A stretch of 64,000 nt of DNA. Source: Geomonas silvestris. GTDB taxonomy: Bacteria; Desulfobacterota; Desulfuromonadia; Geobacterales; Geobacteraceae. The DNA is taken from assembly GCF_014193515.1 (NCBI RefSeq), contig NZ_BLXX01000001.1, positions 682,001-746,000 on the forward strand, in the 5' to 3' direction. The stretch's first letter is position 1. Every line of letters starts with the position of its first letter. Made by a program: the position numbers and the translations under genes. Shown in pieces: positions 1-64,000 of this stretch. The notes beneath the pieces are model-generated. The model was not told the origin of the DNA. It did no database searches and saw nothing but the letters and a program-made list of their open reading frames with translations.

Positions 1-1
1 C

Positions 2-109
2 GTACAGCAGAAGGTGAACAGCAAGCTGCAGCGGGGACGCCAGTATGCCGAGACAAAGGCTGCGGAATTCGCGGAGACAGCCGAGGAAACCAGGGGCCAA
101 CTCCACTGA
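2..109 (+). CDS. C-terminal end of a helical protein (5' end outside window)
   Basis: An open frame enters from the left edge and stops at TGA 107-109, giving 35 residues. They are charged and alanine/glutamate-rich (QQKVNSKLQRGRQYAETKAA and onward), consistent with an amphipathic helix or coiled coil such as the tail of a YtxH-like or apolipoprotein-like stress protein. That family guess comes from composition only. A hairpin follows at 174-217, which supports this being a real gene end converging on the kinase gene on the other strand. Confidence 0.5.
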   Translation, partial: VQQKVNSKLQRGRQYAETKAAEFAETAEETRGQLH

Positions 110-173
110 GTAGAGTCCCGAACCTGGAAAGGCGGCCGGCCATTCCATAAACCGCTACCGGTGTCGGCCTGTC

Positions 174-217
174 AAAAAGCTCGGAGCGTCGCCTGAACGC
201 GGCACTTCGGGCTTTTT
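174..217. terminator. Bidirectional hairpin between convergent genes
   Basis: The arms AAAAAGCTCGGAG (174-186) and CTTCGGGCTTTTT (205-217) pair over 13 positions, two of them G-U wobbles. Each strand ends in a T run, as expected for a terminator serving the gene ending at 109 and the kinase ending at 282. Confidence 0.5.
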
Positions 218-281
218 CGTGCTCGAAACCTTGGCATGCGGCTTCGGGGAGCGCGAGGTCCTGCTCCGGGTGAACGAACGA

Positions 282-3152
282 TCACTCCAAAAGCTCCCGC
301 AGTTTCTTCAGGAGCAGCGCCGGCGAGACCGGCTTCTCGATGAGGTGCAGCCCCTGGATGGCCAACCCCGACTTGTTGATGACGTCGTAGGTGTACCCGC
401 TTATGAAGAGCGCCTTCACGTCGCCGCGCAGCTTGCGTATCTCGCTGAAGGCCTCCCAGCCGTTCTTGCGCGGCATAATCACGTCGAGCACCAGGACGTC
501 GATGGAGACCCCGCGCTCGCGGAACTTCTGGATCCCGTCGGCCCCGTCCACCGCCTCGATGACCTGGTAGCCGTGGTGCGCCAGGACCTCGCGGAACAGC
601 GATCTCACCTCGGCATCGTCCTCGACCAAAAGGATGGTCTCCCCCCTGCCGTGGTGCAGGTTCTCCTTGGGAGGAGCGGCCTGCTGCGCGGTGCCGCGCA
701 CCAGCGGGAGGTAGACCCAGAAGGTGGTCCCCACCCCCGGTTCGCTGATCACGTTGACGAACCCGTTGTGCTGCTTCACGATGCCGAACACGATGGAGAG
801 CCCAAGCCCCGTCCCCTTGCCGACCTCCTTGGTGGTGAAAAACGGCTCGAAAATCTTCTCCAGGGTGGCGGCATCCATCCCGCAACCGCTGTCGGTGACC
901 GACAGGATGGCGTACTCGCCGCTTTTCCCGTACCCCTGCGCCTGGACGAACTCCTCGCTCACCGACGCCGAACCGGTCGCAATGGTGAGGCGCCCCTCCC
1001 CCGCCATGGCGTCTCGTGCGTTACCCACCAGGTTGAAGATAACCTGCTCCAGTTGCCCATGATCCGCCTGGACCAGGGAGGGGTCCCGCCCCAGCTCGAG
1101 GCGCAGCTCGATGTTTTCCCCGAGGATCGGCGGGAAGAACTTCTGGGCCCCCTTGACCAGCTGGTTCAGGTCGAGCAGCACGGGGTTCAGGTCCTGTTTC
1201 CTGCTGTAGGCCAAAAGCCCCCGGGTCAGATCGGCGGCACGCTCGGCCGAGGTGATCAAGAGGTTCAGGTACCCCCTCATCTGTTCGGAGAGCTGCGCCT
1301 CGGACTTGATCAGGCTGCCGTAGCCAATGATGGCGGTGAGCCGGTTGTTGAAGTCGTGGGCGATCCCGCCGGTGAGGGTGGCGAGCGCCTCTACCTTCTG
1401 GGAGTTACGCAGGTGGTTTTCCACCCTGCGCTGCATGGTGGTGTCCCGGAAGTTCAGCACGATGCCGGCCACCCGGTCGCCGATCAGATGGGGGCAGGCC
1501 ACCCGTTCCACGATCCTGCCGTCAAGAAACTCCATGAGGATGGTGGAGAGCTGTTCCGGGTGCGCCATCTGCTCGTTGAGCTGCTGCTGGAACCCGATCG
1601 GGTCCTTCAACTCCTGGATGACGTGATCCAGCATGGCCTGGTACCCCTGTGCCATGACCGACTCCGGAATCCCGGTCATCTGGGGATACTTCCGGTTGTA
1701 CATCACCACCCGCTTCTCGAGGTCGAGCACCAGGATTCCGTCGACGATCGATTCCAGCGTCGCAGAGAGGATCGAGAGGGTCTGCTGGTTCTTCTCCTCG
1801 AACTGCTTACGCTCCGAGATGTCCCTCACAAACGAGCAGATCCGTCCCGTACCGTGGTACATGAGCAGGCTCGAACTCACCTCGATCGGGACGGGCCTCC
1901 CCTTGCGGTCCAGCGCCAACAGTTCGGTGGACTGGGGCCCCTCGTCCTCGAGGAGGTTCCAGCGCTGTTGCCAGTACTCCGGGGTGTACCCCGGCACCAG
2001 GTCGAAGATGGTGAGTGTGGCAAACTCCTCAGGCGTCGCGGAAAAGATGCGGCAGAGGCTTTCGTTGGCAAAGACGAAGCTGCCGTCCTGCGCCACCCAA
2101 CCGATGCCGTCGGGGGACCACTCGACGCTGTAGCGGGTGAAGCGGAGCTCCTCTTCGGACAGGCGGCGCTGCGAGATGTCGCGCGCGATCCCGGTGGTGC
2201 CGACGATCTCCCCCCGGGCGCTGAAGATCGGGGTCTTGATGGTTTCCAGCCAGACCTGCCCCCCGGTGCCGGCCAACTCTTCTTCGACCTGTTTGCTGCG
2301 GCCGGTTTTCATTACCTCGAGGTCGTCGGCGCGGTAGGCCTCGGCCAGTGCGCCGGGCCAGATATCCAGATCGGTAAGCCCCACAAGCTCTTCCGGGTTG
2401 CGGCCGCAGGCCTCGGCGAAGGCCCTGTTTACCGCGACGTACCGGCTCTCCTGGTCCTTGATCCAGGCCATGTCGGGGATGTTGTTGAGGATCGCCTTCA
2501 TCTTCCGGTCGCGGATCTCCAGGGCCCGGAAGCTTTCGTTGCGAAAGCGCATGAAGAACAGCGAGAAGCAGATGAAAAGGACGTTGAGCAGCACGCAGCT
2601 CACGATGACCTTGGTCTTCAGGTTGTCGTAGAGCTCGAAGATCTCGCTTTTCTTGATACCGACGTAGATGGCGCCGACCACCCGCCCCTGGTTATCTTTG
2701 AGCGGATCATAGGCCGCATAGTACGGCTCGCCGAAGAGGAGCGCCTCACCCAGGTAGCGCTCCCCCCTATTGAAGACGGCCTCACGGGGGGCGCCGACGA
2801 GCCTCGTGCCCAGGGCGCGCCGGCCATCGGCAGTAGGGACGTTGGTGGCGACCCGGACATCGCCCTGGAAGATGGTCGCCGTCCCCCCGAAGACCTCCCG
2901 GACACGGTCCGTAAGCGCAGAGTCGCCGGTCAACGGGTAAGTGCCGACCCAGAGCTTGCCGTCGTGGACGCTGAAGCTGTCGCCTTTTTGCAGCAGCATG
3001 ACCCGGAAGGCCTTCAGCCGCTCCTCCTGCTCATGCTGCGCATCGGTCACTGCGTGGCTGTACAGCTGCGAGAGAAAGAGCAGCGTCGAGGAGGTTATGG
3101 CAATAACCACGATGAGTGCATTTATCAGCGGATATCGCAGTTGGAACGTCAT
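282..3152 (-). CDS. Membrane hybrid histidine kinase, Cache-PAS-PAS-PAS-HisKA-HATPase-REC
   Basis: 956 residues. Transmembrane helices at about 8-28 and 181-201 flank a periplasmic region of ~150 residues with a single-Cache look (GEPYYAAYDP and GAIYVGI near its end), so it probably senses a small external ligand. Three PAS domains follow (about 215-335, 340-455, 460-575). HisKA carries HDFNN with the phospho-accepting His near residue 599. The HATPase has intact N and G boxes (GTGLGL), and a C-terminal receiver has its Asp near residue 889 in LDVIMP. No HTH or enzymatic output is fused, so a separate partner is expected. The gene is alone, with a 539-bp gap upstream. Ligand and partner cannot be read from the sequence. 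Confidence 0.93.
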   Translation of the reverse strand: MTFQLRYPLINALIVVIAITSSTLLFLSQLYSHAVTDAQHEQEERLKAFRVMLLQKGDSFSVHDGKLWVGTYPLTGDSALTDRVREVFGGTATIFQGDVRVATNVPTADGRRALGTRLVGAPREAVFNRGERYLGEALLFGEPYYAAYDPLKDNQGRVVGAIYVGIKKSEIFELYDNLKTKVIVSCVLLNVLFICFSLFFMRFRNESFRALEIRDRKMKAILNNIPDMAWIKDQESRYVAVNRAFAEACGRNPEELVGLTDLDIWPGALAEAYRADDLEVMKTGRSKQVEEELAGTGGQVWLETIKTPIFSARGEIVGTTGIARDISQRRLSEEELRFTRYSVEWSPDGIGWVAQDGSFVFANESLCRIFSATPEEFATLTIFDLVPGYTPEYWQQRWNLLEDEGPQSTELLALDRKGRPVPIEVSSSLLMYHGTGRICSFVRDISERKQFEEKNQQTLSILSATLESIVDGILVLDLEKRVVMYNRKYPQMTGIPESVMAQGYQAMLDHVIQELKDPIGFQQQLNEQMAHPEQLSTILMEFLDGRIVERVACPHLIGDRVAGIVLNFRDTTMQRRVENHLRNSQKVEALATLTGGIAHDFNNRLTAIIGYGSLIKSEAQLSEQMRGYLNLLITSAERAADLTRGLLAYSRKQDLNPVLLDLNQLVKGAQKFFPPILGENIELRLELGRDPSLVQADHGQLEQVIFNLVGNARDAMAGEGRLTIATGSASVSEEFVQAQGYGKSGEYAILSVTDSGCGMDAATLEKIFEPFFTTKEVGKGTGLGLSIVFGIVKQHNGFVNVISEPGVGTTFWVYLPLVRGTAQQAAPPKENLHHGRGETILLVEDDAEVRSLFREVLAHHGYQVIEAVDGADGIQKFRERGVSIDVLVLDVIMPRKNGWEAFSEIRKLRGDVKALFISGYTYDVINKSGLAIQGLHLIEKPVSPALLLKKLRELLE

Positions 3153-3691
3153 TTCATCTCCGCATTGAATTAAGATCGATACATCCGCGTCATTTCAAGA
3201 ACACCGCGCATCAACAAGCTCTATAGCTGTCTTTTGTACTGGATTCAAGAAAAATGTATACGGCAGAAGCACCGGTAACATCGGGTTTTTTCAAGAGAAA
3301 CTTTAGCCAAAAATAACAGTGAACAGGTTCATGAACAGCGACAACTACAAATACAGGGACAGGCGTGGTTACCTTAGGGTAAAGCGAAGCAGCGTCGACA
3401 GGGCTTATACATAATCCCACGTTGACCTACAGCATCAGCCGAGATTTAGGAGCAGTATCTGGGAAAGAATTAAGAATCCGGCACCTGACGGATCTTCCGC
3501 AATGAGCCTCTCCAGCCGCCGCGTGGCAACGAAAAAAAGGGGCCATCCTGGAAAAGGTGCACCAGGTCCTGCGGACGCTCTACCAACGGGTGGGGATACT
3601 GGAGAGGGAAAAGAAGGGATGCAACGGCAACTCGGTGCGAAGTTCACCAAGGCACCACGGAGGGGAGGTCTCCTCCGTGGCCTCCACCTCG
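3153..3691. other. 539-bp gap between kinase and chemoreceptor genes
   Basis: No convincing gene. The half near the kinase is AT-rich for this genome and probably holds its promoter. A 9-bp hairpin (CCACGGAGG 3655-3663 with CCTCCGTGG 3672-3680) lies just past the chemoreceptor stop and has no T tract. Between 3502 and about 3620 two frames read as one helical peptide if a single base is removed near the A/G run at 3533-3543. This may be a decayed small gene. Confidence 0.4.
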
Positions 3692-5302
3692 CTACAGCCT
3701 GAACCGGGTGACCAGCTGTTTGAGATCCTGCGCCTGGGCTGCGAGGGTACCCGCCGATGCCGCGGTTTCTTCGGCGCCGCGGGCGGTCTGCTGAACCACC
3801 TCCGAGATCTGCAGGATATTGCTGGTAACCTCGCCGGTGGTCGCCGTCTGTTCCTCGGCTGCCGTGGCGATCTGGCTTACCTGCAGGGAAACCTCGTTGA
3901 TGCTGTTGAGGATCATCTCCAGGGCCTCTTCCGAACGCGAGGAGGCTGCCGCTCCCTTCTCGACTTCCTGCACCCCCTCCTCCATGGCGCATACCGCCGT
4001 CCTGGTCTCTCCCTGGATGGCCCGGATCATCTCCCCTATCTCGCGGGTCGCCCTCGTGGTGCGCTCGGCAAGGGCGCGGACCTCGTCGGCCACCACGGCA
4101 AAACCGCGTCCCTGCTCGCCCGCCCTGGCCGCCTCGATGGCCGCGTTGAGCGCCAGGAGGTTCGTTTGGTCGGCGATGTCTTCGATGGTCCCGACGATGG
4201 CGCCGATCTGGTCCGAACGGGTGCCGAGCGCCTCGATGCTGACCGAGGTGGCCCGTACCCGCTCGGCGATCACCCCCATCCCGACGATGGTTTCCTCGAC
4301 GATCGCCGCCCCGGCTTGGGCCGCCTGGGCCGACCGCGCCGACGCCTCGGCTGCAACCGTGCAGTTGCGGGCGATGTCGGTGCTGGTCGCCGCCATCTCT
4401 TCGCTGGCGGTTGCCACGGTATTGGACTGGGCGACGGTCTCCTCGGCACCGGTGGCGATCTGGTCCGACGTGGAGCGCAGCTGTCCCGAAGCCGTGGCGA
4501 CCGAGCCGGATATGTCGATGATCTGGGAAACCATCTGGCGCAGGTTCCCGACCATCTCGCCGAGGGCGCCGAGGATCATGCCGACCTCGTCCTTGCTGTC
4601 GCTTTTCACCTCGCGGGAGAGATCGCCCGAGGCCACCGCCTTGGCTATCTCGACGGCATAGTTGATCTGCTTGAGCACCGCGCGGCTCACCGTCAGGCAG
4701 ATCCCCCCGACCACGAAGGCAATGAGGAAGGTGCCGGCAAGGGAGAAGAACATGGCGGTCCGCTTCAGCGCCAGTGCCTCCTTGGCCTTGGTGCGTCCCT
4801 GCTCGATGTTGAAATCGATGTGCTTGTCGAAGGCCTTGCCGACCTCCATGAGGATCTGCTGGTTGGCCATGAGCAGGTCGCGCGCCTCGTTCTTTTTTCC
4901 CTCCCGGGAGAGGACGAGTACCTGGTCCCGGACCGCGACGTACTTGGCGAGCGAGTCCCGGTCCACCGCCAGGAGGAGTTTGTCCTGATCGTTGGAGAGG
5001 TCCTCCTTCTCGTACTTCTTGAGCGTTTCGTCGACCGCGTTGGTGTTTTCGGTGATCTTTTTCTCCAGCTTGGCCATCTCGGCCGGATCGGTCTGAGCGA
5101 CGTGCTGCCAGACGCTGACCCGCACCGTGGTGAGCGCGTTGACGGCGTTGGTGAGATGGTCCAGGCTGGGAACCGTGTTGGTATTGGCGTAGTTGGCCGC
5201 ATCGAAGACCTTCCCGGTCTCTAACTGGTTCATACCCGCCAGCAGGATGAGGCCGAGCAGCACGGCGGCGAAGATGATCTGCATCTTTCTTGCGATGGTC
5301 AT
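3692..5302 (-). CDS. Methyl-accepting chemotaxis protein
   Basis: 536 residues. There is an N-terminal transmembrane helix (about 8-26), a periplasmic four-helix-bundle type sensor of ~160 residues, a second membrane helix near 195-215, a HAMP segment, and the long cytoplasmic signalling hairpin with the highly conserved tip ([34 protein letters not shown]). It relays ligand binding to CheA/CheW and is adjusted by methylation. The protein ends in LVTRFRL, with no NWETF-type pentapeptide for tethering CheR/CheB. A near-consensus sigma-28 promoter lies about 80 bp upstream (5382-5408), so expression is probably tied to flagellar regulation. Confidence 0.95.
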
Positions 5303-5381
5303 AAAGAGATACTCCTGACGGTTTCCCCGCTGGACACGGTCCCGATGTTAAGGCCGGAAAAGGTTTTGACTCTTCTTGAAC

Positions 5382-5408
5382 CTATCGGCGTGTACGGCAA
5401 AAACTTGA
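5382..5408 (-). promoter_or_regulatory. Sigma-28 (FliA)-type promoter of the chemoreceptor gene
   Basis: On the minus strand the sequence reads TCAAGTTT (5408-5401), 11 bases, then GCCGATAG (5389-5382). The bacterial flagellar sigma consensus is TAAAGTTT-N11-GCCGATAA, so 14 of 16 positions match with exact spacing. Predicted initiation is near 5373, about 70 bases before the ATG at 5302. Confidence 0.75.
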
Positions 5409-5656
5409 GGGGGATCCTGCGCGTAACCATCCTTAATCACTAGGCATAAGACAAATCCGACAAGGGCGCAGGCGAAACTTACCTCGAGTTCCACCGTCTC
5501 CCTTGCCGCGAGATTTTGTCCCTCCCGCCCCTTGCGCGAGGGGGAATCGAGGTGGCGCACGAGCCGCAGTGCGGGTCCCCTTGCCCTTCACGCGAAAGGC
5601 GCAAAAGGAGTATCATCGTGGAGTCAGCCTACACCTCACCCCCAGGAGGGCCAGCG

Positions 5657-6415
5657 ATGTCGACCACCTACCTTCTCGAAGAGCAGGGCCTACAGGATCT
5701 CACCCGGTTCACCACCCGCGGCACCTTGTTCGCGTTCGATCTCGACGGGACCCTGGCGCCCATCAAGGTGCACGCCAGCGAGGTCCGGCTCGCTCCCGAA
5801 CTGTTCGAGGCACTGAAGCGCCTGGACCAACTCACCAACGTCTGCGTCCTCACCGGCCGATCGCGGAAGGACGCCCTCGCTATCCTGCGCATGGACCTGC
5901 GGCTCGTGCTGGGGAACCACGGCTGCGAGTGGCCGCCGGAGCTTAGGCCCCGAAACAAGCGGTACATCGAGAAAGCCGGAAGCTGGAGGGCGGTTCTGGA
6001 GAAGGGATTTACAGAGGAGCGCGGCGTGGAGATCGAGTACAAGGGCGAGACCCTGGCGATCCACTACCGCGGTGCGCCGGACCCTGACCAGGCGAGGCTG
6101 CGCATCGAGAAGTTGGTAGGAGAGCTCATCCCGGCGCCGCGCGTCATCGGCGGCAAGTTCGTGATGAACCTGCTTCCGATGGAGGCGGAGACCAAGGGGA
6201 CGGCGCTCGTCGAGGCCATGGAGTTCGTGGGAGCGGGGCAGGCAATCTATATAGGTGATGACGTAACCGACGAGGAAGTCTTCAAGATGGCGCTCCCTAA
6301 CCTTTTGGGGGTGCACATAGGCACCGAACCCTGGACTGCCGCAACGCATTACCTGAAGGAACAGGGGGAGATTACGGCAGTGGTTCAGACCGTGGTGCGG
6401 CTATTGGGGGGGTGA
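5657..6415 (+). CDS. otsB: Trehalose-6-phosphate phosphatase (OtsB-type HAD phosphatase)
   Basis: 252 residues from the ATG at 5657, which has CAGGAGGG seven bases upstream; the frame is open further upstream but without a comparable site. HAD motif I is DLDGT (residues 28-32, Asp nucleophile D28). Later come LTGRS, NHGCEW and a late GDDVTDEEVF acidic motif, typical of OtsB, which removes phosphate from trehalose-6-phosphate to give trehalose, an osmolyte. No otsA synthase lies next to it, so the substrate supply must be encoded elsewhere. A sugar-phosphatase of related specificity is the alternative. Confidence 0.88.
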   Translation: MSTTYLLEEQGLQDLTRFTTRGTLFAFDLDGTLAPIKVHASEVRLAPELFEALKRLDQLTNVCVLTGRSRKDALAILRMDLRLVLGNHGCEWPPELRPRNKRYIEKAGSWRAVLEKGFTEERGVEIEYKGETLAIHYRGAPDPDQARLRIEKLVGELIPAPRVIGGKFVMNLLPMEAETKGTALVEAMEFVGAGQAIYIGDDVTDEEVFKMALPNLLGVHIGTEPWTAATHYLKEQGEITAVVQTVVRLLGG

Positions 6416-6439
6416 TCGGGGTAGTCTATTCAGCGATTC

Positions 6440-6474
6440 AGGAAAAAAGAAAAAGGCCAGCTTTTCAGCTGGCC
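6440..6474 (-). terminator. Rho-independent terminator after tRNA-Gln
   Basis: A perfect 8-bp stem (GGCCAGCT 6455-6462, AGCTGGCC 6467-6474, loop TTTC) is followed on the minus strand by a T-rich run (complement of 6443-6454). It ends transcription coming through ispE and the tRNA, and faces the end of otsB. Confidence 0.8.
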
Positions 6475-6485
6475 CTTCATATTTA

Positions 6486-6560
6486 TGGCAGGGGCGACAG
6501 GGATCGAACCTGTGAATGCCGGAATCAAAATCCGGTGCCTTACCGCTTGGCGACGCCCCT
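6486..6560 (-). tRNA. tRNA-Gln (anticodon UUG)
   Basis: The minus strand folds as a cloverleaf: acceptor AGGGGCG/CGCCCCT, anticodon stem CCGGA/TCCGG with loop TTTTGAT (anticodon TTG, read CAA), T-arm ACAGG-TTCGATC-CCTGT, discriminator G and an encoded CCA (6486-6488). It starts 8 bases after the ispE stop and has no promoter of its own in sight, so it is probably cut from the ispE transcript. Confidence 0.96.
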
Positions 6561-6568
6561 ATTCTCTT

Positions 6569-7411
6569 TTAGATGCTGCGTACGGCGGCGGTGAACCAGC
6601 CGTGCTCCTCTGCAAGCTCGGCTGCCGCCTGCTTTGCCGTCTTCTCGTCGGCAAAGAGCCCGAAAACGGTGGAACCGCTGCCGGACATCAACACGCCCCG
6701 TGCTCCGGCGGCGCTCAAAAGCTCTTTCAGCTCGCCGACCCTCGGATACCTGCCGATGGTCACCGGCTCGAGATCGTTGGAAAGTACCGCACAGATCTCG
6801 TCGAGGCCGGCGTAGGAACTCGAAACTTTAGCGGGTTCGTTTTTGTTTGTCAATCTCAAATTTTGGTACACCCAGCCGGTGGAGACGTGGATCCCGGGGT
6901 TCACCAATACCACCCATACTTCGGGGACCTGCTCCAAGGCGGTGAGCAGGTTGCCGATCCCCTCGGCAAGGGCGGGTCTCTTGAAGATGAAGAAGGGGAC
7001 GTCGGCTCCCAGCTTCACCCCGATCTCCATGAGCTTCTCGTCGCTCAATCCCAACTCCAGCAACTCGTTCACCCCCATGAGGACGCTCGCGGCGTCGCTG
7101 CTGCCGCCGCCCAGCCCGGCCCCGACCGGGATGTGCTTCGCGATGGTGATGTCGATGCCGACCTCCTTGCCGGAGAGCTGCAACAGGGCGTCGGCCGCGC
7201 GCCAGGCGATGTTGCCCGGCCCGTCCGGAGCGCCCCCGCCGTCGCAGGTGACCCGAACGCCGGGGGTTTCGCTCAGGGCGATCTCGATGTCGTCGTTAAG
7301 ATCGACGCGCTGCATCAGCATGCGCAGGTCGTGGTAGCCGTCGGGTCTCTTGCCAAGGACGTCGAGCCGGTAGTTCACCTTGGCGGGGGCCTTTAACTGC
7401 AGTTTCTTCAC
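6569..7411 (-). CDS. ispE: 4-diphosphocytidyl-2-C-methyl-D-erythritol kinase
   Basis: GHMP-family kinase of the methylerythritol phosphate route to isoprenoids. It phosphorylates CDP-methylerythritol at the 2-hydroxyl. The N-terminus has [20 protein letters not shown] with the catalytic Lys. The glycine-rich ATP loop is [13 protein letters not shown] near residue 95, and a third GHMP motif near the C-terminus reads [13 protein letters not shown] prefer the GTG at 7411 (280 residues) because AAAGGGGAG sits just upstream and the protein then starts MKKLQLKAP; ATGs at 7432 and 7429 are alternatives that overlap the previous gene. It lies downstream of the DUF294 gene and is followed by tRNA-Gln. 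Confidence 0.92.
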
Positions 7412-7428
7412 GTTGTTCTCCCCTTTCA

Positions 7429-8619
7429 TCATGTGCCGCTGCCCTGACCGGTGCGTTCTTTACCCTGGAACCGGCAGCGCAAAAGGCGCTGCAGCTGCCG
7501 CACCGATTCGAGCGCTTCCTTTAACCGCTCCCGGTCGCCTTCTGCGAGGGCGGCGGGGCTCAGGTAAGGCTGCTCAAGTGCTATCTCGCGACGCACCTTG
7601 AATCCCGCCAGCACCTGGTAGGCGGCGCTGAAGCGCTCGGCCTGGCCACCGGTAAATACCCCCAGGGTAGCCAGCGCGGCGATACGCTCCAGGGTCGGTC
7701 CGGTCTCGAGGTCAAGTTGGGCAGCCAGGAGGCGCACCGCCCCTACCAGTGGCTGCAGCCCGTCCTTTTCCGGATTGAGACAGCCGGCATGGTCGCCGGT
7801 CTTCTCAACCCGCAGCCCCCCCAGCATGCGCAGCGCCACCGGCTGTTCGGACACCTCGCGCGCCAGGTCGTGCAGCTCCTGCCCGTCGCGGCTGCGGGCG
7901 AGGAAGTCTCGAGCGTTTTTTAGGGCGGCAGCGCCGATGGCCTCGTCGCCGCAGACGACGCGCAGATCGGCCACGGTCTCCAGCCGGTTGGGCTGGTCGG
8001 GAGGCTGGACCTCTCCGCTAAGGTAGTGTTCCCACTTCTCGAGCGAGCCGCGCCAGAGCGCCTTGCCGAGAAATGCTCCCTCTTTGCCGATCAGGCCGTA
8101 CTGGTCCAGGATCGCGATGATCCGGTAGGCGAAGGGCTCGAAGTAGCCGGTTGTCTCTTCGCTCTTCCAGACCAGGACGCAGCGGTCGCTCTCTTCGAGG
8201 GTCTGCTCGCAGCGCCCGAGGCTTCCCGAGGCGAGAAGCGCAAAGGGGGCCGGAGCGTGTCCCTCGTCGTTGAGCTCCGGCCCCTCTTCGGCGAACTGAA
8301 GCACGCGGCGCAATACCCCGTCGCGCCAGGCGTTGCAGAAGCCCTGCAAGGCGGCCACCGACCCGCGCCGCACGTAGTAGGCGGCAACCAGGCGCTCGAA
8401 GCGGTTCAACAGGGGGGGAAGCTGGTCGAGGTACTCGGCGTGCCACAGCTCGGAGAGCACTCTGCCGAAGGAGGCGGAGGCACCCTCTTCGAAGGCAAGT
8501 TCCTCGGCGATCCAGCTCTTGAGATCCTGGATCGTCTCGAGGGTCTGCTCCGGAGTGAACTGGCGACTCCGCTCGTAGAGGATCTTCTTGGCCCCGATCA
8601 CGAGTTCCGCGTCGCTCAT
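7429..8619 (-). CDS. DUF294-type putative nucleotidyltransferase (signal-transduction family), degenerate active site
   Basis: 396 residues from the ATG at 8619, which has AGAGGA five bases upstream. The layout fits the DUF294 and DUF294-C pair found in proteins usually called putative signal transduction proteins: a helical N-terminal half, then a nucleotidyltransferase-like [16 protein letters not shown] (residue ~150) and a C-terminal helical domain. In the family as I know it the motif ends in a metal-binding pair (TDQDN type). Here those positions are Ser and Arg, so catalysis may be lost. There is no CBS or cyclic-nucleotide domain. Its stop overlaps the region of the ispE start, which suggests cotranscription. 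Substrate and role are unknown. Confidence 0.8.
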
Positions 8620-8668
8620 TGTTTCCTCTGCAAAGGCCGGCACATGAACACCTGGTAAACGTGGATTG

Positions 8669-9886
8669 TTAGGAACTGTGGTCGAGACGCTGCTCGGACT
8701 TCATGATCTCACTCATGACGCAGGTGGCGTAGGAGCCGCGGGGGAGCGCGAAGGAGACCACGAGGTCGCCTCCCTCCTCGACGATCTCGACGCCGCTCAG
8801 CGGCACGCGCAGGGGGCGCCGCTCCCCTTCCATGCGCAGCCCGCCGGAGAGGTCGAAGCTTGCCAGGGTGAGCACCTCGGCCGCCAGGAGTCCCTGCTCC
8901 AGCTCGCCCTGTCCCCCGGTCGCCTGCAGCATGGTGCAGCCGAACATCGGGCCGGTGGAGGAGATCTCGAAGCTGGCGGCGCGCGGCGCCTCGGCTGCGG
9001 CATCCTCGACCTTGAAGCAGGCGCCGTTGGCGTGTTTGAAAGCTATATCCCCCGTCTCGAGGGTGTCCAGCCGATCCAGGCGCGCCTCGACGACGCGGTC
9101 GAAGAGCGAGGACTGGAAGGCCGACAGGTAGAGGCGCTTCAGCCGGGGCTGCGCCGCGTGGAAGGCCCGGGCGAAGTCGTCGGGGCGCTGCAGCAGCCGG
9201 CCGATGATCTCGCGCTCGGTCCGGCAGTAGCCGGGGAAGAGCTCCAGGCTCTGGGCCAGGTCGCCGCGCCGGTATGCCTCGATCGCCTCGCGCCAGCGCT
9301 CGTCGCTCACCTGGGCGGAGTCGCCGATGAGGACGTCGATGGCCCCGCGGTAGTCGCCGCGCAGCATCGCGGCTCCGATCTCCTGCGAGTTTCCCTGGAC
9401 GCCGTAGCGCTGCGACCCGAAGCGGTTGGGGACGCCGCGCTTCTCCAGGATGGCGAGGGTCTGCTGCGCCCGCTCCAGTGCGGCCGGCTCGACCCCGCGC
9501 ACCCGGATCCGGAAGCGGTTACCCTTGAGGTGTCCAAGCCTCAGCTTGTTGCCGTGTTTGGCGGCGCTTACCACCGTGACTCCGGGGATGGCGAGGGCGA
9601 GCACCTTGTCCGGGCTCACCCGCGGGATGGAGACGAACTGCCGGGTGATGCCGACGGAGTCCTTCATCCCGGCGTAGCCCAGGTCGCGCTCCTGGACACC
9701 GAGGGCCTTGGCGAGACGTCGCAGCATTTCCAGGGTGGTGATGCCGCGCTTCTCGATCCAGGCGAAGCAGTGTTCGCCCAGCCCGCTGGGAAGGTAGGCC
9801 GGGACCTCCTCGACCTCGAAGTCCTCGGGACTCCCCTTGATGCTCCCACCGGTTCCCGGTATCTCCGCGGTCAGATATCGCTGCAC
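8669..9886 (-). CDS. truD: tRNA pseudouridine(13) synthase TruD
   Basis: Converts U13 of certain tRNAs to pseudouridine. The N-terminus has GGSIKGSPEDFEVEEVP. The family signature GYAGMKD (Asp ~75, the catalytic aspartate by family comparison) is followed by ITRQ, and NRFGSQRYG in the middle is also typical of TruD. I choose the GTG at 9886 (405 residues) because AAGGGGAGG lies just before it; ATGs at 9925/9922 would add 12-13 residues with a poorer site. The protein is longer than the E. coli enzyme (349). First of a minus-strand run truD - DUF294 - ispE - tRNA-Gln. Confidence 0.93.
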   Translation of the reverse strand: MQRYLTAEIPGTGGSIKGSPEDFEVEEVPAYLPSGLGEHCFAWIEKRGITTLEMLRRLAKALGVQERDLGYAGMKDSVGITRQFVSIPRVSPDKVLALAIPGVTVVSAAKHGNKLRLGHLKGNRFRIRVRGVEPAALERAQQTLAILEKRGVPNRFGSQRYGVQGNSQEIGAAMLRGDYRGAIDVLIGDSAQVSDERWREAIEAYRRGDLAQSLELFPGYCRTEREIIGRLLQRPDDFARAFHAAQPRLKRLYLSAFQSSLFDRVVEARLDRLDTLETGDIAFKHANGACFKVEDAAAEAPRAASFEISSTGPMFGCTMLQATGGQGELEQGLLAAEVLTLASFDLSGGLRMEGERRPLRVPLSGVEIVEEGGDLVVSFALPRGSYATCVMSEIMKSEQRLDHSS

Positions 9887-10082
9887 CCGCCCTCCCCTTG
9901 CCGTCGATTTGAACCGCCGCATCATACCTGCTACGCTGCTCTCTTTCAAGGATTTCCTGAGAGTTATTAAACCTGGCGCCGAGCGGAGCACTACTCTTTC
10001 GGCGCAGACGCCGGGCAGAGTCTACACAATCAAGGTTCGTACTGACGCTCCGAAAAGATGGGGAATGGCTGACAAACCTTTT

Positions 10083-10207
10083 TTTAGCCACGAAGGCACG
10101 GAGGTCACGGAGAACGGCTGGAACGATGAAGACAAGAAGCCGGGACTCTCATTGCCAAATGCTCTGCAGTTGGTTTTCTCCGTGAACTCCGTGACTCCGT
10201 GGCATAA
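10083..10207. repeat. Intergenic inverted-repeat element (CACGGAG type)
   Basis: Left arm 10083-10114 (TTTAGCCACGAAGG, then CACGGAGGTCACGGAGAA) and right arm 10175-10207 (TTCTCCGTGAACTCC, then GTGACTCCGTGGCATAA) are imperfect reverse complements of about 32 bp flanking ~60 bp. The arms share the GCCAC...CACGGAGAA core with the element at 17064-17275. It lies in the 503-bp gap between truD and the glutamate dehydrogenase gene. The rest of that gap holds only a possible -10 (TATACT, 10343-10348). Confidence 0.75.
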
Positions 10208-10389
10208 ATCAACCCGCTGCACTCAGTACGACGTCTCAACCTCGCGTACTGCGCCGCCGGGTCAGGATGGACGAGTTTACTTTGAGTAAACTTTTTTGCC
10301 ATGTAAGTAAAATTCGTGTAAACAAAATCCGAAAAGCGCTGTTATACTATCGCGCAGAACGGCTCAACACGACCGGAAAGGGGTACATC

Positions 10390-13353
10390 ATGGGTAGCAC
10401 CGCAGCAACGAGTAAAGACAGACACGCCGAAATCCTCGCCAACCGGAAATGGCTCAAAGAGCAGCTCAATCCCTATTTCTTCACCGCAATGCAGGACGAA
10501 CCGGAAGCGCTCAAGATCCTGGAGCGCGAACTCGGCTCCTTGCAGTACAACCGCCGGCTGATCCTGGCGGACCGCAAAAAGACCCTGGTGCTCGCCCGGG
10601 TCAACGCTCCCGGGTCGCTCTACGACACGCTGCGCAACTTCCCGGACATGGAAATCTCCTACGCGATGATCTCGCACTCGGAGGGGGAACTGCCGGGGAT
10701 GGAACGCTCGCTGGAGATCCAGCGCTTCGAGTTCGACCGCAAATCCAACGGCGACATCCTCGGCTGGAAGGACGTCGAGATCCCCGCGAAGATCACCCGC
10801 GAGGTGGCGAGAGACCTCAGGAAGCACTACCCCGAGTTCGACATGAAGGAGTTGGACCGGCTTTTGCGCATCCTGTGGCTCAACAACGAAGACTACGTAC
10901 GGGTCTCCTCGCCGCTTAGGGTGGCGCAGGTGCTGCAACTGTTCCAGAAGGCCGGCCGCAGCGGCGGCATCTACCTCTACGTGGAACCGACCATCAACCC
11001 CTTGGAGTCGCGGGTGCACTTCGCGGTCGGCAACCCGCCCCAGAAGGAGTTCCTGCTCCAGCTCATGGAGGTGTTCAACCGCCTCGACCTGGGGGTGAAC
11101 CGCGCCTACTGCCTCACCATCTCAAACGGCGTGCACCCCTACTTCCTGGGGACCTTCTACGTCAGGCGCCGCTCCGGCGAGGTCCTGGCACCGGGTTCCG
11201 AACTCTACACCCGCCTGCAGCAGGAACTCTACAACTCCCAGATCATCGCCACCAAGGGGTACACCTACCGCGAGTTCGTCACCACCGGGGTCATGACCGG
11301 CGAGGAGGCGAGCCTCGCCAATGCGTTCATCGCCTTTTGCCACAGTAACCTCGCCCACAACCGGCCGGACCGCTTCGGCCTGGACGACGTGCAGAACGCC
11401 TTCCACCTGCACCCTGAGATGGCCCTGCAACTGGTGAAGCTCTTCCGGGCACGCTTCGACCCGGCGCTCAAAAACCGCGAGGAGGTCTACCGCACTACGC
11501 TTAAGGAGACCACCAAGGCGGTCACCGGCTACAACACGGGGCACCGCTACCTGGACGAGGTGCGTCGCGCCATCTACCGCTGCTGCCTGATCTTCATCAC
11601 CCACACCCTGAAGACCAACTTCTTCGTCCTGGAAAAACAGGCGCTCGCCTTCAGGCTGGATCCCGGTTACCTGAAGGAGTTGGGCCCTGAGTTCACCTCG
11701 GACCTGCCGCCGGCGACCCCTTTCCGGGTCACCTTCTTCTTCAGCCGCTTCGGCTTCGGCTACCACATCGGCTTCTCCGATATCGCCCGCGGCGGTTGGC
11801 GCACCGTCATCGCCCGCAACTCCGACGACTTCATCACCAACGCGAACACGATCTTCCGCGAGAACTTCGTGCTGGCGCACACCCAGCACCTGAAGAACAA
11901 GGACATCTACGAGGGGGGCTCCAAACTGGTCCTGATCCTCGACTCGGCCGACCTGCAACGAAGCGGCGAGCGGGACATGGAGAACTGGCGCCTGTACAAG
12001 CTGCAGCACGGGGTGACCAACTCCTTCCTGGACATCTTCGTGACCCAGGACGGCGTCGCCAAGAACCCGAACGTGGTGGACTACTACCGCGAGGACGAGC
12101 CGATCGAGCTCGGGCCGGACGAGAACATGCACGACCTCATGATCGAGAACATCGCCCGCATCTCCAAGCGGCGCGGCTACATCCTCGGCATCGGCATCAT
12201 GTCCAGCAAGGCGGTGGGGATCAACCACAAGGAGTACGGGGTCACCTCGGCCGGGGTGGTCAAGTTCGCCGAGATCACCATGAAGGAGCTGGGGATCGAC
12301 ATCTACAAGGACCCCTTCTCGCTGAAGCTGACCGGCGGCCCCAACGGGGACGTGGCGGGGAATGCCCTGCGCATCCTCCTGGAGCGCTCTCCCAAGGTTG
12401 CGGTGCGCCTGATCCTGGACGGCACCGCGGCGCTCTACGACCCGAAGGGGGCCGACCGCGGCGAGCTCGCCAAGGTGGTGTTGAAGGCCGACCTGGACGC
12501 CTTCAACCCCGAGGCGCTCAACCCCGGCGGCTTCATGATCTTCCGAAGCGGCAGCAGGCGCGAAGGGCTGCGCGAGCTGTACCGCAAGGTGAGCCGCAAT
12601 GACAAAGGGATCGTCGAGGAGTGGCTTTCCACCGACGAGTTCTCCCGGGCCTATGCGAGCCTCCCCTTCAGTGTCGAGGCCGACCTGTTCATCCCTGCGG
12701 GCGGGCGCCCGGAGACTATCGACAAGGACAACTGGAGCAACTACCTGAAGGCGGACGGCACCCCGTCCACGCCGGCCGTCATCGAGGGGGCCAACTCCTT
12801 CATCACCCCGGAGGCGCGCATCCAGCTGCAGAACAAAGGGGTCATCATCATGCGCGACGCCTCGGCCAACAAGTGCGGGGTGATCTCCTCCTCCTACGAG
12901 ATCATCGCGAACCTGCTTTTGTCCGAGGACGAGTTCCTGGCCGAGAAGGAGCGCTACGTCAACGACGTGCTGGAGATCCTGGAGCAGCGGGCCGCCGACG
13001 AGGCGCGTCTCATCCTGAAGCGGCGCCGCGAGAACCCGGGCGTTTTGTGCACCGAGATCTCCGATTCGCTCAGTACCGAGATCAACGAGCACTACGCGAT
13101 GATCTACAAGTTCTTCCAGAACCGTCCGCAGCTCTGCCTGCAGCCGGTCTACCGTCGGGCTATCCTGGCGCACCTCCCCAAGATGTTGCGCGAGGAGCAG
13201 AGGTTTGCGCGTCGCATCAAGAACCTGCCGGTCAAGTACCTGTTCGCGATCCTGGCGGCGGAGATCGGCTCGTCGCTCGTCTACCGCGGCGACAAAGAGG
13301 CGGACTTCGAGGCGACGATCAAGGGACACCTGCTGAGGACGTTCCCGGAGTAA
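10390..13353 (+). CDS. NAD-specific glutamate dehydrogenase, large type
   Basis: 987 residues from the ATG at 10390, preceded by GGAAAGGGG. It oxidatively deaminates glutamate to 2-oxoglutarate and ammonium with NAD+. The N-terminal ~480 residues form a large regulatory region. The catalytic part follows, with EGGSKLVLIL near residue 510 (substrate site), a dinucleotide loop GGPNGDVAGN near residue 648, and late motifs EGANSFITPEAR and DASANKCGV shared by the glutamate dehydrogenase superfamily. Length places it between the 50-kDa and the 180-kDa classes. It stands alone between two inverted-repeat elements. A possible -10 hexamer lies at 10343-10348. Confidence 0.9.
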   Translation: MGSTAATSKDRHAEILANRKWLKEQLNPYFFTAMQDEPEALKILERELGSLQYNRRLILADRKKTLVLARVNAPGSLYDTLRNFPDMEISYAMISHSEGELPGMERSLEIQRFEFDRKSNGDILGWKDVEIPAKITREVARDLRKHYPEFDMKELDRLLRILWLNNEDYVRVSSPLRVAQVLQLFQKAGRSGGIYLYVEPTINPLESRVHFAVGNPPQKEFLLQLMEVFNRLDLGVNRAYCLTISNGVHPYFLGTFYVRRRSGEVLAPGSELYTRLQQELYNSQIIATKGYTYREFVTTGVMTGEEASLANAFIAFCHSNLAHNRPDRFGLDDVQNAFHLHPEMALQLVKLFRARFDPALKNREEVYRTTLKETTKAVTGYNTGHRYLDEVRRAIYRCCLIFITHTLKTNFFVLEKQALAFRLDPGYLKELGPEFTSDLPPATPFRVTFFFSRFGFGYHIGFSDIARGGWRTVIARNSDDFITNANTIFRENFVLAHTQHLKNKDIYEGGSKLVLILDSADLQRSGERDMENWRLYKLQHGVTNSFLDIFVTQDGVAKNPNVVDYYREDEPIELGPDENMHDLMIENIARISKRRGYILGIGIMSSKAVGINHKEYGVTSAGVVKFAEITMKELGIDIYKDPFSLKLTGGPNGDVAGNALRILLERSPKVAVRLILDGTAALYDPKGADRGELAKVVLKADLDAFNPEALNPGGFMIFRSGSRREGLRELYRKVSRNDKGIVEEWLSTDEFSRAYASLPFSVEADLFIPAGGRPETIDKDNWSNYLKADGTPSTPAVIEGANSFITPEARIQLQNKGVIIMRDASANKCGVISSSYEIIANLLLSEDEFLAEKERYVNDVLEILEQRAADEARLILKRRRENPGVLCTEISDSLSTEINEHYAMIYKFFQNRPQLCLQPVYRRAILAHLPKMLREEQRFARRIKNLPVKYLFAILAAEIGSSLVYRGDKEADFEATIKGHLLRTFPE

Positions 13354-13357
13354 AAAC

Positions 13358-13629
13358 GTTCACCGCAAAGAGCGAAGGCAAAGAAAAGCGTTCACCGCAA
13401 AGACGCGAAGAACGCAAAGAAAACGATAAAACGTAAAACACACAAAACTGACACAGAAACTGGTTCGGCCTTCAACCGCTTGCGGAAGAAGGCCGAACTC
13501 GTTTATCGACGCTCGTGCTGTTTCGTGGCTGTCCGGTTTGCCCTATTCCTGAAGTGGCTTGCCGATTCTCCCCTTCCAGGTGTGGTGTTGCTTTGCCTTT
13601 CCTTCGCGTTCTTTGCGTCTTTGCGGTGA
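13358..13629. repeat. Composite inverted-repeat element (CGCAAAGACGC type), MITE-like
   Basis: Arms of about 30 bp, TCACCGCAAAGACGC plus GAAGAACGC (13393-13426) and its reverse complement at 13597-13629, differ at only a few positions. A shorter copy of the left arm precedes it at 13358-13383. Inside is an 11-bp hairpin with GTTCGGCCTTC and GAAGGCCGAAC (about 13464-13498). The element fills nearly the whole gap between the glutamate dehydrogenase stop and the trmB stop, so it may act as a terminator or RNA-stabilising structure for two convergent transcripts. No transposase or clear target-site duplication is visible. Confidence 0.75.
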
Positions 13630-13637
13630 GAGGGATT

Positions 13638-14306
13638 CTAAGCGACGTTCAGCGCGAGGTTCCCGGTTTCGGTAGCCTCCTCCTTGCACACCTTGTAGTG
13701 CACGAAGTAGATCTCCTTCCCTTCGGCCATGAACTTGCGCATGTACTTGGAGCGGTGATACCCGGGGAAGTCGTGCCGGTACAGGTCGGGGGCGAACTGG
13801 TTTTTAAGCCCCGCAACATCGGGGAGGAAGTTGGACACGTCCTCGCCGTAGTCGACGAAATCGGTCGCGAAGTAGAAGTCGGCACCGTCCTTGAGGTACG
13901 GGAGCAGGAACTCGACGAACTCCTGCTGCACCAGGCGCCTTTTGCGGTGGCGCTTCTTGGGCCAGGGATCCGGGCAGTTGATGTACACGGCGGATAGACT
14001 ATCCTTGGCGATCCGCTCGGTGATGAAGCCGCGCGCCTCGTCGCGCAACACGCGCACGTTGGTTACGCCGTGCCGGTCCAGGCGCCGGCAGGTCTTGTAG
14101 CACCCCTTGTTGTAGAAATCGATGGCGATGAAGTTGGTCTCCGGCTTCTCCAGCGCGGTCTGCAGCATGAAATCGCCGACCCCGCAGCCGATTTCCAGGG
14201 CCAGCGGCCGGTCGTTGCCGAAGATGGCGGCCCAGTCCGACTGGCTTCCGAGATCCTCGAGTTTAAGGTAGTTGGGTGATTCGATCTGAATGAAAGATTG
14301 CGTCAT
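13638..14306 (-). CDS. trmB: tRNA (guanine-N7)-methyltransferase
   Basis: Methylates G46 in the tRNA variable loop using S-adenosylmethionine. 222 residues from the ATG at 14306, preceded by GAGGGACAG; the frame is open further upstream without a good site. The SAM-binding motif is [11 protein letters not shown] near residue 40. The family signature [15 protein letters not shown] follows near residue 115, with basic residues for tRNA contact, and ATDFVDYG comes later. Length fits the family. It converges on the glutamate dehydrogenase gene across the inverted-repeat element. Confidence 0.95.
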
Positions 14307-14561
14307 CTGTCCCTCGTGCTGATTTTTTCGGGCTGCACCATAGCACAGCTTGTACCGGTCGGTGAAGGGAAGAATGCAGATGTGAGGCAGATTTCCGTAG
14401 TGAGGCGATCTTTCGCCCGAAAGGTCCGGACGAGCCTCCCGCAAGGGGTAGAAGAGCCCTGAGCGCCGCTCTTGGGGTCGGGGCAGCGGGATGCACCCTG
14501 CACCGAATGTGTGACCACCACCGATCGCAAATGCAAAGTTAATTAATATTTCACGCTTTTC

Positions 14562-14590
14562 TTGCCATACCGGGCATTGTATGCTAAGTA
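14562..14590 (+). promoter_or_regulatory. Possible sigma-70 promoter of the helicase gene
   Basis: TTGCCA (14562-14567), 17 bases, TAAGTA (14585-14590), in an AT-rich stretch. It is about 40 bp before the ATG at 14632. The rest of the 325-bp divergent gap (14307-14631) shows nothing else I can name; a trmB promoter must also be there. Confidence 0.4.
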
Positions 14591-14631
14591 TATCCTCTTG
14601 AAATAACGACAAGATGAGGCAACCAGCTACC

Positions 14632-16062
14632 ATGAAATTCATCGAACTGCCGATTCCGGCCGAGGTCCTGAAGGGGATCGAGGATACCGGGTTCACCGAC
14701 TGCACCCCCATTCAGGAAAAAGCACTCCCGATCTCGCTCTCCGGCAAGGACGTCGCAGGCCAGGCCCAGACGGGGACCGGCAAGACCGCGGCTTTCCTGA
14801 TCTCCGTGTTCACCCGCCTTTTGAACCAGCCGAAAACCGGAGGGGCCCACCACCCGCGGGCGCTCATCCTGGCGCCGACCCGCGAGCTGGTGGTGCAGAT
14901 CGAAAAGGACGCCCAGGCTCTGGGACGTCACGCCGGTTTCACCATCCAGGCCATCTACGGCGGCGTCGACTACATGAAACAGCGCGACGCCCTGAAGGCG
15001 GGCGCGGACGTGGTCATCGGCACCCCGGGGCGCCTCATCGACTACCTGAAGCAGAAGGTCTACTCCCTTAAGGACATCGAGGCCCTGGTCATCGACGAGG
15101 CGGACCGGATGTTCGACATGGGGTTCATCGCCGACCTGCGCTACATCCTGCGCAAGCTCCCCACCTACGACAAACGCCAGAACCTCCTCTTCTCGGCGAC
15201 GCTCAACACCCGGGTCATGGAACTCGCCTACGAGTTCATGAACATGCCGGAGAAGGTATCGGTTACCCCGGAGCAGATGACGGCGGAGCGGGTCGAGCAG
15301 GTGCTCTACCACGTGGCACGCAAGGAGAAGTTCCCGCTGCTTTTGGGCCTTTTGCGCAAGGTGGGGATGGAGCGCACCATGATCTTCGTGAACACCAAGC
15401 GCGAGGCGGAGTACCTGCAGGACCGACTGAACGCCAACGAGTTCCCCGCCAAGGTGATCTCAGGCGACGTCGAGCAGCGAAAGCGCCTGAAGATCCTGGC
15501 CGATTTCAAGGCCGGCACGCTCCCGATCATGATCGCCACCGACGTCGCCTCCCGCGGCATCCACATCGACGGTGTGACCCACGTGATCAACTACGACCTC
15601 CCGCAGGACAGCGAGGACTACGTGCACCGCATCGGCCGCACCGCCCGCGCCGGAGCAGAGGGGATGGCGATCTCGTTTGCCGATGAGGACGGGGCCTTCT
15701 ACCTGGAGGGGATCCAGGAGTTCATCAAGCAGAAGATCCCGACCGAGTGGGCCGAAGACGACATGTTCGTCCACGACTACAAGAGGACCAAGCGCCCGCC
15801 GCCCAGCGAGAAGCCGACCCGCGACAAGGGGGGGAGATCGGGAAGCAAGTCCGGCGGAAAAGACGCCGGCAGAGGCCGCAGCCGCAGCGAGAAGCCCGCC
15901 GCAAAATCCGCCGCCCCCGCCGAGAAGGGAGCAAGTCCGGCCGAGGCCGCAAACGGCGCGTCCGGCGACGCGGGAGCCGAAGCGGCGCAGAAGCGCACCC
16001 GGCGGCGCCGCCGTTCCTCAAAGCCGAAGTCAGACCAGCCCACGGAGCAGAAACCCGAGTAA
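14632..16062 (+). CDS. rhlB: DEAD-box RNA helicase, RhlB-like
   Basis: ATP-dependent RNA helicase; RhlB-type enzymes unwind RNA for degradosomes and in cold or ribosome assembly roles. The helicase core shows a Q motif (GFTDCTPIQ), motif I AQTGTGKT (about 45-52), PTRELV, motif II DEAD near 155, SAT (motif III) and [10 protein letters not shown] (motif VI). The last ~100 residues are a basic, low-complexity tail of Lys/Arg/Ser/Ala/Pro, probably an RNA-binding or protein-docking tail. I chose ATG 14632 (476 residues, starting MKFIELPIP) over ATG 14614; neither site is strong. Its stop overlaps the start of the WYL regulator by one base, so the two are translationally coupled. Confidence 0.9.
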
Positions 16063-17066
16063 TGGGAGTCGGCCGTCCTGCCAAAAAGTACTCGCAGGCG
16101 GGTCGCATCCACGATGTGATCCGCCTGATCGAGGCACGTCACGGCATCACCCTCGACGAACTCGCCGAAGAGACCGACGTCAACCGGCGCACCATCCAGC
16201 GCGACCTCGGCGCCATCGAGGAGGCGGGTTACCCGCTCATCTCGGATTGGGAAGACGGCGTCAAGGTCTTCCGGTTCCTCACCCGCTTCAAAGACGTCCC
16301 CCCCATCAGTTTCACCCTCCAGGAGCTGATGACCCTTTCCCTGTTGCGCTCCCAGCTCGACCTTTTGAACGGCACCCCATTTCTCGAGGAGATGCAGAGC
16401 GTTTTCCGCAAGGTGAACTCCGTGCTCCCGCCGCGCCTCGCCGCGCACATGGAGCGCATCGCCGACGTCGCCCACCCGCTCTTGCAGGGAAAGCGCGACT
16501 ACCGTAAGTCCGCCCAGCCCCTCGCCCTGATCCGCCACGCCCTTTTGCACCAGCAGGGGATCACGCTAAGCTACCGCTCCTCCGGGCGCGACGCATCGGA
16601 AAGCTACCGCGTCGACCCCTACACCCTTGTCTTCCAGAAAGGGGGGATCTACCTGTTGGGTTATGCCCACAACCGCAAGGCCCTGCGCACCTTTGCGGTG
16701 GAGCGGATCGTCTCGGTCGAACCGGAAAAGGAGCGTTTCGAGATACCGGAGGGGTTCAACGCGGCACAGGCCCTGGAAGGCGCCTTCGGGATCGTGGCAG
16801 AGGCGCCCCAAGAGGTGCGGGTCCGTTTCGGCAAGAACGTCGCCTATACCATCAGGGACCGGGTCTGGCACGCCTCGCAGAAGATCGAGGAGCTCGAGGA
16901 CGGCGGGGTGCTGCTCTCGTTCCGGGCGGGTGGGAAGCTGGAGATCCTCTCCTGGCTGCGTTCCTATGGTGCGCAGGCGGAACTGCTCGCACCTGCGGAG
17001 TGGCGCACGGAACTGGCAGAAGAAACACGGGAGATGGCAAAGCTGTACCAGGGAGAAGCGATTTAG
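16062..17066 (+). CDS. WYL-domain transcriptional regulator
   Basis: 334 residues. A winged-HTH of the DeoR/HTH_11 type lies at about 10-65 (LDELAEETDVNRRTIQRDL). A WYL domain follows at about 150-230 (ITLSYRS, YRVDPYTLVFQKGGIYLLGY), then a C-terminal WCX-like domain. WYL proteins bind small ligands or nucleic acid and control DNA-repair, phage-defence or metabolic genes. Here the gene overlaps the helicase stop as TAATG, so the likely link is RNA metabolism or stress rather than defence; no defence genes are near. The start is fixed by the overlap. Confidence 0.88.
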   Translation: MGVGRPAKKYSQAGRIHDVIRLIEARHGITLDELAEETDVNRRTIQRDLGAIEEAGYPLISDWEDGVKVFRFLTRFKDVPPISFTLQELMTLSLLRSQLDLLNGTPFLEEMQSVFRKVNSVLPPRLAAHMERIADVAHPLLQGKRDYRKSAQPLALIRHALLHQQGITLSYRSSGRDASESYRVDPYTLVFQKGGIYLLGYAHNRKALRTFAVERIVSVEPEKERFEIPEGFNAAQALEGAFGIVAEAPQEVRVRFGKNVAYTIRDRVWHASQKIEELEDGGVLLSFRAGGKLEILSWLRSYGAQAELLAPAEWRTELAEETREMAKLYQGEAI

Positions 17067-17275
17067 CCACAGAGAGCACGGAGAAAACCAGGGTGTCTCG
17101 GCACGACGAGCTTCCTGCACGACAGCTACTCCGGAAAAAACCGCGTAAAACGTTTTCAAACGGTTCGACCTTCTGCGCTCGCGGGAGAGGCCGAAACGTT
17201 ATAGGAAGTCCTCGTTCCACCTCTGCAGTCGGTTCCTCTACCAAGCCTTCGACTTTCTCCGTGTCCTGCGTGGCT
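17064..17275. repeat. Intergenic inverted-repeat element (CACGGAG type), second copy
   Basis: Left arm 17064-17088 (TAGCCACAGAGAGCACGGAGAAAAC) and right arm 17254-17275 (TTTCTCCGTGTCCTGCGTGGCT) are imperfect reverse complements and share their core with the element at 10083-10207. The left arm begins at the very stop codon (TAG 17064-17066) of the WYL gene. An inner imperfect hairpin (about 17155-17202, GGTTCGACCTTC against GAGAGGCCGAAAC) resembles the inner hairpin at 13464-13498. Confidence 0.7.
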
Positions 17276-17296
17276 CCCTGGCAAAACCGGTTTTCC

Positions 17297-17815
17297 CTAC
17301 TTCCGGTCCAGCTCCCGGCGCACCGCTACGCCGATCTGCTCGAGGGTGTAGGGCTTCCCCACGTACGCCCCGCCACCGAGCTCCAGCAGGTCCTTCACCC
17401 TCTGCGACTCCGAAAAACCGCTGGCGATGATCGCCTTTTGCCCCGGCGCCACCTCGAGGATCCGAATATAGGTCTGCAAGCCGTCCATCCCGCCGGGCAT
17501 GATCATGTCCAGGATGACCAGGTCGGCTCCCGCCTGCTTCAGGTACTCGACGGCTGCCTCGCCGCTGGTCACCGTACTGACCCGGTACCCCAGCTTGCCG
17601 AGCATGTTCGCGGCAATCTGGCTCTGCTCGGGGGCATCGTCCACCACCAGTATCCGCTCGCTTCCCAGGTAGCTCTCCAGCGCCACCGGCCCGGTCGGTT
17701 CCACACTCTCCCCGCAGGCCGGCAGGTAGACCTCGATCAGGGTCCCCTCCCCTTCACGGCTTTTCAGATCTATATAACCGCCGTGGTCCTTCACGGTCGC
17801 CCAGATCACCGTCAT
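17297..17815 (-). pseudogene. Detached C-terminal part of the CHASE2 kinase: end of HATPase plus receiver domain
   Basis: 172 residues in a frame offset by one from the kinase upstream. It opens with TVIWATVKDHGGYIDLKS, which is the last strand and helix of a HATPase_c domain rather than a natural protein start. A complete receiver domain follows (VVDDAPE, phospho-acceptor Asp in LDMIMPGG, Lys in GKPYT). Adding one T to the four-T run (minus strand) at 17856-17859 joins it seamlessly to the kinase as FEPFFSKKALKRSGSGLGM. It may still be made if translation restarts at ATG 17815. Otherwise it is the dead end of a frameshifted gene, or an error in the assembly. Confidence 0.8.
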
Positions 17816-17838
17816 GCCGAGTCCGGAACCGCTGCGTT

Positions 17839-20208
17839 TCAGCGCCTTCTTGCTGAAAAGGGCTCGAAGATGCGATGCAGGTCCCGCTCGGCCACCCCGA
17901 CCCCTTCGTCGCGCACTGACACGCAGACCCAGTCCCCCGCCGGCACCTCCTCGTACCCCCGGTAGCTGCGCTCGAGGGACCGGTTGCAGGTGCTGACCCG
18001 TACCTCACCGCCGGCGGGCATCGCCTCGAAGGCGTTGTTGACCATGTTCATGAGCGCCTTGGCGAGATGCAGCCGCGAGCCGCGCACGCAGGCCAGGTCC
18101 TCGGCAAGGTCGCTCTCCAGTGTGATATGCGGATGCTCCCGGAGGCAGGCGGCAAACTCCAGGGTCCCCAGGTACTCGGTGATGAGCAGGTTCAAGCTCA
18201 CCACTTCCTGCGCCGGGGTGCCGCGCCTTCCCAGGGTGAGCAGGTCCTGGACGATGGCCGCGGCCTTCTGCCCGGAGCGCTGGATCAGGGAGAGCTTGTC
18301 GCGCAGGGGACTCTCCGGCGGCAACTCCAGGAGCAGCAGATCGGGGTAGGCAACCAGACCGACCAGGATGTTGTTGAGGTCGTGGGCGATGCCGGCCGCC
18401 AGACGGCCGATCGCCTCCATCTTCTGGGCCTGCAGCAGCTTCTCCTCGAGCATCTTCTGCTCGGCGATGTCGCGGATGATCCCCTGGGTCCCCAGGAACT
18501 CGTCGGGGCTGGGGACGTCGCCCCGGTAGATCCCTTCCGCCGAGATGCTGAAGGGACCCACCGGCGCCCAGGTTCCCCCGTCGCCGTGCGGCAAGAGCAG
18601 GTGCAGTTCCAGGTCACGGGTGGCGCGCGACCCGGTCCGTTTCTCGTTGAGCCGGTGGTTCGCCAGGGGAAGTTCCTCGGGAGGGACCAGGTCCAGGATC
18701 GGCTTGCCGAGGAGCGTAGTGGGGTCGGAGGTGTAGCGGGTGATGGCGGGGCTTAGGAAGATGACCCGCCCGGCGGCGTCCAGCCGGAAGATGATGTCCG
18801 GCACCGAGTTGATGATCGAGTTCAGGTTCTTCTCGCTCGACTTGAGGAGTATGAGCGTGCTGCTGGCGGCCTGGTGGGCCACCTGTTGTCCCTGGCGGGT
18901 CTTGATGAGCGTGAGTACCAGGTAGTTGCCGAATACCTGCAGGGTCGGCAAAAGCGGCGAGAAGAGCGCTGCGCGCTGCTGGAACAGGAGCACCGCCGCA
19001 AGCCAGCACCCGGCGATACCTGCCGCACCCGCCGCCGCTCCGCTCACCACCCCCAGGCGGAGCACCGCCCAGGTTGTTGCGGCAGCCGCCAGCACCCCGG
19101 CCAGAAGCTCCCAGAGCAGGTAGCTGTCGGGGCGGGTCACCGGCCGACCGGAGAGGAGGTTGTCCAGCACCTGGGCGTGCACCTCCGCGTGGCTGGTGAG
19201 GACCCCTGCAGAGGTGTGGTGCTGGGTATCGAGTCCGGCCGCCGAGCAGCCGACGATGACCACTTTCCCCGCAAGCTCGGCACGTGCCGGGCTGCGCTCC
19301 AGGAGATCGGCCGCGGAAAGACGCGCTGCTGCGGTTCCGGGTTCCAGGAAACGGACCGGGAGATTTCCCCGCAGATCGATCGGGATGGAGCGCCCCCCCA
19401 CCAGCAGATCGAGGCGCCCCATGTCGCGCTCCAGCACCTCGATCTGTTCGCTGTGCAGGTACTGCATGAGCAGGGCCAGGCTCAAGGAGGGGTAGAGGTT
19501 TCCCCTATAGCCGATGAGCAGCGGCACGCGGCGCAGCACCCCGTCCTCGTCGGCACCGGCATTCAAAAAACCGGAGCGCTTGACGGCGTCCGCGAAGGGG
19601 GCCTGGTTGCAGACGACACCCTGGGCGGCGAAGAATTCGGGCTTCACCGCGGCAGGTTCGGAGCGGTCGATCCAGACCACACCGCGGGGGTGGAGCTGAC
19701 AGCCGGAGTTTGGCTGCGGAGTGTTTTGGAAAAGGAACTGGTAACCCAACACGAACGGCCCCATCCCTAGGGTCGCGGCGAGCGTCCCGTCGGGGTCGGC
19801 AGTGGCCGAGGCAGACGAACCGGCCCCCTCCCCGGCCGGTGCCGGCATCCCCGGCAGAGCCCTGGGCGACGCGGCGCGCGGCTCGGGCTCGGCGAGGATC
19901 AGGTCCAGCCCGACGGCCGCGGCACCCGAGGAGGCGATTGCCTCCAAAAGCCGAGCCATGCGGTCCCGCGGCCAAGGCCAGCGGCCATAGCGGGCCAGGC
20001 TTTGGTCGTCGATGTCCACGATGACCACGGCTCCGGTTGAGGGGCGCGGCTTGGAGAGGTTCAGAACGAGATCGGTGGCGCGGTTGTTGGTGGCCGCAAT
20101 CAGCCGGGGTTGAAGCAGGTAGGCGATCCCCAGGAGCAGGGTGAGGGCTCCCGCCACGAAAAGCAGGGTCCGGGTGGTGCGCGGTTGTGGGTCGGTGGGG
20201 AGCGGCAT
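17839..20208 (-). CDS. CHASE2-PAS sensor histidine kinase, truncated by frameshift
   Basis: 789 residues as read. One N-terminal membrane helix (about 14-32) is followed by a periplasmic CHASE2 domain (about 40-330; VDIDDQSLARYGRWPWPRD is typical) and then a cluster of membrane helices at about 350-440. A PAS domain follows (about 460-580), then HisKA with HDLNN (His near 607) and the first part of the HATPase. The reading frame fails just after IFEPF, before the G2 box, and ends FSARRR. With one extra T the protein would be about 970 residues and end in a receiver domain (17297-17815). It is the third gene of a FecR - OmpA - CHASE2 run, which suggests an envelope-stress or cell-surface sensor. 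As read, ATP binding should be impaired. Confidence 0.85.
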   Translation of the reverse strand: MPLPTDPQPRTTRTLLFVAGALTLLLGIAYLLQPRLIAATNNRATDLVLNLSKPRPSTGAVVIVDIDDQSLARYGRWPWPRDRMARLLEAIASSGAAAVGLDLILAEPEPRAASPRALPGMPAPAGEGAGSSASATADPDGTLAATLGMGPFVLGYQFLFQNTPQPNSGCQLHPRGVVWIDRSEPAAVKPEFFAAQGVVCNQAPFADAVKRSGFLNAGADEDGVLRRVPLLIGYRGNLYPSLSLALLMQYLHSEQIEVLERDMGRLDLLVGGRSIPIDLRGNLPVRFLEPGTAAARLSAADLLERSPARAELAGKVVIVGCSAAGLDTQHHTSAGVLTSHAEVHAQVLDNLLSGRPVTRPDSYLLWELLAGVLAAAATTWAVLRLGVVSGAAAGAAGIAGCWLAAVLLFQQRAALFSPLLPTLQVFGNYLVLTLIKTRQGQQVAHQAASSTLILLKSSEKNLNSIINSVPDIIFRLDAAGRVIFLSPAITRYTSDPTTLLGKPILDLVPPEELPLANHRLNEKRTGSRATRDLELHLLLPHGDGGTWAPVGPFSISAEGIYRGDVPSPDEFLGTQGIIRDIAEQKMLEEKLLQAQKMEAIGRLAAGIAHDLNNILVGLVAYPDLLLLELPPESPLRDKLSLIQRSGQKAAAIVQDLLTLGRRGTPAQEVVSLNLLITEYLGTLEFAACLREHPHITLESDLAEDLACVRGSRLHLAKALMNMVNNAFEAMPAGGEVRVSTCNRSLERSYRGYEEVPAGDWVCVSVRDEGVGVAERDLHRIFEPFSARRR

Positions 20209-20219
20209 GGCCTTCTCGC

Positions 20220-20822
20220 TTAGCGGACGTCGACCTCGACCCTGCGGTTTCTCGGCTCGTAGACGTTGTCGGAGGTGGGGATCAGCGGGTTTTCCTTGCC
20301 GTGCGAGGTGACCCGGATGTTGTGTGCGGGGATGCCGCGTTCGACCAAGAGGTCCCGTACCGCCTGGGCGCGCCGCCGGGAGAGCTCGTTGTTATACTGG
20401 GCGCTCCCCAAGGTGTCGGTGTGCCCGATGACCGAGATGTCCTCCGCCTGGCGCTCGCCGACGGCCTTGACGACGTCGTTAAGAAGCTTGCTGGAGGCGG
20501 CGCTCAGCGTGGTGTCCTTGTCGAAATAGAGCAGAAAGTGAACCGGCTGCTTGGGTTGGATGGACAGGGCGTCCGCAAAGCGCTTTTCCACCGCCTCGCG
20601 GGTGAGTTGCACCGGCGCCTCGGGCCGCTTGGTCGAATCACTCACCGTGGTCGACTGGTACGCCGATGCGATGGCTACGCTCCCCGCCTCGTTGCCGACG
20701 TCGATCGCCCCGACCTTGCCGTCCGGGTCCGGCGCCAGGGTCACCAGCGTCTTATTGCCGGCGCACGCGGTGAAAAGGGCAACGATCAGGACCAGGAATG
20801 CGGCTCGCAGCACGTGCACCAT
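20220..20822 (-). CDS. OmpA-family lipoprotein
   Basis: 200 residues. A lipoprotein signal peptide ends in ALFTAC with the lipidated Cys at 20. The C-terminal ~105 residues form an OmpA peptidoglycan-binding domain (FDKDTTL, VIGHTDTLG, NNELSRRRAQAVRDLL, NRRVEVDV), so the protein should be anchored to a membrane and grip the cell wall. It lies 11 bp before the CHASE2 kinase gene and 54 bp after the FecR-domain gene. This trio occurs together in other bacteria, and the OmpA and FecR proteins may feed periplasmic information to the CHASE2 sensor. That last step is inference. Confidence 0.9.
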   Translation of the reverse strand: MVHVLRAAFLVLIVALFTACAGNKTLVTLAPDPDGKVGAIDVGNEAGSVAIASAYQSTTVSDSTKRPEAPVQLTREAVEKRFADALSIQPKQPVHFLLYFDKDTTLSAASSKLLNDVVKAVGERQAEDISVIGHTDTLGSAQYNNELSRRRAQAVRDLLVERGIPAHNIRVTSHGKENPLIPTSDNVYEPRNRRVEVDVR

Positions 20823-20876
20823 TACTCCCCCTAAGCTAAGTCTTCAACACTCGACCACTCGACGATTCACCGGCCC

Positions 20877-21320
20877 TCAGCTTCCCTCCACCTCGATGAG
20901 GACATGGGTGCCGCGTACCCCTACCGTCGCGCCGGGGGTCTCGATGCGCACCTGGTGAGGCGCCAGTTTGGCGATCTGTCCCGAGAGGAAGGAGATCGTG
21001 CCGCGGTAGATGCGGGCCACCAGGGAGAGCTTCTTCTCGGCGGGGTGAAAGGCAAAACCGGTGAGGGCCACCCGGCTGTTGGGCCCCAGGGATATGACGG
21101 TATCGTCGTCGAGAATGAGCCCTGCTTTCCCACCGGGGCCGGTCTGTACCTGGTCCCCCTCCTGGAGACGGAAGTTGGGGACCACCTTCAGGGAGTTTTC
21201 CCCCCTGATGACGCTGACCTCGCCGGAGAGGGTTTTCACGATGCCGGCATGATCCGCAGCCCAGCAGGCGGAAGCGGTCAGCAAGCAGGTGCTTGCCAGT
21301 AAGAGTGTGGGAGTCCTCAT
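20877..21320 (-). CDS. Secreted FecR-domain protein
   Basis: 147 residues with a cleavable signal peptide (about 1-21, ending ACWA). The mature part is essentially one FecR domain: GEVSVIRG, LQEGDQVQTGPGGKAGLILDDDTVISLGP, YRGTISFLSG, then TPGATVGVRGTHVLIEV. In iron signalling FecR carries a membrane segment and controls a sigma factor. Here there is no such anchor or sigma gene, and the domain stands alone in the periplasm as first gene of the FecR - OmpA - CHASE2 operon. I infer that it is a periplasmic partner of the CHASE2 kinase. Confidence 0.88.
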   Translation of the reverse strand: MRTPTLLLASTCLLTASACWAADHAGIVKTLSGEVSVIRGENSLKVVPNFRLQEGDQVQTGPGGKAGLILDDDTVISLGPNSRVALTGFAFHPAEKKLSLVARIYRGTISFLSGQIAKLAPHQVRIETPGATVGVRGTHVLIEVEGS

Positions 21321-21653
21321 CGTTTAACCTCATCCGTACGGGGTGTTCTGAATGATCGAGGCGGAGTCAGTATCGGGTAGTTTGCTCCTTTAGTCAAGAG
21401 TTGGAAAGTTACAATTCATGATACAGCATCAACAGAGTTACCATCGAAGCTCTGACAGAAGCCGGCGAACTGTACTGTTTTTGCTCGCGGCAAAGATGAG
21501 GTCCGCGCTACGATAGAGTGTAGTGCCACGGGAATAAAGCCTGCACCGCTGTAAGGTTGTTACCGCCATGACCGCCATCGAGCGCCGACCGATGGTGCCA
21601 ACCTGCGCCTCGCACCCTTTCGGCGCTCAGTAAAACCGCCTACGGGAGGCGCG

Positions 21654-21681
21654 TTGACAAAAAATTCCCCATACCTTATAT
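21654..21681 (+). promoter_or_regulatory. Sigma-70 promoter of the MidA-like / HAD operon
   Basis: A perfect -35 TTGACA (21654-21659), 16 bases, then TTATAT (21676-21681). It is 22 bp before the ATG at 21703. The preceding gap (21321-21653) holds the fecR-side promoter and otherwise nothing I recognise. Confidence 0.65.
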
Positions 21682-21702
21682 GTAGACACTTTGGAGGGGT
21701 TC

Positions 21703-22863
21703 ATGGGAGAAAACGTGGAAAAGACCGAATTCGCCGGGATTCTGGCACAGCGCATCGCCACCGGGGGGGATCTCACCTTCGCCTCGTTCATGGAGGCGGC
21801 GCTCTACGAGCCGGGGCTCGGTTACTACACCTCGGCGGGGCGCAAAGTCGGCGCCGAAGGTGATTTCTATACCAGCATGAACGTGCACAGCACCTTCGGC
21901 CGGCTGATCGCCAAGGAGATCTCCCGGTTCTGGGAGCTTCTGGAGCGTCCCGCGAGCTTCACCATCGCCGAGGCGGGGGCTGGCGGCGGACAGCTCGCCC
22001 TGGACATCCTGGACGCCCTGGCCGAGTTGAACCAGCCGCTCTACCAGGGGGTGTGCTACCGGCTCATCGAGAAGGAGCCGAGCCTCAAACAGGCCCAGGC
22101 AGGTTTCCTGGCCCGCCACGGCGAACACCTCGCCTGGAGCACGCCCGAGGAGCTCGCCTCCGGAAAACTCTCCTTCACCGGTTGCATCATCTCCAACGAG
22201 CTCTTCGACGCCATGCCGGTGCACATCGTCGAGATGACGGCCGAGGGGCTGAAGGAGCTCTACGTCGGCGTGCGGGACGGCGAGCTCGTCGAGAAGTTCG
22301 GGCCGCTTTCCGACCCGCGACTGGGCGAATACTTCGGGAAATTCCAGGTCACCTTGATTCCCGGCCAGCGCGCCGAGGTGAACCTGTTCGCCGCGGAGTG
22401 GATCGCCTCGGCGGCCGCCACCCTTACCCGCGGCTTCGTGCTCACCGTCGACTACGGCTACCTCGCCGAGGAGCTCTACGCACCGCAGCGCAAGGACGGG
22501 ACGCTTATGTGCTACCACCAGCACCAGACCGGCGAGGACCCCCTCGAGCTGGTGGGGCAGCAGGACATCACCACCCACATCAACTTCAGCGACTTGATGG
22601 CGGCCGGTGCTCAAGCCGGGCTGACCAACGCCTGGTACGGCGAGCAGTACCGCTTCCTGCTGGGAACGGGCCTCGTGGAGGAGCTGATGCGGCTCGAAGC
22701 GGCGGCGACCAGCGAGCAGGAGCGGCTGGCTCACCGGCTCAACCTGAAGAAACTGATGCTTCCCGAGGGGGGAATGGGGGACACCTTCAAGGTGCTGATC
22801 CAGGCCAAGGGGGTGGAAAACCCGCAGCTGCTCTGCATGAGGAACTGGGGCATGGGACTGTGA
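21703..22863 (+). CDS. SAM-dependent methyltransferase, MidA/NDUFAF7 (DUF185) family
   Basis: 386 residues from the ATG at 21703, preceded by GGAGGGG; a TTG at 21691 is in the Shine-Dalgarno itself and rejected. Family marks are EPGLGYYTS near the N-terminus, the SAM loop EAGAGGGQLALDIL and the NELFDAMPV motif. The mitochondrial member methylates an arginine of complex I during assembly. The bacterial role is not settled, and a respiratory complex I subunit is a possible substrate. The stop overlaps the HAD gene's GTG start by four bases (GTGA), so the two are coupled. Confidence 0.88.
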   Translation: MGENVEKTEFAGILAQRIATGGDLTFASFMEAALYEPGLGYYTSAGRKVGAEGDFYTSMNVHSTFGRLIAKEISRFWELLERPASFTIAEAGAGGGQLALDILDALAELNQPLYQGVCYRLIEKEPSLKQAQAGFLARHGEHLAWSTPEELASGKLSFTGCIISNELFDAMPVHIVEMTAEGLKELYVGVRDGELVEKFGPLSDPRLGEYFGKFQVTLIPGQRAEVNLFAAEWIASAAATLTRGFVLTVDYGYLAEELYAPQRKDGTLMCYHQHQTGEDPLELVGQQDITTHINFSDLMAAGAQAGLTNAWYGEQYRFLLGTGLVEELMRLEAAATSEQERLAHRLNLKKLMLPEGGMGDTFKVLIQAKGVENPQLLCMRNWGMGL

Positions 22864-23495
22864 AAACGCTCGACTTCGACATAAGGGGGGTCCGGGCGGT
22901 CGTGTTCGACCTGGACGGCACGCTCTACGTGGACGACCGGCTGGGCGAGGAGGTGCATCAAAGCGCCTGCCGCTACGTCGCGGAAATCAAGGGGATCTCG
23001 CCGCGCCAGGCCCAGGACGCGCTCCTCGAGGCGCGCTCCTGCTCGAGCGACAGCGGCGGCACCTTAAGCCGCGCGGTGGAGGCCCTCGGCGGCACGCTCC
23101 AGGAACTGCACCACCGCTTCAGCGAGGACATCCATCCTGAGGAGCTGCTCGCACCCGACCCGCGGGTACAGCGGCTTTTAGAGCGCCTGGGCGAACGCTA
23201 CGAGTTGCACGTCTATACCAACAACAACCGCTCCCTATCCACCCGGATCATGGCCCAGTTGGGGATCGGCGGCTACTTCAAGAAGATCTTCACCATCGAA
23301 GACTCCTGGCGTCCCAAGCCGGACCGCGAGGTGTTGACCGGCATCCTGGAAACCATCGGCCGCAGACCCCAAGAGACGCTCTTTGTGGGGGACCGCTACC
23401 GAGTCGACCTGGAGCTCCCGCAATCCCTGGGGTGCGCCATCCTGGAAACCCGCACCGTCGAGGAACTGCTCACCCTGGGTCAGCTGCTCGACTGA
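22860..23495 (+). CDS. HAD-family hydrolase (phosphatase)
   Basis: 211 residues from a GTG at 22860 overlapping the previous stop. HAD motif I is FDLDGTLY near residue 17 with the Asp nucleophile. A helical cap follows, then motif II TNNNRS, motif III Lys in RPKPD, and motif IV GDRYRVDLELP. It resembles phosphoglycolate-phosphatase-like or pyrimidine-nucleotidase-like members, acting on a small phosphorylated metabolite in the cytoplasm; the substrate cannot be told. Coupling to the methyltransferase gene is clear from the overlap, while a functional link is not. Confidence 0.85.
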   Translation: MKTLDFDIRGVRAVVFDLDGTLYVDDRLGEEVHQSACRYVAEIKGISPRQAQDALLEARSCSSDSGGTLSRAVEALGGTLQELHHRFSEDIHPEELLAPDPRVQRLLERLGERYELHVYTNNNRSLSTRIMAQLGIGGYFKKIFTIEDSWRPKPDREVLTGILETIGRRPQETLFVGDRYRVDLELPQSLGCAILETRTVEELLTLGQLLD

Positions 23496-23885
23496 ACGCC
23501 CCCCTTCCTACCCCCCTCTGTTCCTCATGCCCCCCATATAGTCCCGCCCTTTGCGGGAGGCTCATCCGGCAATTTCGGGGCAGCTTTGACCAGGTCTCTA
23601 CTAAGCACGACGCGCGGCCCCACGTCCCCCCTTCGCAAAGGGGGGAACCTGAGTCACTTGCAGTGTAAGAGATCACCTTTGATACTGGCGCTGTCCATCT
23701 CCCCTTTTTCTGCTTCTTCAGTCATTATGAGACCTTCCGACTCCTCTCACACATTAATGGCGGACTTTTTGTGGTATTATTATTAACGGCCGCCAGCGCG
23801 ACAGCGAAACAGCAGGTCTACACGCCTGGCCGCACCCAGAAAAGCACAGGGGGAAGAAACTATTCCCTGAAAAGGAGCCGACATC
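23496..23885. other. 390-bp gap upstream of the aspartase gene
   Basis: No gene. A perfect 8-bp hairpin (CCCCCCTT, loop CGCA, AAGGGGGG; 23626-23645) and a smaller one around CCCGC/GCGGG near 23545 follow the HAD gene and may end its transcript. The last 130 bp are AT-rich and should contain the aspartase promoter; repeated TATTAT near 23774-23782 could supply a -10. Confidence 0.5.
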
Positions 23886-25283
23886 ATGGCAGTGCGTATC
23901 GAGAAAGACACCATGGGGAACGTAGAGGTCCCGCAGGAAGCCTACTACGGCGCCCAGACCCAGCGGGCGGTCGACAACTTCCCCATCTCGGGATTAAAGC
24001 CCCACCCGGCGCTGGTTAGGGCCACGGTGCAGATCAAGAAATGTGCGGCCCAGGCCAACATGGCGACGGGGCGGCTCAACAGCGAGTTGGGTAATGCCAT
24101 CGTGAGCGCGGCCGACGAGGCGCTCAAGGGGGACTTCACGGACCAGTTCGTGGTGGATCCCTTCCAGGCCGGCGCCGGAACCTCGCACAACATGAACGTG
24201 AACGAGGTGCTGGCCAACCGGGCCAACGAACTTCTGGGGGGCGAGCTGGGGAATTACGCCAAGGTGAACCCCAACGACCACGTCAACATGGCCCAGTCCA
24301 CCAACGACGTCTTCCCCACCGCCATGCGCCTGGCCGCGCTCGAGCTCGCCGACCAACTGGCCCGGGAACTCCAGGAGCTGGTGGTGGTCCTCAGGCGCAA
24401 GGGGACCGAGTTCGACGGCGTCCTCAAGTCCGGGCGCACCCACCTGCAGGACGCGGTCCCCATCCGGCTCGGGCAGGAGTTCGCAGCCTACGCCCAGGCG
24501 ATCGAGAACAACCTGACCGGCCTCACCCGCAGCTTTCCGGGGCTGCGCGAACTGGGGATCGGCGGGACCGCGGTCGGCACCGGCCTCAACGCCGAGGAGG
24601 CCTACATCGACCTCATCGTCGAGAAGCTCTCCCGGGTGACCGGGCAGGAGCTCTCGCGCGGCCGCGACCTGGTGGAGCGGATGCAGAACATGGAGCCGCT
24701 TTTGGCCCTTTGCAGCAGCCTGAAGGGGATTGCGGTCAACCTGATCCGGATCGCCAACGACCTGAGGCTCCTCTCCTCGGGGCCGCGCACGGGCCTGGGC
24801 GAGATCACCCTCCCCGCCATGCAGCCGGGCTCCTCGATCATGCCGGGGAAGGTGAACCCGGTGATGGCGGAGGTCACCAACATGGTCTGCTTCCACGTGG
24901 TGGGGGCCGAGACCGCGGTCACCATGGCGGTGCAAGCGGGGCAGCTGGAGTTGAACGTCATGATGCCGGTGATCGCCTTCAACACCCTCTTCAGCCTGGA
25001 GATCCTGAAGAACTGCCTGCACCAGTTCACCGCGCTCTGCGTGGCGGGGATCGGCGTCAACGAGGAGCGCTGCCGCAGCTACCTGGACCAGTCGGTAGGA
25101 CTTGCCACGGTGCTCGCCCCGAGCATCGGCTACGCCGCGGCGGCCGAGGTCGCCAAGGAGTCGGCCAAGAGCGGCAAGAGCATCCGCCAGGTGATCCTGG
25201 AGCGCGGCATCCTCTCCGAGAAGGCGCTCGACGAGGTGCTCGCCCCCTTCCCGCTCACCACCCCCGGCGTGCACGGCGAGTAA
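23886..25283 (+). CDS. aspA: Aspartate ammonia-lyase (aspartase/fumarase superfamily)
   Basis: 465 residues, start supported by AAAAGGAG upstream. The superfamily signature GSSIMPGKVNPV lies near residue 318, with the catalytic-loop Ser just before it. GTSHNMNVNEVLANRANE and NPNDHVNMAQSTNDVFPT are other conserved blocks. Specificity: NDLRLLSSGPRTGLGEI matches aspartases better than class II fumarases, while GRTHLQDAVP (Thr-His) looks fumarase-like, so fumarase is the alternative. Aspartase splits aspartate to fumarate and ammonium and would feed the TCA cycle and fumarate respiration. It is followed by a NifU-type gene, but the 132-bp gap suggests separate transcription. Confidence 0.82.
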   Translation: MAVRIEKDTMGNVEVPQEAYYGAQTQRAVDNFPISGLKPHPALVRATVQIKKCAAQANMATGRLNSELGNAIVSAADEALKGDFTDQFVVDPFQAGAGTSHNMNVNEVLANRANELLGGELGNYAKVNPNDHVNMAQSTNDVFPTAMRLAALELADQLARELQELVVVLRRKGTEFDGVLKSGRTHLQDAVPIRLGQEFAAYAQAIENNLTGLTRSFPGLRELGIGGTAVGTGLNAEEAYIDLIVEKLSRVTGQELSRGRDLVERMQNMEPLLALCSSLKGIAVNLIRIANDLRLLSSGPRTGLGEITLPAMQPGSSIMPGKVNPVMAEVTNMVCFHVVGAETAVTMAVQAGQLELNVMMPVIAFNTLFSLEILKNCLHQFTALCVAGIGVNEERCRSYLDQSVGLATVLAPSIGYAAAAEVAKESAKSGKSIRQVILERGILSEKALDEVLAPFPLTTPGVHGE

Positions 25284-25415
25284 GGGCGGGGTCCAAGGGC
25301 AAGTTATGCTTTGCAAACCCGGGGAAAGTTGCTAAGGTTATTTCCGTTCACTTTCCATCAGTCGCGATGCTAAGATGGAAACTGCACAGACACCGAATAC
25401 ATCCTGGAGGATCCC

Positions 25416-25637
25416 ATGGTAGAAGAGGTAAAGACGGTATTGGATCAGATTCGGCCCGCGCTGCAGGCTGACGGCGGCGATGTCGAACTGGTAGAAGTTG
25501 GCGATGACGGTGTGGTGAAGGTACGCCTGGTTGGTGCCTGCGGCCACTGCCCGATGTCCACCATGACCTTGAAGATGGGTATCGAGAGAACCCTCAAAGA
25601 CAAGATCCCGGGTGTCAAGGAAGTAGTCTCCGTCTAA
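25416..25637 (+). CDS. NifU C-terminal domain protein, Fe-S cluster scaffold/carrier
   Basis: 73 residues, preceded by CTGGAGGATCCC. The whole protein is one NifU C-terminal (Nfu) domain: [21 protein letters not shown], then CGHCPMS with the CXXC pair that holds a bridging [4Fe-4S] cluster between two monomers, then [17 protein letters not shown]. It would receive or carry clusters to apo-proteins such as aconitase or respiratory enzymes. Full-length NifU domains are absent, which is common for stand-alone Nfu proteins. A strong hairpin terminator follows at 25671. Confidence 0.93.
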
Positions 25638-25670
25638 GACCCGCCCCACCCGACGTGTAACGCTCTCTGT

Positions 25671-25719
25671 GAAGCGCGGAAGTAATGCCTATTGACGACG
25701 TTATTTCCGCGCTTCTTTG
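25671..25719 (+). terminator. Rho-independent terminator after the NifU-like gene
   Basis: A 15-bp stem (GAAGCGCGGAAGTAA 25671-25685, TTATTTCCGCGCTTC 25701-25715, one G-T wobble) is followed by TTTG. It lies before the cardiolipin synthase-like gene and argues against a start for that gene at TTG 25692. Confidence 0.65.
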
Positions 25720-25769
25720 CTTTGCCAAGGCCCCCTGATCCAGCCCCCGCGCCAAGTAACGAGCAGACC

Positions 25770-26957
25770 ATGACCAGCGCTCGCCACAAACGAAAAAAGC
25801 TGCTGTTTCGGACGACGAAGTTTTTCGACTTCTTCCGCCGCAACACCGCCGCAGCCTCGTTCCAGGGCAACCAGGCCACGCTGTACCGCTACGGCTCACA
25901 GTTCTTTCCGGCACTTCTGGAAAGTATCCGCGAGGCGCGCTCCAGCATCTGCATGGAGTTTTACACGGTCCTGGACGACGAGACCGGGCGCACGGTGGCC
26001 GACGCCCTCATCGATGCGGCCCGGCGCGGGGTCAGGGTCTACTTCCTCTACGACTACATCGGCTGTTTCGAGACCCCCACGGCCTTCTTCAAGCGGATGG
26101 CCAAGGAAGGGGTGCACTGCTGCGCCTTCAACCCGCCCCCCTTTGCCCGGGGGATCGCCTGGTTCGACAAGCGCGACCACCGCAAGGTGGCGATCATCGA
26201 CGGCAGCTGCGCCTTCACCGGCGGGATCAACATCGCCAACGTCTATTCGGGGTACGGCAGCGGCCCCACCAGCTGGCGCGACGTGGGGATCCGCATCGAC
26301 GGCCCGGCGGTGCAGGAGCTGGTGCGGCTATTCTGCCAGTTCTGGCGCGAGGAGCACGGCGAGGCCCCGGCGGTCTGCCACGAGGAGACCCTCTACAGCG
26401 CCGAGGGGGACGCCAAGGTGATGATCATCAACGGCGGCCCGCACCACGAGCGCTCCTTCATCCGCAGCGCCTTCCGGGTGGCCATCGCCGGCGCCTCCGA
26501 GTCGGTCACCATCGCGAGCCCCTACTTCATACCGGGGCCGCGGGTGATCCGCTCGCTGCTGCGTGCGGCCGGGCGCGGTGCGCGGGTGAGGCTCCTGCTA
26601 CCGCACAAAAGCGACGTCCCGCTGGTGCGCCTGGTGAGCCGGACCTGCTACGCCCAGCTCATGCGCAACGGGATCGAGATCTACGAGCTGGACAGCGCCG
26701 TCTTGCACGCCAAGGTGCTCCTCATCGACGGCAACTGGGTCATGGTCGGCTCGGCCAACCTGGACCAGCGCAGCTTCCACAGGAACTACGAGCTGAACGT
26801 GGTGGTGGACAGCCCGGAGTTCGGGATCCAGGTGGCCGAGATGCTCGAGTCCGACCTCTTGGGGGCGCGCCGCATCGTCCTGGACGAGCACGAACGGCGC
26901 GGCTGGTCGATCCGCTTCCTGGAGCGGCTCTTCAGCCCGGTGAGCTGGTTCCTCTGA
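25770..26957 (+). CDS. Phospholipase D-like phosphatidyltransferase (cardiolipin synthase type)
   Basis: 395 residues from the ATG at 25770; the upstream part of the frame lies in a terminator. Two complete HKD motifs are seen: HRKVAIID near residue 136 with FTGGINIANVY after it, and HAKVLLIDG near residue 312 with VGSANLDQRS after it. This pair forms the active site of the phospholipase D superfamily. The order and spacing fit bacterial cardiolipin synthases. There is no N-terminal membrane helix pair, as in ClsB, so it probably sits on the inner membrane surface through basic and aromatic residues. The exact lipid substrate is not shown. Confidence 0.88.
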   Translation: MTSARHKRKKLLFRTTKFFDFFRRNTAAASFQGNQATLYRYGSQFFPALLESIREARSSICMEFYTVLDDETGRTVADALIDAARRGVRVYFLYDYIGCFETPTAFFKRMAKEGVHCCAFNPPPFARGIAWFDKRDHRKVAIIDGSCAFTGGINIANVYSGYGSGPTSWRDVGIRIDGPAVQELVRLFCQFWREEHGEAPAVCHEETLYSAEGDAKVMIINGGPHHERSFIRSAFRVAIAGASESVTIASPYFIPGPRVIRSLLRAAGRGARVRLLLPHKSDVPLVRLVSRTCYAQLMRNGIEIYELDSAVLHAKVLLIDGNWVMVGSANLDQRSFHRNYELNVVVDSPEFGIQVAEMLESDLLGARRIVLDEHERRGWSIRFLERLFSPVSWFL

Positions 26958-27026
26958 AAACCAGGTTGAGGTTTTCGTTCGCCACGCTCACAGGTTGAGG
27001 TTGAGACACGGCAGGTCCTAAGATCG

Positions 27027-27054
27027 GTTCTATGTTCTACGTTCTACGTTCTAC
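27027..27054 (+). repeat. Short tandem repeat GTTCTAC x4
   Basis: Four copies of a 7-bp unit (first GTTCTAT, then three GTTCTAC) in the 199-bp gap before mutS2. Two further copies of AGGTTGAGGTT lie just upstream (about 26963-27003), similar to the arms at 35602-35740. No function is evident. Confidence 0.8.
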
Positions 27055-27156
27055 GTTACCCTACACACCGCAGTGCCCTGTGATGCTCACTGTGATGCAC
27101 CTATTCACCCGCAAGAGCGGCGTCAACCGTAACGCCTCTTGCAGTTTGGAGAAGTA

Positions 27157-29490
27157 ATGATCAGCAAGGAAACCCTGAAGCGCCTCGAGTTTGACCGTAT
27201 CCTGGAAACCGCCGCCCAATTCGCCCACTGCGAGGCCTCCCACACCGGCGTCCTCAACATCGCCCCGCTTGCCGAGAAGTCCCAGATGGAACTGCGCCTG
27301 GGACTGATCGAGGAGATCCGTACCCTCACCCGGCTGGGCATCTCGCTCAAGATCGCCTCCTTCGAAGACATACGCGGCCTGATCCGCGCGGTCCGCCCAC
27401 GCGGGTCGGTGCTCGCCCCCATCGAGCTGCAGCGCTTCATCCCCACGCTGCGCGTCATGGCTGCGGTCTCGGCGCAGCTTAAGTTCCGCACCGACATCCC
27501 GCTCCTGCTTGCCGAGGCCGGCCACATCACCGGCTTCGCCGACCTCCTGGATCCCCTGGAACACACGGTCAACGCGGAAGGCGAGATCCTCGACACCGCC
27601 TCGCGCCTCTTGGCCGACCTGCGCGGCCGCAAGAAGGGGCTCACCGCCCGCATCAAGAAGCGGCTCGAGGAGATCGTGCGCGAGCGGCACACCGCCATCT
27701 TCCTGCAGGACGACTTCATCACCCAGAGGTCGGGACGCTGGGTGATCCCGGTGCGCATGGACTCGAAAGGGATGGTCCCGGGGGTGGTTCACGACGTATC
27801 CAACACCGGCGAGACCGCCTTCATGGAGCCGCTGGAGATCATCGGCCTGGCGAACGAACTGGAAAACCTGGTAGCCGACGAGCGCGCCGAGGAGATCCGG
27901 GTGATCCGCCAGATCTGCGACTGGATACGCGAGGACGCCGATCTCCTCTCGGACCAGTTCGAAGCCCTGGTGCGCCTGGACATCCTGAACTGCATCGCCC
28001 TTTTCAGCGACAAGCTTCGCTGCGAGACCCCGGTGCTCTCCGAGAGCCAGCAGCTCTCCCTCAAGGGGGCGCGCCACCCGATCCTCACCCTGATGGGGAA
28101 AGAGGTGGTGCCGCTCGACCTGGAACTCTCCGAGGAGAGCCGGGTCATGGTGGTGACCGGCCCCAACACCGGCGGCAAGACCATCGCCATCAAGAACGCG
28201 GGACTCTTGAGCGTGATGGCGCTCTGTGGCATGCCGGTGCCGGCCCTGCCCGGGACGGTGCTCCCCCTGGTCGACAACATCCTGGTGGACATCGGCGACG
28301 AGCAGTCCATCGCCGAGAGCCTCTCCACCTTCTCGGCCCACATCTCCCAGATCTCCTCGATCATGGCCCTGGCCGGGCGCGGCACCCTGGTGCTTCTGGA
28401 CGAGCTGGGGACCGGGACCGAACCGGGACAGGGTGCGGCGATCGCCTGCGCCGTGCTCCAGCAACTGAAGATCCAGGGGGCGCTCGTGGTGGCCACCACC
28501 CACCTCACCGAGATCATCGGCTTCGTGCAGCGCGAACAGGGGATGCTGAACGCCGCCATGGCGTTTGACCGCGAACGCCTGGCGCCGCTCTACCGCCTGG
28601 TGGTCGGCGAGCCCGGCGAGTCGCACGCCCTCGAGATCGCCCGGCGTTACGGGCTTCCCGAGCACGTGGTGAACTTCGCCCGCGGCATGATCGGGACCAT
28701 GGAGGCGGACTTCCATGCCCTCTTGCGCGACCTGAAGGAGAAGCGCGCACAGCTGGAGCGGAAACTGGACGATCTCGCCGAGCGCGAGTCGCGCATCGAG
28801 CGCGGCGAGCGGGAGCTTTCCGCGCGCAAAAGCGAGGCGGAGCAGCTGGTAAAGGGGGCGCGGGAGAAGGGGTACCTCGAGGCGCAGGAGGTGATCCGCA
28901 AGGCGCGGCGCGAGGTGAACGCGATCATAGAGCAGGCGCGCCAGGACAAGGCCCGCGAGGCGCGTGCCCAACTCGACCAGGCAGAGGAGCAGGTGGAAAA
29001 GGTGCTCGCCGAGCTGAACCCGGTGGAGGAACTTCCCCCGGGCCAGGTGGAGGTGGGGAAGAGCTACTTCGTGAAGCCGCTCAACACCGACGGTCTGGTC
29101 GTCTCGCTGGACGCCAAGGCCGGGCGCGCCCGGGTGCGCGCCGGGAGCATGGAGCTCGAGGTGGCGCTGACCGCCCTGGCCAAGAAGACCGGCAAGGAGG
29201 CCAAGGTCCAGCAGAAGCGGCACCAGCAGCAGGAAGAGCGCCCCGAACCCGCGAACTCCATCAACCTTTTGGGGATGCGGGTCGAGGAGGCGCTCGATGC
29301 GGTGGAGCGCTACCTGAACCACGCCTCGCTCTCCCACACCCCCGAGCTGCACATCGTGCACGGCAAGGGGACCGGCGCCCTGATGCGGGGGGTGCGCAGC
29401 TACCTAAACGGCCACCCGCTGGTGGTCTCCTTCAGGCCCGGCGAGCGCTTCGAGGGGGGAGAAGGGGTCACGGTGGTGACGCTGAGATAA
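27157..29490 (+). CDS. mutS2: Endonuclease MutS2
   Basis: 777 residues from the ATG at 27157, preceded by TTTGGAGAAG. It lacks the mismatch-recognition domain I of MutS. It has a core/lever region, then an ABC-type ATPase with GPNTGGKT (near 335) and LLDELGTGTEP (Walker B), a long coiled coil of about 150 residues rich in Glu/Arg/Lys, and a C-terminal Smr nuclease domain with LLGMRVEEAL and the HGKGTGAL motif near residue 735. MutS2 proteins suppress homologous recombination by acting on branched DNA, and in some bacteria split collided ribosomes. Confidence 0.95.
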   Translation: MISKETLKRLEFDRILETAAQFAHCEASHTGVLNIAPLAEKSQMELRLGLIEEIRTLTRLGISLKIASFEDIRGLIRAVRPRGSVLAPIELQRFIPTLRVMAAVSAQLKFRTDIPLLLAEAGHITGFADLLDPLEHTVNAEGEILDTASRLLADLRGRKKGLTARIKKRLEEIVRERHTAIFLQDDFITQRSGRWVIPVRMDSKGMVPGVVHDVSNTGETAFMEPLEIIGLANELENLVADERAEEIRVIRQICDWIREDADLLSDQFEALVRLDILNCIALFSDKLRCETPVLSESQQLSLKGARHPILTLMGKEVVPLDLELSEESRVMVVTGPNTGGKTIAIKNAGLLSVMALCGMPVPALPGTVLPLVDNILVDIGDEQSIAESLSTFSAHISQISSIMALAGRGTLVLLDELGTGTEPGQGAAIACAVLQQLKIQGALVVATTHLTEIIGFVQREQGMLNAAMAFDRERLAPLYRLVVGEPGESHALEIARRYGLPEHVVNFARGMIGTMEADFHALLRDLKEKRAQLERKLDDLAERESRIERGERELSARKSEAEQLVKGAREKGYLEAQEVIRKARREVNAIIEQARQDKAREARAQLDQAEEQVEKVLAELNPVEELPPGQVEVGKSYFVKPLNTDGLVVSLDAKAGRARVRAGSMELEVALTALAKKTGKEAKVQQKRHQQQEERPEPANSINLLGMRVEEALDAVERYLNHASLSHTPELHIVHGKGTGALMRGVRSYLNGHPLVVSFRPGERFEGGEGVTVVTLR

Positions 29491-29554
29491 GGCAATGGGC
29501 GGGTTTAGCTGCCGTCATAGTTTTCCTCAATGAACGGCTCAGCAGGCCGATAAG

Positions 29555-29658
29555 TGAATTGACCATTGACAATTGCTAAAATTCGTTGTCAATTGTCATT
29601 GGCCGATTGTCATTGGTGTTTCGTTGTCAATTGCCCGTTGCCAATTGTAAATTGCTTC
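29555..29658. repeat. CAATTG-rich short-repeat block before the DHFR gene
   Basis: About 100 bp made of variants of GTTGTCAATTGTCATTGG: TTGACAATTG, GTTGTCAATTGTCATTGG, GATTGTCATTGG, GTTGTCAATTGCC, GTTGCCAATTGTAAATTG. The units contain the palindrome CAATTG and stand out as AT-rich in this GC-rich sequence. It ends just before the Shine-Dalgarno of the DHFR gene. Confidence 0.75.
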
Positions 29659-29672
29659 TCATCGAGGTCCCC

Positions 29673-30593
29673 ATGATCATCTCCCTTATTGCTGCAATGT
29701 CGGACAACAGGGTAATCGGCTACCAAGGCAAGCTCCCCTGGCACATCCCCTCCGACCTGACCCGATTCAAGGAGATCACCATGGGGCACACCGTCGCCAT
29801 GGGGACCCGGACCTTTCACAGCATCGGGCACCCGCTGCCGGGCCGGCGCAACATCGTCGTCTCGCGCTCGGGCGCCAAGTTCAACGGCTGCGAAGTGGCC
29901 CGGTCGCTCAAGGAAGCGGTGGCCATGGTGACCGGCGACGAGGAGCTCTTCATCTGCGGAGGCGCCGAGCTGTACCGCGAGGCGCTGCTCATCAGCCAAC
30001 GCATCTACCTCACCGTGATCCACGCCGGCTACCCCGGCGACGTCTACTTCCCCGAGATCCCCGAAAGCTTCGTCGAGGTGCACCGCGAGGAGCGCCCCAA
30101 CGCGAACCCGCCGCTCAGCTTCCTGGTCTACGAGAAGGCGGACCAGGACCGCGGCGGCCACGACCCGGAGGACCTGCGCCGCAAGGGGTTTGACGCCCTG
30201 GGACGCAAGCTCTACTTCCTGGCGCGCAGCTGCTTCGAAGAGGCCTACAGCCACCAGGAGTCCCCGGAGGTCGCCTCGCACCTCGCCTACTGCCTCGCCA
30301 AAAGCGGCGGCGATACCAAGCGGGCGCTGCACCTGGCGGAGAAGGCACTGGGGAGCGAGCCGCACAACCTCACCTTCCTGCTCAACCTGGGGCGGGTGCA
30401 GATCCTGGCCGGCACCAAGGAGCGCGGCCTCACCACGCTGCGTCGCGGCATCCAGCTGGGCGGCGCGGAGGACTTCCAGGCCGAGCTCGCCAAGTGGGGA
30501 AACCGCACGCCGCCTCCGATCCCCTCGCTCCCCAGGAGCCACCCCCTCAACAAGTACCTCGGCATGCTGCGCTACAAGCTGCGCCGCCACTGA
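29673..30593 (+). CDS. folA: Dihydrofolate reductase fused to a C-terminal TPR-like domain
   Basis: 306 residues, against ~160 for ordinary DHFR. Residues 1-155 are a full DHFR: MIISLIAAMSDNRVIGYQGK, LPWHIPSDL with the catalytic acid at D28, MGTRTF, then ICGGAELY for NADPH binding. It reduces dihydrofolate to tetrahydrofolate. Residues ~165-306 are helical and TPR-like (ALGRKLYFLARSCFEEAYSH, VASHLAYCLAK, NLGRVQILAG) and end in HPLNKYLGMLRYKLRR, a tail I associate with stand-alone Geobacter TPR proteins. No stop or ribosome site separates the two parts. The start ATG 29673 has GAGGT upstream. No thyA is adjacent. Confidence 0.9.
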   Translation: MIISLIAAMSDNRVIGYQGKLPWHIPSDLTRFKEITMGHTVAMGTRTFHSIGHPLPGRRNIVVSRSGAKFNGCEVARSLKEAVAMVTGDEELFICGGAELYREALLISQRIYLTVIHAGYPGDVYFPEIPESFVEVHREERPNANPPLSFLVYEKADQDRGGHDPEDLRRKGFDALGRKLYFLARSCFEEAYSHQESPEVASHLAYCLAKSGGDTKRALHLAEKALGSEPHNLTFLLNLGRVQILAGTKERGLTTLRRGIQLGGAEDFQAELAKWGNRTPPPIPSLPRSHPLNKYLGMLRYKLRRH

Positions 30594-30641
30594 CGTCACG
30601 GTAGTTGACGGGGCCCCTCAAGCGGTGCTACCTTCGGTCCG

Positions 30642-31280
30642 ATGAAGAAATCCCAGACCGAAGCCATCGTGCTGCGGCTCATCGATTACGGTGAGGCCGA
30701 CCGCATCGCCACGCTGTTCACCCTGGAACAGGGGCGCATCTCCGGAATCGCCCGCGGCGCCAAGAAGAGCCGCAAGCGCTTCGGCGGCGCCCTGGAGTCG
30801 TTCGCCCACCTGAAGCTGCAGATCCAGCAGGGAAGCGGCATGGCAACCCTGTTATCGGCAGACATCGGCAGCATCTTCCCAACGATCAGGACCGAGTTGG
30901 AACGGATCGGCTCCGCCGCCTACGCCTGCGAGCTGGTGGAGCGGCTCACCCCGGAGGCCGAGCCGGCTCCCCGGCTGTTCCGCCTGCTCTTTTGCTACCT
31001 CGAACACCTGGACCGCGCCTCCCCTTCCCCCTCGGACCGCCGTTTCTTCGCGGTGAATCTCCTGAAGATCCTGGGCTACCAGCCCGAACTCGACGGGACC
31101 CGCATCTCCGGGCAGACCGCCGAGCTCCTCTCCCGCGCCATGCAGTCCGGCAGGTTCGGCTCCATCGTCTTCCCCGACGCGTGCCTCAGGGAGGCCGACC
31201 TGCTCTTGAACCCCGCCATCGATCTGCACCTGGACCGCCCCCTGAAATCCCTCGCCTTTTTGCAGGCCTGCGGCGGGTAA
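30642..31280 (+). CDS. recO: DNA repair protein RecO
   Basis: 212 residues. The N-terminal OB-fold begins [21 protein letters not shown], followed by [23 protein letters not shown], both typical of RecO. A helical C-terminal domain follows. RecO loads RecA onto SSB-coated single-stranded DNA together with RecR and anneals strands in gap repair. It is slightly shorter than E. coli RecO (242) and I see no four-Cys zinc motif in the C-terminal half; many proteobacterial RecO proteins also lack it. It lies 48 bp after the DHFR gene and just before the dnaB promoter. Confidence 0.9.
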
Positions 31281-31287
31281 TCAGTTG

Positions 31288-31316
31288 TTGACCCCGCGGG
31301 GTGTTCCGGTTAAAAT
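31288..31316 (+). promoter_or_regulatory. Sigma-70 promoter of dnaB
   Basis: TTGACC (31288-31293), exactly 17 bases, TAAAAT (31311-31316); ten of twelve hexamer positions match consensus. It begins 8 bp after the recO stop and initiates about 35 bases before the dnaB ATG. Confidence 0.75.
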
Positions 31317-31356
31317 ACCGCCTTTTGCACCACCGCTTTTTCCCGAGGCATTCCCC

Positions 31357-32703
31357 ATGAATCAAGCTGACCTGAGAAAATTGCCACCGCAGAGCGTGGA
31401 GGCCGAGATGTCCATCCTCGGCGGCGTCCTGGTTGATAACGAGGCGATCAACCGCGCGCTCGAGATCCTCAGGCCGGACGATTTCTACCGGGAGAGCCAC
31501 CGCAAGATCATGCAGGCGATGATCGAGCTGAACGAGCGCGGCGAGCCCTGCGACCTGATCACCATGACCACCATCCTGAAGAAGAAGGGGGAACTGGAGG
31601 AGGTGGGCGGCGGCGCCTACCTGGCCACCCTGGTGGACTTCGTCCCGATGGCGGCGAACATCGCCTACTACTGCAGGATCGTCAAAGAAAAGAGCATCAC
31701 CAGAAAGCTCATCAGCGCGGCCACCGACATCGCCACCCAGGGGTACGAAGACAAGGTGAACGTCGAGGAGCTCCTGGACGGCGCCCAGAAGGTCATCTTC
31801 GAGATCGCCGAGAACAAGATCCAGCGCGCCTACTTCCCGGTCAGCGAGATCCTCAAGGACACCATCAAGAACATCGAGCTCCTCTACGAGAAGAAGGAGC
31901 TGGTGACCGGGGTCCCGACCGGCTACCTCGACCTGGACAAGATGACCGCGGGCTTCCACGCCGGCGACCTGGTGATCATCGCGGGGCGCCCGGCCATGGG
32001 CAAGACCACCTTCGCCATCAACGCCGCCGAGTACGCCGCCATCGATTCGGAGAAGCCCTACCCCGCCGCGATCTTCTCGCTCGAGATGCCCAAGGAGCAG
32101 CTGGTGGAGCGCCTTTTGTGCTCGCTGGCCCGCGTCGACTTGAGCCGGCTGCGCACCGGTCACCTAAACGAGAACGACTGGCCCAAGCTCACCAAGGCGG
32201 CGGGGAGGCTGCACGACTCGAAGATCTTCATCGACGACACCCCGTCGCTCAGCATCATGGAGCTGCGCGCCAAGGCGCGGCGCCTTAAGGCCGAGCACAA
32301 CATCGGCATCATCGTCATCGACTACCTGCAGCTGATGCGCGGCGGCCCCAACCCGGAATCGCGCCAGCAGGAGATCTCGGACATCTCCCGGTCGCTCAAG
32401 GGTCTCGCCAAGGAGCTGAGCATCCCGGTCATCGCGCTCTCCCAGTTAAACCGCGGCCTCGAGCAGCGCACCGACAAGCGCCCGATGATGAGCGACCTGA
32501 GGGAGTCCGGCGCAATCGAGCAGGACGCCGACATCATCATGTTCGTCTTCCGCGAGGAGGTCTACGACAAGGAGAACGAGGACCTGAAGGGAAAGGCCGA
32601 GGTCATCATCGGCAAGCACAGGGCGGGTCCCACCGGCACCGTGCACCTCACCTTCCGCGGCGAGTACACCCGGTTCGAGAACATGGCGCGCGACGACTTC
32701 TAG
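31357..32703 (+). CDS. dnaB: Replicative DNA helicase DnaB
   Basis: 448 residues from the ATG at 31357, preceded by CGAGG. The N-terminal domain (PPQSVEAEMSILGGVLVDNEA) binds primase, and a linker leads to the RecA-like motor. Walker A is GRPAMGKTT at 210-218, Walker B is IIVIDYLQLM, and late DnaB motifs SQLNRGLEQR and SDLRESGAIEQDADIIMF are complete. The hexamer unwinds DNA at replication forks. No intein or insertion interrupts it. The strong promoter just upstream separates it from recO. Confidence 0.97.
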   Translation: MNQADLRKLPPQSVEAEMSILGGVLVDNEAINRALEILRPDDFYRESHRKIMQAMIELNERGEPCDLITMTTILKKKGELEEVGGGAYLATLVDFVPMAANIAYYCRIVKEKSITRKLISAATDIATQGYEDKVNVEELLDGAQKVIFEIAENKIQRAYFPVSEILKDTIKNIELLYEKKELVTGVPTGYLDLDKMTAGFHAGDLVIIAGRPAMGKTTFAINAAEYAAIDSEKPYPAAIFSLEMPKEQLVERLLCSLARVDLSRLRTGHLNENDWPKLTKAAGRLHDSKIFIDDTPSLSIMELRAKARRLKAEHNIGIIVIDYLQLMRGGPNPESRQQEISDISRSLKGLAKELSIPVIALSQLNRGLEQRTDKRPMMSDLRESGAIEQDADIIMFVFREEVYDKENEDLKGKAEVIIGKHRAGPTGTVHLTFRGEYTRFENMARDDF

Positions 32704-32772
32704 TCTCATTCTGTTTTTCGAGCCTGAACACCCGGCTCATACCATGCACGTATAAAGAGAGGATAGTTTTAT

Positions 32773-34053
32773 ATGACACGCTACCATGCGATGCGCGAAG
32801 TACCTGCCGCGGCGGGATTCAAGGAAGGGGACGTGCTGTTTCTCTGCGGCGAGCTGTTCGGCCGCGGTTACGCCAACGGCATCGTCGACGAGGCCCGGGC
32901 CAAGGGGATGACCATCATCGGCTCCACCGTGGGCCGGCGCGACACGGACGGGACCCTGCGCCCGCTCAACGCAGAAGAACTGGCAAGCGCCGAGGCGATT
33001 TTGGGCGGCACGATCATCAACATCCCGCTGGAAGCCGGTTTCGACATGGAACCGGGCAAGGACGGCGTCACCCCGGTGGACCGCTTAAAGGGGGTGAAAC
33101 CCGACGAATGGAGCAAGGTGACCCTGGACCAGGACGAGCTAAACTGCGCGAAGGAGCGCGGCACCGAGCGTTTCCGCAGCAACCTGGCCGCCGTCATCGC
33201 CCAGCTCGAAACCATGCTCCCGGCTAAGGGGAACCTGGTGATCGTGCACACCATGGCCGGCGGCATCCCGCGCGCCCGCGTCTTCATGCCGATCCTGAAC
33301 AAGCTCTTCAAGGGCCAGGGCGACCGCTTCCTCTCCTCGGAGGCCTTCTGGAACTCCGACATGGGGCAGTTCTGCAACATGAGCTTCAACGAGGTGACCG
33401 CCGACACCTTCTCCTACCTGATCCAGGCGACCGCCGGCCTGCGCGAGCGCTGCCCGGTCCGCTACGCCGCCTACGGCTACCACGGCACCGAGGTGCTGAT
33501 CAACGGCAGCTACACCTGGCAGTCCTACACCCCGTACCTCCAGGGTTGGGCGAAGATCCGCCTGGAGAACATCGCCACCGCCGCCTGGGAACAGGGGATC
33601 AAGGCGACCGTGTACAACTGCCCGGAGATCCAGACCAACTCGAGCGCGCTCTTTCTGGGTGTCGAGAACTCGCTCTACCCGCTGCTCGCCTCCCTGCAGC
33701 AGGCGGGCGAAAAGACCGTGGTCGCCGAGTGCCAGGGCCTTTTGAAAGCCGGGGTGACCCTGAACGACCTGCTTTCCTGCGCCAACACCTACCTCTCGTC
33801 CGAGCTGGTGACCAGCACCCGCGATTACGACACCTGGCCGCAGCACAACAGCCCGGCGCAGCAGGAGTACATGCTGAACTCCTCGGCCCAGCTGATCGGC
33901 ATGAACGAAGAAGGCAAAGAGATCATCTGCGCCGTGCTCTCGCGGGGCGTGTTCCGCGGGGTGGGCAAGCTCATGTTCGAGTCGTCCTGGGATCCCCAGG
34001 CGCCAGTTTTCTGGCTGAACCACGACGTGATCGCCAAGAGGTTGGCGAGTTAA
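32773..34053 (+). CDS. Protein of uncertain function, possibly FabMG-type enoyl-ACP reductase
   Basis: 426 residues, Shine-Dalgarno GAGAGGAT about nine bases upstream, and its own terminator at 34063, so certainly a gene. No signal peptide or membrane helix. The N-terminal part (GDVLFLCGELFGRGYANGIVDEARAKGMTIIGSTVGRRD in outline) looks like a dinucleotide-binding fold, with a later conserved-looking VIVHTMAGGIPRARVFMP block and YGYHGTEVLI. From memory this resembles proteins named after the metagenomic enoyl-ACP reductase FabMG, but I cannot confirm this. If correct, the window holds two enoyl-ACP reductases, since fabI lies at 43.2 kb. Confidence 0.55.
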   Translation: MTRYHAMREVPAAAGFKEGDVLFLCGELFGRGYANGIVDEARAKGMTIIGSTVGRRDTDGTLRPLNAEELASAEAILGGTIINIPLEAGFDMEPGKDGVTPVDRLKGVKPDEWSKVTLDQDELNCAKERGTERFRSNLAAVIAQLETMLPAKGNLVIVHTMAGGIPRARVFMPILNKLFKGQGDRFLSSEAFWNSDMGQFCNMSFNEVTADTFSYLIQATAGLRERCPVRYAAYGYHGTEVLINGSYTWQSYTPYLQGWAKIRLENIATAAWEQGIKATVYNCPEIQTNSSALFLGVENSLYPLLASLQQAGEKTVVAECQGLLKAGVTLNDLLSCANTYLSSELVTSTRDYDTWPQHNSPAQQEYMLNSSAQLIGMNEEGKEIICAVLSRGVFRGVGKLMFESSWDPQAPVFWLNHDVIAKRLAS

Positions 34054-34062
34054 GGCACCTTG

Positions 34063-34092
34063 AAGCTGCCCCTCACCCGGGGCAGCTTTTTT
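34063..34092 (+). terminator. Rho-independent terminator
   Basis: Perfect 10-bp stem (AAGCTGCCCC 34063-34072, GGGGCAGCTT 34079-34088) followed by a run of eight T. It ends the transcript of the gene stopping at 34053. Confidence 0.92.
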
Positions 34093-34325
34093 TTCGCCCG
34101 CCTCGGCAAATTCCCTGCCCCTCTCCCGGGCGGTTTCCTACGCCCCGGAGACCAGGGGCCGGCAGCCGTCCGACAGAGAAAACGGCGCGGGGCAAGAGAG
34201 CCGGCGCAAACGCCGCCCTGGCGAGCTCTTGCTACAGATTTATCCACAATAACCGATAGGTAGAGAGCGGCCGGTAACGGCCTTCATGATATGCGGGGTT
34301 TCCCTGCGGAAAAAGGAAGGGGCAC

Positions 34326-35033
34326 ATGGCCAAGAAGGTTTTGCTGGTCGACGACGTCAGCATGTTCATCGAGCTGCAGAAGGAGTACCTGCAGTTCTCG
34401 GCGGTTGACATCCTCACCGCGCGCGACGGCAAGGAGGCGCTCGCCATCTGCCAGGCGGAGCGCCCCGTGCTGGTCTGCATGGACCTGAACATGCCGATCA
34501 TGAACGGCGCGGAGTGCTGCAGGGCGATCAAGAAGGATCCTCAGCTGCGTGAGACCAACGTGATCATGATCACCTCGGAGGGTAAGGATGCGGACCGCCG
34601 CATCTGCTTCGAGGCCGGCTGCGACGACTTCATCACCAAGCCGCTGGACCGCAACGTCTTTTTGGAGACCGCCCGCAAGCTGTTGCCGGCCATCGACCGG
34701 CGCGACAAGAGGGTGGCTTGCCACCTGAAGGCGAAGTACCGCGCCGTCGGGGCCACCCTTTCGGGCATCGTGCTGAACCTGAGCCAGCACGGCGCCTACT
34801 TGGCCACCAACCACGAGATCGAACACGGCAGCATCCTCGACCTGATCTTCGCCCTTCCCGACCCCTACGGTTCCATCATCCAGTTGCGCGGACGGGCCGC
34901 CTGGCTCAACACCAAAACGACCCGTCGCAAAAGCACCATGCCTGAAGGGTTCGGCATCGAATTCCTCGCTCCCGACGAAAACACCCTAAAGGATCTGGCG
35001 CGTTACGTGGAGAGCGAACCCGGGATCATCTGA
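34326..35033 (+). CDS. Response regulator with PilZ domain (REC-PilZ)
   Basis: 235 residues, with AAGGAAGGGG upstream. The receiver domain spans about 4-120 (VDDVS acidic pocket, phospho-acceptor Asp near 52 in MDLNMP, Lys in ITKPLD). A PilZ-like domain follows (about 128-230; LSGIVLNLSQHGAYLATN). PilZ domains bind cyclic-di-GMP through an N-terminal RxxxR; here the region reads RRDKR, partly degenerate, so binding is possible but not assured. It would join a phosphorelay to c-di-GMP control of motility or surface polymers. Its last eight bases overlap the end of the convergent hydrolase gene. Confidence 0.9.
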   Translation: MAKKVLLVDDVSMFIELQKEYLQFSAVDILTARDGKEALAICQAERPVLVCMDLNMPIMNGAECCRAIKKDPQLRETNVIMITSEGKDADRRICFEAGCDDFITKPLDRNVFLETARKLLPAIDRRDKRVACHLKAKYRAVGATLSGIVLNLSQHGAYLATNHEIEHGSILDLIFALPDPYGSIIQLRGRAAWLNTKTTRRKSTMPEGFGIEFLAPDENTLKDLARYVESEPGII

Positions 35034-35589
35034 CCAGTTTCGAGAGTTTCTTGAACTCGTCAGTTCCCGCCACCTTGAGGAGCTGGAAGAGTACCGCCTC
35101 GGTGGAGGTGAGCACCACTCCCGCCTGGCTCATGGTCTTGCGGGCCGTCTTCCAGTTCGCCTTGCGCCGGCTCATCACCGCATCGCAGACCAGGTGCACC
35201 ACGTACCCCGCGTTCAGGAGCTCCAGAGCCGTCTGCAGCACGCAGACGTGGGTCTCCATCCCGGTCAGGATCACCTGACGCCGCCCCGTTTTTTCCAGGG
35301 TCTCCAGGAACCCCTCCCCGCCGCAGCAGCTGAAGGTCATCTTCTCCAGGCTCGGCGTCGTCAGTTTTTCCTTCAGAGCCGGGATCGTCGTACCCAGCCC
35401 CTTTACGTACTGTTCGGTGACGATCGCCGGAACGCCCAGTTCCTGGGCCGCGTCGAGCAGGATGCCGATATTGCCGGTGAGCTGTTCCAGCACCGAGGGG
35501 TCCATGGCCCGGCAGAGCTTTTCCTGCACGTCGACCACCACGAGCTGTGCGTTGTTGCGATTCAGAAAGAATCTCTCCATCAAGGTCAT
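35026..35589 (-). CDS. Isochorismatase-family cysteine hydrolase
   Basis: 187 residues from the ATG at 35589, which has TGGAG six bases upstream; the frame extends upstream without a comparable site. The fold's catalytic triad can be seen: Asp in VVDVQEKL, Lys in the central LEKMTFSC region and Cys in GMETHVCVLQTAL, with the conserved cis-peptide region just before it. It resembles YcaC-like hydrolases of unknown substrate rather than siderophore isochorismatase. No siderophore genes are nearby. The 3' ends of this gene and the REC-PilZ gene overlap by eight bases. Confidence 0.88.
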   Translation of the reverse strand: MTLMERFFLNRNNAQLVVVDVQEKLCRAMDPSVLEQLTGNIGILLDAAQELGVPAIVTEQYVKGLGTTIPALKEKLTTPSLEKMTFSCCGGEGFLETLEKTGRRQVILTGMETHVCVLQTALELLNAGYVVHLVCDAVMSRRKANWKTARKTMSQAGVVLTSTEAVLFQLLKVAGTDEFKKLSKLVR

Positions 35590-35601
35590 AGACGCTCCAG
35601 A

Positions 35602-35740
35602 AAAATCAGGTTGGGGTTGAGGTCGAGAATCGGTTCTCCATGACTTCTGTAGAAAAAACGTCTGCGGCACAGGTCTTAGGGGAGCAGCAAGGTGAGTGTG
35701 GCGGCAGACGCCTTTTCTCAACCTTACCCTTGACCTGTTT
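35602..35740. repeat. Inverted repeat (AGGTTGAGG type) upstream of the hydrolase gene
   Basis: Arms 35602-35628 (CAGGTTGGGGTTGAGG core) and 35716-35740 (CTCAACCTTACC then CTTGACCTG) are imperfect reverse complements around ~87 bp. The right arm ends at the stop of the ntrC-type gene. The AGGTTGAGG motif recurs at about 26963-27003, so this is another dispersed intergenic motif. Confidence 0.55.
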
Positions 35741-37176
35741 TATTCTTTGCGCAGCTCGATCCCCAGCTCGGTGATCTTCTTGCGCAGGGTGTTGCGGTTG
35801 ATCCCCAGGATGTCGGCGGCGCGCACCTGGTTGCCGCGGGTCTTCTCCAGGACGAAGCGGATCAGCGGACGCTCGACCTGCTCGAGCACCATGGCATAGA
35901 CGTCGCCGCTCTCCATGCGCTCCATGTTGCTGAAACTGCCGCGCAACTTGACGTCCACGATCCCCTCGAGGGAGAGCTCCTCCCCCTTGCCGTCTTCTTG
36001 CCGGGTGGTGAGCCCCGGGAAGTCGCCTGCCACGAGAAGCGGGTCGGGCGAGAGGATCACGGCGCGCTTGATGGTGTTCTCCAGTTCGCGGATGTTACCG
36101 GGCCAGTTGTAGCTGGTGAGCAGGTTCAACGCCTCGTTCGAGCAGCGCTTGAGCGGCACGTCGAGCTCGCCGCAGATCTTGGAGAGGAAGTACTCGACCA
36201 AAAGCGGCACGTCCTCGGCACGCTCCCGCAAGGGAACCAGGTGGATCGGGATCACGTTGAGGCGGTAGTAGAGGTCCTCGCGGAACTGCCGCTTGCGCAC
36301 GCTCTCCTCGAGATCCTGGTTGGTCGCCGCCACGATGCGCACGTCGACCGGGATGCTCTGGTTGCCACCGGTGCGGGTGATCTCGCGCTCCTGCAGGACG
36401 CGCAAAATCTTCGCCTGCAGGTCGAACGGCATGTCGCCGATCTCGTCAAGGAAGATGGTCCCGCCGTTGGCCTGTTCGAACTTCCCCAGCTTCCTCTCGG
36501 TGGCGCCGGTGAAGGCCCCCTTCTCGAAACCGAACAGTTCGCTCTCCAAAAGCTCGCTCGGGATGGCGGCGCAGTTGAGCGGCACGAAGGGCTTACCCAG
36601 CCGCCGGGAGTTGTAGTGGATGGCCCGGGCGATGAGCTCCTTGCCGGTCCCCGACTCCCCCTGCACCAGCACGGTCACGTCGCTCGGGGCCACCTTGCCG
36701 ATGGTCTTGTAGATCTCGCGCATGGCCGGCGAGTTGCCGATGATGGTCTTCTCGAGCTGGTAGCGGTCCTTCAGCTCTTCCTTCAAAAGCGAGACCTGGC
36801 TGGTCATCTCGCGCGCCCGGCTCACCTTCTCGACCAAGGCGTCGATGACCCCCAGATCGAACGGCTTGGTGAGGTAGTCGTAGGCACCGCGCTTCATCGC
36901 CTCGACAGCGTTCTTCATGCTCGCCTCGGCGGTCATGATCACCACCAAGAGATCGCTGGAGGCCTCCTTGATGCGGTCCAGGAGGTCGAGGCCGGTCATC
37001 CCCGGCATCTTGATGTCGAGGAGCGCCAGGTCGAAGACGTTCTCCTTGATCAGGCGCAGCGCTTCCTCGCCGTCCCGGGCCAGTTCGACGTTGAAGCCTT
37101 TCTTGCGCAGCGCCTTGGAAAGGACCCAGCGCATGCTCTCTTCATCGTCGGCCACTAAAATGTTGTTGATGGGCAT
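35740..37176 (-). CDS. Sigma-54-dependent response regulator, NtrC family
   Basis: 478 residues: receiver domain (1-120, DDEES pocket, Asp near 54 in LLDIKMPG, Lys in LTKPFD), AAA+ sigma-54 activator domain (about 140-365; GESGTGKE Walker A, ELFGFEKGAFTGA with the sigma-54 contact loop GAFTGA, GGTIFLDEIGDMP), and a Fis-type HTH at the C-terminus (ADILGINRNTLRKKI). When phosphorylated it should form a ring and open sigma-54 promoters. The NtrB-like kinase gene lies 131 bp upstream on the same strand and is the likely partner. Nitrogen control is possible but targets are not visible. Confidence 0.95.
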   Translation of the reverse strand: MPINNILVADDEESMRWVLSKALRKKGFNVELARDGEEALRLIKENVFDLALLDIKMPGMTGLDLLDRIKEASSDLLVVIMTAEASMKNAVEAMKRGAYDYLTKPFDLGVIDALVEKVSRAREMTSQVSLLKEELKDRYQLEKTIIGNSPAMREIYKTIGKVAPSDVTVLVQGESGTGKELIARAIHYNSRRLGKPFVPLNCAAIPSELLESELFGFEKGAFTGATERKLGKFEQANGGTIFLDEIGDMPFDLQAKILRVLQEREITRTGGNQSIPVDVRIVAATNQDLEESVRKRQFREDLYYRLNVIPIHLVPLRERAEDVPLLVEYFLSKICGELDVPLKRCSNEALNLLTSYNWPGNIRELENTIKRAVILSPDPLLVAGDFPGLTTRQEDGKGEELSLEGIVDVKLRGSFSNMERMESGDVYAMVLEQVERPLIRFVLEKTRGNQVRAADILGINRNTLRKKITELGIELRKE

Positions 37177-37307
37177 GAGACACTCCTCGAGTCGGGGTCA
37201 GCATCGGGATCGTCGTTGATCCCCGCTCTGGGTCCGGCGACTGCGGTTGATAGGTGCATTGCAGGCAAGCAAAGAGAAATACAATCCGGCCCGGCCGGAA
37301 GACGCAG

Positions 37308-38396
37308 CTAGTGAATCAGGGGAAGCATCACGGTAAAGACGGTACCGCGCGAAGGGTCGGAATCGACCTTGATCATACCCCGGTGCTCGGAGACGATCTT
37401 CTGGCAGATAGCGAGGCCAAGTCCCGTCCCCTTGGACTTGGTGGTGAAAAAGGGGGTGAACATGTTCTCCAGCACCTCGGCCGGGATCCCCGGGCCGTTG
37501 TCGGCGACGTCGATGGCCACCATGCGGGCGCGGCGCTCCCCCTTCTGGTTCATGCTGTAATCGGACAAGACGCGGCTGGTCACCTTCACCACGCCGTTTT
37601 CCCCCACCGCCTCGTGGGCGTTCTTGATCAGGTTCAAAAAGAGCTGGGTCAGGAGCGACTCGTCGGCCAGGATGGGCGGGATGCTCGGGTCGAAGTACTG
37701 CTGGATGGAGGCCTTGCGGCCATCCTCGGCGGCCCGCCGCTGCAAAAGGACGATGTCGGAGAGCACCCGGTGCAGGTTCACCTTGGTGAGCTTGAGCCGA
37801 CCCGGCGAGGCCAGTGCCAGCAGCTCCTCCACGATGAGGTTCACCCGCTGCACCTCCTTGAGCATCACCCGGATGTATTCCCGCAGATCCTCGTTGTCGG
37901 GAAACTCCATTTCCAAGAGCTGCGCCGCTCCCTTGATCCCCCCGAGAGGGTTCTTGATCTCGTGGGCAAGCCCCGCGGCCAGGGCCCCCAGCGAAGAGAG
38001 CCGGTCCGCCTGGCGCACCGCGTCCTCGAGCTCGCGCACGTTGGTGAGGTCGCGCATGAGGAGGATGGTGCCGATCCGCTCGCCGCTGGAGCTTAAAAGG
38101 GGCGAGGTGCTGGCCCCCACCGGGGTGAGCCTGCCGCCGCGCTTGAGGACGATGTTCTCGTGGTCCGAAACCGACATCCCGGTGGCCACGGTCTTCGCCA
38201 CCATCTCGTTCAAGGCGTTCTCGCCCTTGAAGATATCGCGGAAGGGGCTCCCCAGCGCCTGGCGCCGCGAGACGGCAGCCATCTCCTCGGCCGCCGGGTT
38301 CACCAGGGTCACTACACCGTCGTTGTCGAGCACGATGACACCGTCACCGACGCTGTCGACCACGTTTGCGTAGTAAGCCTCCATCCGTTCATCCAT
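37308..38396 (-). CDS. Cytoplasmic PAS histidine kinase, NtrB-like
   Basis: 362 residues, with no membrane segments. One PAS domain (about 10-125), then HisKA with the conserved LAHEIKNPLGGIKGAAQLL (His near 145) and a complete HATPase (NLIKNAHEA N box, DNGPGIP, GTGLGLAI). This layout and the HEIKNPL sequence are typical of NtrB/GlnL and of kinases paired with NtrC-type regulators; the partner gene is directly downstream. Its start overlaps the dusB stop by eight bases, so translation is coupled to dusB, an order reminiscent of the dusB-ntr neighbourhoods in other proteobacteria. Confidence 0.93.
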   Translation of the reverse strand: MDERMEAYYANVVDSVGDGVIVLDNDGVVTLVNPAAEEMAAVSRRQALGSPFRDIFKGENALNEMVAKTVATGMSVSDHENIVLKRGGRLTPVGASTSPLLSSSGERIGTILLMRDLTNVRELEDAVRQADRLSSLGALAAGLAHEIKNPLGGIKGAAQLLEMEFPDNEDLREYIRVMLKEVQRVNLIVEELLALASPGRLKLTKVNLHRVLSDIVLLQRRAAEDGRKASIQQYFDPSIPPILADESLLTQLFLNLIKNAHEAVGENGVVKVTSRVLSDYSMNQKGERRARMVAIDVADNGPGIPAEVLENMFTPFFTTKSKGTGLGLAICQKIVSEHRGMIKVDSDPSRGTVFTVMLPLIH

Positions 38397-39354
38397 GAAA
38401 GAAGTTCTCCATCGTTTCGATGAGTTTGGGCAGGGTCTCGATCGCGTTCACCGCCGCGCGGAACTGGGCCGCTCCCGGGACCCCCTTCGAGTACCAGGAA
38501 AGGTGCTTGCGCATCTCCAGAAGCGCCACCCGCTCCCCCTCGAGCTCGGTGAAAAGCTCCAGGTGCCGCTTCGCGACGGCGTAGCGCTCCTCGACCGTAG
38601 GTTCCCGCACGTCCTCACCTGCCAGAAGCTGCAGGGCCTCGCGGAAGATCCAGGGGTTCCCCATGGCGCCGCGGGCGATCATCACGGCGTCGCAGCCGGT
38701 CTCTTCCAGCATGCGGCTGACGTCCTGGGGGGTAAAGAGGTCGCCGCTGCCGATTACCGGGATGCTGAGCGCCTGTTTCAGTTCGGCGATCCGGGACCAG
38801 TCCGCCTTGCCGTCGAACATCTGGGAGCGGCTTCTGGGGTGCAGGGTCACCGCGTCGCACCCCTCTTCCTGGGCGATGCGGCCGATCTCCAGGAAGGTGT
38901 CGTCCCCCGCGGCCCAGCCGGTGCGGAACTTAACGGTAAAGGGGAGGCTCGTGGCCCGGCGCACCGCCCGGATGATCCCGGCGACCTTCTGGGGATCCTT
39001 CATAAGCGCGCTGCCGGCCCCGGTCCCCACCACCTTGCGGACCGGGCACCCCATGTTGATGTCGATCAATTCGCCGTGCTCCTCCACCAGGCGGGCGGCC
39101 TCGGCGAGCATCTCTGCTTCGTCGCCGAAAAGCTGCATCCCGATGGGGCGGTCGGCGGGGAGCGTCTTCAACAGCTCGAAACTCTTGCGTCCCTCGCGGG
39201 TAAGTCCGTTCACGCTCACCATCTCGGTGAAGGTGAGCGAAGCGCCGCATTCGCGGGCCATGAGCCGCATGGGAAGGTTGGTGATCCCCGCCATCGGGGC
39301 GAGAAACACCGGATTTGCCAAGCTAAGGGAGCCGATGGCTACCGATTTCTGCAT
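38389..39354 (-). CDS. dusB: tRNA-dihydrouridine synthase, DusB type
   Basis: Flavoenzyme that reduces specific uridines in tRNA to dihydrouridine using NAD(P)H. 321 residues from the ATG at 39354 (MQKSVAIGSL). TIM-barrel motifs: LAPMAGITNLPMR at the N-terminus, INMGCPVRKVVGTGAGSAL with the catalytic Cys, TVKFRTGW, and VMIARGAMGNPWIF for FMN binding. The upstream alternative start at 39417 lacks a ribosome site. First gene of a minus-strand run dusB - NtrB-like - NtrC-like with an overlapping junction. Confidence 0.95.
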   Translation of the reverse strand: MQKSVAIGSLSLANPVFLAPMAGITNLPMRLMARECGASLTFTEMVSVNGLTREGRKSFELLKTLPADRPIGMQLFGDEAEMLAEAARLVEEHGELIDINMGCPVRKVVGTGAGSALMKDPQKVAGIIRAVRRATSLPFTVKFRTGWAAGDDTFLEIGRIAQEEGCDAVTLHPRSRSQMFDGKADWSRIAELKQALSIPVIGSGDLFTPQDVSRMLEETGCDAVMIARGAMGNPWIFREALQLLAGEDVREPTVEERYAVAKRHLELFTELEGERVALLEMRKHLSWYSKGVPGAAQFRAAVNAIETLPKLIETMENFFHG

Positions 39355-39528
39355 ACAGGTTCTCTTTCTATTCTGCCTAAAAATTGGGCATTCTAGCACA
39401 GTCAAATTAAAAGGCAAGGCTTATTTGCGGGTGGTCTGCAGGAAGTTTCACAGCAGGTATGGGGACTTAAGGAAAGAGAAAGGTGGGGCCCGTGGGCAGT
39501 CGGGATTCTGACACCCCCGCGCTTGCGC

Positions 39529-40356
39529 CTACAACAGCTCGGCCTCGATACCGGCGAGCCCCTGGAGCGCGCCGCAGGGGAGCGGGAGGTGCGGCGGCGG
39601 GATCTGGGGCTCGCGGGTGTTGATCCGCACGACCCGCGCCCCGGGGAAGCCCCCCAACCGCTCACTGGTGGCCCGCACGGTGGGAATTGCGGTCCCGGCG
39701 CCCAACTCCACCACCACGAGCTTGCGGCCATGCTGTGCGTTGAGGAAGCTGTTGAAGCGTTCACACTGGCGCCGGGTGCGCTCTTCCACCCAGCTCCAAT
39801 CGCCGAACATGAGGATGTTGGGGCGCGCCACCGCCCCGCAGCGCGGGCAGGTCGGGACCTCTTCGGCACGCATGGTCTCCTCGTCGATCGAAAAGCTCGC
39901 CCGGTTCTCCCAGATCCGGTCGCTGCAGGGGCGGGTGCACTGCAGGTGGTGGATCGAACCGTGGAACTCGAGGATCTCGGATTCGGCGAAGCCCGCCTTC
40001 TGGAACTGGCCGTCCACGTTGGAGGTGGCGACGAAAAAGGGGAGCCCGAAGCGCGCGATCCAGGAGAGCAGGATCCGGAACCCGTCGTGGGGGACGGTCT
40101 CGCGGTAGAGGTTGGTGCGGTGCCCGTAGAAGCCCCAGCCGAAGTGCGGGTCGCGCTCGAAGTGCTCCGGGTTTGCGGCATCGACGAAGCTCAAGCCGAG
40201 CCTCGCGTAGAGCGGGTAGGCGCGCCAGAACCCGGCGTCGCCGCGGAAGTCGGGAAGCCCGGAGTCGACCCCCATCCCGGCGCCTGCCGTGATAACCAGG
40301 GCCTGCGCCCCGCGCACCAGCTCTGCCCCCATCCGAAACCGCTCGGCAAGTTCCAT
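39529..40356 (-). CDS. Sir2-family NAD-dependent protein deacylase
   Basis: 275 residues from the ATG at 40356, with AAAGGAGG upstream. Sirtuin motifs: TAGAGMGVDSGLPDFRG (NAD loop) near residue 25, SNVDGQF in place of the usual TQNIDxLH, catalytic His in LEFHGSIHH, and two Cys pairs (CTRPC and CPRCG) for the structural zinc. It would remove acyl groups from lysines using NAD+. The changed NID/LH segment and an aromatic-rich segment after the zinc site (FGDWSW) set it apart from CobB-type enzymes, so acyl specificity or activity may differ. Repeat copy A lies just upstream. Confidence 0.88.
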   Translation of the reverse strand: MELAERFRMGAELVRGAQALVITAGAGMGVDSGLPDFRGDAGFWRAYPLYARLGLSFVDAANPEHFERDPHFGWGFYGHRTNLYRETVPHDGFRILLSWIARFGLPFFVATSNVDGQFQKAGFAESEILEFHGSIHHLQCTRPCSDRIWENRASFSIDEETMRAEEVPTCPRCGAVARPNILMFGDWSWVEERTRRQCERFNSFLNAQHGRKLVVVELGAGTAIPTVRATSERLGGFPGARVVRINTREPQIPPPHLPLPCGALQGLAGIEAELL

Positions 40357-40390
40357 CGCAGCCTCCTTTTCTAGATCCCCGGAAAACAGA

Positions 40391-40500
40391 TCTCCCCCTC
40401 CCTCGACGGGAGGGGGTCGGGGGGTGGGTGAAGCTGCCGGCTGCAACAAAATGGCACCCTCCCCCTCACCCTAGCCCTCTCCCGCAGGGAGAGAGGGGAC
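40391..40500 (+). repeat. ~108-bp nested palindromic repeat, copy A
   Basis: Left hairpin CCCCCTCCC-TCGAC-GGGAGGGGG, a G-rich run, the conserved core GGGTGAAGCTGCC, then CCCTCCCCCTCACCCT and a right hairpin CCCTCTCCC-GCA-GGGAGAGGGG. The G-rich run and the CCCTCCCCCTCACC block are themselves nearly complementary, so the element can fold as a stem bearing two hairpins. It lies between the YbaK and sirtuin genes (both minus strand). Copies B, C and D are at 46502, 54860 and 63493. Confidence 0.9.
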
Positions 40501-40542
40501 GCATTTTCAGGACGTTACCCGGGATCCCAGGCACACGGTTCC

Positions 40543-41025
40543 CTAAATCGCCACGGTGACTACGGTCGGCTTGAGCACCCGGACCAGCTCCGCAGGGGTC
40601 AGGGAAACCAGGAAACCGCGGCTCCCACCGTTTATGTAGATGAGCGGGAGTTCCAGGATCCCCTCCTCGAGGTACACCGGCATCTGCTTCCGGGTGCCGA
40701 AGGGGGAGGTGCCGCCGACCATGTATCCGGAGTGGCGGTTGGCAGTGTCGGGCGTACAGGGCGCCACGCTTTTCGCCCCGATCTGGCGGGCCAGCTCCTT
40801 GGTGGAGACCTGCCGGTCGCCGTGCATCAGGACGATAAGCGGCGCCTTCGTCTCGTCTTCCATGATCAGGGTCTTCACCACGCTATGTTCGGCAACGCCC
40901 AACTCGCGCGCCGACACCGCGGTCCCCCCTTTTTCCTCGTAGGTATAGGGGTGCTCGCCGAAGGAAACCTTCTCCTGGCGCAGCACCCGGATCGCCGCCG
41001 TCACCGGCGACTTCACTTTGGCCAT
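40543..41025 (-). CDS. ybaK: Cys-tRNA(Pro)/Cys-tRNA(Cys) deacylase YbaK
   Basis: 160 residues from the ATG at 41025, preceded by AAAGGAG. It is a free-standing homologue of the prolyl-tRNA synthetase editing domain. The conserved Lys lies in VVKTLIMEDE near residue 45, and the later GGTSPFGTRKQMPVYLEE and INGGSRGFLVSL blocks are the family signature. It hydrolyses cysteine mischarged on tRNA-Pro. Length matches the family. It stands alone, opposite the response regulator that starts at 41168. Confidence 0.95.
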   Translation of the reverse strand: MAKVKSPVTAAIRVLRQEKVSFGEHPYTYEEKGGTAVSARELGVAEHSVVKTLIMEDETKAPLIVLMHGDRQVSTKELARQIGAKSVAPCTPDTANRHSGYMVGGTSPFGTRKQMPVYLEEGILELPLIYINGGSRGFLVSLTPAELVRVLKPTVVTVAI

Positions 41026-41167
41026 CTGCAGCTCCTTTGTTTTCAGCAAGGCACCCCGCGGTCCTCGAAACGGGCCAAAAATGGGCTTGCCAGCCGGATA
41101 CATAAACGCTATACCTACATATCACGACTTTTTAAGCCATACAACAGCGCAAAGGGGTACCCACTCT

Positions 41168-41581
41168 ATGGTCAGTGGCAATCCGGATACGCCAGCCAAG
41201 GTCCTGGTGATGGATGACGATGAAATGGTCCGCTTCGTGGCGGGGGAGACCCTGAAACGCTACGGGTTCGCCGTAGAGTTCGCCAGCGACGGCCTGGAAG
41301 CCGTGGAACTGTACCGGGAACGCCGCCAGTCCGGCGCCCCCTTCGCCGCCGTGATCCTCGACCTGAACATACCGGGTGGGATGGGTGGCGAGGAGGCGAT
41401 GCAGCGCCTCCTGGAGATCGACCCGGACGCCAAGGGGTACGTCTCGAGCGGCCGCACCGACGATCCGGTGATGGTGAACTACAGGGACTTCGGCTTCAGC
41501 GGCACCATCGAGAAGCCCTACTTCTACCTCAACAAAGAGCTGATGCACTCCTTCTGCAAAGCGCTCCAGGGAACCGACTAG
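41168..41581 (+). CDS. Single-domain response regulator
   Basis: 137 residues from the ATG at 41168, with AAGGGG ten bases upstream. The receiver domain is complete: MDDDEMV acidic pair, phospho-acceptor Asp in VILDLNIPGG, switch Ser in VSSGRTD, Lys in IEKPY. There is no output domain, so it must act by protein contact, like CheY- or SpoIIR-type relay proteins. It is 5 bp before the cysteine-cluster gene, so the two are probably cotranscribed. Its kinase is unknown. Confidence 0.9.
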   Translation: MVSGNPDTPAKVLVMDDDEMVRFVAGETLKRYGFAVEFASDGLEAVELYRERRQSGAPFAAVILDLNIPGGMGGEEAMQRLLEIDPDAKGYVSSGRTDDPVMVNYRDFGFSGTIEKPYFYLNKELMHSFCKALQGTD

Positions 41582-41586
41582 AGGCC

Positions 41587-42102
41587 ATGCCCGGATTGGA
41601 CAACTACCGCGCCCTGCTCGCCCGCATCGACGAGATGTGCCGGGCCACCGCAGAGCGTTTCCACGAAGAGATCGTCTGCCGCCCCGGCTGCGACTCCTGC
41701 TGCCGCCACCTTTCCATCTTCGCCGTCGAAGCCGCGGCACTCACCCAGGCCCTCCGCGAACTCCCCGTCGAACAGGCTCAAGAGATCCGCTCCGCCGCGG
41801 CCCAAGCTGCTGCAGATGGCCCCTGCCCGCTCCTTAAGGGTGGGCTGTGCCTTTTGTACCGGGCGCGCCCCATCATCTGCCGCACCCACGGTCTGCCGCT
41901 TTTGCTGATCCGCGAGGGGGCGAAAGGGGTCGACTTCTGCCCCGAGAATTTCCGGGGACTCACCAGCATCCCGGGTAACGCGGTGTTGGACCTGGAGCGC
42001 CTGAACGAGGCCCTGGCCACCATAAACGCCCTGTACCTGCGCAGTTTCCCCGGCCCCGAACGGCTCACCCTGGCCCAGGCCCTGCTCGCCGACTCCGATT
42101 GA
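41587..42102 (+). CDS. YkgJ-family cysteine-cluster protein
   Basis: 171 residues. Eight cysteines are grouped as in YkgJ proteins: CRPGCDSCC near residue 31-39, CPLLKGGLC near 80, ICRTHG near 98 and DFCPENF. These are thought to bind zinc or an Fe-S cluster; the biochemical role of the family is not known to me. No signal peptide. It follows the response regulator by 5 bp. The next gene starts 107 bp further, so this is probably the end of a two-gene unit. Confidence 0.85.
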   Translation: MPGLDNYRALLARIDEMCRATAERFHEEIVCRPGCDSCCRHLSIFAVEAAALTQALRELPVEQAQEIRSAAAQAAADGPCPLLKGGLCLLYRARPIICRTHGLPLLLIREGAKGVDFCPENFRGLTSIPGNAVLDLERLNEALATINALYLRSFPGPERLTLAQALLADSD

Positions 42103-42209
42103 CTTTTGCCCCCACTAACGGTATAGAACCAGATGCTTTCGGTCCGAAACCCGCCACCAAGGTCAGCCGGCACCGAAACAAAGGACTTTTTTTCCATAAG
42201 GAGAAGTAG

Positions 42210-42449
42210 ATGCGCATCAGTTACCAGACCTCGGGGAGCTGCGCTTCCCGGATCGAGATCGAAGTAGATAACGGCGTCATCGTCGCCACCGAATTCATCG
42301 ACGGCTGCGCCGGCAACACCCAGGCGGTCTCCGCCCTGGTGCGCGGCATGCAGGTTAGCGATGCGATCACGCGCCTCAAGGGGATCGCCTGCCAGGGTGA
42401 CACCTCCTGCCCGGACCAGTTGGCGCGGGCGCTGGAGCAGGCACTCTAA
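42210..42449 (+). CDS. TSCPD-domain protein
   Basis: 79 residues, preceded by AAGGAGAAG. Nearly the whole protein is the TSCPD domain (GSCASRIEIEVDNG, DGCAGNTQAVSALVRGM, IACQGDTSCPDQLARAL), which also occurs at the C-terminus of some adenosylcobalamin-dependent ribonucleotide reductases. The conserved cysteines (three of the domain's positions) suggest metal or thiol chemistry. The stand-alone family has no assigned function. It is followed at 21 bp by a small membrane protein gene. Confidence 0.88.
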   Translation: MRISYQTSGSCASRIEIEVDNGVIVATEFIDGCAGNTQAVSALVRGMQVSDAITRLKGIACQGDTSCPDQLARALEQAL

Positions 42450-42470
42450 CACCGGCAACCGGAGGGGCAC

Positions 42471-42713
42471 ATGGAAGTCTTCGGCGGTTTCATGATGATG
42501 CTGACCATCCTCGGGTTCTTCCTGACGGTCATCTGGTTCATCCTCCCCTTCGTGATCTTCAACATCAAGGGGCGGGTGGAGCGGACCCTGGTGCTCCTCG
42601 AGGAGATGGACAAGCGGTTGGTGGCGATCGAGGCGACGCTGAAGGCACGCGAGGCCACAACGGTGCATGAACAGCCGATACCGGCTGCCGAGGTTGCTGC
42701 ACCGGAAGAGTAA
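42471..42713 (+). CDS. Small single-pass membrane protein, unrecognised
   Basis: 80 residues, preceded by CGGAGGGG. A strongly hydrophobic stretch (about 8-32, MMMLTILGFFLTVIWFILPF in part) is followed by a charged amphipathic helix (RVERTLVLLEEMDKRLVAIEATL) likely to form a coiled coil in the cytoplasm, and an acidic Pro/Ala tail. I do not recognise a family. It probably shares a transcript with the TSCPD gene. The hairpin at 42763 may end the unit. Confidence 0.75.
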   Translation: MEVFGGFMMMLTILGFFLTVIWFILPFVIFNIKGRVERTLVLLEEMDKRLVAIEATLKAREATTVHEQPIPAAEVAAPEE

Positions 42714-42762
42714 GCAGACCTGTTACCTTAGAAATGCCAAGGCGGCTCGAGCGTCTTGGCCC

Positions 42763-42793
42763 GCAAGGGGCGAATCCGGCATTCGCCCCTTGC
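42763..42793. terminator. Perfect 13-bp hairpin after the small membrane protein gene
   Basis: GCAAGGGGCGAAT (42763-42775) and ATTCGCCCCTTGC (42781-42793) pair perfectly around CCGGC. There is no T tract, so it may be an mRNA 3'-end stabiliser or another dispersed palindrome rather than a classical terminator. The 21-bp repeat array begins 50 bp further on. Confidence 0.5.
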
Positions 42794-42844
42794 GCGTTGT
42801 GGGCAGCGGCGAACGTTCAGCGACGAAGAGTTTTGGCTTCAGAG

Positions 42845-43055
42845 CAAAGCTTCACTCCGAGGGATCCAAAGCTTCACTTTGGTGGTGCAAAGCTTCACTT
42901 TGGTGGTGCAAAGCTTCACTTCGAGGATCCAAAGCTTCACTTCGAGGGTGCAAAGCTTCACTTCGCCGCGCGAAACTTCATTTCGAGGGTGCAAAGGTTT
43001 CACTTCGAGGCGCGAAGTTTCATTTCGAGGACAGGAAGGTTCACCTCGTGGTGCG
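42845..43055 (+). repeat. Tandem array, ten units of ~21 bp, each a mini-hairpin
   Basis: Units begin at 42845, 42867, 42888, 42909, 42930, 42951, 42971, 42992, 43013 and 43035 (20-22 bp each). The typical unit is CAAAGCTTCACTTCGAGGGTG. Units 2 and 3 contain the perfect inverted pair CAAAG-CTTCA-CTTTG, and unit 7 has CGAAA-CTTCA-TTTCG, a compensated change of both arms. Units diverge toward the 3' end. Since 21 is a multiple of three, all three forward frames stay open (heptads such as KASLRGC); none has a convincing ribosome site, so I treat it as non-coding. It sits between the small membrane protein and the fabI promoter. Confidence 0.88.
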
Positions 43056-43100
43056 AGCTTAGCGTCATCGAGTGACCGCTGAGTAAAAGGTCACCAACTC

Positions 43101-43129
43101 TTGCAAAAGTTAACGTTTTTCATTACTAT
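43101..43129 (+). promoter_or_regulatory. Sigma-70 promoter of fabI
   Basis: TTGCAA (43101-43106), exactly 17 bases, TACTAT (43124-43129); initiation would be about 60 bases before the fabI ATG. It begins 45 bp after the end of the tandem repeat array. Confidence 0.65.
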
Positions 43130-43195
43130 CTGCTGCTATGCGCCAGCAGCACACTAGAAGGTTTTAATCTGCCAGGATTGGCAGGAGGGAGACCC

Positions 43196-43966
43196 ATGGG
43201 TTTACTGGAAGGAAAGAAGGCGCTTATCTTCGGAGTCGCCAACGATAAAAGCATCGCCTGGGCAGTGGCCGAGGCCTACCGTCGGGAGGGTGCCGAAGTA
43301 GCGCTCGCCTATGCTGGCGAGGCGGTGGCCAAGCGGGTACAGCCCCTTGCGGAGAGCATCGGGGCGAACCTGGTGCTCCCCTGCGACGTGCGCAACGACG
43401 CTGACCTTGCGGAACTCTTCGCCAAAGTGCGCGAGAGCTGGGGCGGCCTGGACATCCTGGTTCATTCGGTCGCCTTCGCCAACAAGGAGGAGTTGAAGGG
43501 AAGCTTCCTCAACACGACGCGCGAGGGCTTTGCCACCGCCCTCGACATCAGCGCCTATTCGCTCATCGCCATGGCCAAGGAAGCCGCGCCGCTCATGCAG
43601 GGGAGAGACGCCAGCATCCTCGCCATGACCTACTACGGTGGGCAAAAGGTATTTCCGAATTACAATGTGATGGGGGTCGCCAAGGCAGCCCTGGAGATGA
43701 CGGTGCGCTACCTGGCAGAAGCGGTCGGAGAGGACGGCATCCGGGTGAACGCCATCTCCGCAGGTCCGCTGCGTACCCTCGCCTCAGCGGGGGTTGGCGG
43801 CTTCGGCCAGATCGCCGGGCACGTGGCCAGCAAGGCGCCGCTGCGCCGCAACATCAGCCAGGAAGAGGTGGCCGGCGCCGCCGTCTACCTCGCAAGCGGG
43901 CTGGCCAGCGGGGTAACCGGCGAGATCCACTTCGTCGACGCGGGCTACAACGTCATCGGGCTGTAG
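43196..43966 (+). CDS. fabI: Enoyl-[acyl-carrier-protein] reductase (NADH)
   Basis: Last step of each round of fatty-acid elongation. 256 residues from the ATG at 43196, preceded by GGCAGGAGG. FabI marks: GLLEGKKALIFGVANDKSIAWAVA (nucleotide loop in the divergent FabI form), HSVAFANKEEL, the Y-x6-K active site in TYYGGQKVFPNYNVMGVAKAALE, and NAISAGPLRTLAS. This is the class inhibited by triclosan. It is followed after 83 bp by hflX, probably on the same transcript. Confidence 0.96.
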   Translation: MGLLEGKKALIFGVANDKSIAWAVAEAYRREGAEVALAYAGEAVAKRVQPLAESIGANLVLPCDVRNDADLAELFAKVRESWGGLDILVHSVAFANKEELKGSFLNTTREGFATALDISAYSLIAMAKEAAPLMQGRDASILAMTYYGGQKVFPNYNVMGVAKAALEMTVRYLAEAVGEDGIRVNAISAGPLRTLASAGVGGFGQIAGHVASKAPLRRNISQEEVAGAAVYLASGLASGVTGEIHFVDAGYNVIGL

Positions 43967-44049
43967 CAGAAAGCCGGAACGCAGCAGCCCAGGGCGCCGC
44001 TAGGAGCCGGCGGCACGGCCTGCGCTCACAAACCTCGGGAGGAAGCGCC

Positions 44050-45753
44050 ATCAAACAGCTACACGGGAACCTGACAGGACTGAAGCCGAACCAGGTCAAG
44101 CAGCTCGAGCGGCTGTACCGCCGCCGCAGCAACCACGGCGAGTTGGTCTCGCTGGAGCTGGCGCGCGAGCTGGTAGAGATCTCCCTGGATATCCGTCGCC
44201 AGCTCGGCATCCTCATAAACCGCATCGGCGAGATCGCCTACGTCATCGTGGGCGACGAGCGCGGCATTATGATCCCCAACCTCACGGACTACCCGTTGGG
44301 CAAGCGGCTCCTGCGCGGCCTGCGCCTGGTGCACACCCACCTGAAGGGTGAGCCGCTCTCCGACGACGACCTGACCGACCTCTCCCTTTTGCGCCTGGAC
44401 ATGATCGCGGCACTGCAGCTCACCCAGAGCCCGGAGCGCTTCTCGATCCAGACCGCGGCACTGGTCCCCCCCGAGTCGAGCTCGCGCCCCTACCAGGTGG
44501 AGCCCTCGGTCCCGTTCGCCAAGTTCGACCTGCACTTCAAGCACTTCATCGAGATCCTGGAACAGACCCTGGAGCGCGGCCTGGAGGAAGGTAAGGTCGT
44601 GGCCAGCAACCAGGAGCGAGGCATCCTCATCTCGGTGACCCGCTCCTCCCATGAGGAGGCCGAGGACTCCATGGAGGAGCTGAAGGAGCTGGCGCGCACC
44701 GCCGGCGTCGGGGTCCTCGACACCGTGATCCAGCGCCCCAAGGAGTTCAACCCGCGCTACCTCCTGGGAGAGGGAAAGATCCGCGAGGTGGTGATCAAGG
44801 CGCTGCAGTTCGGCGCCACCATGCTGGTCTTCGACCAGGAGCTCTCGCCGGCCCAGGTGCGCTCCATCTCCGAGCTCACCGAGATGAAGGTCATCGACCG
44901 CAGTCAGCTGATCCTGGACATCTTCGCCCGGCGCGCCACAACCCAGGACGGCAAGGTGCAGGTGGAACTCGCCCAGCTCAAGTACCTGATGCCCCGGCTC
45001 ACCGGGCGCGGGGTGCAGATGTCGCGGCTCATGGGGGGCATCGGCGGGCGCGGTCCCGGCGAGACCAAGCTGGAGATCGACCGGCGCCGCATCCGGGACC
45101 GGCTCGCCCACCTGGAGCGCGAGCTGAAAGAGCTCTCCAACGGACGCTACCAGCGCCGCCAGAAACGCGTCAAGGCGGGGATCCCCATCATCTCCATCGT
45201 GGGGTACACCAACGCCGGGAAGTCCACCCTCTTGAACACGCTCACCAAGAGCGAGGTTTTCACCGAGGACCTGCTCTTCGCCACCCTGGACACCTCCTCC
45301 AGGCGGCTGCGCTTCCCGATGGACCGCGAGGTGATCATCACCGACACGGTAGGCTTCATCCGCAGCCTCCCCAAGTCCCTCATGGGGGCCTTCAAGGCGA
45401 CCCTCGAGGAGTTGAAGGACGCCGACCTGCTGATCCACCTGGTGGACTGCTCCAACCCCCGCTTCGAGGAACAGATCCAAAACGTCGACGCCATCCTCGC
45501 CGAGCTGGAACTCGCCGACAAGCCGCGCCTGGTGGTCTTCAACAAGATCGACCTGATCGCCAACCTGAAGCAGCGCGATCCCCTGGCCTTCATGAAGGTA
45601 CGCCAGGTGACCCGCAAGTACAACGCCATCACCATCTCCGCGCAGGACCGCAAGAGCCTGGAGCCGCTTTTAAAGGAGCTGCAACAGCGCTTCTGGCACG
45701 ACGTCGTCGACTACCAGTCGGCCCAGGACTTCCCGCTGGACCTGGACGAGTAG
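44050..45753 (+). CDS. hflX: GTPase HflX, apparent ATC start codon
   Basis: Ribosome-associated GTPase that splits stalled or stress-damaged 70S ribosomes. GTPase motifs: GYTNAGKST (near 385), [14 protein letters not shown] and FNKIDL. The HflX N-domain ([20 protein letters not shown]) and the linker [15 protein letters not shown] are complete. The conserved start [20 protein letters not shown] precedes the first possible ATG/GTG/TTG in frame (TTG 44143). The codon before it is ATC at 44050, with GGGAGGA six bases upstream at ideal distance. So either ATC is used, or the sequence differs from ATG by an error or mutation. With this start the protein has 567 residues. The TRIC gene follows at 16 bp. 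Confidence 0.88.
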
Positions 45754-45769
45754 GAGCGACCGCGATTCC

Positions 45770-46390
45770 ATGACCAGCCAATCCGAGATCATCTACACCC
45801 TGGACCTCCTGGGGACCGTGGCCTTTGCCGCCTCGGGCGCGCTCGCCGGGGTGCGTCGCGGCATGGACCTTTTGGGGGTCGTGGTGCTGGGGATCGTCAC
45901 CGCAACCGGCGGCGGGGTGGTGCGCGACCTGCTTTTGAGCGATACCCCCCCCTTCTGCTTTAAAAACGAGCTCTACCTCTACCTGGCGCTGGCCGCCTCG
46001 GTCGTTGTGTTCCTCACGCCGCGCAGTTTCGAGCGGATGAACCGCGCCATGCTGCTTTTGGACGCCCTGGGCCTGGGGACCTTCCTGGTGATCGGGACCT
46101 CGAAGGCGCTCAACTACCACCTGGGGTTCATGGGTGCGGTGATCATGGGGGTGATGACGGCCACCTGCGGCGGGCTGATCCGCGACACGCTCAGTAACGA
46201 GATCCCGCTCATCCTGCAGCGCGAGATCTACGCCTCGGCCTGCGCGGTGGGTGGGGCGCTCTTCTACCTTCTCTACCGGCTCGAGGTCCCCTCGGAGATA
46301 AACCTCACCGTCTCAGCCGCCACGGTCATCACCATCAGGTGCGCCGCAATCCTCAAGGGGTGGCAATTGCCGCGCGGGAAGGCGCTGTAG
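45770..46390 (+). CDS. TRIC-type cation channel family membrane protein (UPF0126/YicG)
   Basis: 206 residues, nearly all in about seven membrane helices arranged as two similar halves: GTVAFAASGALAGVRRGMDLLGV, then VTATGGGVVRDLL in the first half; DALGLGTFLVIGTSKAL, then MTATCGGLIRDTL in the second. The GGG/CGG plus RD motifs are the family signature. Related proteins form trimeric potassium channels in eukaryotic and bacterial membranes; some bacterial members have been linked to small-metabolite transport. It is cotranscribed with hflX and ended by the hairpin at 46421. Confidence 0.9.
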   Translation: MTSQSEIIYTLDLLGTVAFAASGALAGVRRGMDLLGVVVLGIVTATGGGVVRDLLLSDTPPFCFKNELYLYLALAASVVVFLTPRSFERMNRAMLLLDALGLGTFLVIGTSKALNYHLGFMGAVIMGVMTATCGGLIRDTLSNEIPLILQREIYASACAVGGALFYLLYRLEVPSEINLTVSAATVITIRCAAILKGWQLPRGKAL

Positions 46391-46420
46391 AGAAAGAACC
46401 CGGCTAACCTGCTCTACAAA

Positions 46421-46461
46421 CGAAAAACGCCCACCGATCTTGAATCGGTGGGCGTTTTTCG
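46421..46461. terminator. Bidirectional terminator
   Basis: A perfect 18-bp stem (CGAAAAACGCCCACCGAT 46421-46438, loop CTTGA, complementary arm 46444-46461) with A and T runs built into the arms, so it works in both directions. It serves the TRIC gene on the plus strand and the kinase-like gene on the minus strand. Confidence 0.92.
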
Positions 46462-46501
46462 TTTTGCAGAACCGGCAGATAAAGGTGCGGCAGGTCCACT
46501 G

Positions 46502-46608
46502 TCTCCCCCTCCCCTTGCGGGAGGGGGTCGGGGGGTGGGGGAAGCTGCCAGCGGCAATGAAGTGGTGCCTCCCCCTCACCCTGTCCCTCCCGCAAGGGGA
46601 GAGGGGAC
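46502..46608 (+). repeat. ~108-bp nested palindromic repeat, copy B
   Basis: Same structure as copy A: left hairpin CCCCCTCCCC-TTGC-GGGAGGGGG, core GGGGAAGCTGCC, CCTCCCCCTCACCCT, right hairpin with CCCTCCCGCAAGGGGAGAGGGG. It lies 40 bp beyond the bidirectional terminator and 100 bp beyond the stop of the minus-strand kinase-like gene. Confidence 0.9.
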
Positions 46609-46707
46609 CCAAGGGACGACGTTCACCGAATTCGCTTAGGGACCTTGCGGGAGGGGGATCACTCCAACAAGGCAAAGGGGACAGTCCCCATCGGCGGGAT
46701 GATTCCC

Positions 46708-47421
46708 CTACGCTTTCCGCTGGCCGGACTGGATGTGGTAGCAGATCATCTCGGCGATCTGGTCCACGGAGTTGGTGGCGCGGTTGAAGATGACGTCGTA
46801 GAGGGTCGGATCGGTCACGTCGCGGTCCAGGAAGTCGGTGATGAAGGCGTTGCGCTGTTTTTGCTGCTTGACGATCAGCTTGAATGCTTCGTCCTCGCTC
46901 ATGTGATGCCGCTGCGCGAAGGACTTCACCTTGAACTCCATGGGGGCCACGATACGGAACTTGTGGCAGTTGGACATCTTCTGGGTGAGGATGCCGGCCC
47001 CCACCCCGATGATGATCACGTGCCCCGCCCTGGCAAAGGGGATGATCTGGTTGCACAGGTGCTGGTAGTAGTCCTTATCGCTGGTCCAGTCGGTGAGGAT
47101 GGTGGACATCGCCTCGTCCAGGAAGCGGTTCTTGCCCCCCAGGTTCCTGAAGATCTCCTCCGATACATCCCGGTTCTGGGCCATCTTGTCCAGGGTGGCA
47201 CGGTCCAGGATCCCCCAGCTTACGCCGGTCCGCTCCTGGAGCAGCATCTGAACACGTGCGGCAACGGGCAACCCCTCGCAGCCGAATTCCCGCGAAATGG
47301 TGATGGTCGGCTGTTCGGGAGCCCGGTCAGTCATAACGTTGATGCGCTGGTTTCTGCGACTGAGTTCTACCAGGGCATCGAGTCTCTTTTCAATGGATGC
47401 AACGAGTGAAAGCGGTGACAT
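46708..47421 (-). CDS. Cytidylate kinase-like family protein
   Basis: 237 residues, preceded by CAGGAGG. After a ~35-residue extension comes TITISREFGCEGLPVAARV, the modified P-loop region of the cytidylate kinase-like family, then a helical lid (DKMAQNRDVSEEIF) and VIIIGVGAGILTQ. It lacks the classical GxxGxGKS, so the phosphate-binding loop is unusual, as in other members. The natural substrate is not known; kinase activity on a nucleotide-like compound is only inferred from the fold. It has a likely promoter of its own at 47533-47560. Confidence 0.85.
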   Translation of the reverse strand: MSPLSLVASIEKRLDALVELSRRNQRINVMTDRAPEQPTITISREFGCEGLPVAARVQMLLQERTGVSWGILDRATLDKMAQNRDVSEEIFRNLGGKNRFLDEAMSTILTDWTSDKDYYQHLCNQIIPFARAGHVIIIGVGAGILTQKMSNCHKFRIVAPMEFKVKSFAQRHHMSEDEAFKLIVKQQKQRNAFITDFLDRDVTDPTLYDVIFNRATNSVDQIAEMICYHIQSGQRKA

Positions 47422-47532
47422 AGGTTACCTCCTGTTGATTGTCTCAATGTCAGTGTCCATTTAGACAGCCGTCCGCATCCCTGTCAGTCAAACGTTTCCG
47501 GTCTTGAGCCAGATATCGTATACGCTGTATCT

Positions 47533-47560
47533 CTTATACTGCTAAAGATCTGCATTTCAA
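47533..47560 (-). promoter_or_regulatory. Possible sigma-70 promoter of the cytidylate kinase-like gene
   Basis: On the minus strand: TTGAAA (47560-47555), 16 bases, TATAAG (47538-47533). The 5' leader would be about 100 bases, before the ATG at 47421. Confidence 0.5.
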
Positions 47561-47612
47561 GATGTCGCCTCTGCCAGCAAAGAGGGTTCCACACCCTACT
47601 GCCTCAGCAGGT

Positions 47613-48557
47613 TCAGTCGTGGTTGGGGCAGCCCCGCACGGCGGCCCCCTCCGCGAGTTCCACCCGGTTGCGGCCGTTCGCCTTGGCCCGGTAGAGTGCG
47701 TCATCGGCGGCCTTGATGAGTCCACGGGCACCCTCGCGCCCCGCAGCTGCACCGCTGGCGGCCACGCCAAGGCTCACGGTCACGTCGATGGCTCCCTCGG
47801 AGGTATCCATGGGGCGCTCGGCGAGGCCGGCACGCAACCGTTCGGCGAAGGCGCGGGCGCACCCGCCGCAGCATTCCGGAAGTACCAGGAGAAACTCCTC
47901 GCCGCCGTAGCGCCCGACCGCGTCGTAGGGGCGCATGAGCCTCAGCATGCGCTGCGCGCTGATCCTAAGCACCTCGTCGCCGGCCAGGTGGCCGTAGCTG
48001 TCGTTTACCTCCTTGAAGTGATCGAGATCGGCCATGATGATGGTGAAACAGCCGCCGTCGCGCCCGACGCGGGCGAACTCCTTGTCCAGCGCGTCCAGGA
48101 TCTCCTCGCGGTTTCTAAGCCCGGTGAGCGGATCGTGGGTCGCCTTCTCCTGCAGTATGGCCCGGGCCGCCAGGAGCTCCTCGTTGAGCTCGATGATGCG
48201 CCGCCCCGCCCTGAGCCGGACCCTCAACTCGTTCAGCTTGAACGGCTTGATCAGGTAGTCGTCGGCGCCCGCCTCCATCCCCTGTACCAGGTCCTCCTCG
48301 CGCTGCTGGGAGGTGAGCAGGATGATGTACAGGTAGTGCTCCGGCTTCTCCTCACGCAGCCTGCGGCAGATCTCCACCCCTTCCAACCCCGGCATCTTCC
48401 AGTCCAGGATGGCGAGCCGCGGCGGGTCCTCCCCCGAGAGGATCCGGTACGCCGCGCTGCCGTCCTCGGCAACCCTGACCTCGTACCCCCAGCCGGTCAG
48501 GATCTTTTCCAGGATCTGCCGGAAGGCCGGTTCGTCTTCGGCGATCAGTATCCTCAC
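47613..48557 (-). CDS. Response regulator diguanylate cyclase (REC-GGDEF)
   Basis: 314 residues. The receiver domain (1-120) has AEDEPA, Asp in AILDWKMPG, switch Thr in LLTSQQ, Lys in IKPFK. A short helical linker leads to a GGDEF domain with the active-site GGEEF and an RPYD inhibitory site five residues before it, so it should make cyclic-di-GMP from two GTP with product feedback. It resembles PleD/WspR-type enzymes. Its ATG overlaps the stop of the preceding REC-PAS kinase (48554-48557), which is the obvious phosphodonor. Confidence 0.95.
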   Translation of the reverse strand: MRILIAEDEPAFRQILEKILTGWGYEVRVAEDGSAAYRILSGEDPPRLAILDWKMPGLEGVEICRRLREEKPEHYLYIILLTSQQREEDLVQGMEAGADDYLIKPFKLNELRVRLRAGRRIIELNEELLAARAILQEKATHDPLTGLRNREEILDALDKEFARVGRDGGCFTIIMADLDHFKEVNDSYGHLAGDEVLRISAQRMLRLMRPYDAVGRYGGEEFLLVLPECCGGCARAFAERLRAGLAERPMDTSEGAIDVTVSLGVAASGAAAGREGARGLIKAADDALYRAKANGRNRVELAEGAAVRGCPNHD

Positions 48558-50839
48558 GGTTCCCCCTCCTTGTCCCCCGTCCCCTGCTCCCCTGCCCCGG
48601 GAAGGGTGAACGAGAAGGTGGCGCCGCGCTCCGGCTCCCCCTCGGCCCAGATGTTGCCGCCGTGGCGCCGGATGATCCGCTCCACCGTGGCGAGACCGAT
48701 GCCGAAGCCGCGGTAGCGCTCGGCTCCCGGCAACCTCTCGAAGGGGTTGAAGATCCTGGCCGCCTGCTCCTTTTCGAAGCCAAGGCCGTTATCCCGCACG
48801 TAGAAGACCGCCCCGCCCTCAAACTCGCGGCAGCCGAACTCGATGACGGCGCTCGCCCGGCTCCCGGTGTACTTCCAGGCGTTGCCCAAGAGGTTCAGCA
48901 GCACCAGGCGCAAAAGGTTCGCGTCCCCGTAGGCCACGGCCTTTTCGGCGACCTGTACCGCGACCTGGCGTTGCGGTTCGGAGACCTGCATCTCCTGGAG
49001 GATCTCGCTTGCCAGCGCCGAGAGATCGACCGGCTCCCGGCGCAGTTCGGTATGCGCCAGGCGGGCGAAGTCCAGCAGCGCGTCGATCAGCCGGTTCATG
49101 CGCTGCACCCCGTCCAGCGCCGCCTGCAGGAACTCCCGGCATTCACCGGGGAGCTGGGCGCCGCAGAAAGTGTCGATGGCCTGGCAGAAACTGCTGATCA
49201 CGGTGAGCGGCTGGCGCAGGTCGTGGGCCACGCTGTAGTTGAAGGCCTCCAGGTCGCGGTTGGCCAGCTCCAGCTGGCTGGCACGGGTCTCCAGGTCGGC
49301 GTTGAGCCGCACGATTTCCAGCTCCGCCGCCTTACGCTCGCTGATGTCGCGCGCGATGGTAGAGGCGCCCACGATGCACCCCAGCTCGTCGCGGATCGGC
49401 GAGATGGTCAGTGCCACCGGGAACTCGCTGCCGTCCTTTCTGATCCTAACCGTCTCCAGGCGCTCGATCGTCTCGCCGCGCCGGATCGCCTGCAGGAGCC
49501 CTTCGATCTCGTCGGGCATGTTTTTAGGCGTCAGCAACGAGATGTTTTTTCCCTTCACCTCGTCCGCCGTGAAGCCGTAGATCTTCTCGGCGCCGCGGTT
49601 CCAACTGGTGATGATGCCGTCCAGGGTCTTGCCGATGATGGCATCTTCCGAGGACTCCACCATAAGGGCCAGCCGGGTGCGCTCCTCCTCGGACCGTCTC
49701 AGTGCCGTTACGTTGCGGGTGATGGTGAGCAGGCACTCGTCCCCCTCGATCTCGATGATCTCCAGGGAGAGGAGCCCGTTGACCCCCCTGCCGTCCTTGG
49801 CGCGCAGCAGCGCCGGGTAGTCCCTCACCATCTGGTTGTCGTGCAGCCTGCCAAGGAGCATCTCCCGGTCCCGGGGCGAGTCCCAGATCCCGAGTTCCTG
49901 CGAGGTGTGCCCCAGGATCTCCTCGCGCTCAAAGCCCAGGGTGCGCAGGAACTCCTCGTTCACGTCGAGGTAGCGCCCCTCGGGGATGGTGGTTATGGAG
50001 ATGAGGGTGGGGGCGGCGTGGAAGGCCTTGGAGAACTTCTCCTCGGACTCGCGCAGCTTTTGGTCGGCGAGCTTGCGCTGGGTGATGTCGGTGAACTGGA
50101 TGCCGACCTGCCGGCGCGTGGCGGCGCCGAACCGGAAGGCATAGACCGAGAACCAGCGCGCCATCGGCCTGGAGCGGTTCTCGAAACGGATCGGCTCCCC
50201 GGTCTGTGCTACGGCGGCGTAGGTATCGACCCAGTGCTGTTCCAGGTCCGGCACCAGCTCCCGGATCCGCCTGCCGCGCGCCCCGAGGAGGCCCGAGTGC
50301 CTGTCGAAGGCGTCGTTGGTCTCCAGGAACCGGTAGTCCACCGCGTTGCCGGCCTGGTCGTAGAGCATCTCGATGATGCAGAAGGCGTCGTCGAGGGCGT
50401 TGAAGAGGGTCCGGTAGCGGTTTTCCGTCTCGCGCAGCACCTCCATGTCCCGCTTGCGCTGGATGGCGTTGCGGATCGAGCGGGCCAAAAGCCCGGCGTT
50501 GAACTCCCCCTTGATGAGGTAGTCCTGGATGTCGAGCTGCCACGATTTCAGGGCGATCTCCTCGTCCTCGAGACCGGTGAGCACCATGATCGGGGTCAGC
50601 GGCACCTGGGTGCGTACCCTGAGGGCCGCCTCGAGCCCCTGCCGGCAGTCGGGAAGCCCCAGGTCCACCAGGACGATGTCGTAGGGCCGGGTCTCCAGGA
50701 GCGCCAGGCCGTCCCGCAGCAGTTCGGCGACCTGCACCGCAAACTCCGGGTCCCGGCTTTCGGCGAGCATCCTGCGGATCAGGTCCGCGTCGGAGGGGTT
50801 GTCCTCGATGAGCAGAATGCGAAGTTGGGTAGCTGGCAT
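48554..50839 (-). CDS. REC-PAS-PAS-PAS histidine kinase (soluble)
   Basis: 761 residues from the ATG at 50839, with CGAGG eight bases upstream. An N-terminal receiver domain (about 7-130; IEDNPSD, Asp near 58 in LVDLGLPD) is followed by three or more PAS domains (first about 145-265, then 275-395, 405-525). The kinase core has a phytochrome-type phospho-site, NYSVAHDLRQPLTVISSF (His near 539). The HATPase is complete (NLLGNAWKYTG, FEKEQAARIFNPFERL, GFGIGLATVERII). It has no membrane helix, so it senses a cytoplasmic cue and is itself controlled through its receiver. It is coupled to the downstream diguanylate cyclase by a four-base ATGA overlap. Confidence 0.93.
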   Translation of the reverse strand: MPATQLRILLIEDNPSDADLIRRMLAESRDPEFAVQVAELLRDGLALLETRPYDIVLVDLGLPDCRQGLEAALRVRTQVPLTPIMVLTGLEDEEIALKSWQLDIQDYLIKGEFNAGLLARSIRNAIQRKRDMEVLRETENRYRTLFNALDDAFCIIEMLYDQAGNAVDYRFLETNDAFDRHSGLLGARGRRIRELVPDLEQHWVDTYAAVAQTGEPIRFENRSRPMARWFSVYAFRFGAATRRQVGIQFTDITQRKLADQKLRESEEKFSKAFHAAPTLISITTIPEGRYLDVNEEFLRTLGFEREEILGHTSQELGIWDSPRDREMLLGRLHDNQMVRDYPALLRAKDGRGVNGLLSLEIIEIEGDECLLTITRNVTALRRSEEERTRLALMVESSEDAIIGKTLDGIITSWNRGAEKIYGFTADEVKGKNISLLTPKNMPDEIEGLLQAIRRGETIERLETVRIRKDGSEFPVALTISPIRDELGCIVGASTIARDISERKAAELEIVRLNADLETRASQLELANRDLEAFNYSVAHDLRQPLTVISSFCQAIDTFCGAQLPGECREFLQAALDGVQRMNRLIDALLDFARLAHTELRREPVDLSALASEILQEMQVSEPQRQVAVQVAEKAVAYGDANLLRLVLLNLLGNAWKYTGSRASAVIEFGCREFEGGAVFYVRDNGLGFEKEQAARIFNPFERLPGAERYRGFGIGLATVERIIRRHGGNIWAEGEPERGATFSFTLPGAGEQGTGDKEGEP

Positions 50840-50971
50840 GCCGTTTACCTCGGGATGGGAAAAAGCTGGACGGGCAGAGCACCGGCTGACCATCATCGGG
50901 AGAGCAGCGCCGCCCCGTTGCACAGGAGCTGGACGGTCGGAGCCCGGCGGGCGGGCGTTATGGCTCTTTCG

Positions 50972-52144
50972 CTAGTAGAGGAACATCGGCTTGCCTAGGA
51001 CGTGGCGCACCTTGGGGCGGTACTCGAGGGTGTCGTAGAGCTCGGGGACATCGACCCTTTTGAGCCCCTGCATGATCGAGCAGATCGGGATGTGCCGGTA
51101 GGTCCCCCCCTGCAGGCAGACCATGCGCCCGCTCATCCCCTCGGCCACCAGGTCCATGGCCATGTTGGCGTAGTTGAAGGCGACCATGAGGTCGAGCGAG
51201 TCGGGGGCGCCGCTGCGCATCAGGTAGGAGAGCTGCTGGTAGATGATGTGCGACCCGGTGAGCCGTTTGACCGCCTCGCTCACCACCACGCCGATCCCCC
51301 CGAGCTTCTTGTGCCCGTAGGCGTCCTCCTGGCCGTACTCCTCGATCTGGCCGCCGATCATCGAGGCCCCCTCCGAGACGGTCACCATGGCGTAGTTGCT
51401 CCGGTTGCTGCGCTTGTCCTCGATGAGGAGCTGGGCAAGCTTCTCGATGTCGAAGGGGACCTCGGAGATGAGCGCCCGGTCCACCCCGGAGAGGTAGGCG
51501 GAGATGAGCGAGGTCTCCCCCGAGTTGCGACCGAAGAGCTCCACCACGGCGATCCGCTCGTGGGAGCCGGCGCTGGTGCGCAGGTTGTGGATGAAGTTGA
51601 CGCTGCGGGTCACCGCGGTGGAAAAGCCGATGCAGTAGTCGGTGCCGTAGACGTCGTTGTCCATGGTCTTGGGGATCGCCACCACCGGGAACCCCTCGCG
51701 GTGCAGCCTCTCCGCGTAGCTTAGGGTGTCGTCGCCGCCGATGGCGATGAGGGCGTCCACCCCGAGGTGCTCGAGGTTCGCCAGCACGTGCTGGGTGTAG
51801 TCGCAGGTCCCCCCCTGGTCGGCGCCCGGGCCCGCCTCGCGCAGGAAGTCGGGGGTCTCGGAGCCGGCCACCTTGGCGGGGTTGGTGCGGCTGGTGTGCA
51901 GGAAGGTGCCGCCGGTGCGGTCCACGGTGCGCACCGTCTGCCGATCCAGCGGTATCACGAAGCGCTCCCGCGACTCGGGGTCGCTGCGGTCCAGGTTCAA
52001 GAGCCCGCCCCAGCCGCGCCGAACGCCGAGCACCCGGTAGGAATTGTCAATGGCGCGGTAGACCAGTGTCTTAAGCGCTGGGTTTAGGCCCGGCACGTCG
52101 CCGCCGCCGGTCAGTACCGCCACCGTCTTTTGTCGCTCTGCCAT
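50972..52144 (-). CDS. 6-phosphofructokinase family, residues of the PPi-dependent type
   Basis: 390 residues from the ATG at 52144, with GAGGAG six bases upstream. PFK fold: [16 protein letters not shown] at the N-terminus, IGGDDT at 135-140, [13 protein letters not shown] at 158-170 with the catalytic Asp, and a late [19 protein letters not shown]. Two positions decide the phosphate donor in this family: Gly in GGDG (ATP) versus Asp in GGDD (pyrophosphate), and Gly versus Lys before T-x-D-N-D. Both are the PPi form here. The enzyme would then act reversibly in glycolysis and gluconeogenesis. Donor use is inferred. It lies alone within the signalling block. Confidence 0.9.
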
Positions 52145-52357
52145 GCGTCGCTCCTCGTGTCGCCTTATTGGAAAATTCTCAGAGAGTATAGCGGACGCCC
52201 CTGCCAAGGCAAGAAAGGCACGGCGCCCCGCGAAGCCCGGGTCAGCCTGCGCCAAAGAGTGCCCCGCTGCGGCTGGAGAGTATGAAAGCCGCGCCTGAGA
52301 GAGCACGGAAATTAAAAGGATGCGAGATGTGGGTTTGCCGGAAGCGGCATTGCGTGA

Positions 52358-53944
52358 TCAGGTGGGGAGAGGGTCCTTGTCCCGGTTCAGCCGGGCGATG
52401 AACTCGCTGGCGTCGCGGGCGCTCAAGGGGCGGGCGAAGTAGAACCCCTGCATGAGCCGGCAGTCGATGGAGGCGAGGAACTCCTTTTGTGCCTCGTTTT
52501 CCACCCCTTCGGCGATGGCCTCCATGTCGAGGCACTTGGCCATGAACATGATGGTGGTGGCGATGGCGGCGTCCTCCGAGGAGGTGACCACGTCGCTTAC
52601 GAAGGAGCGGTCGATCTTGAGCGCCTGGAAGTGGTAGTGCTTCAAGGAGGAGAGCGAGGAGTAGCCGGTGCCGAAGTCGTCGATCTGCACCTGGAGCCCC
52701 ATCGCCTGGAGCCGCTCCAGCACCTCCAGCGGCTCGGAGGCGTAGGTCATCAGGGACTGCTCGGTGATCTCCAGGGTGAGCCGGTCGGGCGGAAGGCCCC
52801 CCTCGGTGAGGGCACGCACGATCACCGGCTCCAGGTCCTCGTGGTCGAAGACCGAGGGGGGCATGTTGACGGCCACGTTCACGTCGAGCCCCTGCTCGCG
52901 GTACCAGGTGCCGGCCTGGCGGCAGGCGGCCCTGAGCACCCACTCGGTGAGCGGCCAGATGAGCCCGGATCTCTCGGCGATCGGGACGAACCCCGCCGCC
53001 CCCAGCACCCCGAGGTGCGGGTGGTTCCAGCGCACCAGGGCCTCGACCCCGACGACCCGCATGCAGCTCGTGTCCAGCTTGGGCTGGTAGACCAGGAAGA
53101 GCTCATCGTGGGTGAGCGCGCGCAAAAGCCCCTGCTCGAGCTGCAGCCTCTCGTCGCGCTCCTTCTGCCAGGTGCCGCCGTAGAAGCAGATGGTACCCCG
53201 CCCCTGCTCCTTGGCCTGGTTGAGCGCCAGGTCCGCCATCTTGTAGAGCTGCTTTGGCTCCCTGCCGTCCGAGGGGTAGAGCGCGATGCCGACGCTTGCG
53301 CTGGTTTTAAGCGGGGAGCCGTCCACCTGGTAGGGTTGGGCGACCACCTTCTGGATGCGCTCGGCCACCACGCTCGGCCCGTCGGGGAGCTCGGGCTGGC
53401 GCATCAGGACGGCGAACTCGTCCCCCCCCACCCGGGCCACCAGGTCCTCGCCGCGCAGCGCGCAGCACTCCTTAAGGCGCCGCGCCGTCTCGATCAGGAG
53501 GGCGTCGCCGGCCAGGTGGCCGCGCCGGTCGTTCACCGCCTTGAAGCGGTCAAGGTCCATGAACAAGAGGGCGAGCGACTCGTTGTGCCGCTTGGAATGC
53601 TGGAGGGCCTGGGCCAACAGCTCGTCGAAGGCCTGGCGGTTGTAGAGCCCAGTGAGCCCGTCGTGCGCCGCCTGCTCCCGGATCTGCTCTTCGCTCGCCT
53701 GGTGGCGCGCCTGGATCTTGCGGTTCAAAAGGTAGATGATCACCGCCATGCTGAGGACCCCGAGCCCGTCCACCACTGCCGAGGCCCCCGGCCACTGCTC
53801 GGGGCGCCCGGCCAGGAGGCGGAAGAGTACGAGGTCGGCGGCGAAAAGCCAGCAGACGCTGCCGGTAAGAAAGATCGCGGTGAGCGCGGCAGGGCTCAGA
53901 CCGCCGATCCAGCTGAGGAGTCGGGAAAAGGTGCCACGGATCAT
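52358..53944 (-). CDS. Membrane-bound GGDEF-EAL protein (cyclic-di-GMP turnover)
   Basis: 528 residues. Two membrane helices (about 18-45 and 55-75) enclose a very short loop, so there is no periplasmic sensor. The GGDEF domain (about 90-250) has an intact GGDEF and an RGED inhibitory site. The EAL domain (about 265-515) has EALVRW, EITEQSL, DDFGTGYSSL, KIDRSFV and EGVE, all catalytic and metal-binding residues present. Either or both activities are possible. Upstream (54.0 kb) is a dehydrogenase gene on the same strand with 77 bp between. Confidence 0.94.
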   Translation of the reverse strand: MIRGTFSRLLSWIGGLSPAALTAIFLTGSVCWLFAADLVLFRLLAGRPEQWPGASAVVDGLGVLSMAVIIYLLNRKIQARHQASEEQIREQAAHDGLTGLYNRQAFDELLAQALQHSKRHNESLALLFMDLDRFKAVNDRRGHLAGDALLIETARRLKECCALRGEDLVARVGGDEFAVLMRQPELPDGPSVVAERIQKVVAQPYQVDGSPLKTSASVGIALYPSDGREPKQLYKMADLALNQAKEQGRGTICFYGGTWQKERDERLQLEQGLLRALTHDELFLVYQPKLDTSCMRVVGVEALVRWNHPHLGVLGAAGFVPIAERSGLIWPLTEWVLRAACRQAGTWYREQGLDVNVAVNMPPSVFDHEDLEPVIVRALTEGGLPPDRLTLEITEQSLMTYASEPLEVLERLQAMGLQVQIDDFGTGYSSLSSLKHYHFQALKIDRSFVSDVVTSSEDAAIATTIMFMAKCLDMEAIAEGVENEAQKEFLASIDCRLMQGFYFARPLSARDASEFIARLNRDKDPLPT

Positions 53945-54021
53945 AAAGTCTCCGCGAGCCGTCGGTGGGTGTTCGAGGGTTCCGGTGCGGCGGCCTCACG
54001 CCGCCACACCGGAGGTCAGGG

Positions 54022-54810
54022 TCAGAAGCAGGAGCGCACTACCCCGCCGTCCACGCGCAGGGCCGCCCCGTTGGTCGCCGAGGAGAGCGGGCTCGCCACG
54101 TAGGCGACCAGGTTGGCCACCTCGTCGATGCTGGCGAAGCGCTGCAAAAGGGAGCTCGGGCGCACGGTCTGGAAAAACTCCTTCTCGAACTCTTCCAGAG
54201 TACGCCCGCCGCTTAGTTTGGTGGCAAATTCCTCGACGCCGGCCGAGAGGGTGGGCCCGGGAAGCACGGCGTTGCTGGTCACCCCGGTGCCGGCGAGGCT
54301 CTCGGCGATGCCACGCGACACGGCCAGCATCGCGGTCTTGGTCATCCCGTAGTGGATCATCTCCACCGGGATCTGGATCCCGCTTTCGCTGGAGATGAAG
54401 ATGAGGCGCCCCCAGTTCTTCTCGCGCATGGCGGGGAGGTAGAGGCGCGACAGGCGCACCGCGCTCAGGACGTTCACCTCGAAGATGTGCCGCCACTGCT
54501 CGTCGGTGATCTCCTCGAAGGGGCTTGGCTGGTAGATCCCCAGGTTGTTGACCAGGATGTCGACGGCCGGGAAGCGCTCGATGAGCCGCGCGGCCTCGGC
54601 GGCCTGCGAGAGATCGGCGGGGAAGGCTTCGAGCCGCGCGCCGGGGACCTCCTGGGCGATACCTTTCATGGCGTGGCCGACCGCCTCCTCGCTGCGGCCG
54701 TTCACGATGACCCGCGCCCCTTCCCGGGCCAGGAGCCGGGCAATGGCGAAACCGATCCCCTTGGTGGAGCCGGAGACCAGGGCGAGCTTGTCGGTGAGTT
54801 GCAGATCCAT
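54022..54810 (-). CDS. Short-chain dehydrogenase/reductase
   Basis: 262 residues from the ATG at 54810, with TTGGAGG upstream. Classical SDR: SGSTKGIGFAIA cofactor loop (TGxxxGIG form), NNLGIY, catalytic Ser in ISSESG and the YGMTK active site (YxxxK). The Arg at NGRSEE after the second strand suggests NADPH preference. It is close to 3-oxoacyl-ACP reductase-like SDRs of broad substrate range; the actual substrate is unknown. Repeat copy C lies just upstream. Confidence 0.9.
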   Translation of the reverse strand: MDLQLTDKLALVSGSTKGIGFAIARLLAREGARVIVNGRSEEAVGHAMKGIAQEVPGARLEAFPADLSQAAEAARLIERFPAVDILVNNLGIYQPSPFEEITDEQWRHIFEVNVLSAVRLSRLYLPAMREKNWGRLIFISSESGIQIPVEMIHYGMTKTAMLAVSRGIAESLAGTGVTSNAVLPGPTLSAGVEEFATKLSGGRTLEEFEKEFFQTVRPSSLLQRFASIDEVANLVAYVASPLSSATNGAALRVDGGVVRSCF

Positions 54811-54859
54811 GGAGTGCCTCCAAAAGTGGGTGCTTCGGGAATTTTCGTGGAGACCGCAT

Positions 54860-54967
54860 TCCCCCTCCCTTGACGGGAGGGGGCAGGGGGGTGGGTGAAG
54901 CTGCCATGTACCATGAAGTGGCGCCCTCCCCCTCACCCTGGCCCTCTCCCGCAAGGGGAGAGGGGAC
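54860..54967 (+). repeat. ~108-bp nested palindromic repeat, copy C
   Basis: Left hairpin CCCCCTCCC-TTGAC-GGGAGGGGG, G-rich run, core GGGTGAAGCTGCC, CCCTCCCCCTCACCCT, right hairpin CCCTCTCCC-GCAA-GGGGAGAGGGG. It lies between the CMD-fold gene and the dehydrogenase gene, both transcribed on the minus strand. Confidence 0.92.
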
Positions 54968-55067
54968 TTAATTGGACGGCTTTCCCCGAAAATCCGGATG
55001 AACCAAAAAGAGACCCCCGGCAGCCGTTATCGGGGTGCCAGGGGTCGTGGTCTTTCAGGGGTCGGGG

Positions 55068-55388
55068 TCAGTAGCCGCGTTCCAGGACGTCGTCCACCCA
55101 GGCGAGGGCGGCGGCGACGGTGGGAAAGCCGATGGTGCTGGTCAGGACGGTGACTGCGTGGCGGATCTCCTCCGGGGTCGCACCCGCTTCCAGGGCGCGG
55201 ATGGTGTGGCTGTGCACCGAACCGTGCGACCGGATCGCGGCGGCTGCGGCCAGCTGGATCAAAAGACCGGTCTTGGCGTCCAGGGGACCGGAGTTCGCTG
55301 CCGCCTGGCGCAGCGCCTCGACTGCGCCGATCAGTTCGCCGTGGCGTGCCTTGAGTCGTTGGTAGTGCTCGTGCGGTTCTCTGCTCAT
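55068..55388 (-). CDS. Carboxymuconolactone decarboxylase-fold (AhpD-like) protein without the CxxC
   Basis: 106 residues, all helical: LDAKTGLLIQLAAAAAIRSH, then GSVHSHTIRALEAGATPEEIRHAVTVLT. This is the CMD/AhpD fold in outline and length. In AhpD-type members a CxxC with a nearby His is the redox centre; here the stretch is SHGSVHSH with no cysteine at all in the protein. It is therefore not a thiol peroxidase partner. A lyase-like or non-catalytic role remains open. No obvious partner gene is adjacent. Confidence 0.8.
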   Translation of the reverse strand: MSREPHEHYQRLKARHGELIGAVEALRQAAANSGPLDAKTGLLIQLAAAAAIRSHGSVHSHTIRALEAGATPEEIRHAVTVLTSTIGFPTVAAALAWVDDVLERGY

Positions 55389-55449
55389 TGTTGCCTCCCT
55401 CCTCGTGAGTGCGGCGCCCGATGCGGGCTCATGGGCCGCTGGAAGGAGT

Positions 55450-58020
55450 TTAGCCGGATTCTCGTGCGGCGCAAATCCTGCGCGAGTTTTTTGCCGGATT
55501 GGCGGGTGCCGCGGGCCAGGGGGAGCCGTCGGAGCGGCTGTCGAACCACTCGGTCACCTCGTGCTTGCCGATGCGCCGGCCGTGCTCGCGTCCCAGGCTC
55601 CCCTCCAGGGCGTCGGCGGGCATCGGCTTGGCGAGGTAGAACCCCTGCACCTCGTCGCACCCCAGCTCGCTTAGGTGGTGCAGCTGGTCCGAGTTCTCGA
55701 CCCCCTCGGCGAGCACCTTGAGGCTCAGGCTCTGGGCCATGGTGATGATCGCCTCGACGATGGCCGCGTCGTCGTTGCTGCGGCTTACGTCGGCTACAAA
55801 GGAGCGGTCTATCTTGATCCGGTCCACCGGGAAGTGCTTTAGGTAGTTAAGCGACGAGTAACCGGTGCCGAAGTCGTCGATGGAGAGCTGCACCCCCATG
55901 TTCTTCAGGGCCTCCAGGGTCTCGATGGTCCGATCGGCGTTTTCCATGATGACGCTCTCGGTGAATTCCAGCTCGAGGCTCTTGGGATCCACCCCGGTCT
56001 CCCAGATCACCTGGTTCAGCATCGCCACGAAATCCTGCTGCTTCAACTGCTTGCCCGAGACGTTCACCGCCACCCGGAACTCGGGGTGCCCCTGCTCGGC
56101 CCAAAGGCGCGCCTGCAGGCAGGCGGAGCGCAGCACCCACTCGCCGATCCCCAGGATGAGCCCGGAATCCTCGGTGAGCGAGATGAAATCGGAGGGGAGC
56201 ATGAGCCCGAAGTCGGCGCTCTGCCAGCGCAAGAGAACCTCGGCCCCCACCATCTTGTTGGTCCTCAGATCCCACTGGGGCTGGTAGTGCAGGAAGAACT
56301 CGCCGCGCTCGAGCCCCTGGCGCAGCGCGTTTTCCAGGGCGACCCGGTGCAGGATCTTGTGGTTCATCTCCTCGGAGAAGAAGCGGAACCGGCCGCGCCC
56401 CTCGCTCTTGGCGTGGTACATGGCGGTATCGGCGCTCCGGAACAGGCTCGAGGCGTCGTGGCTGTCGTCGGGGAAGAGCGCTATGCCGATGCTCGCGCTG
56501 GAGTAGACGGTGCGCCCCTCGATCTCGAAGGGGTCCTGGAAGATGTCCAGCATGCGCTGTACGGCGGCGGCGACCCGGTCCTGGCAGGAGATGGAGGTCA
56601 AAAGGACCACGAACTCGTCCCCCCCAAGGCGCGCCAGAAGGTCCGACTCGCGGATGCACTCGCTGAGCCTCAAGGCCACCTCGTAGAGGAGCTTGTCTCC
56701 CGCCCCGTGACCCAGGGTGTCGTTGATGTCCTTGAAGTTGTCCAGGTCCAAAAAGACCAGGCTGAGCGCGTCGCCGTCCCGGCCTGCCTGGGCCAGGCAC
56801 TGGTGCAGCCTCTCGAGGAACATGCTCCGGTTGGGAAGCCCGGTCAGGTTGTCGTAGTAGGCGAGCCGGTTGATGCGCTCCTCGTTTTCCTTTCGTTCCG
56901 AGATGTCCTCGCAGGTGGTGACGATCCCCAGGTAGCGCTGTTCGCGGTCCAGGACCGGGATCGAGGTGAGCAGCACCGGGAACTCCTCGCCGCTTTTCCT
57001 GACGTTCACGCTCTCGCGGCGCCAGGTGGTGCCGTCGGTGAGCCGGTTGGGCGGGGTCTGGCGGCGGTGCTGGGTGGCGGCGAAGGCGCGCGCCTCCCGG
57101 CCGATCAGCTCCTCCACCTCGAAGCCGTGCATGCGGGCCTCGGCCGGGTTCAGGTAGACGATGCGGCCGTTGGCGTCGGAGAAGGTGATGCCGATCTGCA
57201 GGCTGTCCACCGCCTCCTTGAGCATCCGGCTGCGGGCCTCGCTGCGGCGCGCCTCGGTCACGTCCTGCAGGGTCCCCACCAGGTGCACGCTGCGCGGCGC
57301 GCCGGTCGGCTCTCGCCGGCCGTAGATCCAGACCTGGCGCTCGCTGCCGTCGCCGCGCACGATGCGGCACTCGAAGTCGCACCCCGCCGGGTCGTCCAGG
57401 GCCCGCTCGAACTGCTCGCGCACCAGGTCGCGGTCCTTGGGGGCGACCTGCTGTAGGAAGGCCATCAGGGTGCCGTTGTCGGCGTCCTGCGAGGTCCCCA
57501 AGATGGCGAACATCTGCTGCGACTTCCAAAAGCGCCCGCTCTCCGGGCTCCACTCCCAGTCCCCCAGCCGGGCGATCTGCTGCACCCGCGCCAGCCGGTC
57601 CTCGCTTTGCTGCAGGTTTTTCAGAAGCCGGCCGTTGCGCAACAGGCAGCGCGCCCGGTACACCAAGAGCTCGGGGTTCCCGCTCTTGGCGACGAAGTCG
57701 CTCGCGCCCGCCTCGAAGGCGCGGTGCACCAGGTCCCCCTCGTCGCTGCCGGTGACCGCCAGGATCGGGGTGTAGCGGCCAAGCACCAGGGAGCGGATGC
57801 GCCGGCAGCTTTCGAGCCCCGCGCACTCCGGAGCTTTCAGCTCGAGGAGCACCAGGTCCGGTTGCCGTTCGATGAAAAGGGGGAGCGGGTCGCCTTGTGC
57901 GGGAGCACGGACCGTCCGGAAGCCCCCTTTTTCCAGGGTGCTCCTGACGATGCCGTGGGCCACATCGTCGTCGTCAACGATGAGGATGAGCGGCAGGTAG
58001 TTCGGACTGGTTTCCGTCAT
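55450..58020 (-). CDS. REC-PAS-PAS-GGDEF-EAL protein with altered receiver and EVL site
   Basis: 856 residues, with AAGGAG upstream. The receiver domain (about 10-125) has the acidic pocket VDDDDV, but the phospho-acceptor position is Glu60 (LLELKAP) instead of Asp. Two PAS domains follow (about 150-265 and 275-395), then GGDEF (near 465-469, with RESD inhibitory site five residues before it). The EAL domain reads EVL at its signature (GAEVLLRW, near 595) but keeps DDFGTGYSSLNYL, KIDRSFV and EGVE. The Glu could mimic permanent phosphorylation. The gene is last transcribed toward the signalling block and stands apart from its neighbours by 62 bp downstream. Confidence 0.94.
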   Translation of the reverse strand: MTETSPNYLPLILIVDDDDVAHGIVRSTLEKGGFRTVRAPAQGDPLPLFIERQPDLVLLELKAPECAGLESCRRIRSLVLGRYTPILAVTGSDEGDLVHRAFEAGASDFVAKSGNPELLVYRARCLLRNGRLLKNLQQSEDRLARVQQIARLGDWEWSPESGRFWKSQQMFAILGTSQDADNGTLMAFLQQVAPKDRDLVREQFERALDDPAGCDFECRIVRGDGSERQVWIYGRREPTGAPRSVHLVGTLQDVTEARRSEARSRMLKEAVDSLQIGITFSDANGRIVYLNPAEARMHGFEVEELIGREARAFAATQHRRQTPPNRLTDGTTWRRESVNVRKSGEEFPVLLTSIPVLDREQRYLGIVTTCEDISERKENEERINRLAYYDNLTGLPNRSMFLERLHQCLAQAGRDGDALSLVFLDLDNFKDINDTLGHGAGDKLLYEVALRLSECIRESDLLARLGGDEFVVLLTSISCQDRVAAAVQRMLDIFQDPFEIEGRTVYSSASIGIALFPDDSHDASSLFRSADTAMYHAKSEGRGRFRFFSEEMNHKILHRVALENALRQGLERGEFFLHYQPQWDLRTNKMVGAEVLLRWQSADFGLMLPSDFISLTEDSGLILGIGEWVLRSACLQARLWAEQGHPEFRVAVNVSGKQLKQQDFVAMLNQVIWETGVDPKSLELEFTESVIMENADRTIETLEALKNMGVQLSIDDFGTGYSSLNYLKHFPVDRIKIDRSFVADVSRSNDDAAIVEAIITMAQSLSLKVLAEGVENSDQLHHLSELGCDEVQGFYLAKPMPADALEGSLGREHGRRIGKHEVTEWFDSRSDGSPWPAAPANPAKNSRRICAARESG

Positions 58021-58356
58021 ACACGGGATCTCCTTAGATCGGAACAGCAGCTACCGGAGAAACTGTATAAAAGGCGCAACAGATACAGTACCAAGGTGAC
58101 GGTTCCTTACTGGGGCGGTAATTTAAATCAAATTGCACCTTAAGGCAATCACATTATGTAGGACTTAATGCAACATTTTGATTTGATTGGACGATTCGGC
58201 GCCGGGCCCGCAGCGGCCGCCACAGCGGCAGCGGAAACGGGCCGAAAGCGCTGTCAGCGGGAACAGGACAAGGCCCTGCGGTTTGGAGGATGATCCCGCG
58301 AAGGGGGCCGGGCCGCCCCAGGAAGCGAAGCGGCGGGTGACGGCAAAGCGGTTTTC
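58021..58356. other. Gap upstream of the REC-PAS-GGDEF-EAL gene
   Basis: The first 160 bp are AT-rich and must hold the promoter of the minus-strand gene; possible -10 hexamers occur near 58064-58072. The remainder is GC-rich and shows no gene or structure that I can name. Confidence 0.4.
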
Positions 58357-58397
58357 TTGACCTGGGTCATACCCGCCAAAGCTGCCGGTGCTAGGAT
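58357..58397 (+). promoter_or_regulatory. FNR/Crp-family-type palindrome and -10 of the small-peptide transcript
   Basis: TTGACC-TG-GGTCAT at 58357-58370, centred about 40.5 bases before the predicted start that follows TAGGAT (58392-58397). This is class II activator geometry. The box is nearly identical to the perfect one at 58953, so one regulator probably reads both. TTGACC half-sites recall HcpR-type members of the Crp/FNR family; the regulator gene is not in the window. Confidence 0.6.
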
Positions 58398-58445
58398 GGC
58401 GAAAGAGAAAAGCTCCGCCCCCGGGCGGATAACCGGAGGTTTACC

Positions 58446-58535
58446 ATGGAACTCGTCGTGATCATAATGGCCCTGACCTGGATGCTTGCCGCCGCCGTGT
58501 CGCTCTGCCCGCTGTGCCACGCCCCGCAGGAATAA
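58446..58535 (+). CDS. 29-residue hydrophobic peptide with a CXXCH haem-attachment motif
   Basis: ATG at 58446 has a full GGAGG six bases upstream, and the frame ends at TAA 58533-58535. The peptide runs MELVVIIMALTW, MLAAAVSL, CPLCH, APQE. About 19 hydrophobic residues form a signal anchor or membrane helix, followed directly by CPLCH (Cys21 to His25), which fits the CXXCH signature for covalent haem c attachment if the C-terminus is periplasmic. It is far shorter than any cytochrome I know. A CXXCH can arise by chance, but the ribosome site, the upstream activator box with -10, and the terminator at 58696 make a self-contained gene. It lies 550 bp before the nitrate reductase operon and shares its control box. 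A metal-binding or regulatory peptide is the alternative. Confidence 0.6.
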   Translation: MELVVIIMALTWMLAAAVSLCPLCHAPQE

Positions 58536-58695
58536 GCGTCGACGTGCTCGTTCCGGGTGCCTCCTGCTGCGGCAGCGGCAGCGGCGCCCCGGAAGCAGGC
58601 CGCCGCCCGTGCCCCTTCCCGTTGAGCGGTTTTTCCACTCTCCGCTTCGCCATCGATATCGCGAGCCTCACCTAACACCCACCTCCCAGGCCCCG

Positions 58696-58732
58696 AAGAC
58701 TCCCTCTCCGGCCGGAGAGGGAGTCTTTTTTG
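58696..58732 (+). terminator. Rho-independent terminator of the small-peptide transcript
   Basis: A 14-bp perfect stem (AAGACTCCCTCTCC 58696-58709, loop GGCC, GGAGAGGGAGTCTT 58714-58727) followed by six T. It separates the short transcript (about 58404-58730) from the nitrate reductase promoter region. The 160 bases between the peptide stop and this hairpin are GC-rich and can fold further (CCTGCT at ~58562 with AGCAGG at ~58595). Confidence 0.92.
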
Positions 58733-58952
58733 TTTTCTAAATATTTTCCAACGCTTTACTCCTATCCCGCATTCCTACCTCGCCGTTTAAATTCCCTACC
58801 GGCAAAGCATAAATCTACTCGGGTGCTAGAATCTCAACGGCCTTGTGACAGTGGCAGATGGGCTCATTGAGTAAGACCGCATCTCCATTGGCAGTTTCAC
58901 GCTTACATCTGACTTTTTTCATGCGCGAGAACCGGAACAAACCCGCACTTTT

Positions 58953-58994
58953 TTGACCTAGGTCAAGAACCGTTTCAAAATCCTGTTCTACAGT
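58953..58994 (+). promoter_or_regulatory. FNR/Crp-family-type palindrome and -10 of the nitrate reductase operon
   Basis: A perfect 14-bp palindrome TTGACCTAGGTCAA (58953-58966) is centred 41.5 bases before the start predicted from TACAGT (58989-58994), a textbook class II position. The leader before the cytochrome ATG (59081) would be about 80 bases. Anaerobic or nitrogen-oxide control of nitrate respiration is the natural reading. Confidence 0.7.
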
Positions 58995-59080
58995 CACCGT
59001 AAACAATCGCGCCGCAACCGGGGCGCGGTCTCCCGGACCGGTGCGACCTGCCGGGAAGCCACGACAAGGAGGAGCTCCAG

Positions 59081-59896
59081 ATGGTCCAAGGAACCAAGAC
59101 GCTGCGCACCCTGCTCCTGGTGTCGGCAGTCCTGGGCGCGGCAGTGAGCGCCCAGGCCGACACCGGAAAGGAGCTCTTCGAGAAACTCTGCGCCGGCTGC
59201 CACACGATCGGCGGCGGCGACGGAGGCGGCCCCGACTTGAAGGGGGTCGCCGCGAAGCACCCCGCCGCGTGGCTGGAGCGGGTGATCGTCGAGCCGGACA
59301 AGCTGACGGCGGAGAAGGACCCCGCGCAGCAGGAGCTCGTGAAGAAGTTCGGCATGGAGATGCCCAACCTCGGGGTGAGCCGCGAGGACGCCAAGAAGAT
59401 CGTGGCCTTCCTGGGAGGCGGTACCCCGGCTGAGGAAGCCGCCGGTGCCCCCGACGGGGCGCAGCCCGCGGCCGGCGTGGCGCCCGAAGCCGCCAAGGCC
59501 GAGGCCCCGGTGACCAAGGAGCTTTTGGCGACCGGCGTCGCGCTCTTCACCGGCAAGGAGCGCTTCGGCAAGGGGGGCGCCCCCTGCGTCTCCTGCCACC
59601 GCCTGAGCTATCCCGGCATCAACGGGGGTTCGCTCGCCAAGGACCTCTCCGGCATGTACGGCAGGCTGGGCGAGAACGGGACCAAGGGGGTGCTGAAGGG
59701 GCTCAGTTTCCCGATCATGAAGAAGATCTACGCCGAGCGCCCCTTGAGCGAGGAGGAGATCACCGCCCTCACCGCGCTCTTCAAGGACCAGGCCGCGCAG
59801 AAGCAGGCGGCGGATGATCCCTACCCCGCCGCCGGCCTCGGCTTCTTCGCCCTCTGCCTGGCCGGCGCCATCGCCTTCAAGAGGAGGATCCGCTGA
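59081..59896 (+). CDS. Diheme c-type cytochrome with C-terminal membrane anchor
   Basis: 271 residues, with AAGGAGG upstream. Signal peptide to about residue 26 (SAQA-D). Two haem sites, CAGCH (37-41) and CVSCH (169-173), lie in two cytochrome c folds joined by an Ala/Pro/Gly-rich linker (about 113-143). Likely axial Met residues are in MEMPNLGV and near FPIMKK. A C-terminal helix (about 248-264, followed by KRRIR) anchors it to the membrane with the haems outside. Its stop overlaps the narG ATG by one base, so it belongs to the nitrate reductase operon and may pass electrons to or from it. A similar cytochrome gene with nar is known to me from other Geobacter-like bacteria, but not its role. 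Confidence 0.93.
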   Translation: MVQGTKTLRTLLLVSAVLGAAVSAQADTGKELFEKLCAGCHTIGGGDGGGPDLKGVAAKHPAAWLERVIVEPDKLTAEKDPAQQELVKKFGMEMPNLGVSREDAKKIVAFLGGGTPAEEAAGAPDGAQPAAGVAPEAAKAEAPVTKELLATGVALFTGKERFGKGGAPCVSCHRLSYPGINGGSLAKDLSGMYGRLGENGTKGVLKGLSFPIMKKIYAERPLSEEEITALTALFKDQAAQKQAADDPYPAAGLGFFALCLAGAIAFKRRIR

Positions 59897-62800
59897 TGTC
59901 GAACCGGATAAAGGACGAGCGTTCGCCGGAGTCCCGCAACTGGGAGGAGTTCTACCGCAACCGCTGGCAGTACGACAAGGTGGTGCGCTCCACCCACGGC
60001 GTCAACTGCACCGGCGGCTGCAGCTGGATGGTGCACGTGAAGGACGGCATCGTCGGCTGGGAGCTGCAGGCCAACGACTACCCCCAGTTCGACGGCAGCG
60101 TGCCGAACCACGAGCCGCGCGGCTGCCCCCGCGGCATCAGCTACTCCTGGTACCTCTACAGCCCGCTGCGGGTCAAGTACCCCTACCTGCGCGGGGCGCT
60201 CTTGGACCGCTGGACCGAGGCCAAAGGGCGCTTCGACGACCCCGTCGAGGCCTGGGCCAGCATCGTCGAGAACCCCGAGGCCCGCGCCTCCTACACCGGC
60301 CGGCGCGGCATGGGGGGCTTTCGGCGCGGCGACTGGGAAACCGCCATCGAGATCATCGCCGCCTCCAACATCTACACCGCGAAAAAGCACGGTCCGGACC
60401 GGGTCGTCGGCTTCTCCCCCATCCCCGCCATGTCGATGATCAGCTACGCGGCCGGCACCCGCTACCTGCAGCTGTTCGGCGGCGTCGCCATGAGCTTCTA
60501 CGACTGGTACTGCGACCTCCCCCCCGCCTCCCCGCAGGTCTGGGGCGAGCAGACCGACGTGAACGAGTCGGCCGACTGGTACAACGCCTCCTACATCGTG
60601 CTGTGCGGCTCCAACGTCCCGATGACCCGCACCCCGGACGCCCACTACCTCTCCGAGGCGCGCTACCGCGGCACCAAGGTGGTGGTCATGTCGCCCGACT
60701 ACTCCATGGCGAGCAAGTTCGCCGACGCCTGGCTCCCGGTCGAGCAGGGGCACGACGGCGCCTTCTGGATGGCGGTGAACCACGTGATCCTCAAGGAGTG
60801 CTACGCCGACCGTAGCGTCCCCTTCTTCGACGACTACGCCCGCACGTACACCGACCTCCCCTTCCTGGTGGAGCTCACCGAGAAGGACGGGGCCTGGGTC
60901 CAGGGGGAGCTGGTGCGCGCCGACCGCTTCGAGCGCTCGGCCTCGCTCGAGCACGCCGACTGGACCCTGTGCGTCGCCGACCGTGCGGGAGAGGTGCGGG
61001 TCCCCAACGGCAGCCTCGGTTCGCGCTGGAGCAAGCAAGAGGGGAAATGGAACCTGGACATGAAGGACCAGGTGGACGGCTCGGAGATCGACCTCAAGCT
61101 CTCCTTTTTGGGGGAGCAGACGGCGCGGGTCCGCTTCCGCTTCGAGGGGGAAAAGGACGCCCTGCGCGAGGTGCCGGTGCGCCGGGTCGCGACCCGCGAC
61201 GGCGAGATCACGGTCACCACGGTCTTCGATCTCCTCATGGCGCAGTTCGGGGTGTCGCGAGGTCTCAAGGGGGACTACCCGCACGGCTACGACTCCGAGC
61301 TCCCCTTCACCCCGAAGTGGCAGGAGAAGCACACCGGCATCGACGCCGAGACCGTCCTGAAGATCGCGCGCGAGTGGGCGCAAAACGGCGAAGAGAGCGG
61401 CGGGCGCAACATGGTGATCATCGGCGCCGGGGTGAACCACTGGTACCACAACGACCTCATCTACCGCGCCGCCATCACCGCGCTCATCCTGACCGGCAGC
61501 GTCGGGAGAAACGGCGGCGGGCTCGCACACTACGTAGGGCAGGAGAAGGTGGCGCCGCTCTCCCCCTGGACCTCCATCGCCATGGCCCACGACTGGGTGA
61601 AGCCCTCGCGGCTGCAGAACACCCCGAGCTTCTGGTACATCCACTCGGACCAGTGGCGCTACGACCGCTCCTTCGTCGACTACTTCAAGCCGGAGACCGG
61701 GGAGAAGATGCCGATGCACGCGGCCGACTTCAACGCCAAGGCGGTGCGCCTGGGGTGGCTCCCCTTCGCCCCGCACTTCGACGAGAACCCCCTGAAACTG
61801 GTGGAAAAGGCCCAGGCGGAAGGGGCCCAGTCCGACGCCGAGATCCGCACCTGGCTGGTGGATCGCCTCAAGAAGGGGACCACCCGCTTTGCGGTGGAGG
61901 ACCCGGACAGTGCGGGGAACTCCCCCAAGGTCTGGTTCATCTGGCGCGGCAACGCGATCTCCTCCTCCGCCAAGGGGCACGAGTTCTTCTTGAAGCACGT
62001 CCTGGGGGCCCCCAACGCGAGCTTCACCGCGAAGGAGGTCGCCAAGGGGCAGGTGAAGGACCTGGTCTGGCACGAGAAGGCGCCCGAGGCGAAGGTGGAC
62101 CTGGTGGTCGACTTGAACTTCCGGATGGACACCTCCACCCTCTACTCGGACATCGTACTGCCTGCCGCCACCTGGTACGAGAAGAGCGACCTCAACACGA
62201 CCGACATGCACTCCTTCGTGAACTGCATGGACGCGGCGGCCCCCCCCTCCTGGGAATCGAGAAGCGACTGGAAGATCTTCTCCGCGGTGGCCAAAAAGGT
62301 GAGCGAACTCGCCGAGAAGCACCTCCCCACCCCGGTGAAGGACGTGGTGGCCGCGCCGCTTCTGCACGACACCCCGGGCGAGATCGCCCAGCGCCGGGTG
62401 GCGGACTGGAAGCTCGGCGAGTGCGAGGCGATCCCCGGCAAGACCATGCCCAACCTGGCCGTGGTGGAGCGCGACTACCCGAACATCTACCAGCGCTTCC
62501 GCTCCCTCGGCCCCGACATCGGGCACCTGGGGTCGCACGGCAACTACTACGACGCCGACGACGAGGCGGAGAAGCTCCTCGACACCCTCCCGACCCGGGA
62601 GTTCGCCGGGAAGCTGCGGGTCGACCTGGAGGAGGAGAAGACCGTCGCGGACGTCATCCTGACCCTCGCCTCCGAGACCAACGGGGAGCTGGCGCACCGC
62701 GCCTTCCAGAAGCTGGAGAAGCGTGTCGGCAAGCCGCTAGCCTCGATCTCCGCAGGCAATCGCGACTTCCGCATGAAGTGGGAGGACGTGACCCAGAAAC

Positions 62801-63465
62801 CGCGCCGGGTGATCAGCTCGCCGATCTGGAGCGGGCTCATGAACGACGGGCGCCCCTACTCCCCCTTCACCTTGAACGTGGAGCACCTGGTCCCCTGGCG
62901 CACCCTCTCCGGGCGGCAGTCGCTCTACCTGGACCACCCCTACTACCGGGAGTTTTACGAGGGGCTCCCCACCTTCAAGGGGAAGCTCGACCCGCGGGTA
63001 CTGGACGAGACCGAGGGGGAGACCGGGCTGGTGCTCAACTTCCTCACCCCGCACGGCAAATGGGGGATCCACTCCACCTACAGCGACAACCTGAGGATGC
63101 TCACCCTGTCGCGCGGCGGGCAGGCGGTCTGGCTGAACCACAAGGACGCCGAGAGCGCCGGGATCGAGGACAACGAGACGGTGGAGATGTACAACGCCAA
63201 CGGCGTGGTGGTCTGCCGCACCATCGTCTCCGCCCGCATCCCGCAGGGGGCAGCCATCATGTACCACGCCCCGGAGCGGACCCTCAACATCAAGAAGTCC
63301 AAGAAAAGCGGCAGGAAAGGCGGGGTGCACAACAGCCTCTCGCGCATCCGCCTGAAGCCGACCCTGATGCTCGGAGGCTACGCCCAGTTCAGTTACTACT
63401 TCAACTACTGGGGCCCCACCGGGGTGAACCGCGACAGCTACGTGGTGGTCAGGAAGCTCAAGTAG
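59896..63465 (+). CDS. narG: Respiratory nitrate reductase alpha subunit
   Basis: Catalytic molybdenum subunit of the membrane-bound nitrate reductase, reducing nitrate to nitrite. 1189 residues (E. coli 1247). The FS0 cluster ligands His34, Cys38, Cys42 and Cys77 (HGVNCTGGC, then RGCPRG) keep exactly the E. coli spacing with a constant offset of 15. The Mo ligand Asp is D207 in YCDLPPASPQVWGEQTDV, equal to E. coli Asp222. PDAHYLSEARYRGTK and VINxRxDxxTLYSDIVLP-like blocks match NarG. No twin-arginine signal is seen, as in cytoplasm-facing Nar. It overlaps the cytochrome gene by one base. Then follow 223 bp containing repeat copy D before narH. Confidence 0.98.
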   Translation: MSNRIKDERSPESRNWEEFYRNRWQYDKVVRSTHGVNCTGGCSWMVHVKDGIVGWELQANDYPQFDGSVPNHEPRGCPRGISYSWYLYSPLRVKYPYLRGALLDRWTEAKGRFDDPVEAWASIVENPEARASYTGRRGMGGFRRGDWETAIEIIAASNIYTAKKHGPDRVVGFSPIPAMSMISYAAGTRYLQLFGGVAMSFYDWYCDLPPASPQVWGEQTDVNESADWYNASYIVLCGSNVPMTRTPDAHYLSEARYRGTKVVVMSPDYSMASKFADAWLPVEQGHDGAFWMAVNHVILKECYADRSVPFFDDYARTYTDLPFLVELTEKDGAWVQGELVRADRFERSASLEHADWTLCVADRAGEVRVPNGSLGSRWSKQEGKWNLDMKDQVDGSEIDLKLSFLGEQTARVRFRFEGEKDALREVPVRRVATRDGEITVTTVFDLLMAQFGVSRGLKGDYPHGYDSELPFTPKWQEKHTGIDAETVLKIAREWAQNGEESGGRNMVIIGAGVNHWYHNDLIYRAAITALILTGSVGRNGGGLAHYVGQEKVAPLSPWTSIAMAHDWVKPSRLQNTPSFWYIHSDQWRYDRSFVDYFKPETGEKMPMHAADFNAKAVRLGWLPFAPHFDENPLKLVEKAQAEGAQSDAEIRTWLVDRLKKGTTRFAVEDPDSAGNSPKVWFIWRGNAISSSAKGHEFFLKHVLGAPNASFTAKEVAKGQVKDLVWHEKAPEAKVDLVVDLNFRMDTSTLYSDIVLPAATWYEKSDLNTTDMHSFVNCMDAAAPPSWESRSDWKIFSAVAKKVSELAEKHLPTPVKDVVAAPLLHDTPGEIAQRRVADWKLGECEAIPGKTMPNLAVVERDYPNIYQRFRSLGPDIGHLGSHGNYYDADDEAEKLLDTLPTREFAGKLRVDLEEEKTVADVILTLASETNGELAHRAFQKLEKRVGKPLASISAGNRDFRMKWEDVTQKPRRVISSPIWSGLMNDGRPYSPFTLNVEHLVPWRTLSGRQSLYLDHPYYREFYEGLPTFKGKLDPRVLDETEGETGLVLNFLTPHGKWGIHSTYSDNLRMLTLSRGGQAVWLNHKDAESAGIEDNETVEMYNANGVVVCRTIVSARIPQGAAIMYHAPERTLNIKKSKKSGRKGGVHNSLSRIRLKPTLMLGGYAQFSYYFNYWGPTGVNRDSYVVVRKLK

Positions 63466-63492
63466 ACCGTCAGATACCTCCACCCACTCGTC

Positions 63493-63599
63493 GTCCCCTC
63501 TCCCCCTGCGGGAGGGACAGGGTGAGGGGGAAGGCGCCACCTCGGCGCAGCTGGCAGCTTCACCCACCCCCCGGCCCCCTCCCGTCAAGGGAGGGGGGA
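63493..63599 (-). repeat. ~108-bp nested palindromic repeat, copy D (inverted), between narG and narH
   Basis: Reverse complement of copies A-C: GTCCCCTCTCCCCC-TGC-GGGAGGGACAGGG, GTGAGGGGGAAGG, GGCAGCTTCACCC, then CCCCCTCCC-GTCAA-GGGAGGGGGG. It occupies half of the 223-bp narG-narH gap. Nested hairpins here could stabilise or end part of the transcript and so set the NarG:NarH ratio. Confidence 0.92.
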
Positions 63600-63688
63600 T
63601 GTGGTTCGCGGAATTTCCGGCTGAACCTTCGAAGGGCGGTAACGGCAGCACCGGAATAACTCAATTAGGTGGCGACAAGGAGCCGCAT

Positions 63689-64000
<312 letters not shown>

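Follow-up and report, generated by a model that had tools for sequence, protein, structure and literature searches.

A conserved small-peptide gene of Geomonas and related genera, predicted to encode a single-pass membrane peptide of the nitrogen-oxide response

A 29-codon open reading frame (ORF) in the window (the whole stretch of 64,000 nucleotides of Geomonas silvestris analysed here; genome G000) is almost certainly a real gene, whose product is best read as a predicted single-pass membrane peptide. With a probability of roughly 55%, it would be an inner-membrane peptide of nitrosative or nitrate stress, placed under HcpR-type control and serving a membrane protein of nitrate or nitric oxide (NO) respiration as a small accessory or regulatory subunit. 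At the sequence level, conservation among related genomes covers the frame and its ribosome site as well as the promoter box and the gene context. The elements described in the initial annotation (a 29-residue ORF, GGAGG six bases before the ATG, an activator box, a TAGGAT -10 element and a terminator) were all recovered in the window, where the following features were delimited:

58357-58370, forward strand: activator box TTGACCTGGGTCAT, a predicted HcpR-type site with one mismatch to TTGACCNNGGTCAA
58389-58397, forward strand: extended -10 element TGCTAGGAT, 18 bp past the box, with TAGGAT at 58392-58397
58435-58439, forward strand: ribosome-binding site GGAGG, six bases ahead of the ATG
58446-58535, forward strand: peptide ORF, stop included (ATG 58446 to TAA 58535; 29 residues, MELVVIIMALTWMLAAAVSLCPLCHAPQE), with an orthologous frame in 24 genomes
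58500-58520, forward strand: codons 19-25 (SLCPLCH), with Cys21-Pro22 invariant and Cys24 in this genome only
58536-64000, forward strand: window part of a nar segment of ~9.4 kb (cytochrome c, NarG and NarH; the segment continues past the window end), delimited by comparison with G008
58695-58728, forward strand: terminator-like hairpin of 15 pairs with a T-rich tail, 159 bases past the stop
58953-58966, forward strand: TTGACCTAGGTCAA box without mismatch, ahead of the cytochrome c and narG genes

When the window peptide alone was searched against 58 relatives, a single strong match was obtained (5.1e-11) in G008, the nearest relative by peptide, and the remaining matches were weak. Short ATG-initiated frames of similar sequence, located behind a ribosome site, were present in 17 of the 18 other Geomonas genomes as well as in G023, G024 and G032; the G009 locus had an E-value of 0.22 in the single-peptide search, and its frame was then read. 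The second search used a profile of 20 frames, and 20 of the 24 members thus match by construction, while G001, G009, G060 and G061 were matched although absent from the profile. Within the family Geobacteraceae, the profile matched 24 of 48 genomes at E ≤ 3.7e-10 (next match 0.0095), namely all 19 Geomonas together with G023, G024, G032, G060 and G061, each with one copy. Across the order, 24 of 141 genomes were matched at E ≤ 1.7e-11 (next match 8.9e-4), and in the phylum sample 2 of 395 (G000 and G032), both already known members; absence beyond the family is less firm, since at most 20 candidates were scored per genome in the phylum search.

The weak profile matches beyond the family were left out of the 24 members, and four of them that were read by frame (L084-L087) had no convincing start or full frame. 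A frame in G022 (locus L180, ~4981-5064, minus strand; E = 0.0022) is probably a remote member of the peptide family: it has a GTG start and encodes VEFFVMAVAGIWAGVVALAFCMPTTRR, in which the Cys is present but is followed by Met-Pro, and a box stands 80 bp upstream. It was kept out of the 24 and scored as peptide-less in the association counts. A similar-looking 25-residue peptide without Cys (MELVVGFFAIIWLLTALLAIGARKY; E = 0.07) was encoded at 1501-1578 of locus L078 in G025, also outside the 24.

The view that this is a self-contained small membrane-peptide gene was borne out by 24 genomes in which this frame follows a ribosome site, the 20 upstream bases having been read in every member. 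Codons 2-24 showed pN<pS in 273 of 276 member pairs and, over the whole frame, the window and G008 differed by 4 synonymous changes in 21 sites and 4 nonsynonymous changes in 66 sites. M1, V5, W12, A17, C21 and P22 were invariant in an alignment of 23 rows. Each member has 27-33 residues and a hydrophobic helix (best 19-residue Kyte-Doolittle mean of 2.14-2.95); at 100 degrees, conservation was not significantly concentrated on one helix face (residues 3-21, p = 0.23; residues 3-20, p = 0.08). A chance ORF, in which the conserved element would be the promoter or the DNA alone, could draw on the shortness of the frame and on the conservation of the upstream promoter, but the synonymous excess, the invariant residues and the fact that homology with G008 ends within the last codon of the peptide make this explanation barely credible.

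The initial annotation had read the CPLCH sequence as a c-type haem site, proposing a minimal membrane-anchored monohaem peptide. Conservation of the frame and ribosome site did not extend to this motif: CXXCH was found in only 1 of the 24 members, and the nearest relative, G008, reads CPLRH. Residue 24 is Arg in 20 members, Lys in three and Cys in the window alone, where a single-base difference (TGC, against CGC in G008) creates the motif; G008 and G004 likewise have His25. Lys and Arg are absent from residues 1-4 of all 24 peptides, and 23 of the peptides carry one to five of them after the Cys-Pro. Basic residues of membrane proteins face the cytoplasm (the positive-inside rule) and c-type haem is attached on the periplasmic side; the basic tails therefore suggest that the C-terminus is cytoplasmic, on the wrong side for c-type haem. 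This composition suggests an N-out/C-in topology for the family, with the Cys-Pro and the basic tail at the cytoplasmic face. The topology of the window peptide itself is less certain, because its tail contains no Lys or Arg. A haem-peptide family was consequently rejected on the basis of the motif count and of the Arg or Lys at position 24 in 23 of 24 members. A monohaem peptide gained perhaps in the window species alone would account for its CPLCH, and His25 is shared with G008 and G004, but the same counts and the basic tails of the other members render it very improbable. Cys24 is best explained as a substitution of a conserved Arg in this genome only, with no haem attached. A motif in a single genome can thus mislead, and the 24 orthologues replace the haem story with that of a Cys-Pro membrane peptide.

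The remark that no such family is described was upheld in the libraries searched, as the matches to Pfam and NCBIfam (23 members searched) were all below the family cut-offs, and PDB sequences, searched with a profile, gave nothing at E ≤ 10. Candidates discarded in this comparison were Pfam Zf_2nd_IFT121 (0.012) and RUBY_RBDX (0.028), below cut-off and matched by the window peptide only (1 of 23 members), and NCBIfam GlyGly_CTERM, weak in 8 of 23 members (best 0.002) and taken to reflect a helix that has basic residues after it. CydX/YbgT is a single-helix peptide of similar size that serves a respiratory enzyme; despite this likeness, its model (PF08173) did not match the peptide, nor did it have any match over cut-off in six of six peptide-carrying genomes. 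TorE/NapE, as described in the available part of its source (PMC6134056), is likewise a small single-helix protein tied to nitrogen or TMAO respiration, but TorE has 56 residues and stands beside NapC/NirT-type cytochromes, whereas the present peptide has 27-33 residues and stands beside RIC, NorCB or Hcp. At E ≤ 1, the Pfam and NCBIfam matches obtained with the 23 members included no TorE/NapE family, in libraries that may lack such a model. Among the matches listed from open-licence full texts, no title or abstract start described the peptide. It is a new sequence family of 27-33 residues, found in Geomonas and some other genera of the family, and of a general kind that is known, that of small stress-linked membrane peptides.

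The genes identified near the peptide encoded RIC, NorC/NorB-like proteins, a hemerythrin and Hcp. An RIC/YtfE-type gene was located 17-204 bp ahead of the peptide gene in 16 of the 19 Geomonas genomes, while in G000 and G008 RIC was located elsewhere in the genome. In G015 (locus L051), an opposite-strand ORF of 390 residues (7192-8364) lay between RIC and the peptide; of the 17 Geomonas that have RIC nearby, no other shows such an interruption. Of the 19 Geomonas, 14 have a norB of this type no more than about 1 kb from the peptide, and 13 have hcp at a distance of up to 3.2 kb; in G000 and G015 hcp was 9.4-9.5 kb away, and in G008 and G018 a convergent hcp directly followed the peptide gene. 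Domain scans of one protein each assigned ScdA_N and Hemerythrin domains to RIC, COX1 to the NorB-like protein, Prismane to Hcp and Cytochrom_C to the NorC-like protein, for which the NorB_cytochrome_c-like model remained below cut-off; the names norC and norB were given by resemblance. A norBC cluster is stated for G. diazotrophica Red69 in the available text of PMC11633192. The view that the older gene link of the peptide is with RIC/YtfE, NorCB and Hcp, i.e. with nitric-oxide defence, holds on these comparisons of gene order.

The nar genes of the window, by contrast with this older link, appeared to have come near the peptide recently, since the nar segment parts the peptide from hcp in this genome only. 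Homology between the window genome and G008 extended up to window position 58531 (88%) and resumed at G000:C1:749928 before hcp (93%), the matching blocks in G008 being 4592-7086 and 7184-9250, so that the gap between peptide and hcp is ~9.4 kb in the window genome and 97 bp in G008. The intervening segment carries genes for a cytochrome c, NarG, what we take to be NarH, and further genes including one presumed to be NarK-like. As G018 agrees with G008, the nar operon is most simply read as a ~9.4 kb insertion right behind the peptide in this genome only; a possible alternative is that the segment was lost in both G008 and G018. The hairpin at 58695-58728, which had been annotated as a strong terminator of the peptide gene, is present at its 159-base distance but lies beyond the end of the G008 homology, for which reason it probably arrived with the nar segment and may not be an ancestral part of the peptide gene. 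The cytochrome c gene directly ahead of narG (window 59081-59896, forward strand; behind the perfect TTGACCTAGGTCAA box) encodes 271 residues, including two CXXCH motifs and a hydrophobic stretch at the C-terminal end. The window NarG is 89% identical to one of the two G004 copies, compared to 71% for the single copy of G008. In G011, a NarG match (G011:C22:228539-232078) contains one in-frame TAG, which may reflect gene disruption or an error in the sequence.

Concerning the promoter, all seven solitary copies of the peptide gene (G000, G008, G023, G024, G032, G060, G061) possessed a TTGACnnnnGTCAA box that has one mismatch or none and begins 81-118 bp upstream of the start codon. In the 17 remaining members, for which 1800 bp were searched, such a box at ≤1 mismatch was found in G018 and G015 only, far upstream. 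In the RIC-linked copies the box stands before RIC, with at most two mismatches in 6 of 16, and in the remaining 10 it reads TTGATCTG[GC]ATCAT, nearer to the FNR consensus. The RIC promoter of the window genome follows the same plan as its peptide promoter (box, 18 bp, TGCTAGGAT). Allowing one mismatch, the TTGACCNNGGTCA pattern occurred 121 times on the forward strand of the 5.1 Mb genome compared to 43 times for a reversed control, and the chance of such a box in a given 120 bp stretch is expected to be ~0.3%. The box fits the HcpR motif given for Geobacter and Desulfuromonas (wyTTGACnnnnGTCAArw), whose predicted targets include hcp, frdX and nar, and no small membrane peptide is mentioned in the available part of that paper (PMC1274295). 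In Porphyromonas gingivalis, HcpR is described as haem-dependent and NO-responsive in the available text of PMC12750200. Regulation of the peptide gene by nitrogen oxides is thus likely, and the activator would most likely be HcpR, an FNR-type relative being possible instead. Co-regulation with nitrate respiration, also proposed initially, stands insofar as a class-II-type box is common to the peptide and nar promoters, but the physical link to nar appears recent.

The association of the peptide with these genes was further inspected at the genome level, in a chosen set of 37 of the 48 family genomes (all 24 with the peptide and 13 of the 24 without it) and with p-values that ignore relatedness. 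In this set, narG was present in 19/24 genomes with the peptide and 2/13 without (p = 3e-4), norB in 18/24 and 3/13 (p = 0.005), and RIC in 22/24 and 7/13 (p = 0.013). Either narG or norB was present in all 24 genomes with the peptide and in 5/13 without (p = 3e-5), and this combined difference persisted outside Geomonas (5/5 and 5/13; p = 0.036), where narG (3/5 and 2/13; p = 0.10), norB (3/5 and 3/13; p = 0.27) and RIC (3/5 and 7/13; p = 1) were not significant when taken alone. Since every one of the 37 genomes has hcp, whether or not it carries the peptide, this gene is uninformative for the association. According to the available text of PMC11633192, G. terrae Red111 and O. rubra Red88 had low or negative norB values in the conditions tested while hcp-hcr was high, so that a norB neighbourhood is no proof of induction.

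RIC and NorCB are the obvious partner candidates, although neither was present wherever the peptide is. A dedicated subunit or assembly factor of the NorCB nitric-oxide reductase, comparable to the small helices of other respiratory complexes, would agree with the proximity of norB in most Geomonas, but norB of this type was not found in 6 of the 24 peptide genomes (G000, G008, G016, G018, G024, G032) and was present in three peptide-less ones (G027, G030, G034), which weakens a NorCB-only role and leaves it improbable. A membrane thiol partner of RIC/YtfE, in which Cys21-Pro22 at the cytoplasmic face would dock or exchange electrons with the Cys-Cys domain, is just as doubtful. The immediate succession of RIC and peptide in 16 of 19 Geomonas, the common promoter layout where the two genes are split and the invariance of Cys21 speak for it, and the vicinal cysteines of E. 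coli YtfE supply its di-iron site with electrons according to the available text of PMC9052748; against it, no RIC match was found in two of the 24 peptide genomes (G032, G061), and RIC was present in 7 of the 13 peptide-less genomes. The wider form of this idea, an NO-response thiol peptide whose Cys-Pro binds haem or, at RIC/YtfE, takes part in docking or in the transfer of electrons or NO, has an equally small chance of being right. If true, it would tie RIC/YtfE, a soluble enzyme with a di-iron site, to the respiratory membrane, and Cys24 would be a second thiol in the window species.

The lack of a constant partner (RIC and norB each absent from some peptide genomes, hcp in all 37 regardless) would also suit a general membrane-stress peptide resembling E. 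coli YohP, which would have no fixed partner, would lower membrane potential or fluidity and would damp metabolism under NO. Compared by description, both peptides fall below 50 residues with one hydrophobic helix and are made under stress (inferred for the present peptide), and effects of this type are reported for YohP in the available text of PMC12719787. The present peptide differs by its invariant Trp12 and Cys21-Pro22, which suggest a specific contact over bulk membrane action, and by its nitrogen-oxide gene context, and we consider a YohP-like action unlikely. YohP and TorE/NapE are models of how such peptides work and not families that contain it.

The accessory-subunit reading is therefore preferred over these alternatives as a working mechanism, in which NO or nitrite would activate a CRP/FNR-type regulator, most likely HcpR to judge from the promoter sequence, and the peptide would be made in the same programme as RIC/YtfE. 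The peptide would then insert as a single helix whose Cys-Pro and basic tail face the cytoplasm, as its composition suggests, and may assist or tune a membrane protein that takes part in nitrate or NO respiration. Present in all 19 Geomonas examined and mostly beside RIC, it is an overlooked candidate part of the NO response in a group whose nitrate-ammonifying Geobacteraceae, Geomonas included, are reported as N2O producers (PMC11633192, available text).

Elsewhere in the window genome, a box with a nearby TAGGAT was located at G000:C12:182669 (L160), ahead of a small gene (MEFKNGLGETAIQDVMAKYPQ...) and of a frame that is hemerythrin-like by eye, and this locus is a candidate member of the same regulon. 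Two more perfect palindromic boxes were located at G000:C2:143171 (L153) and G000:C10:134014 (L157).
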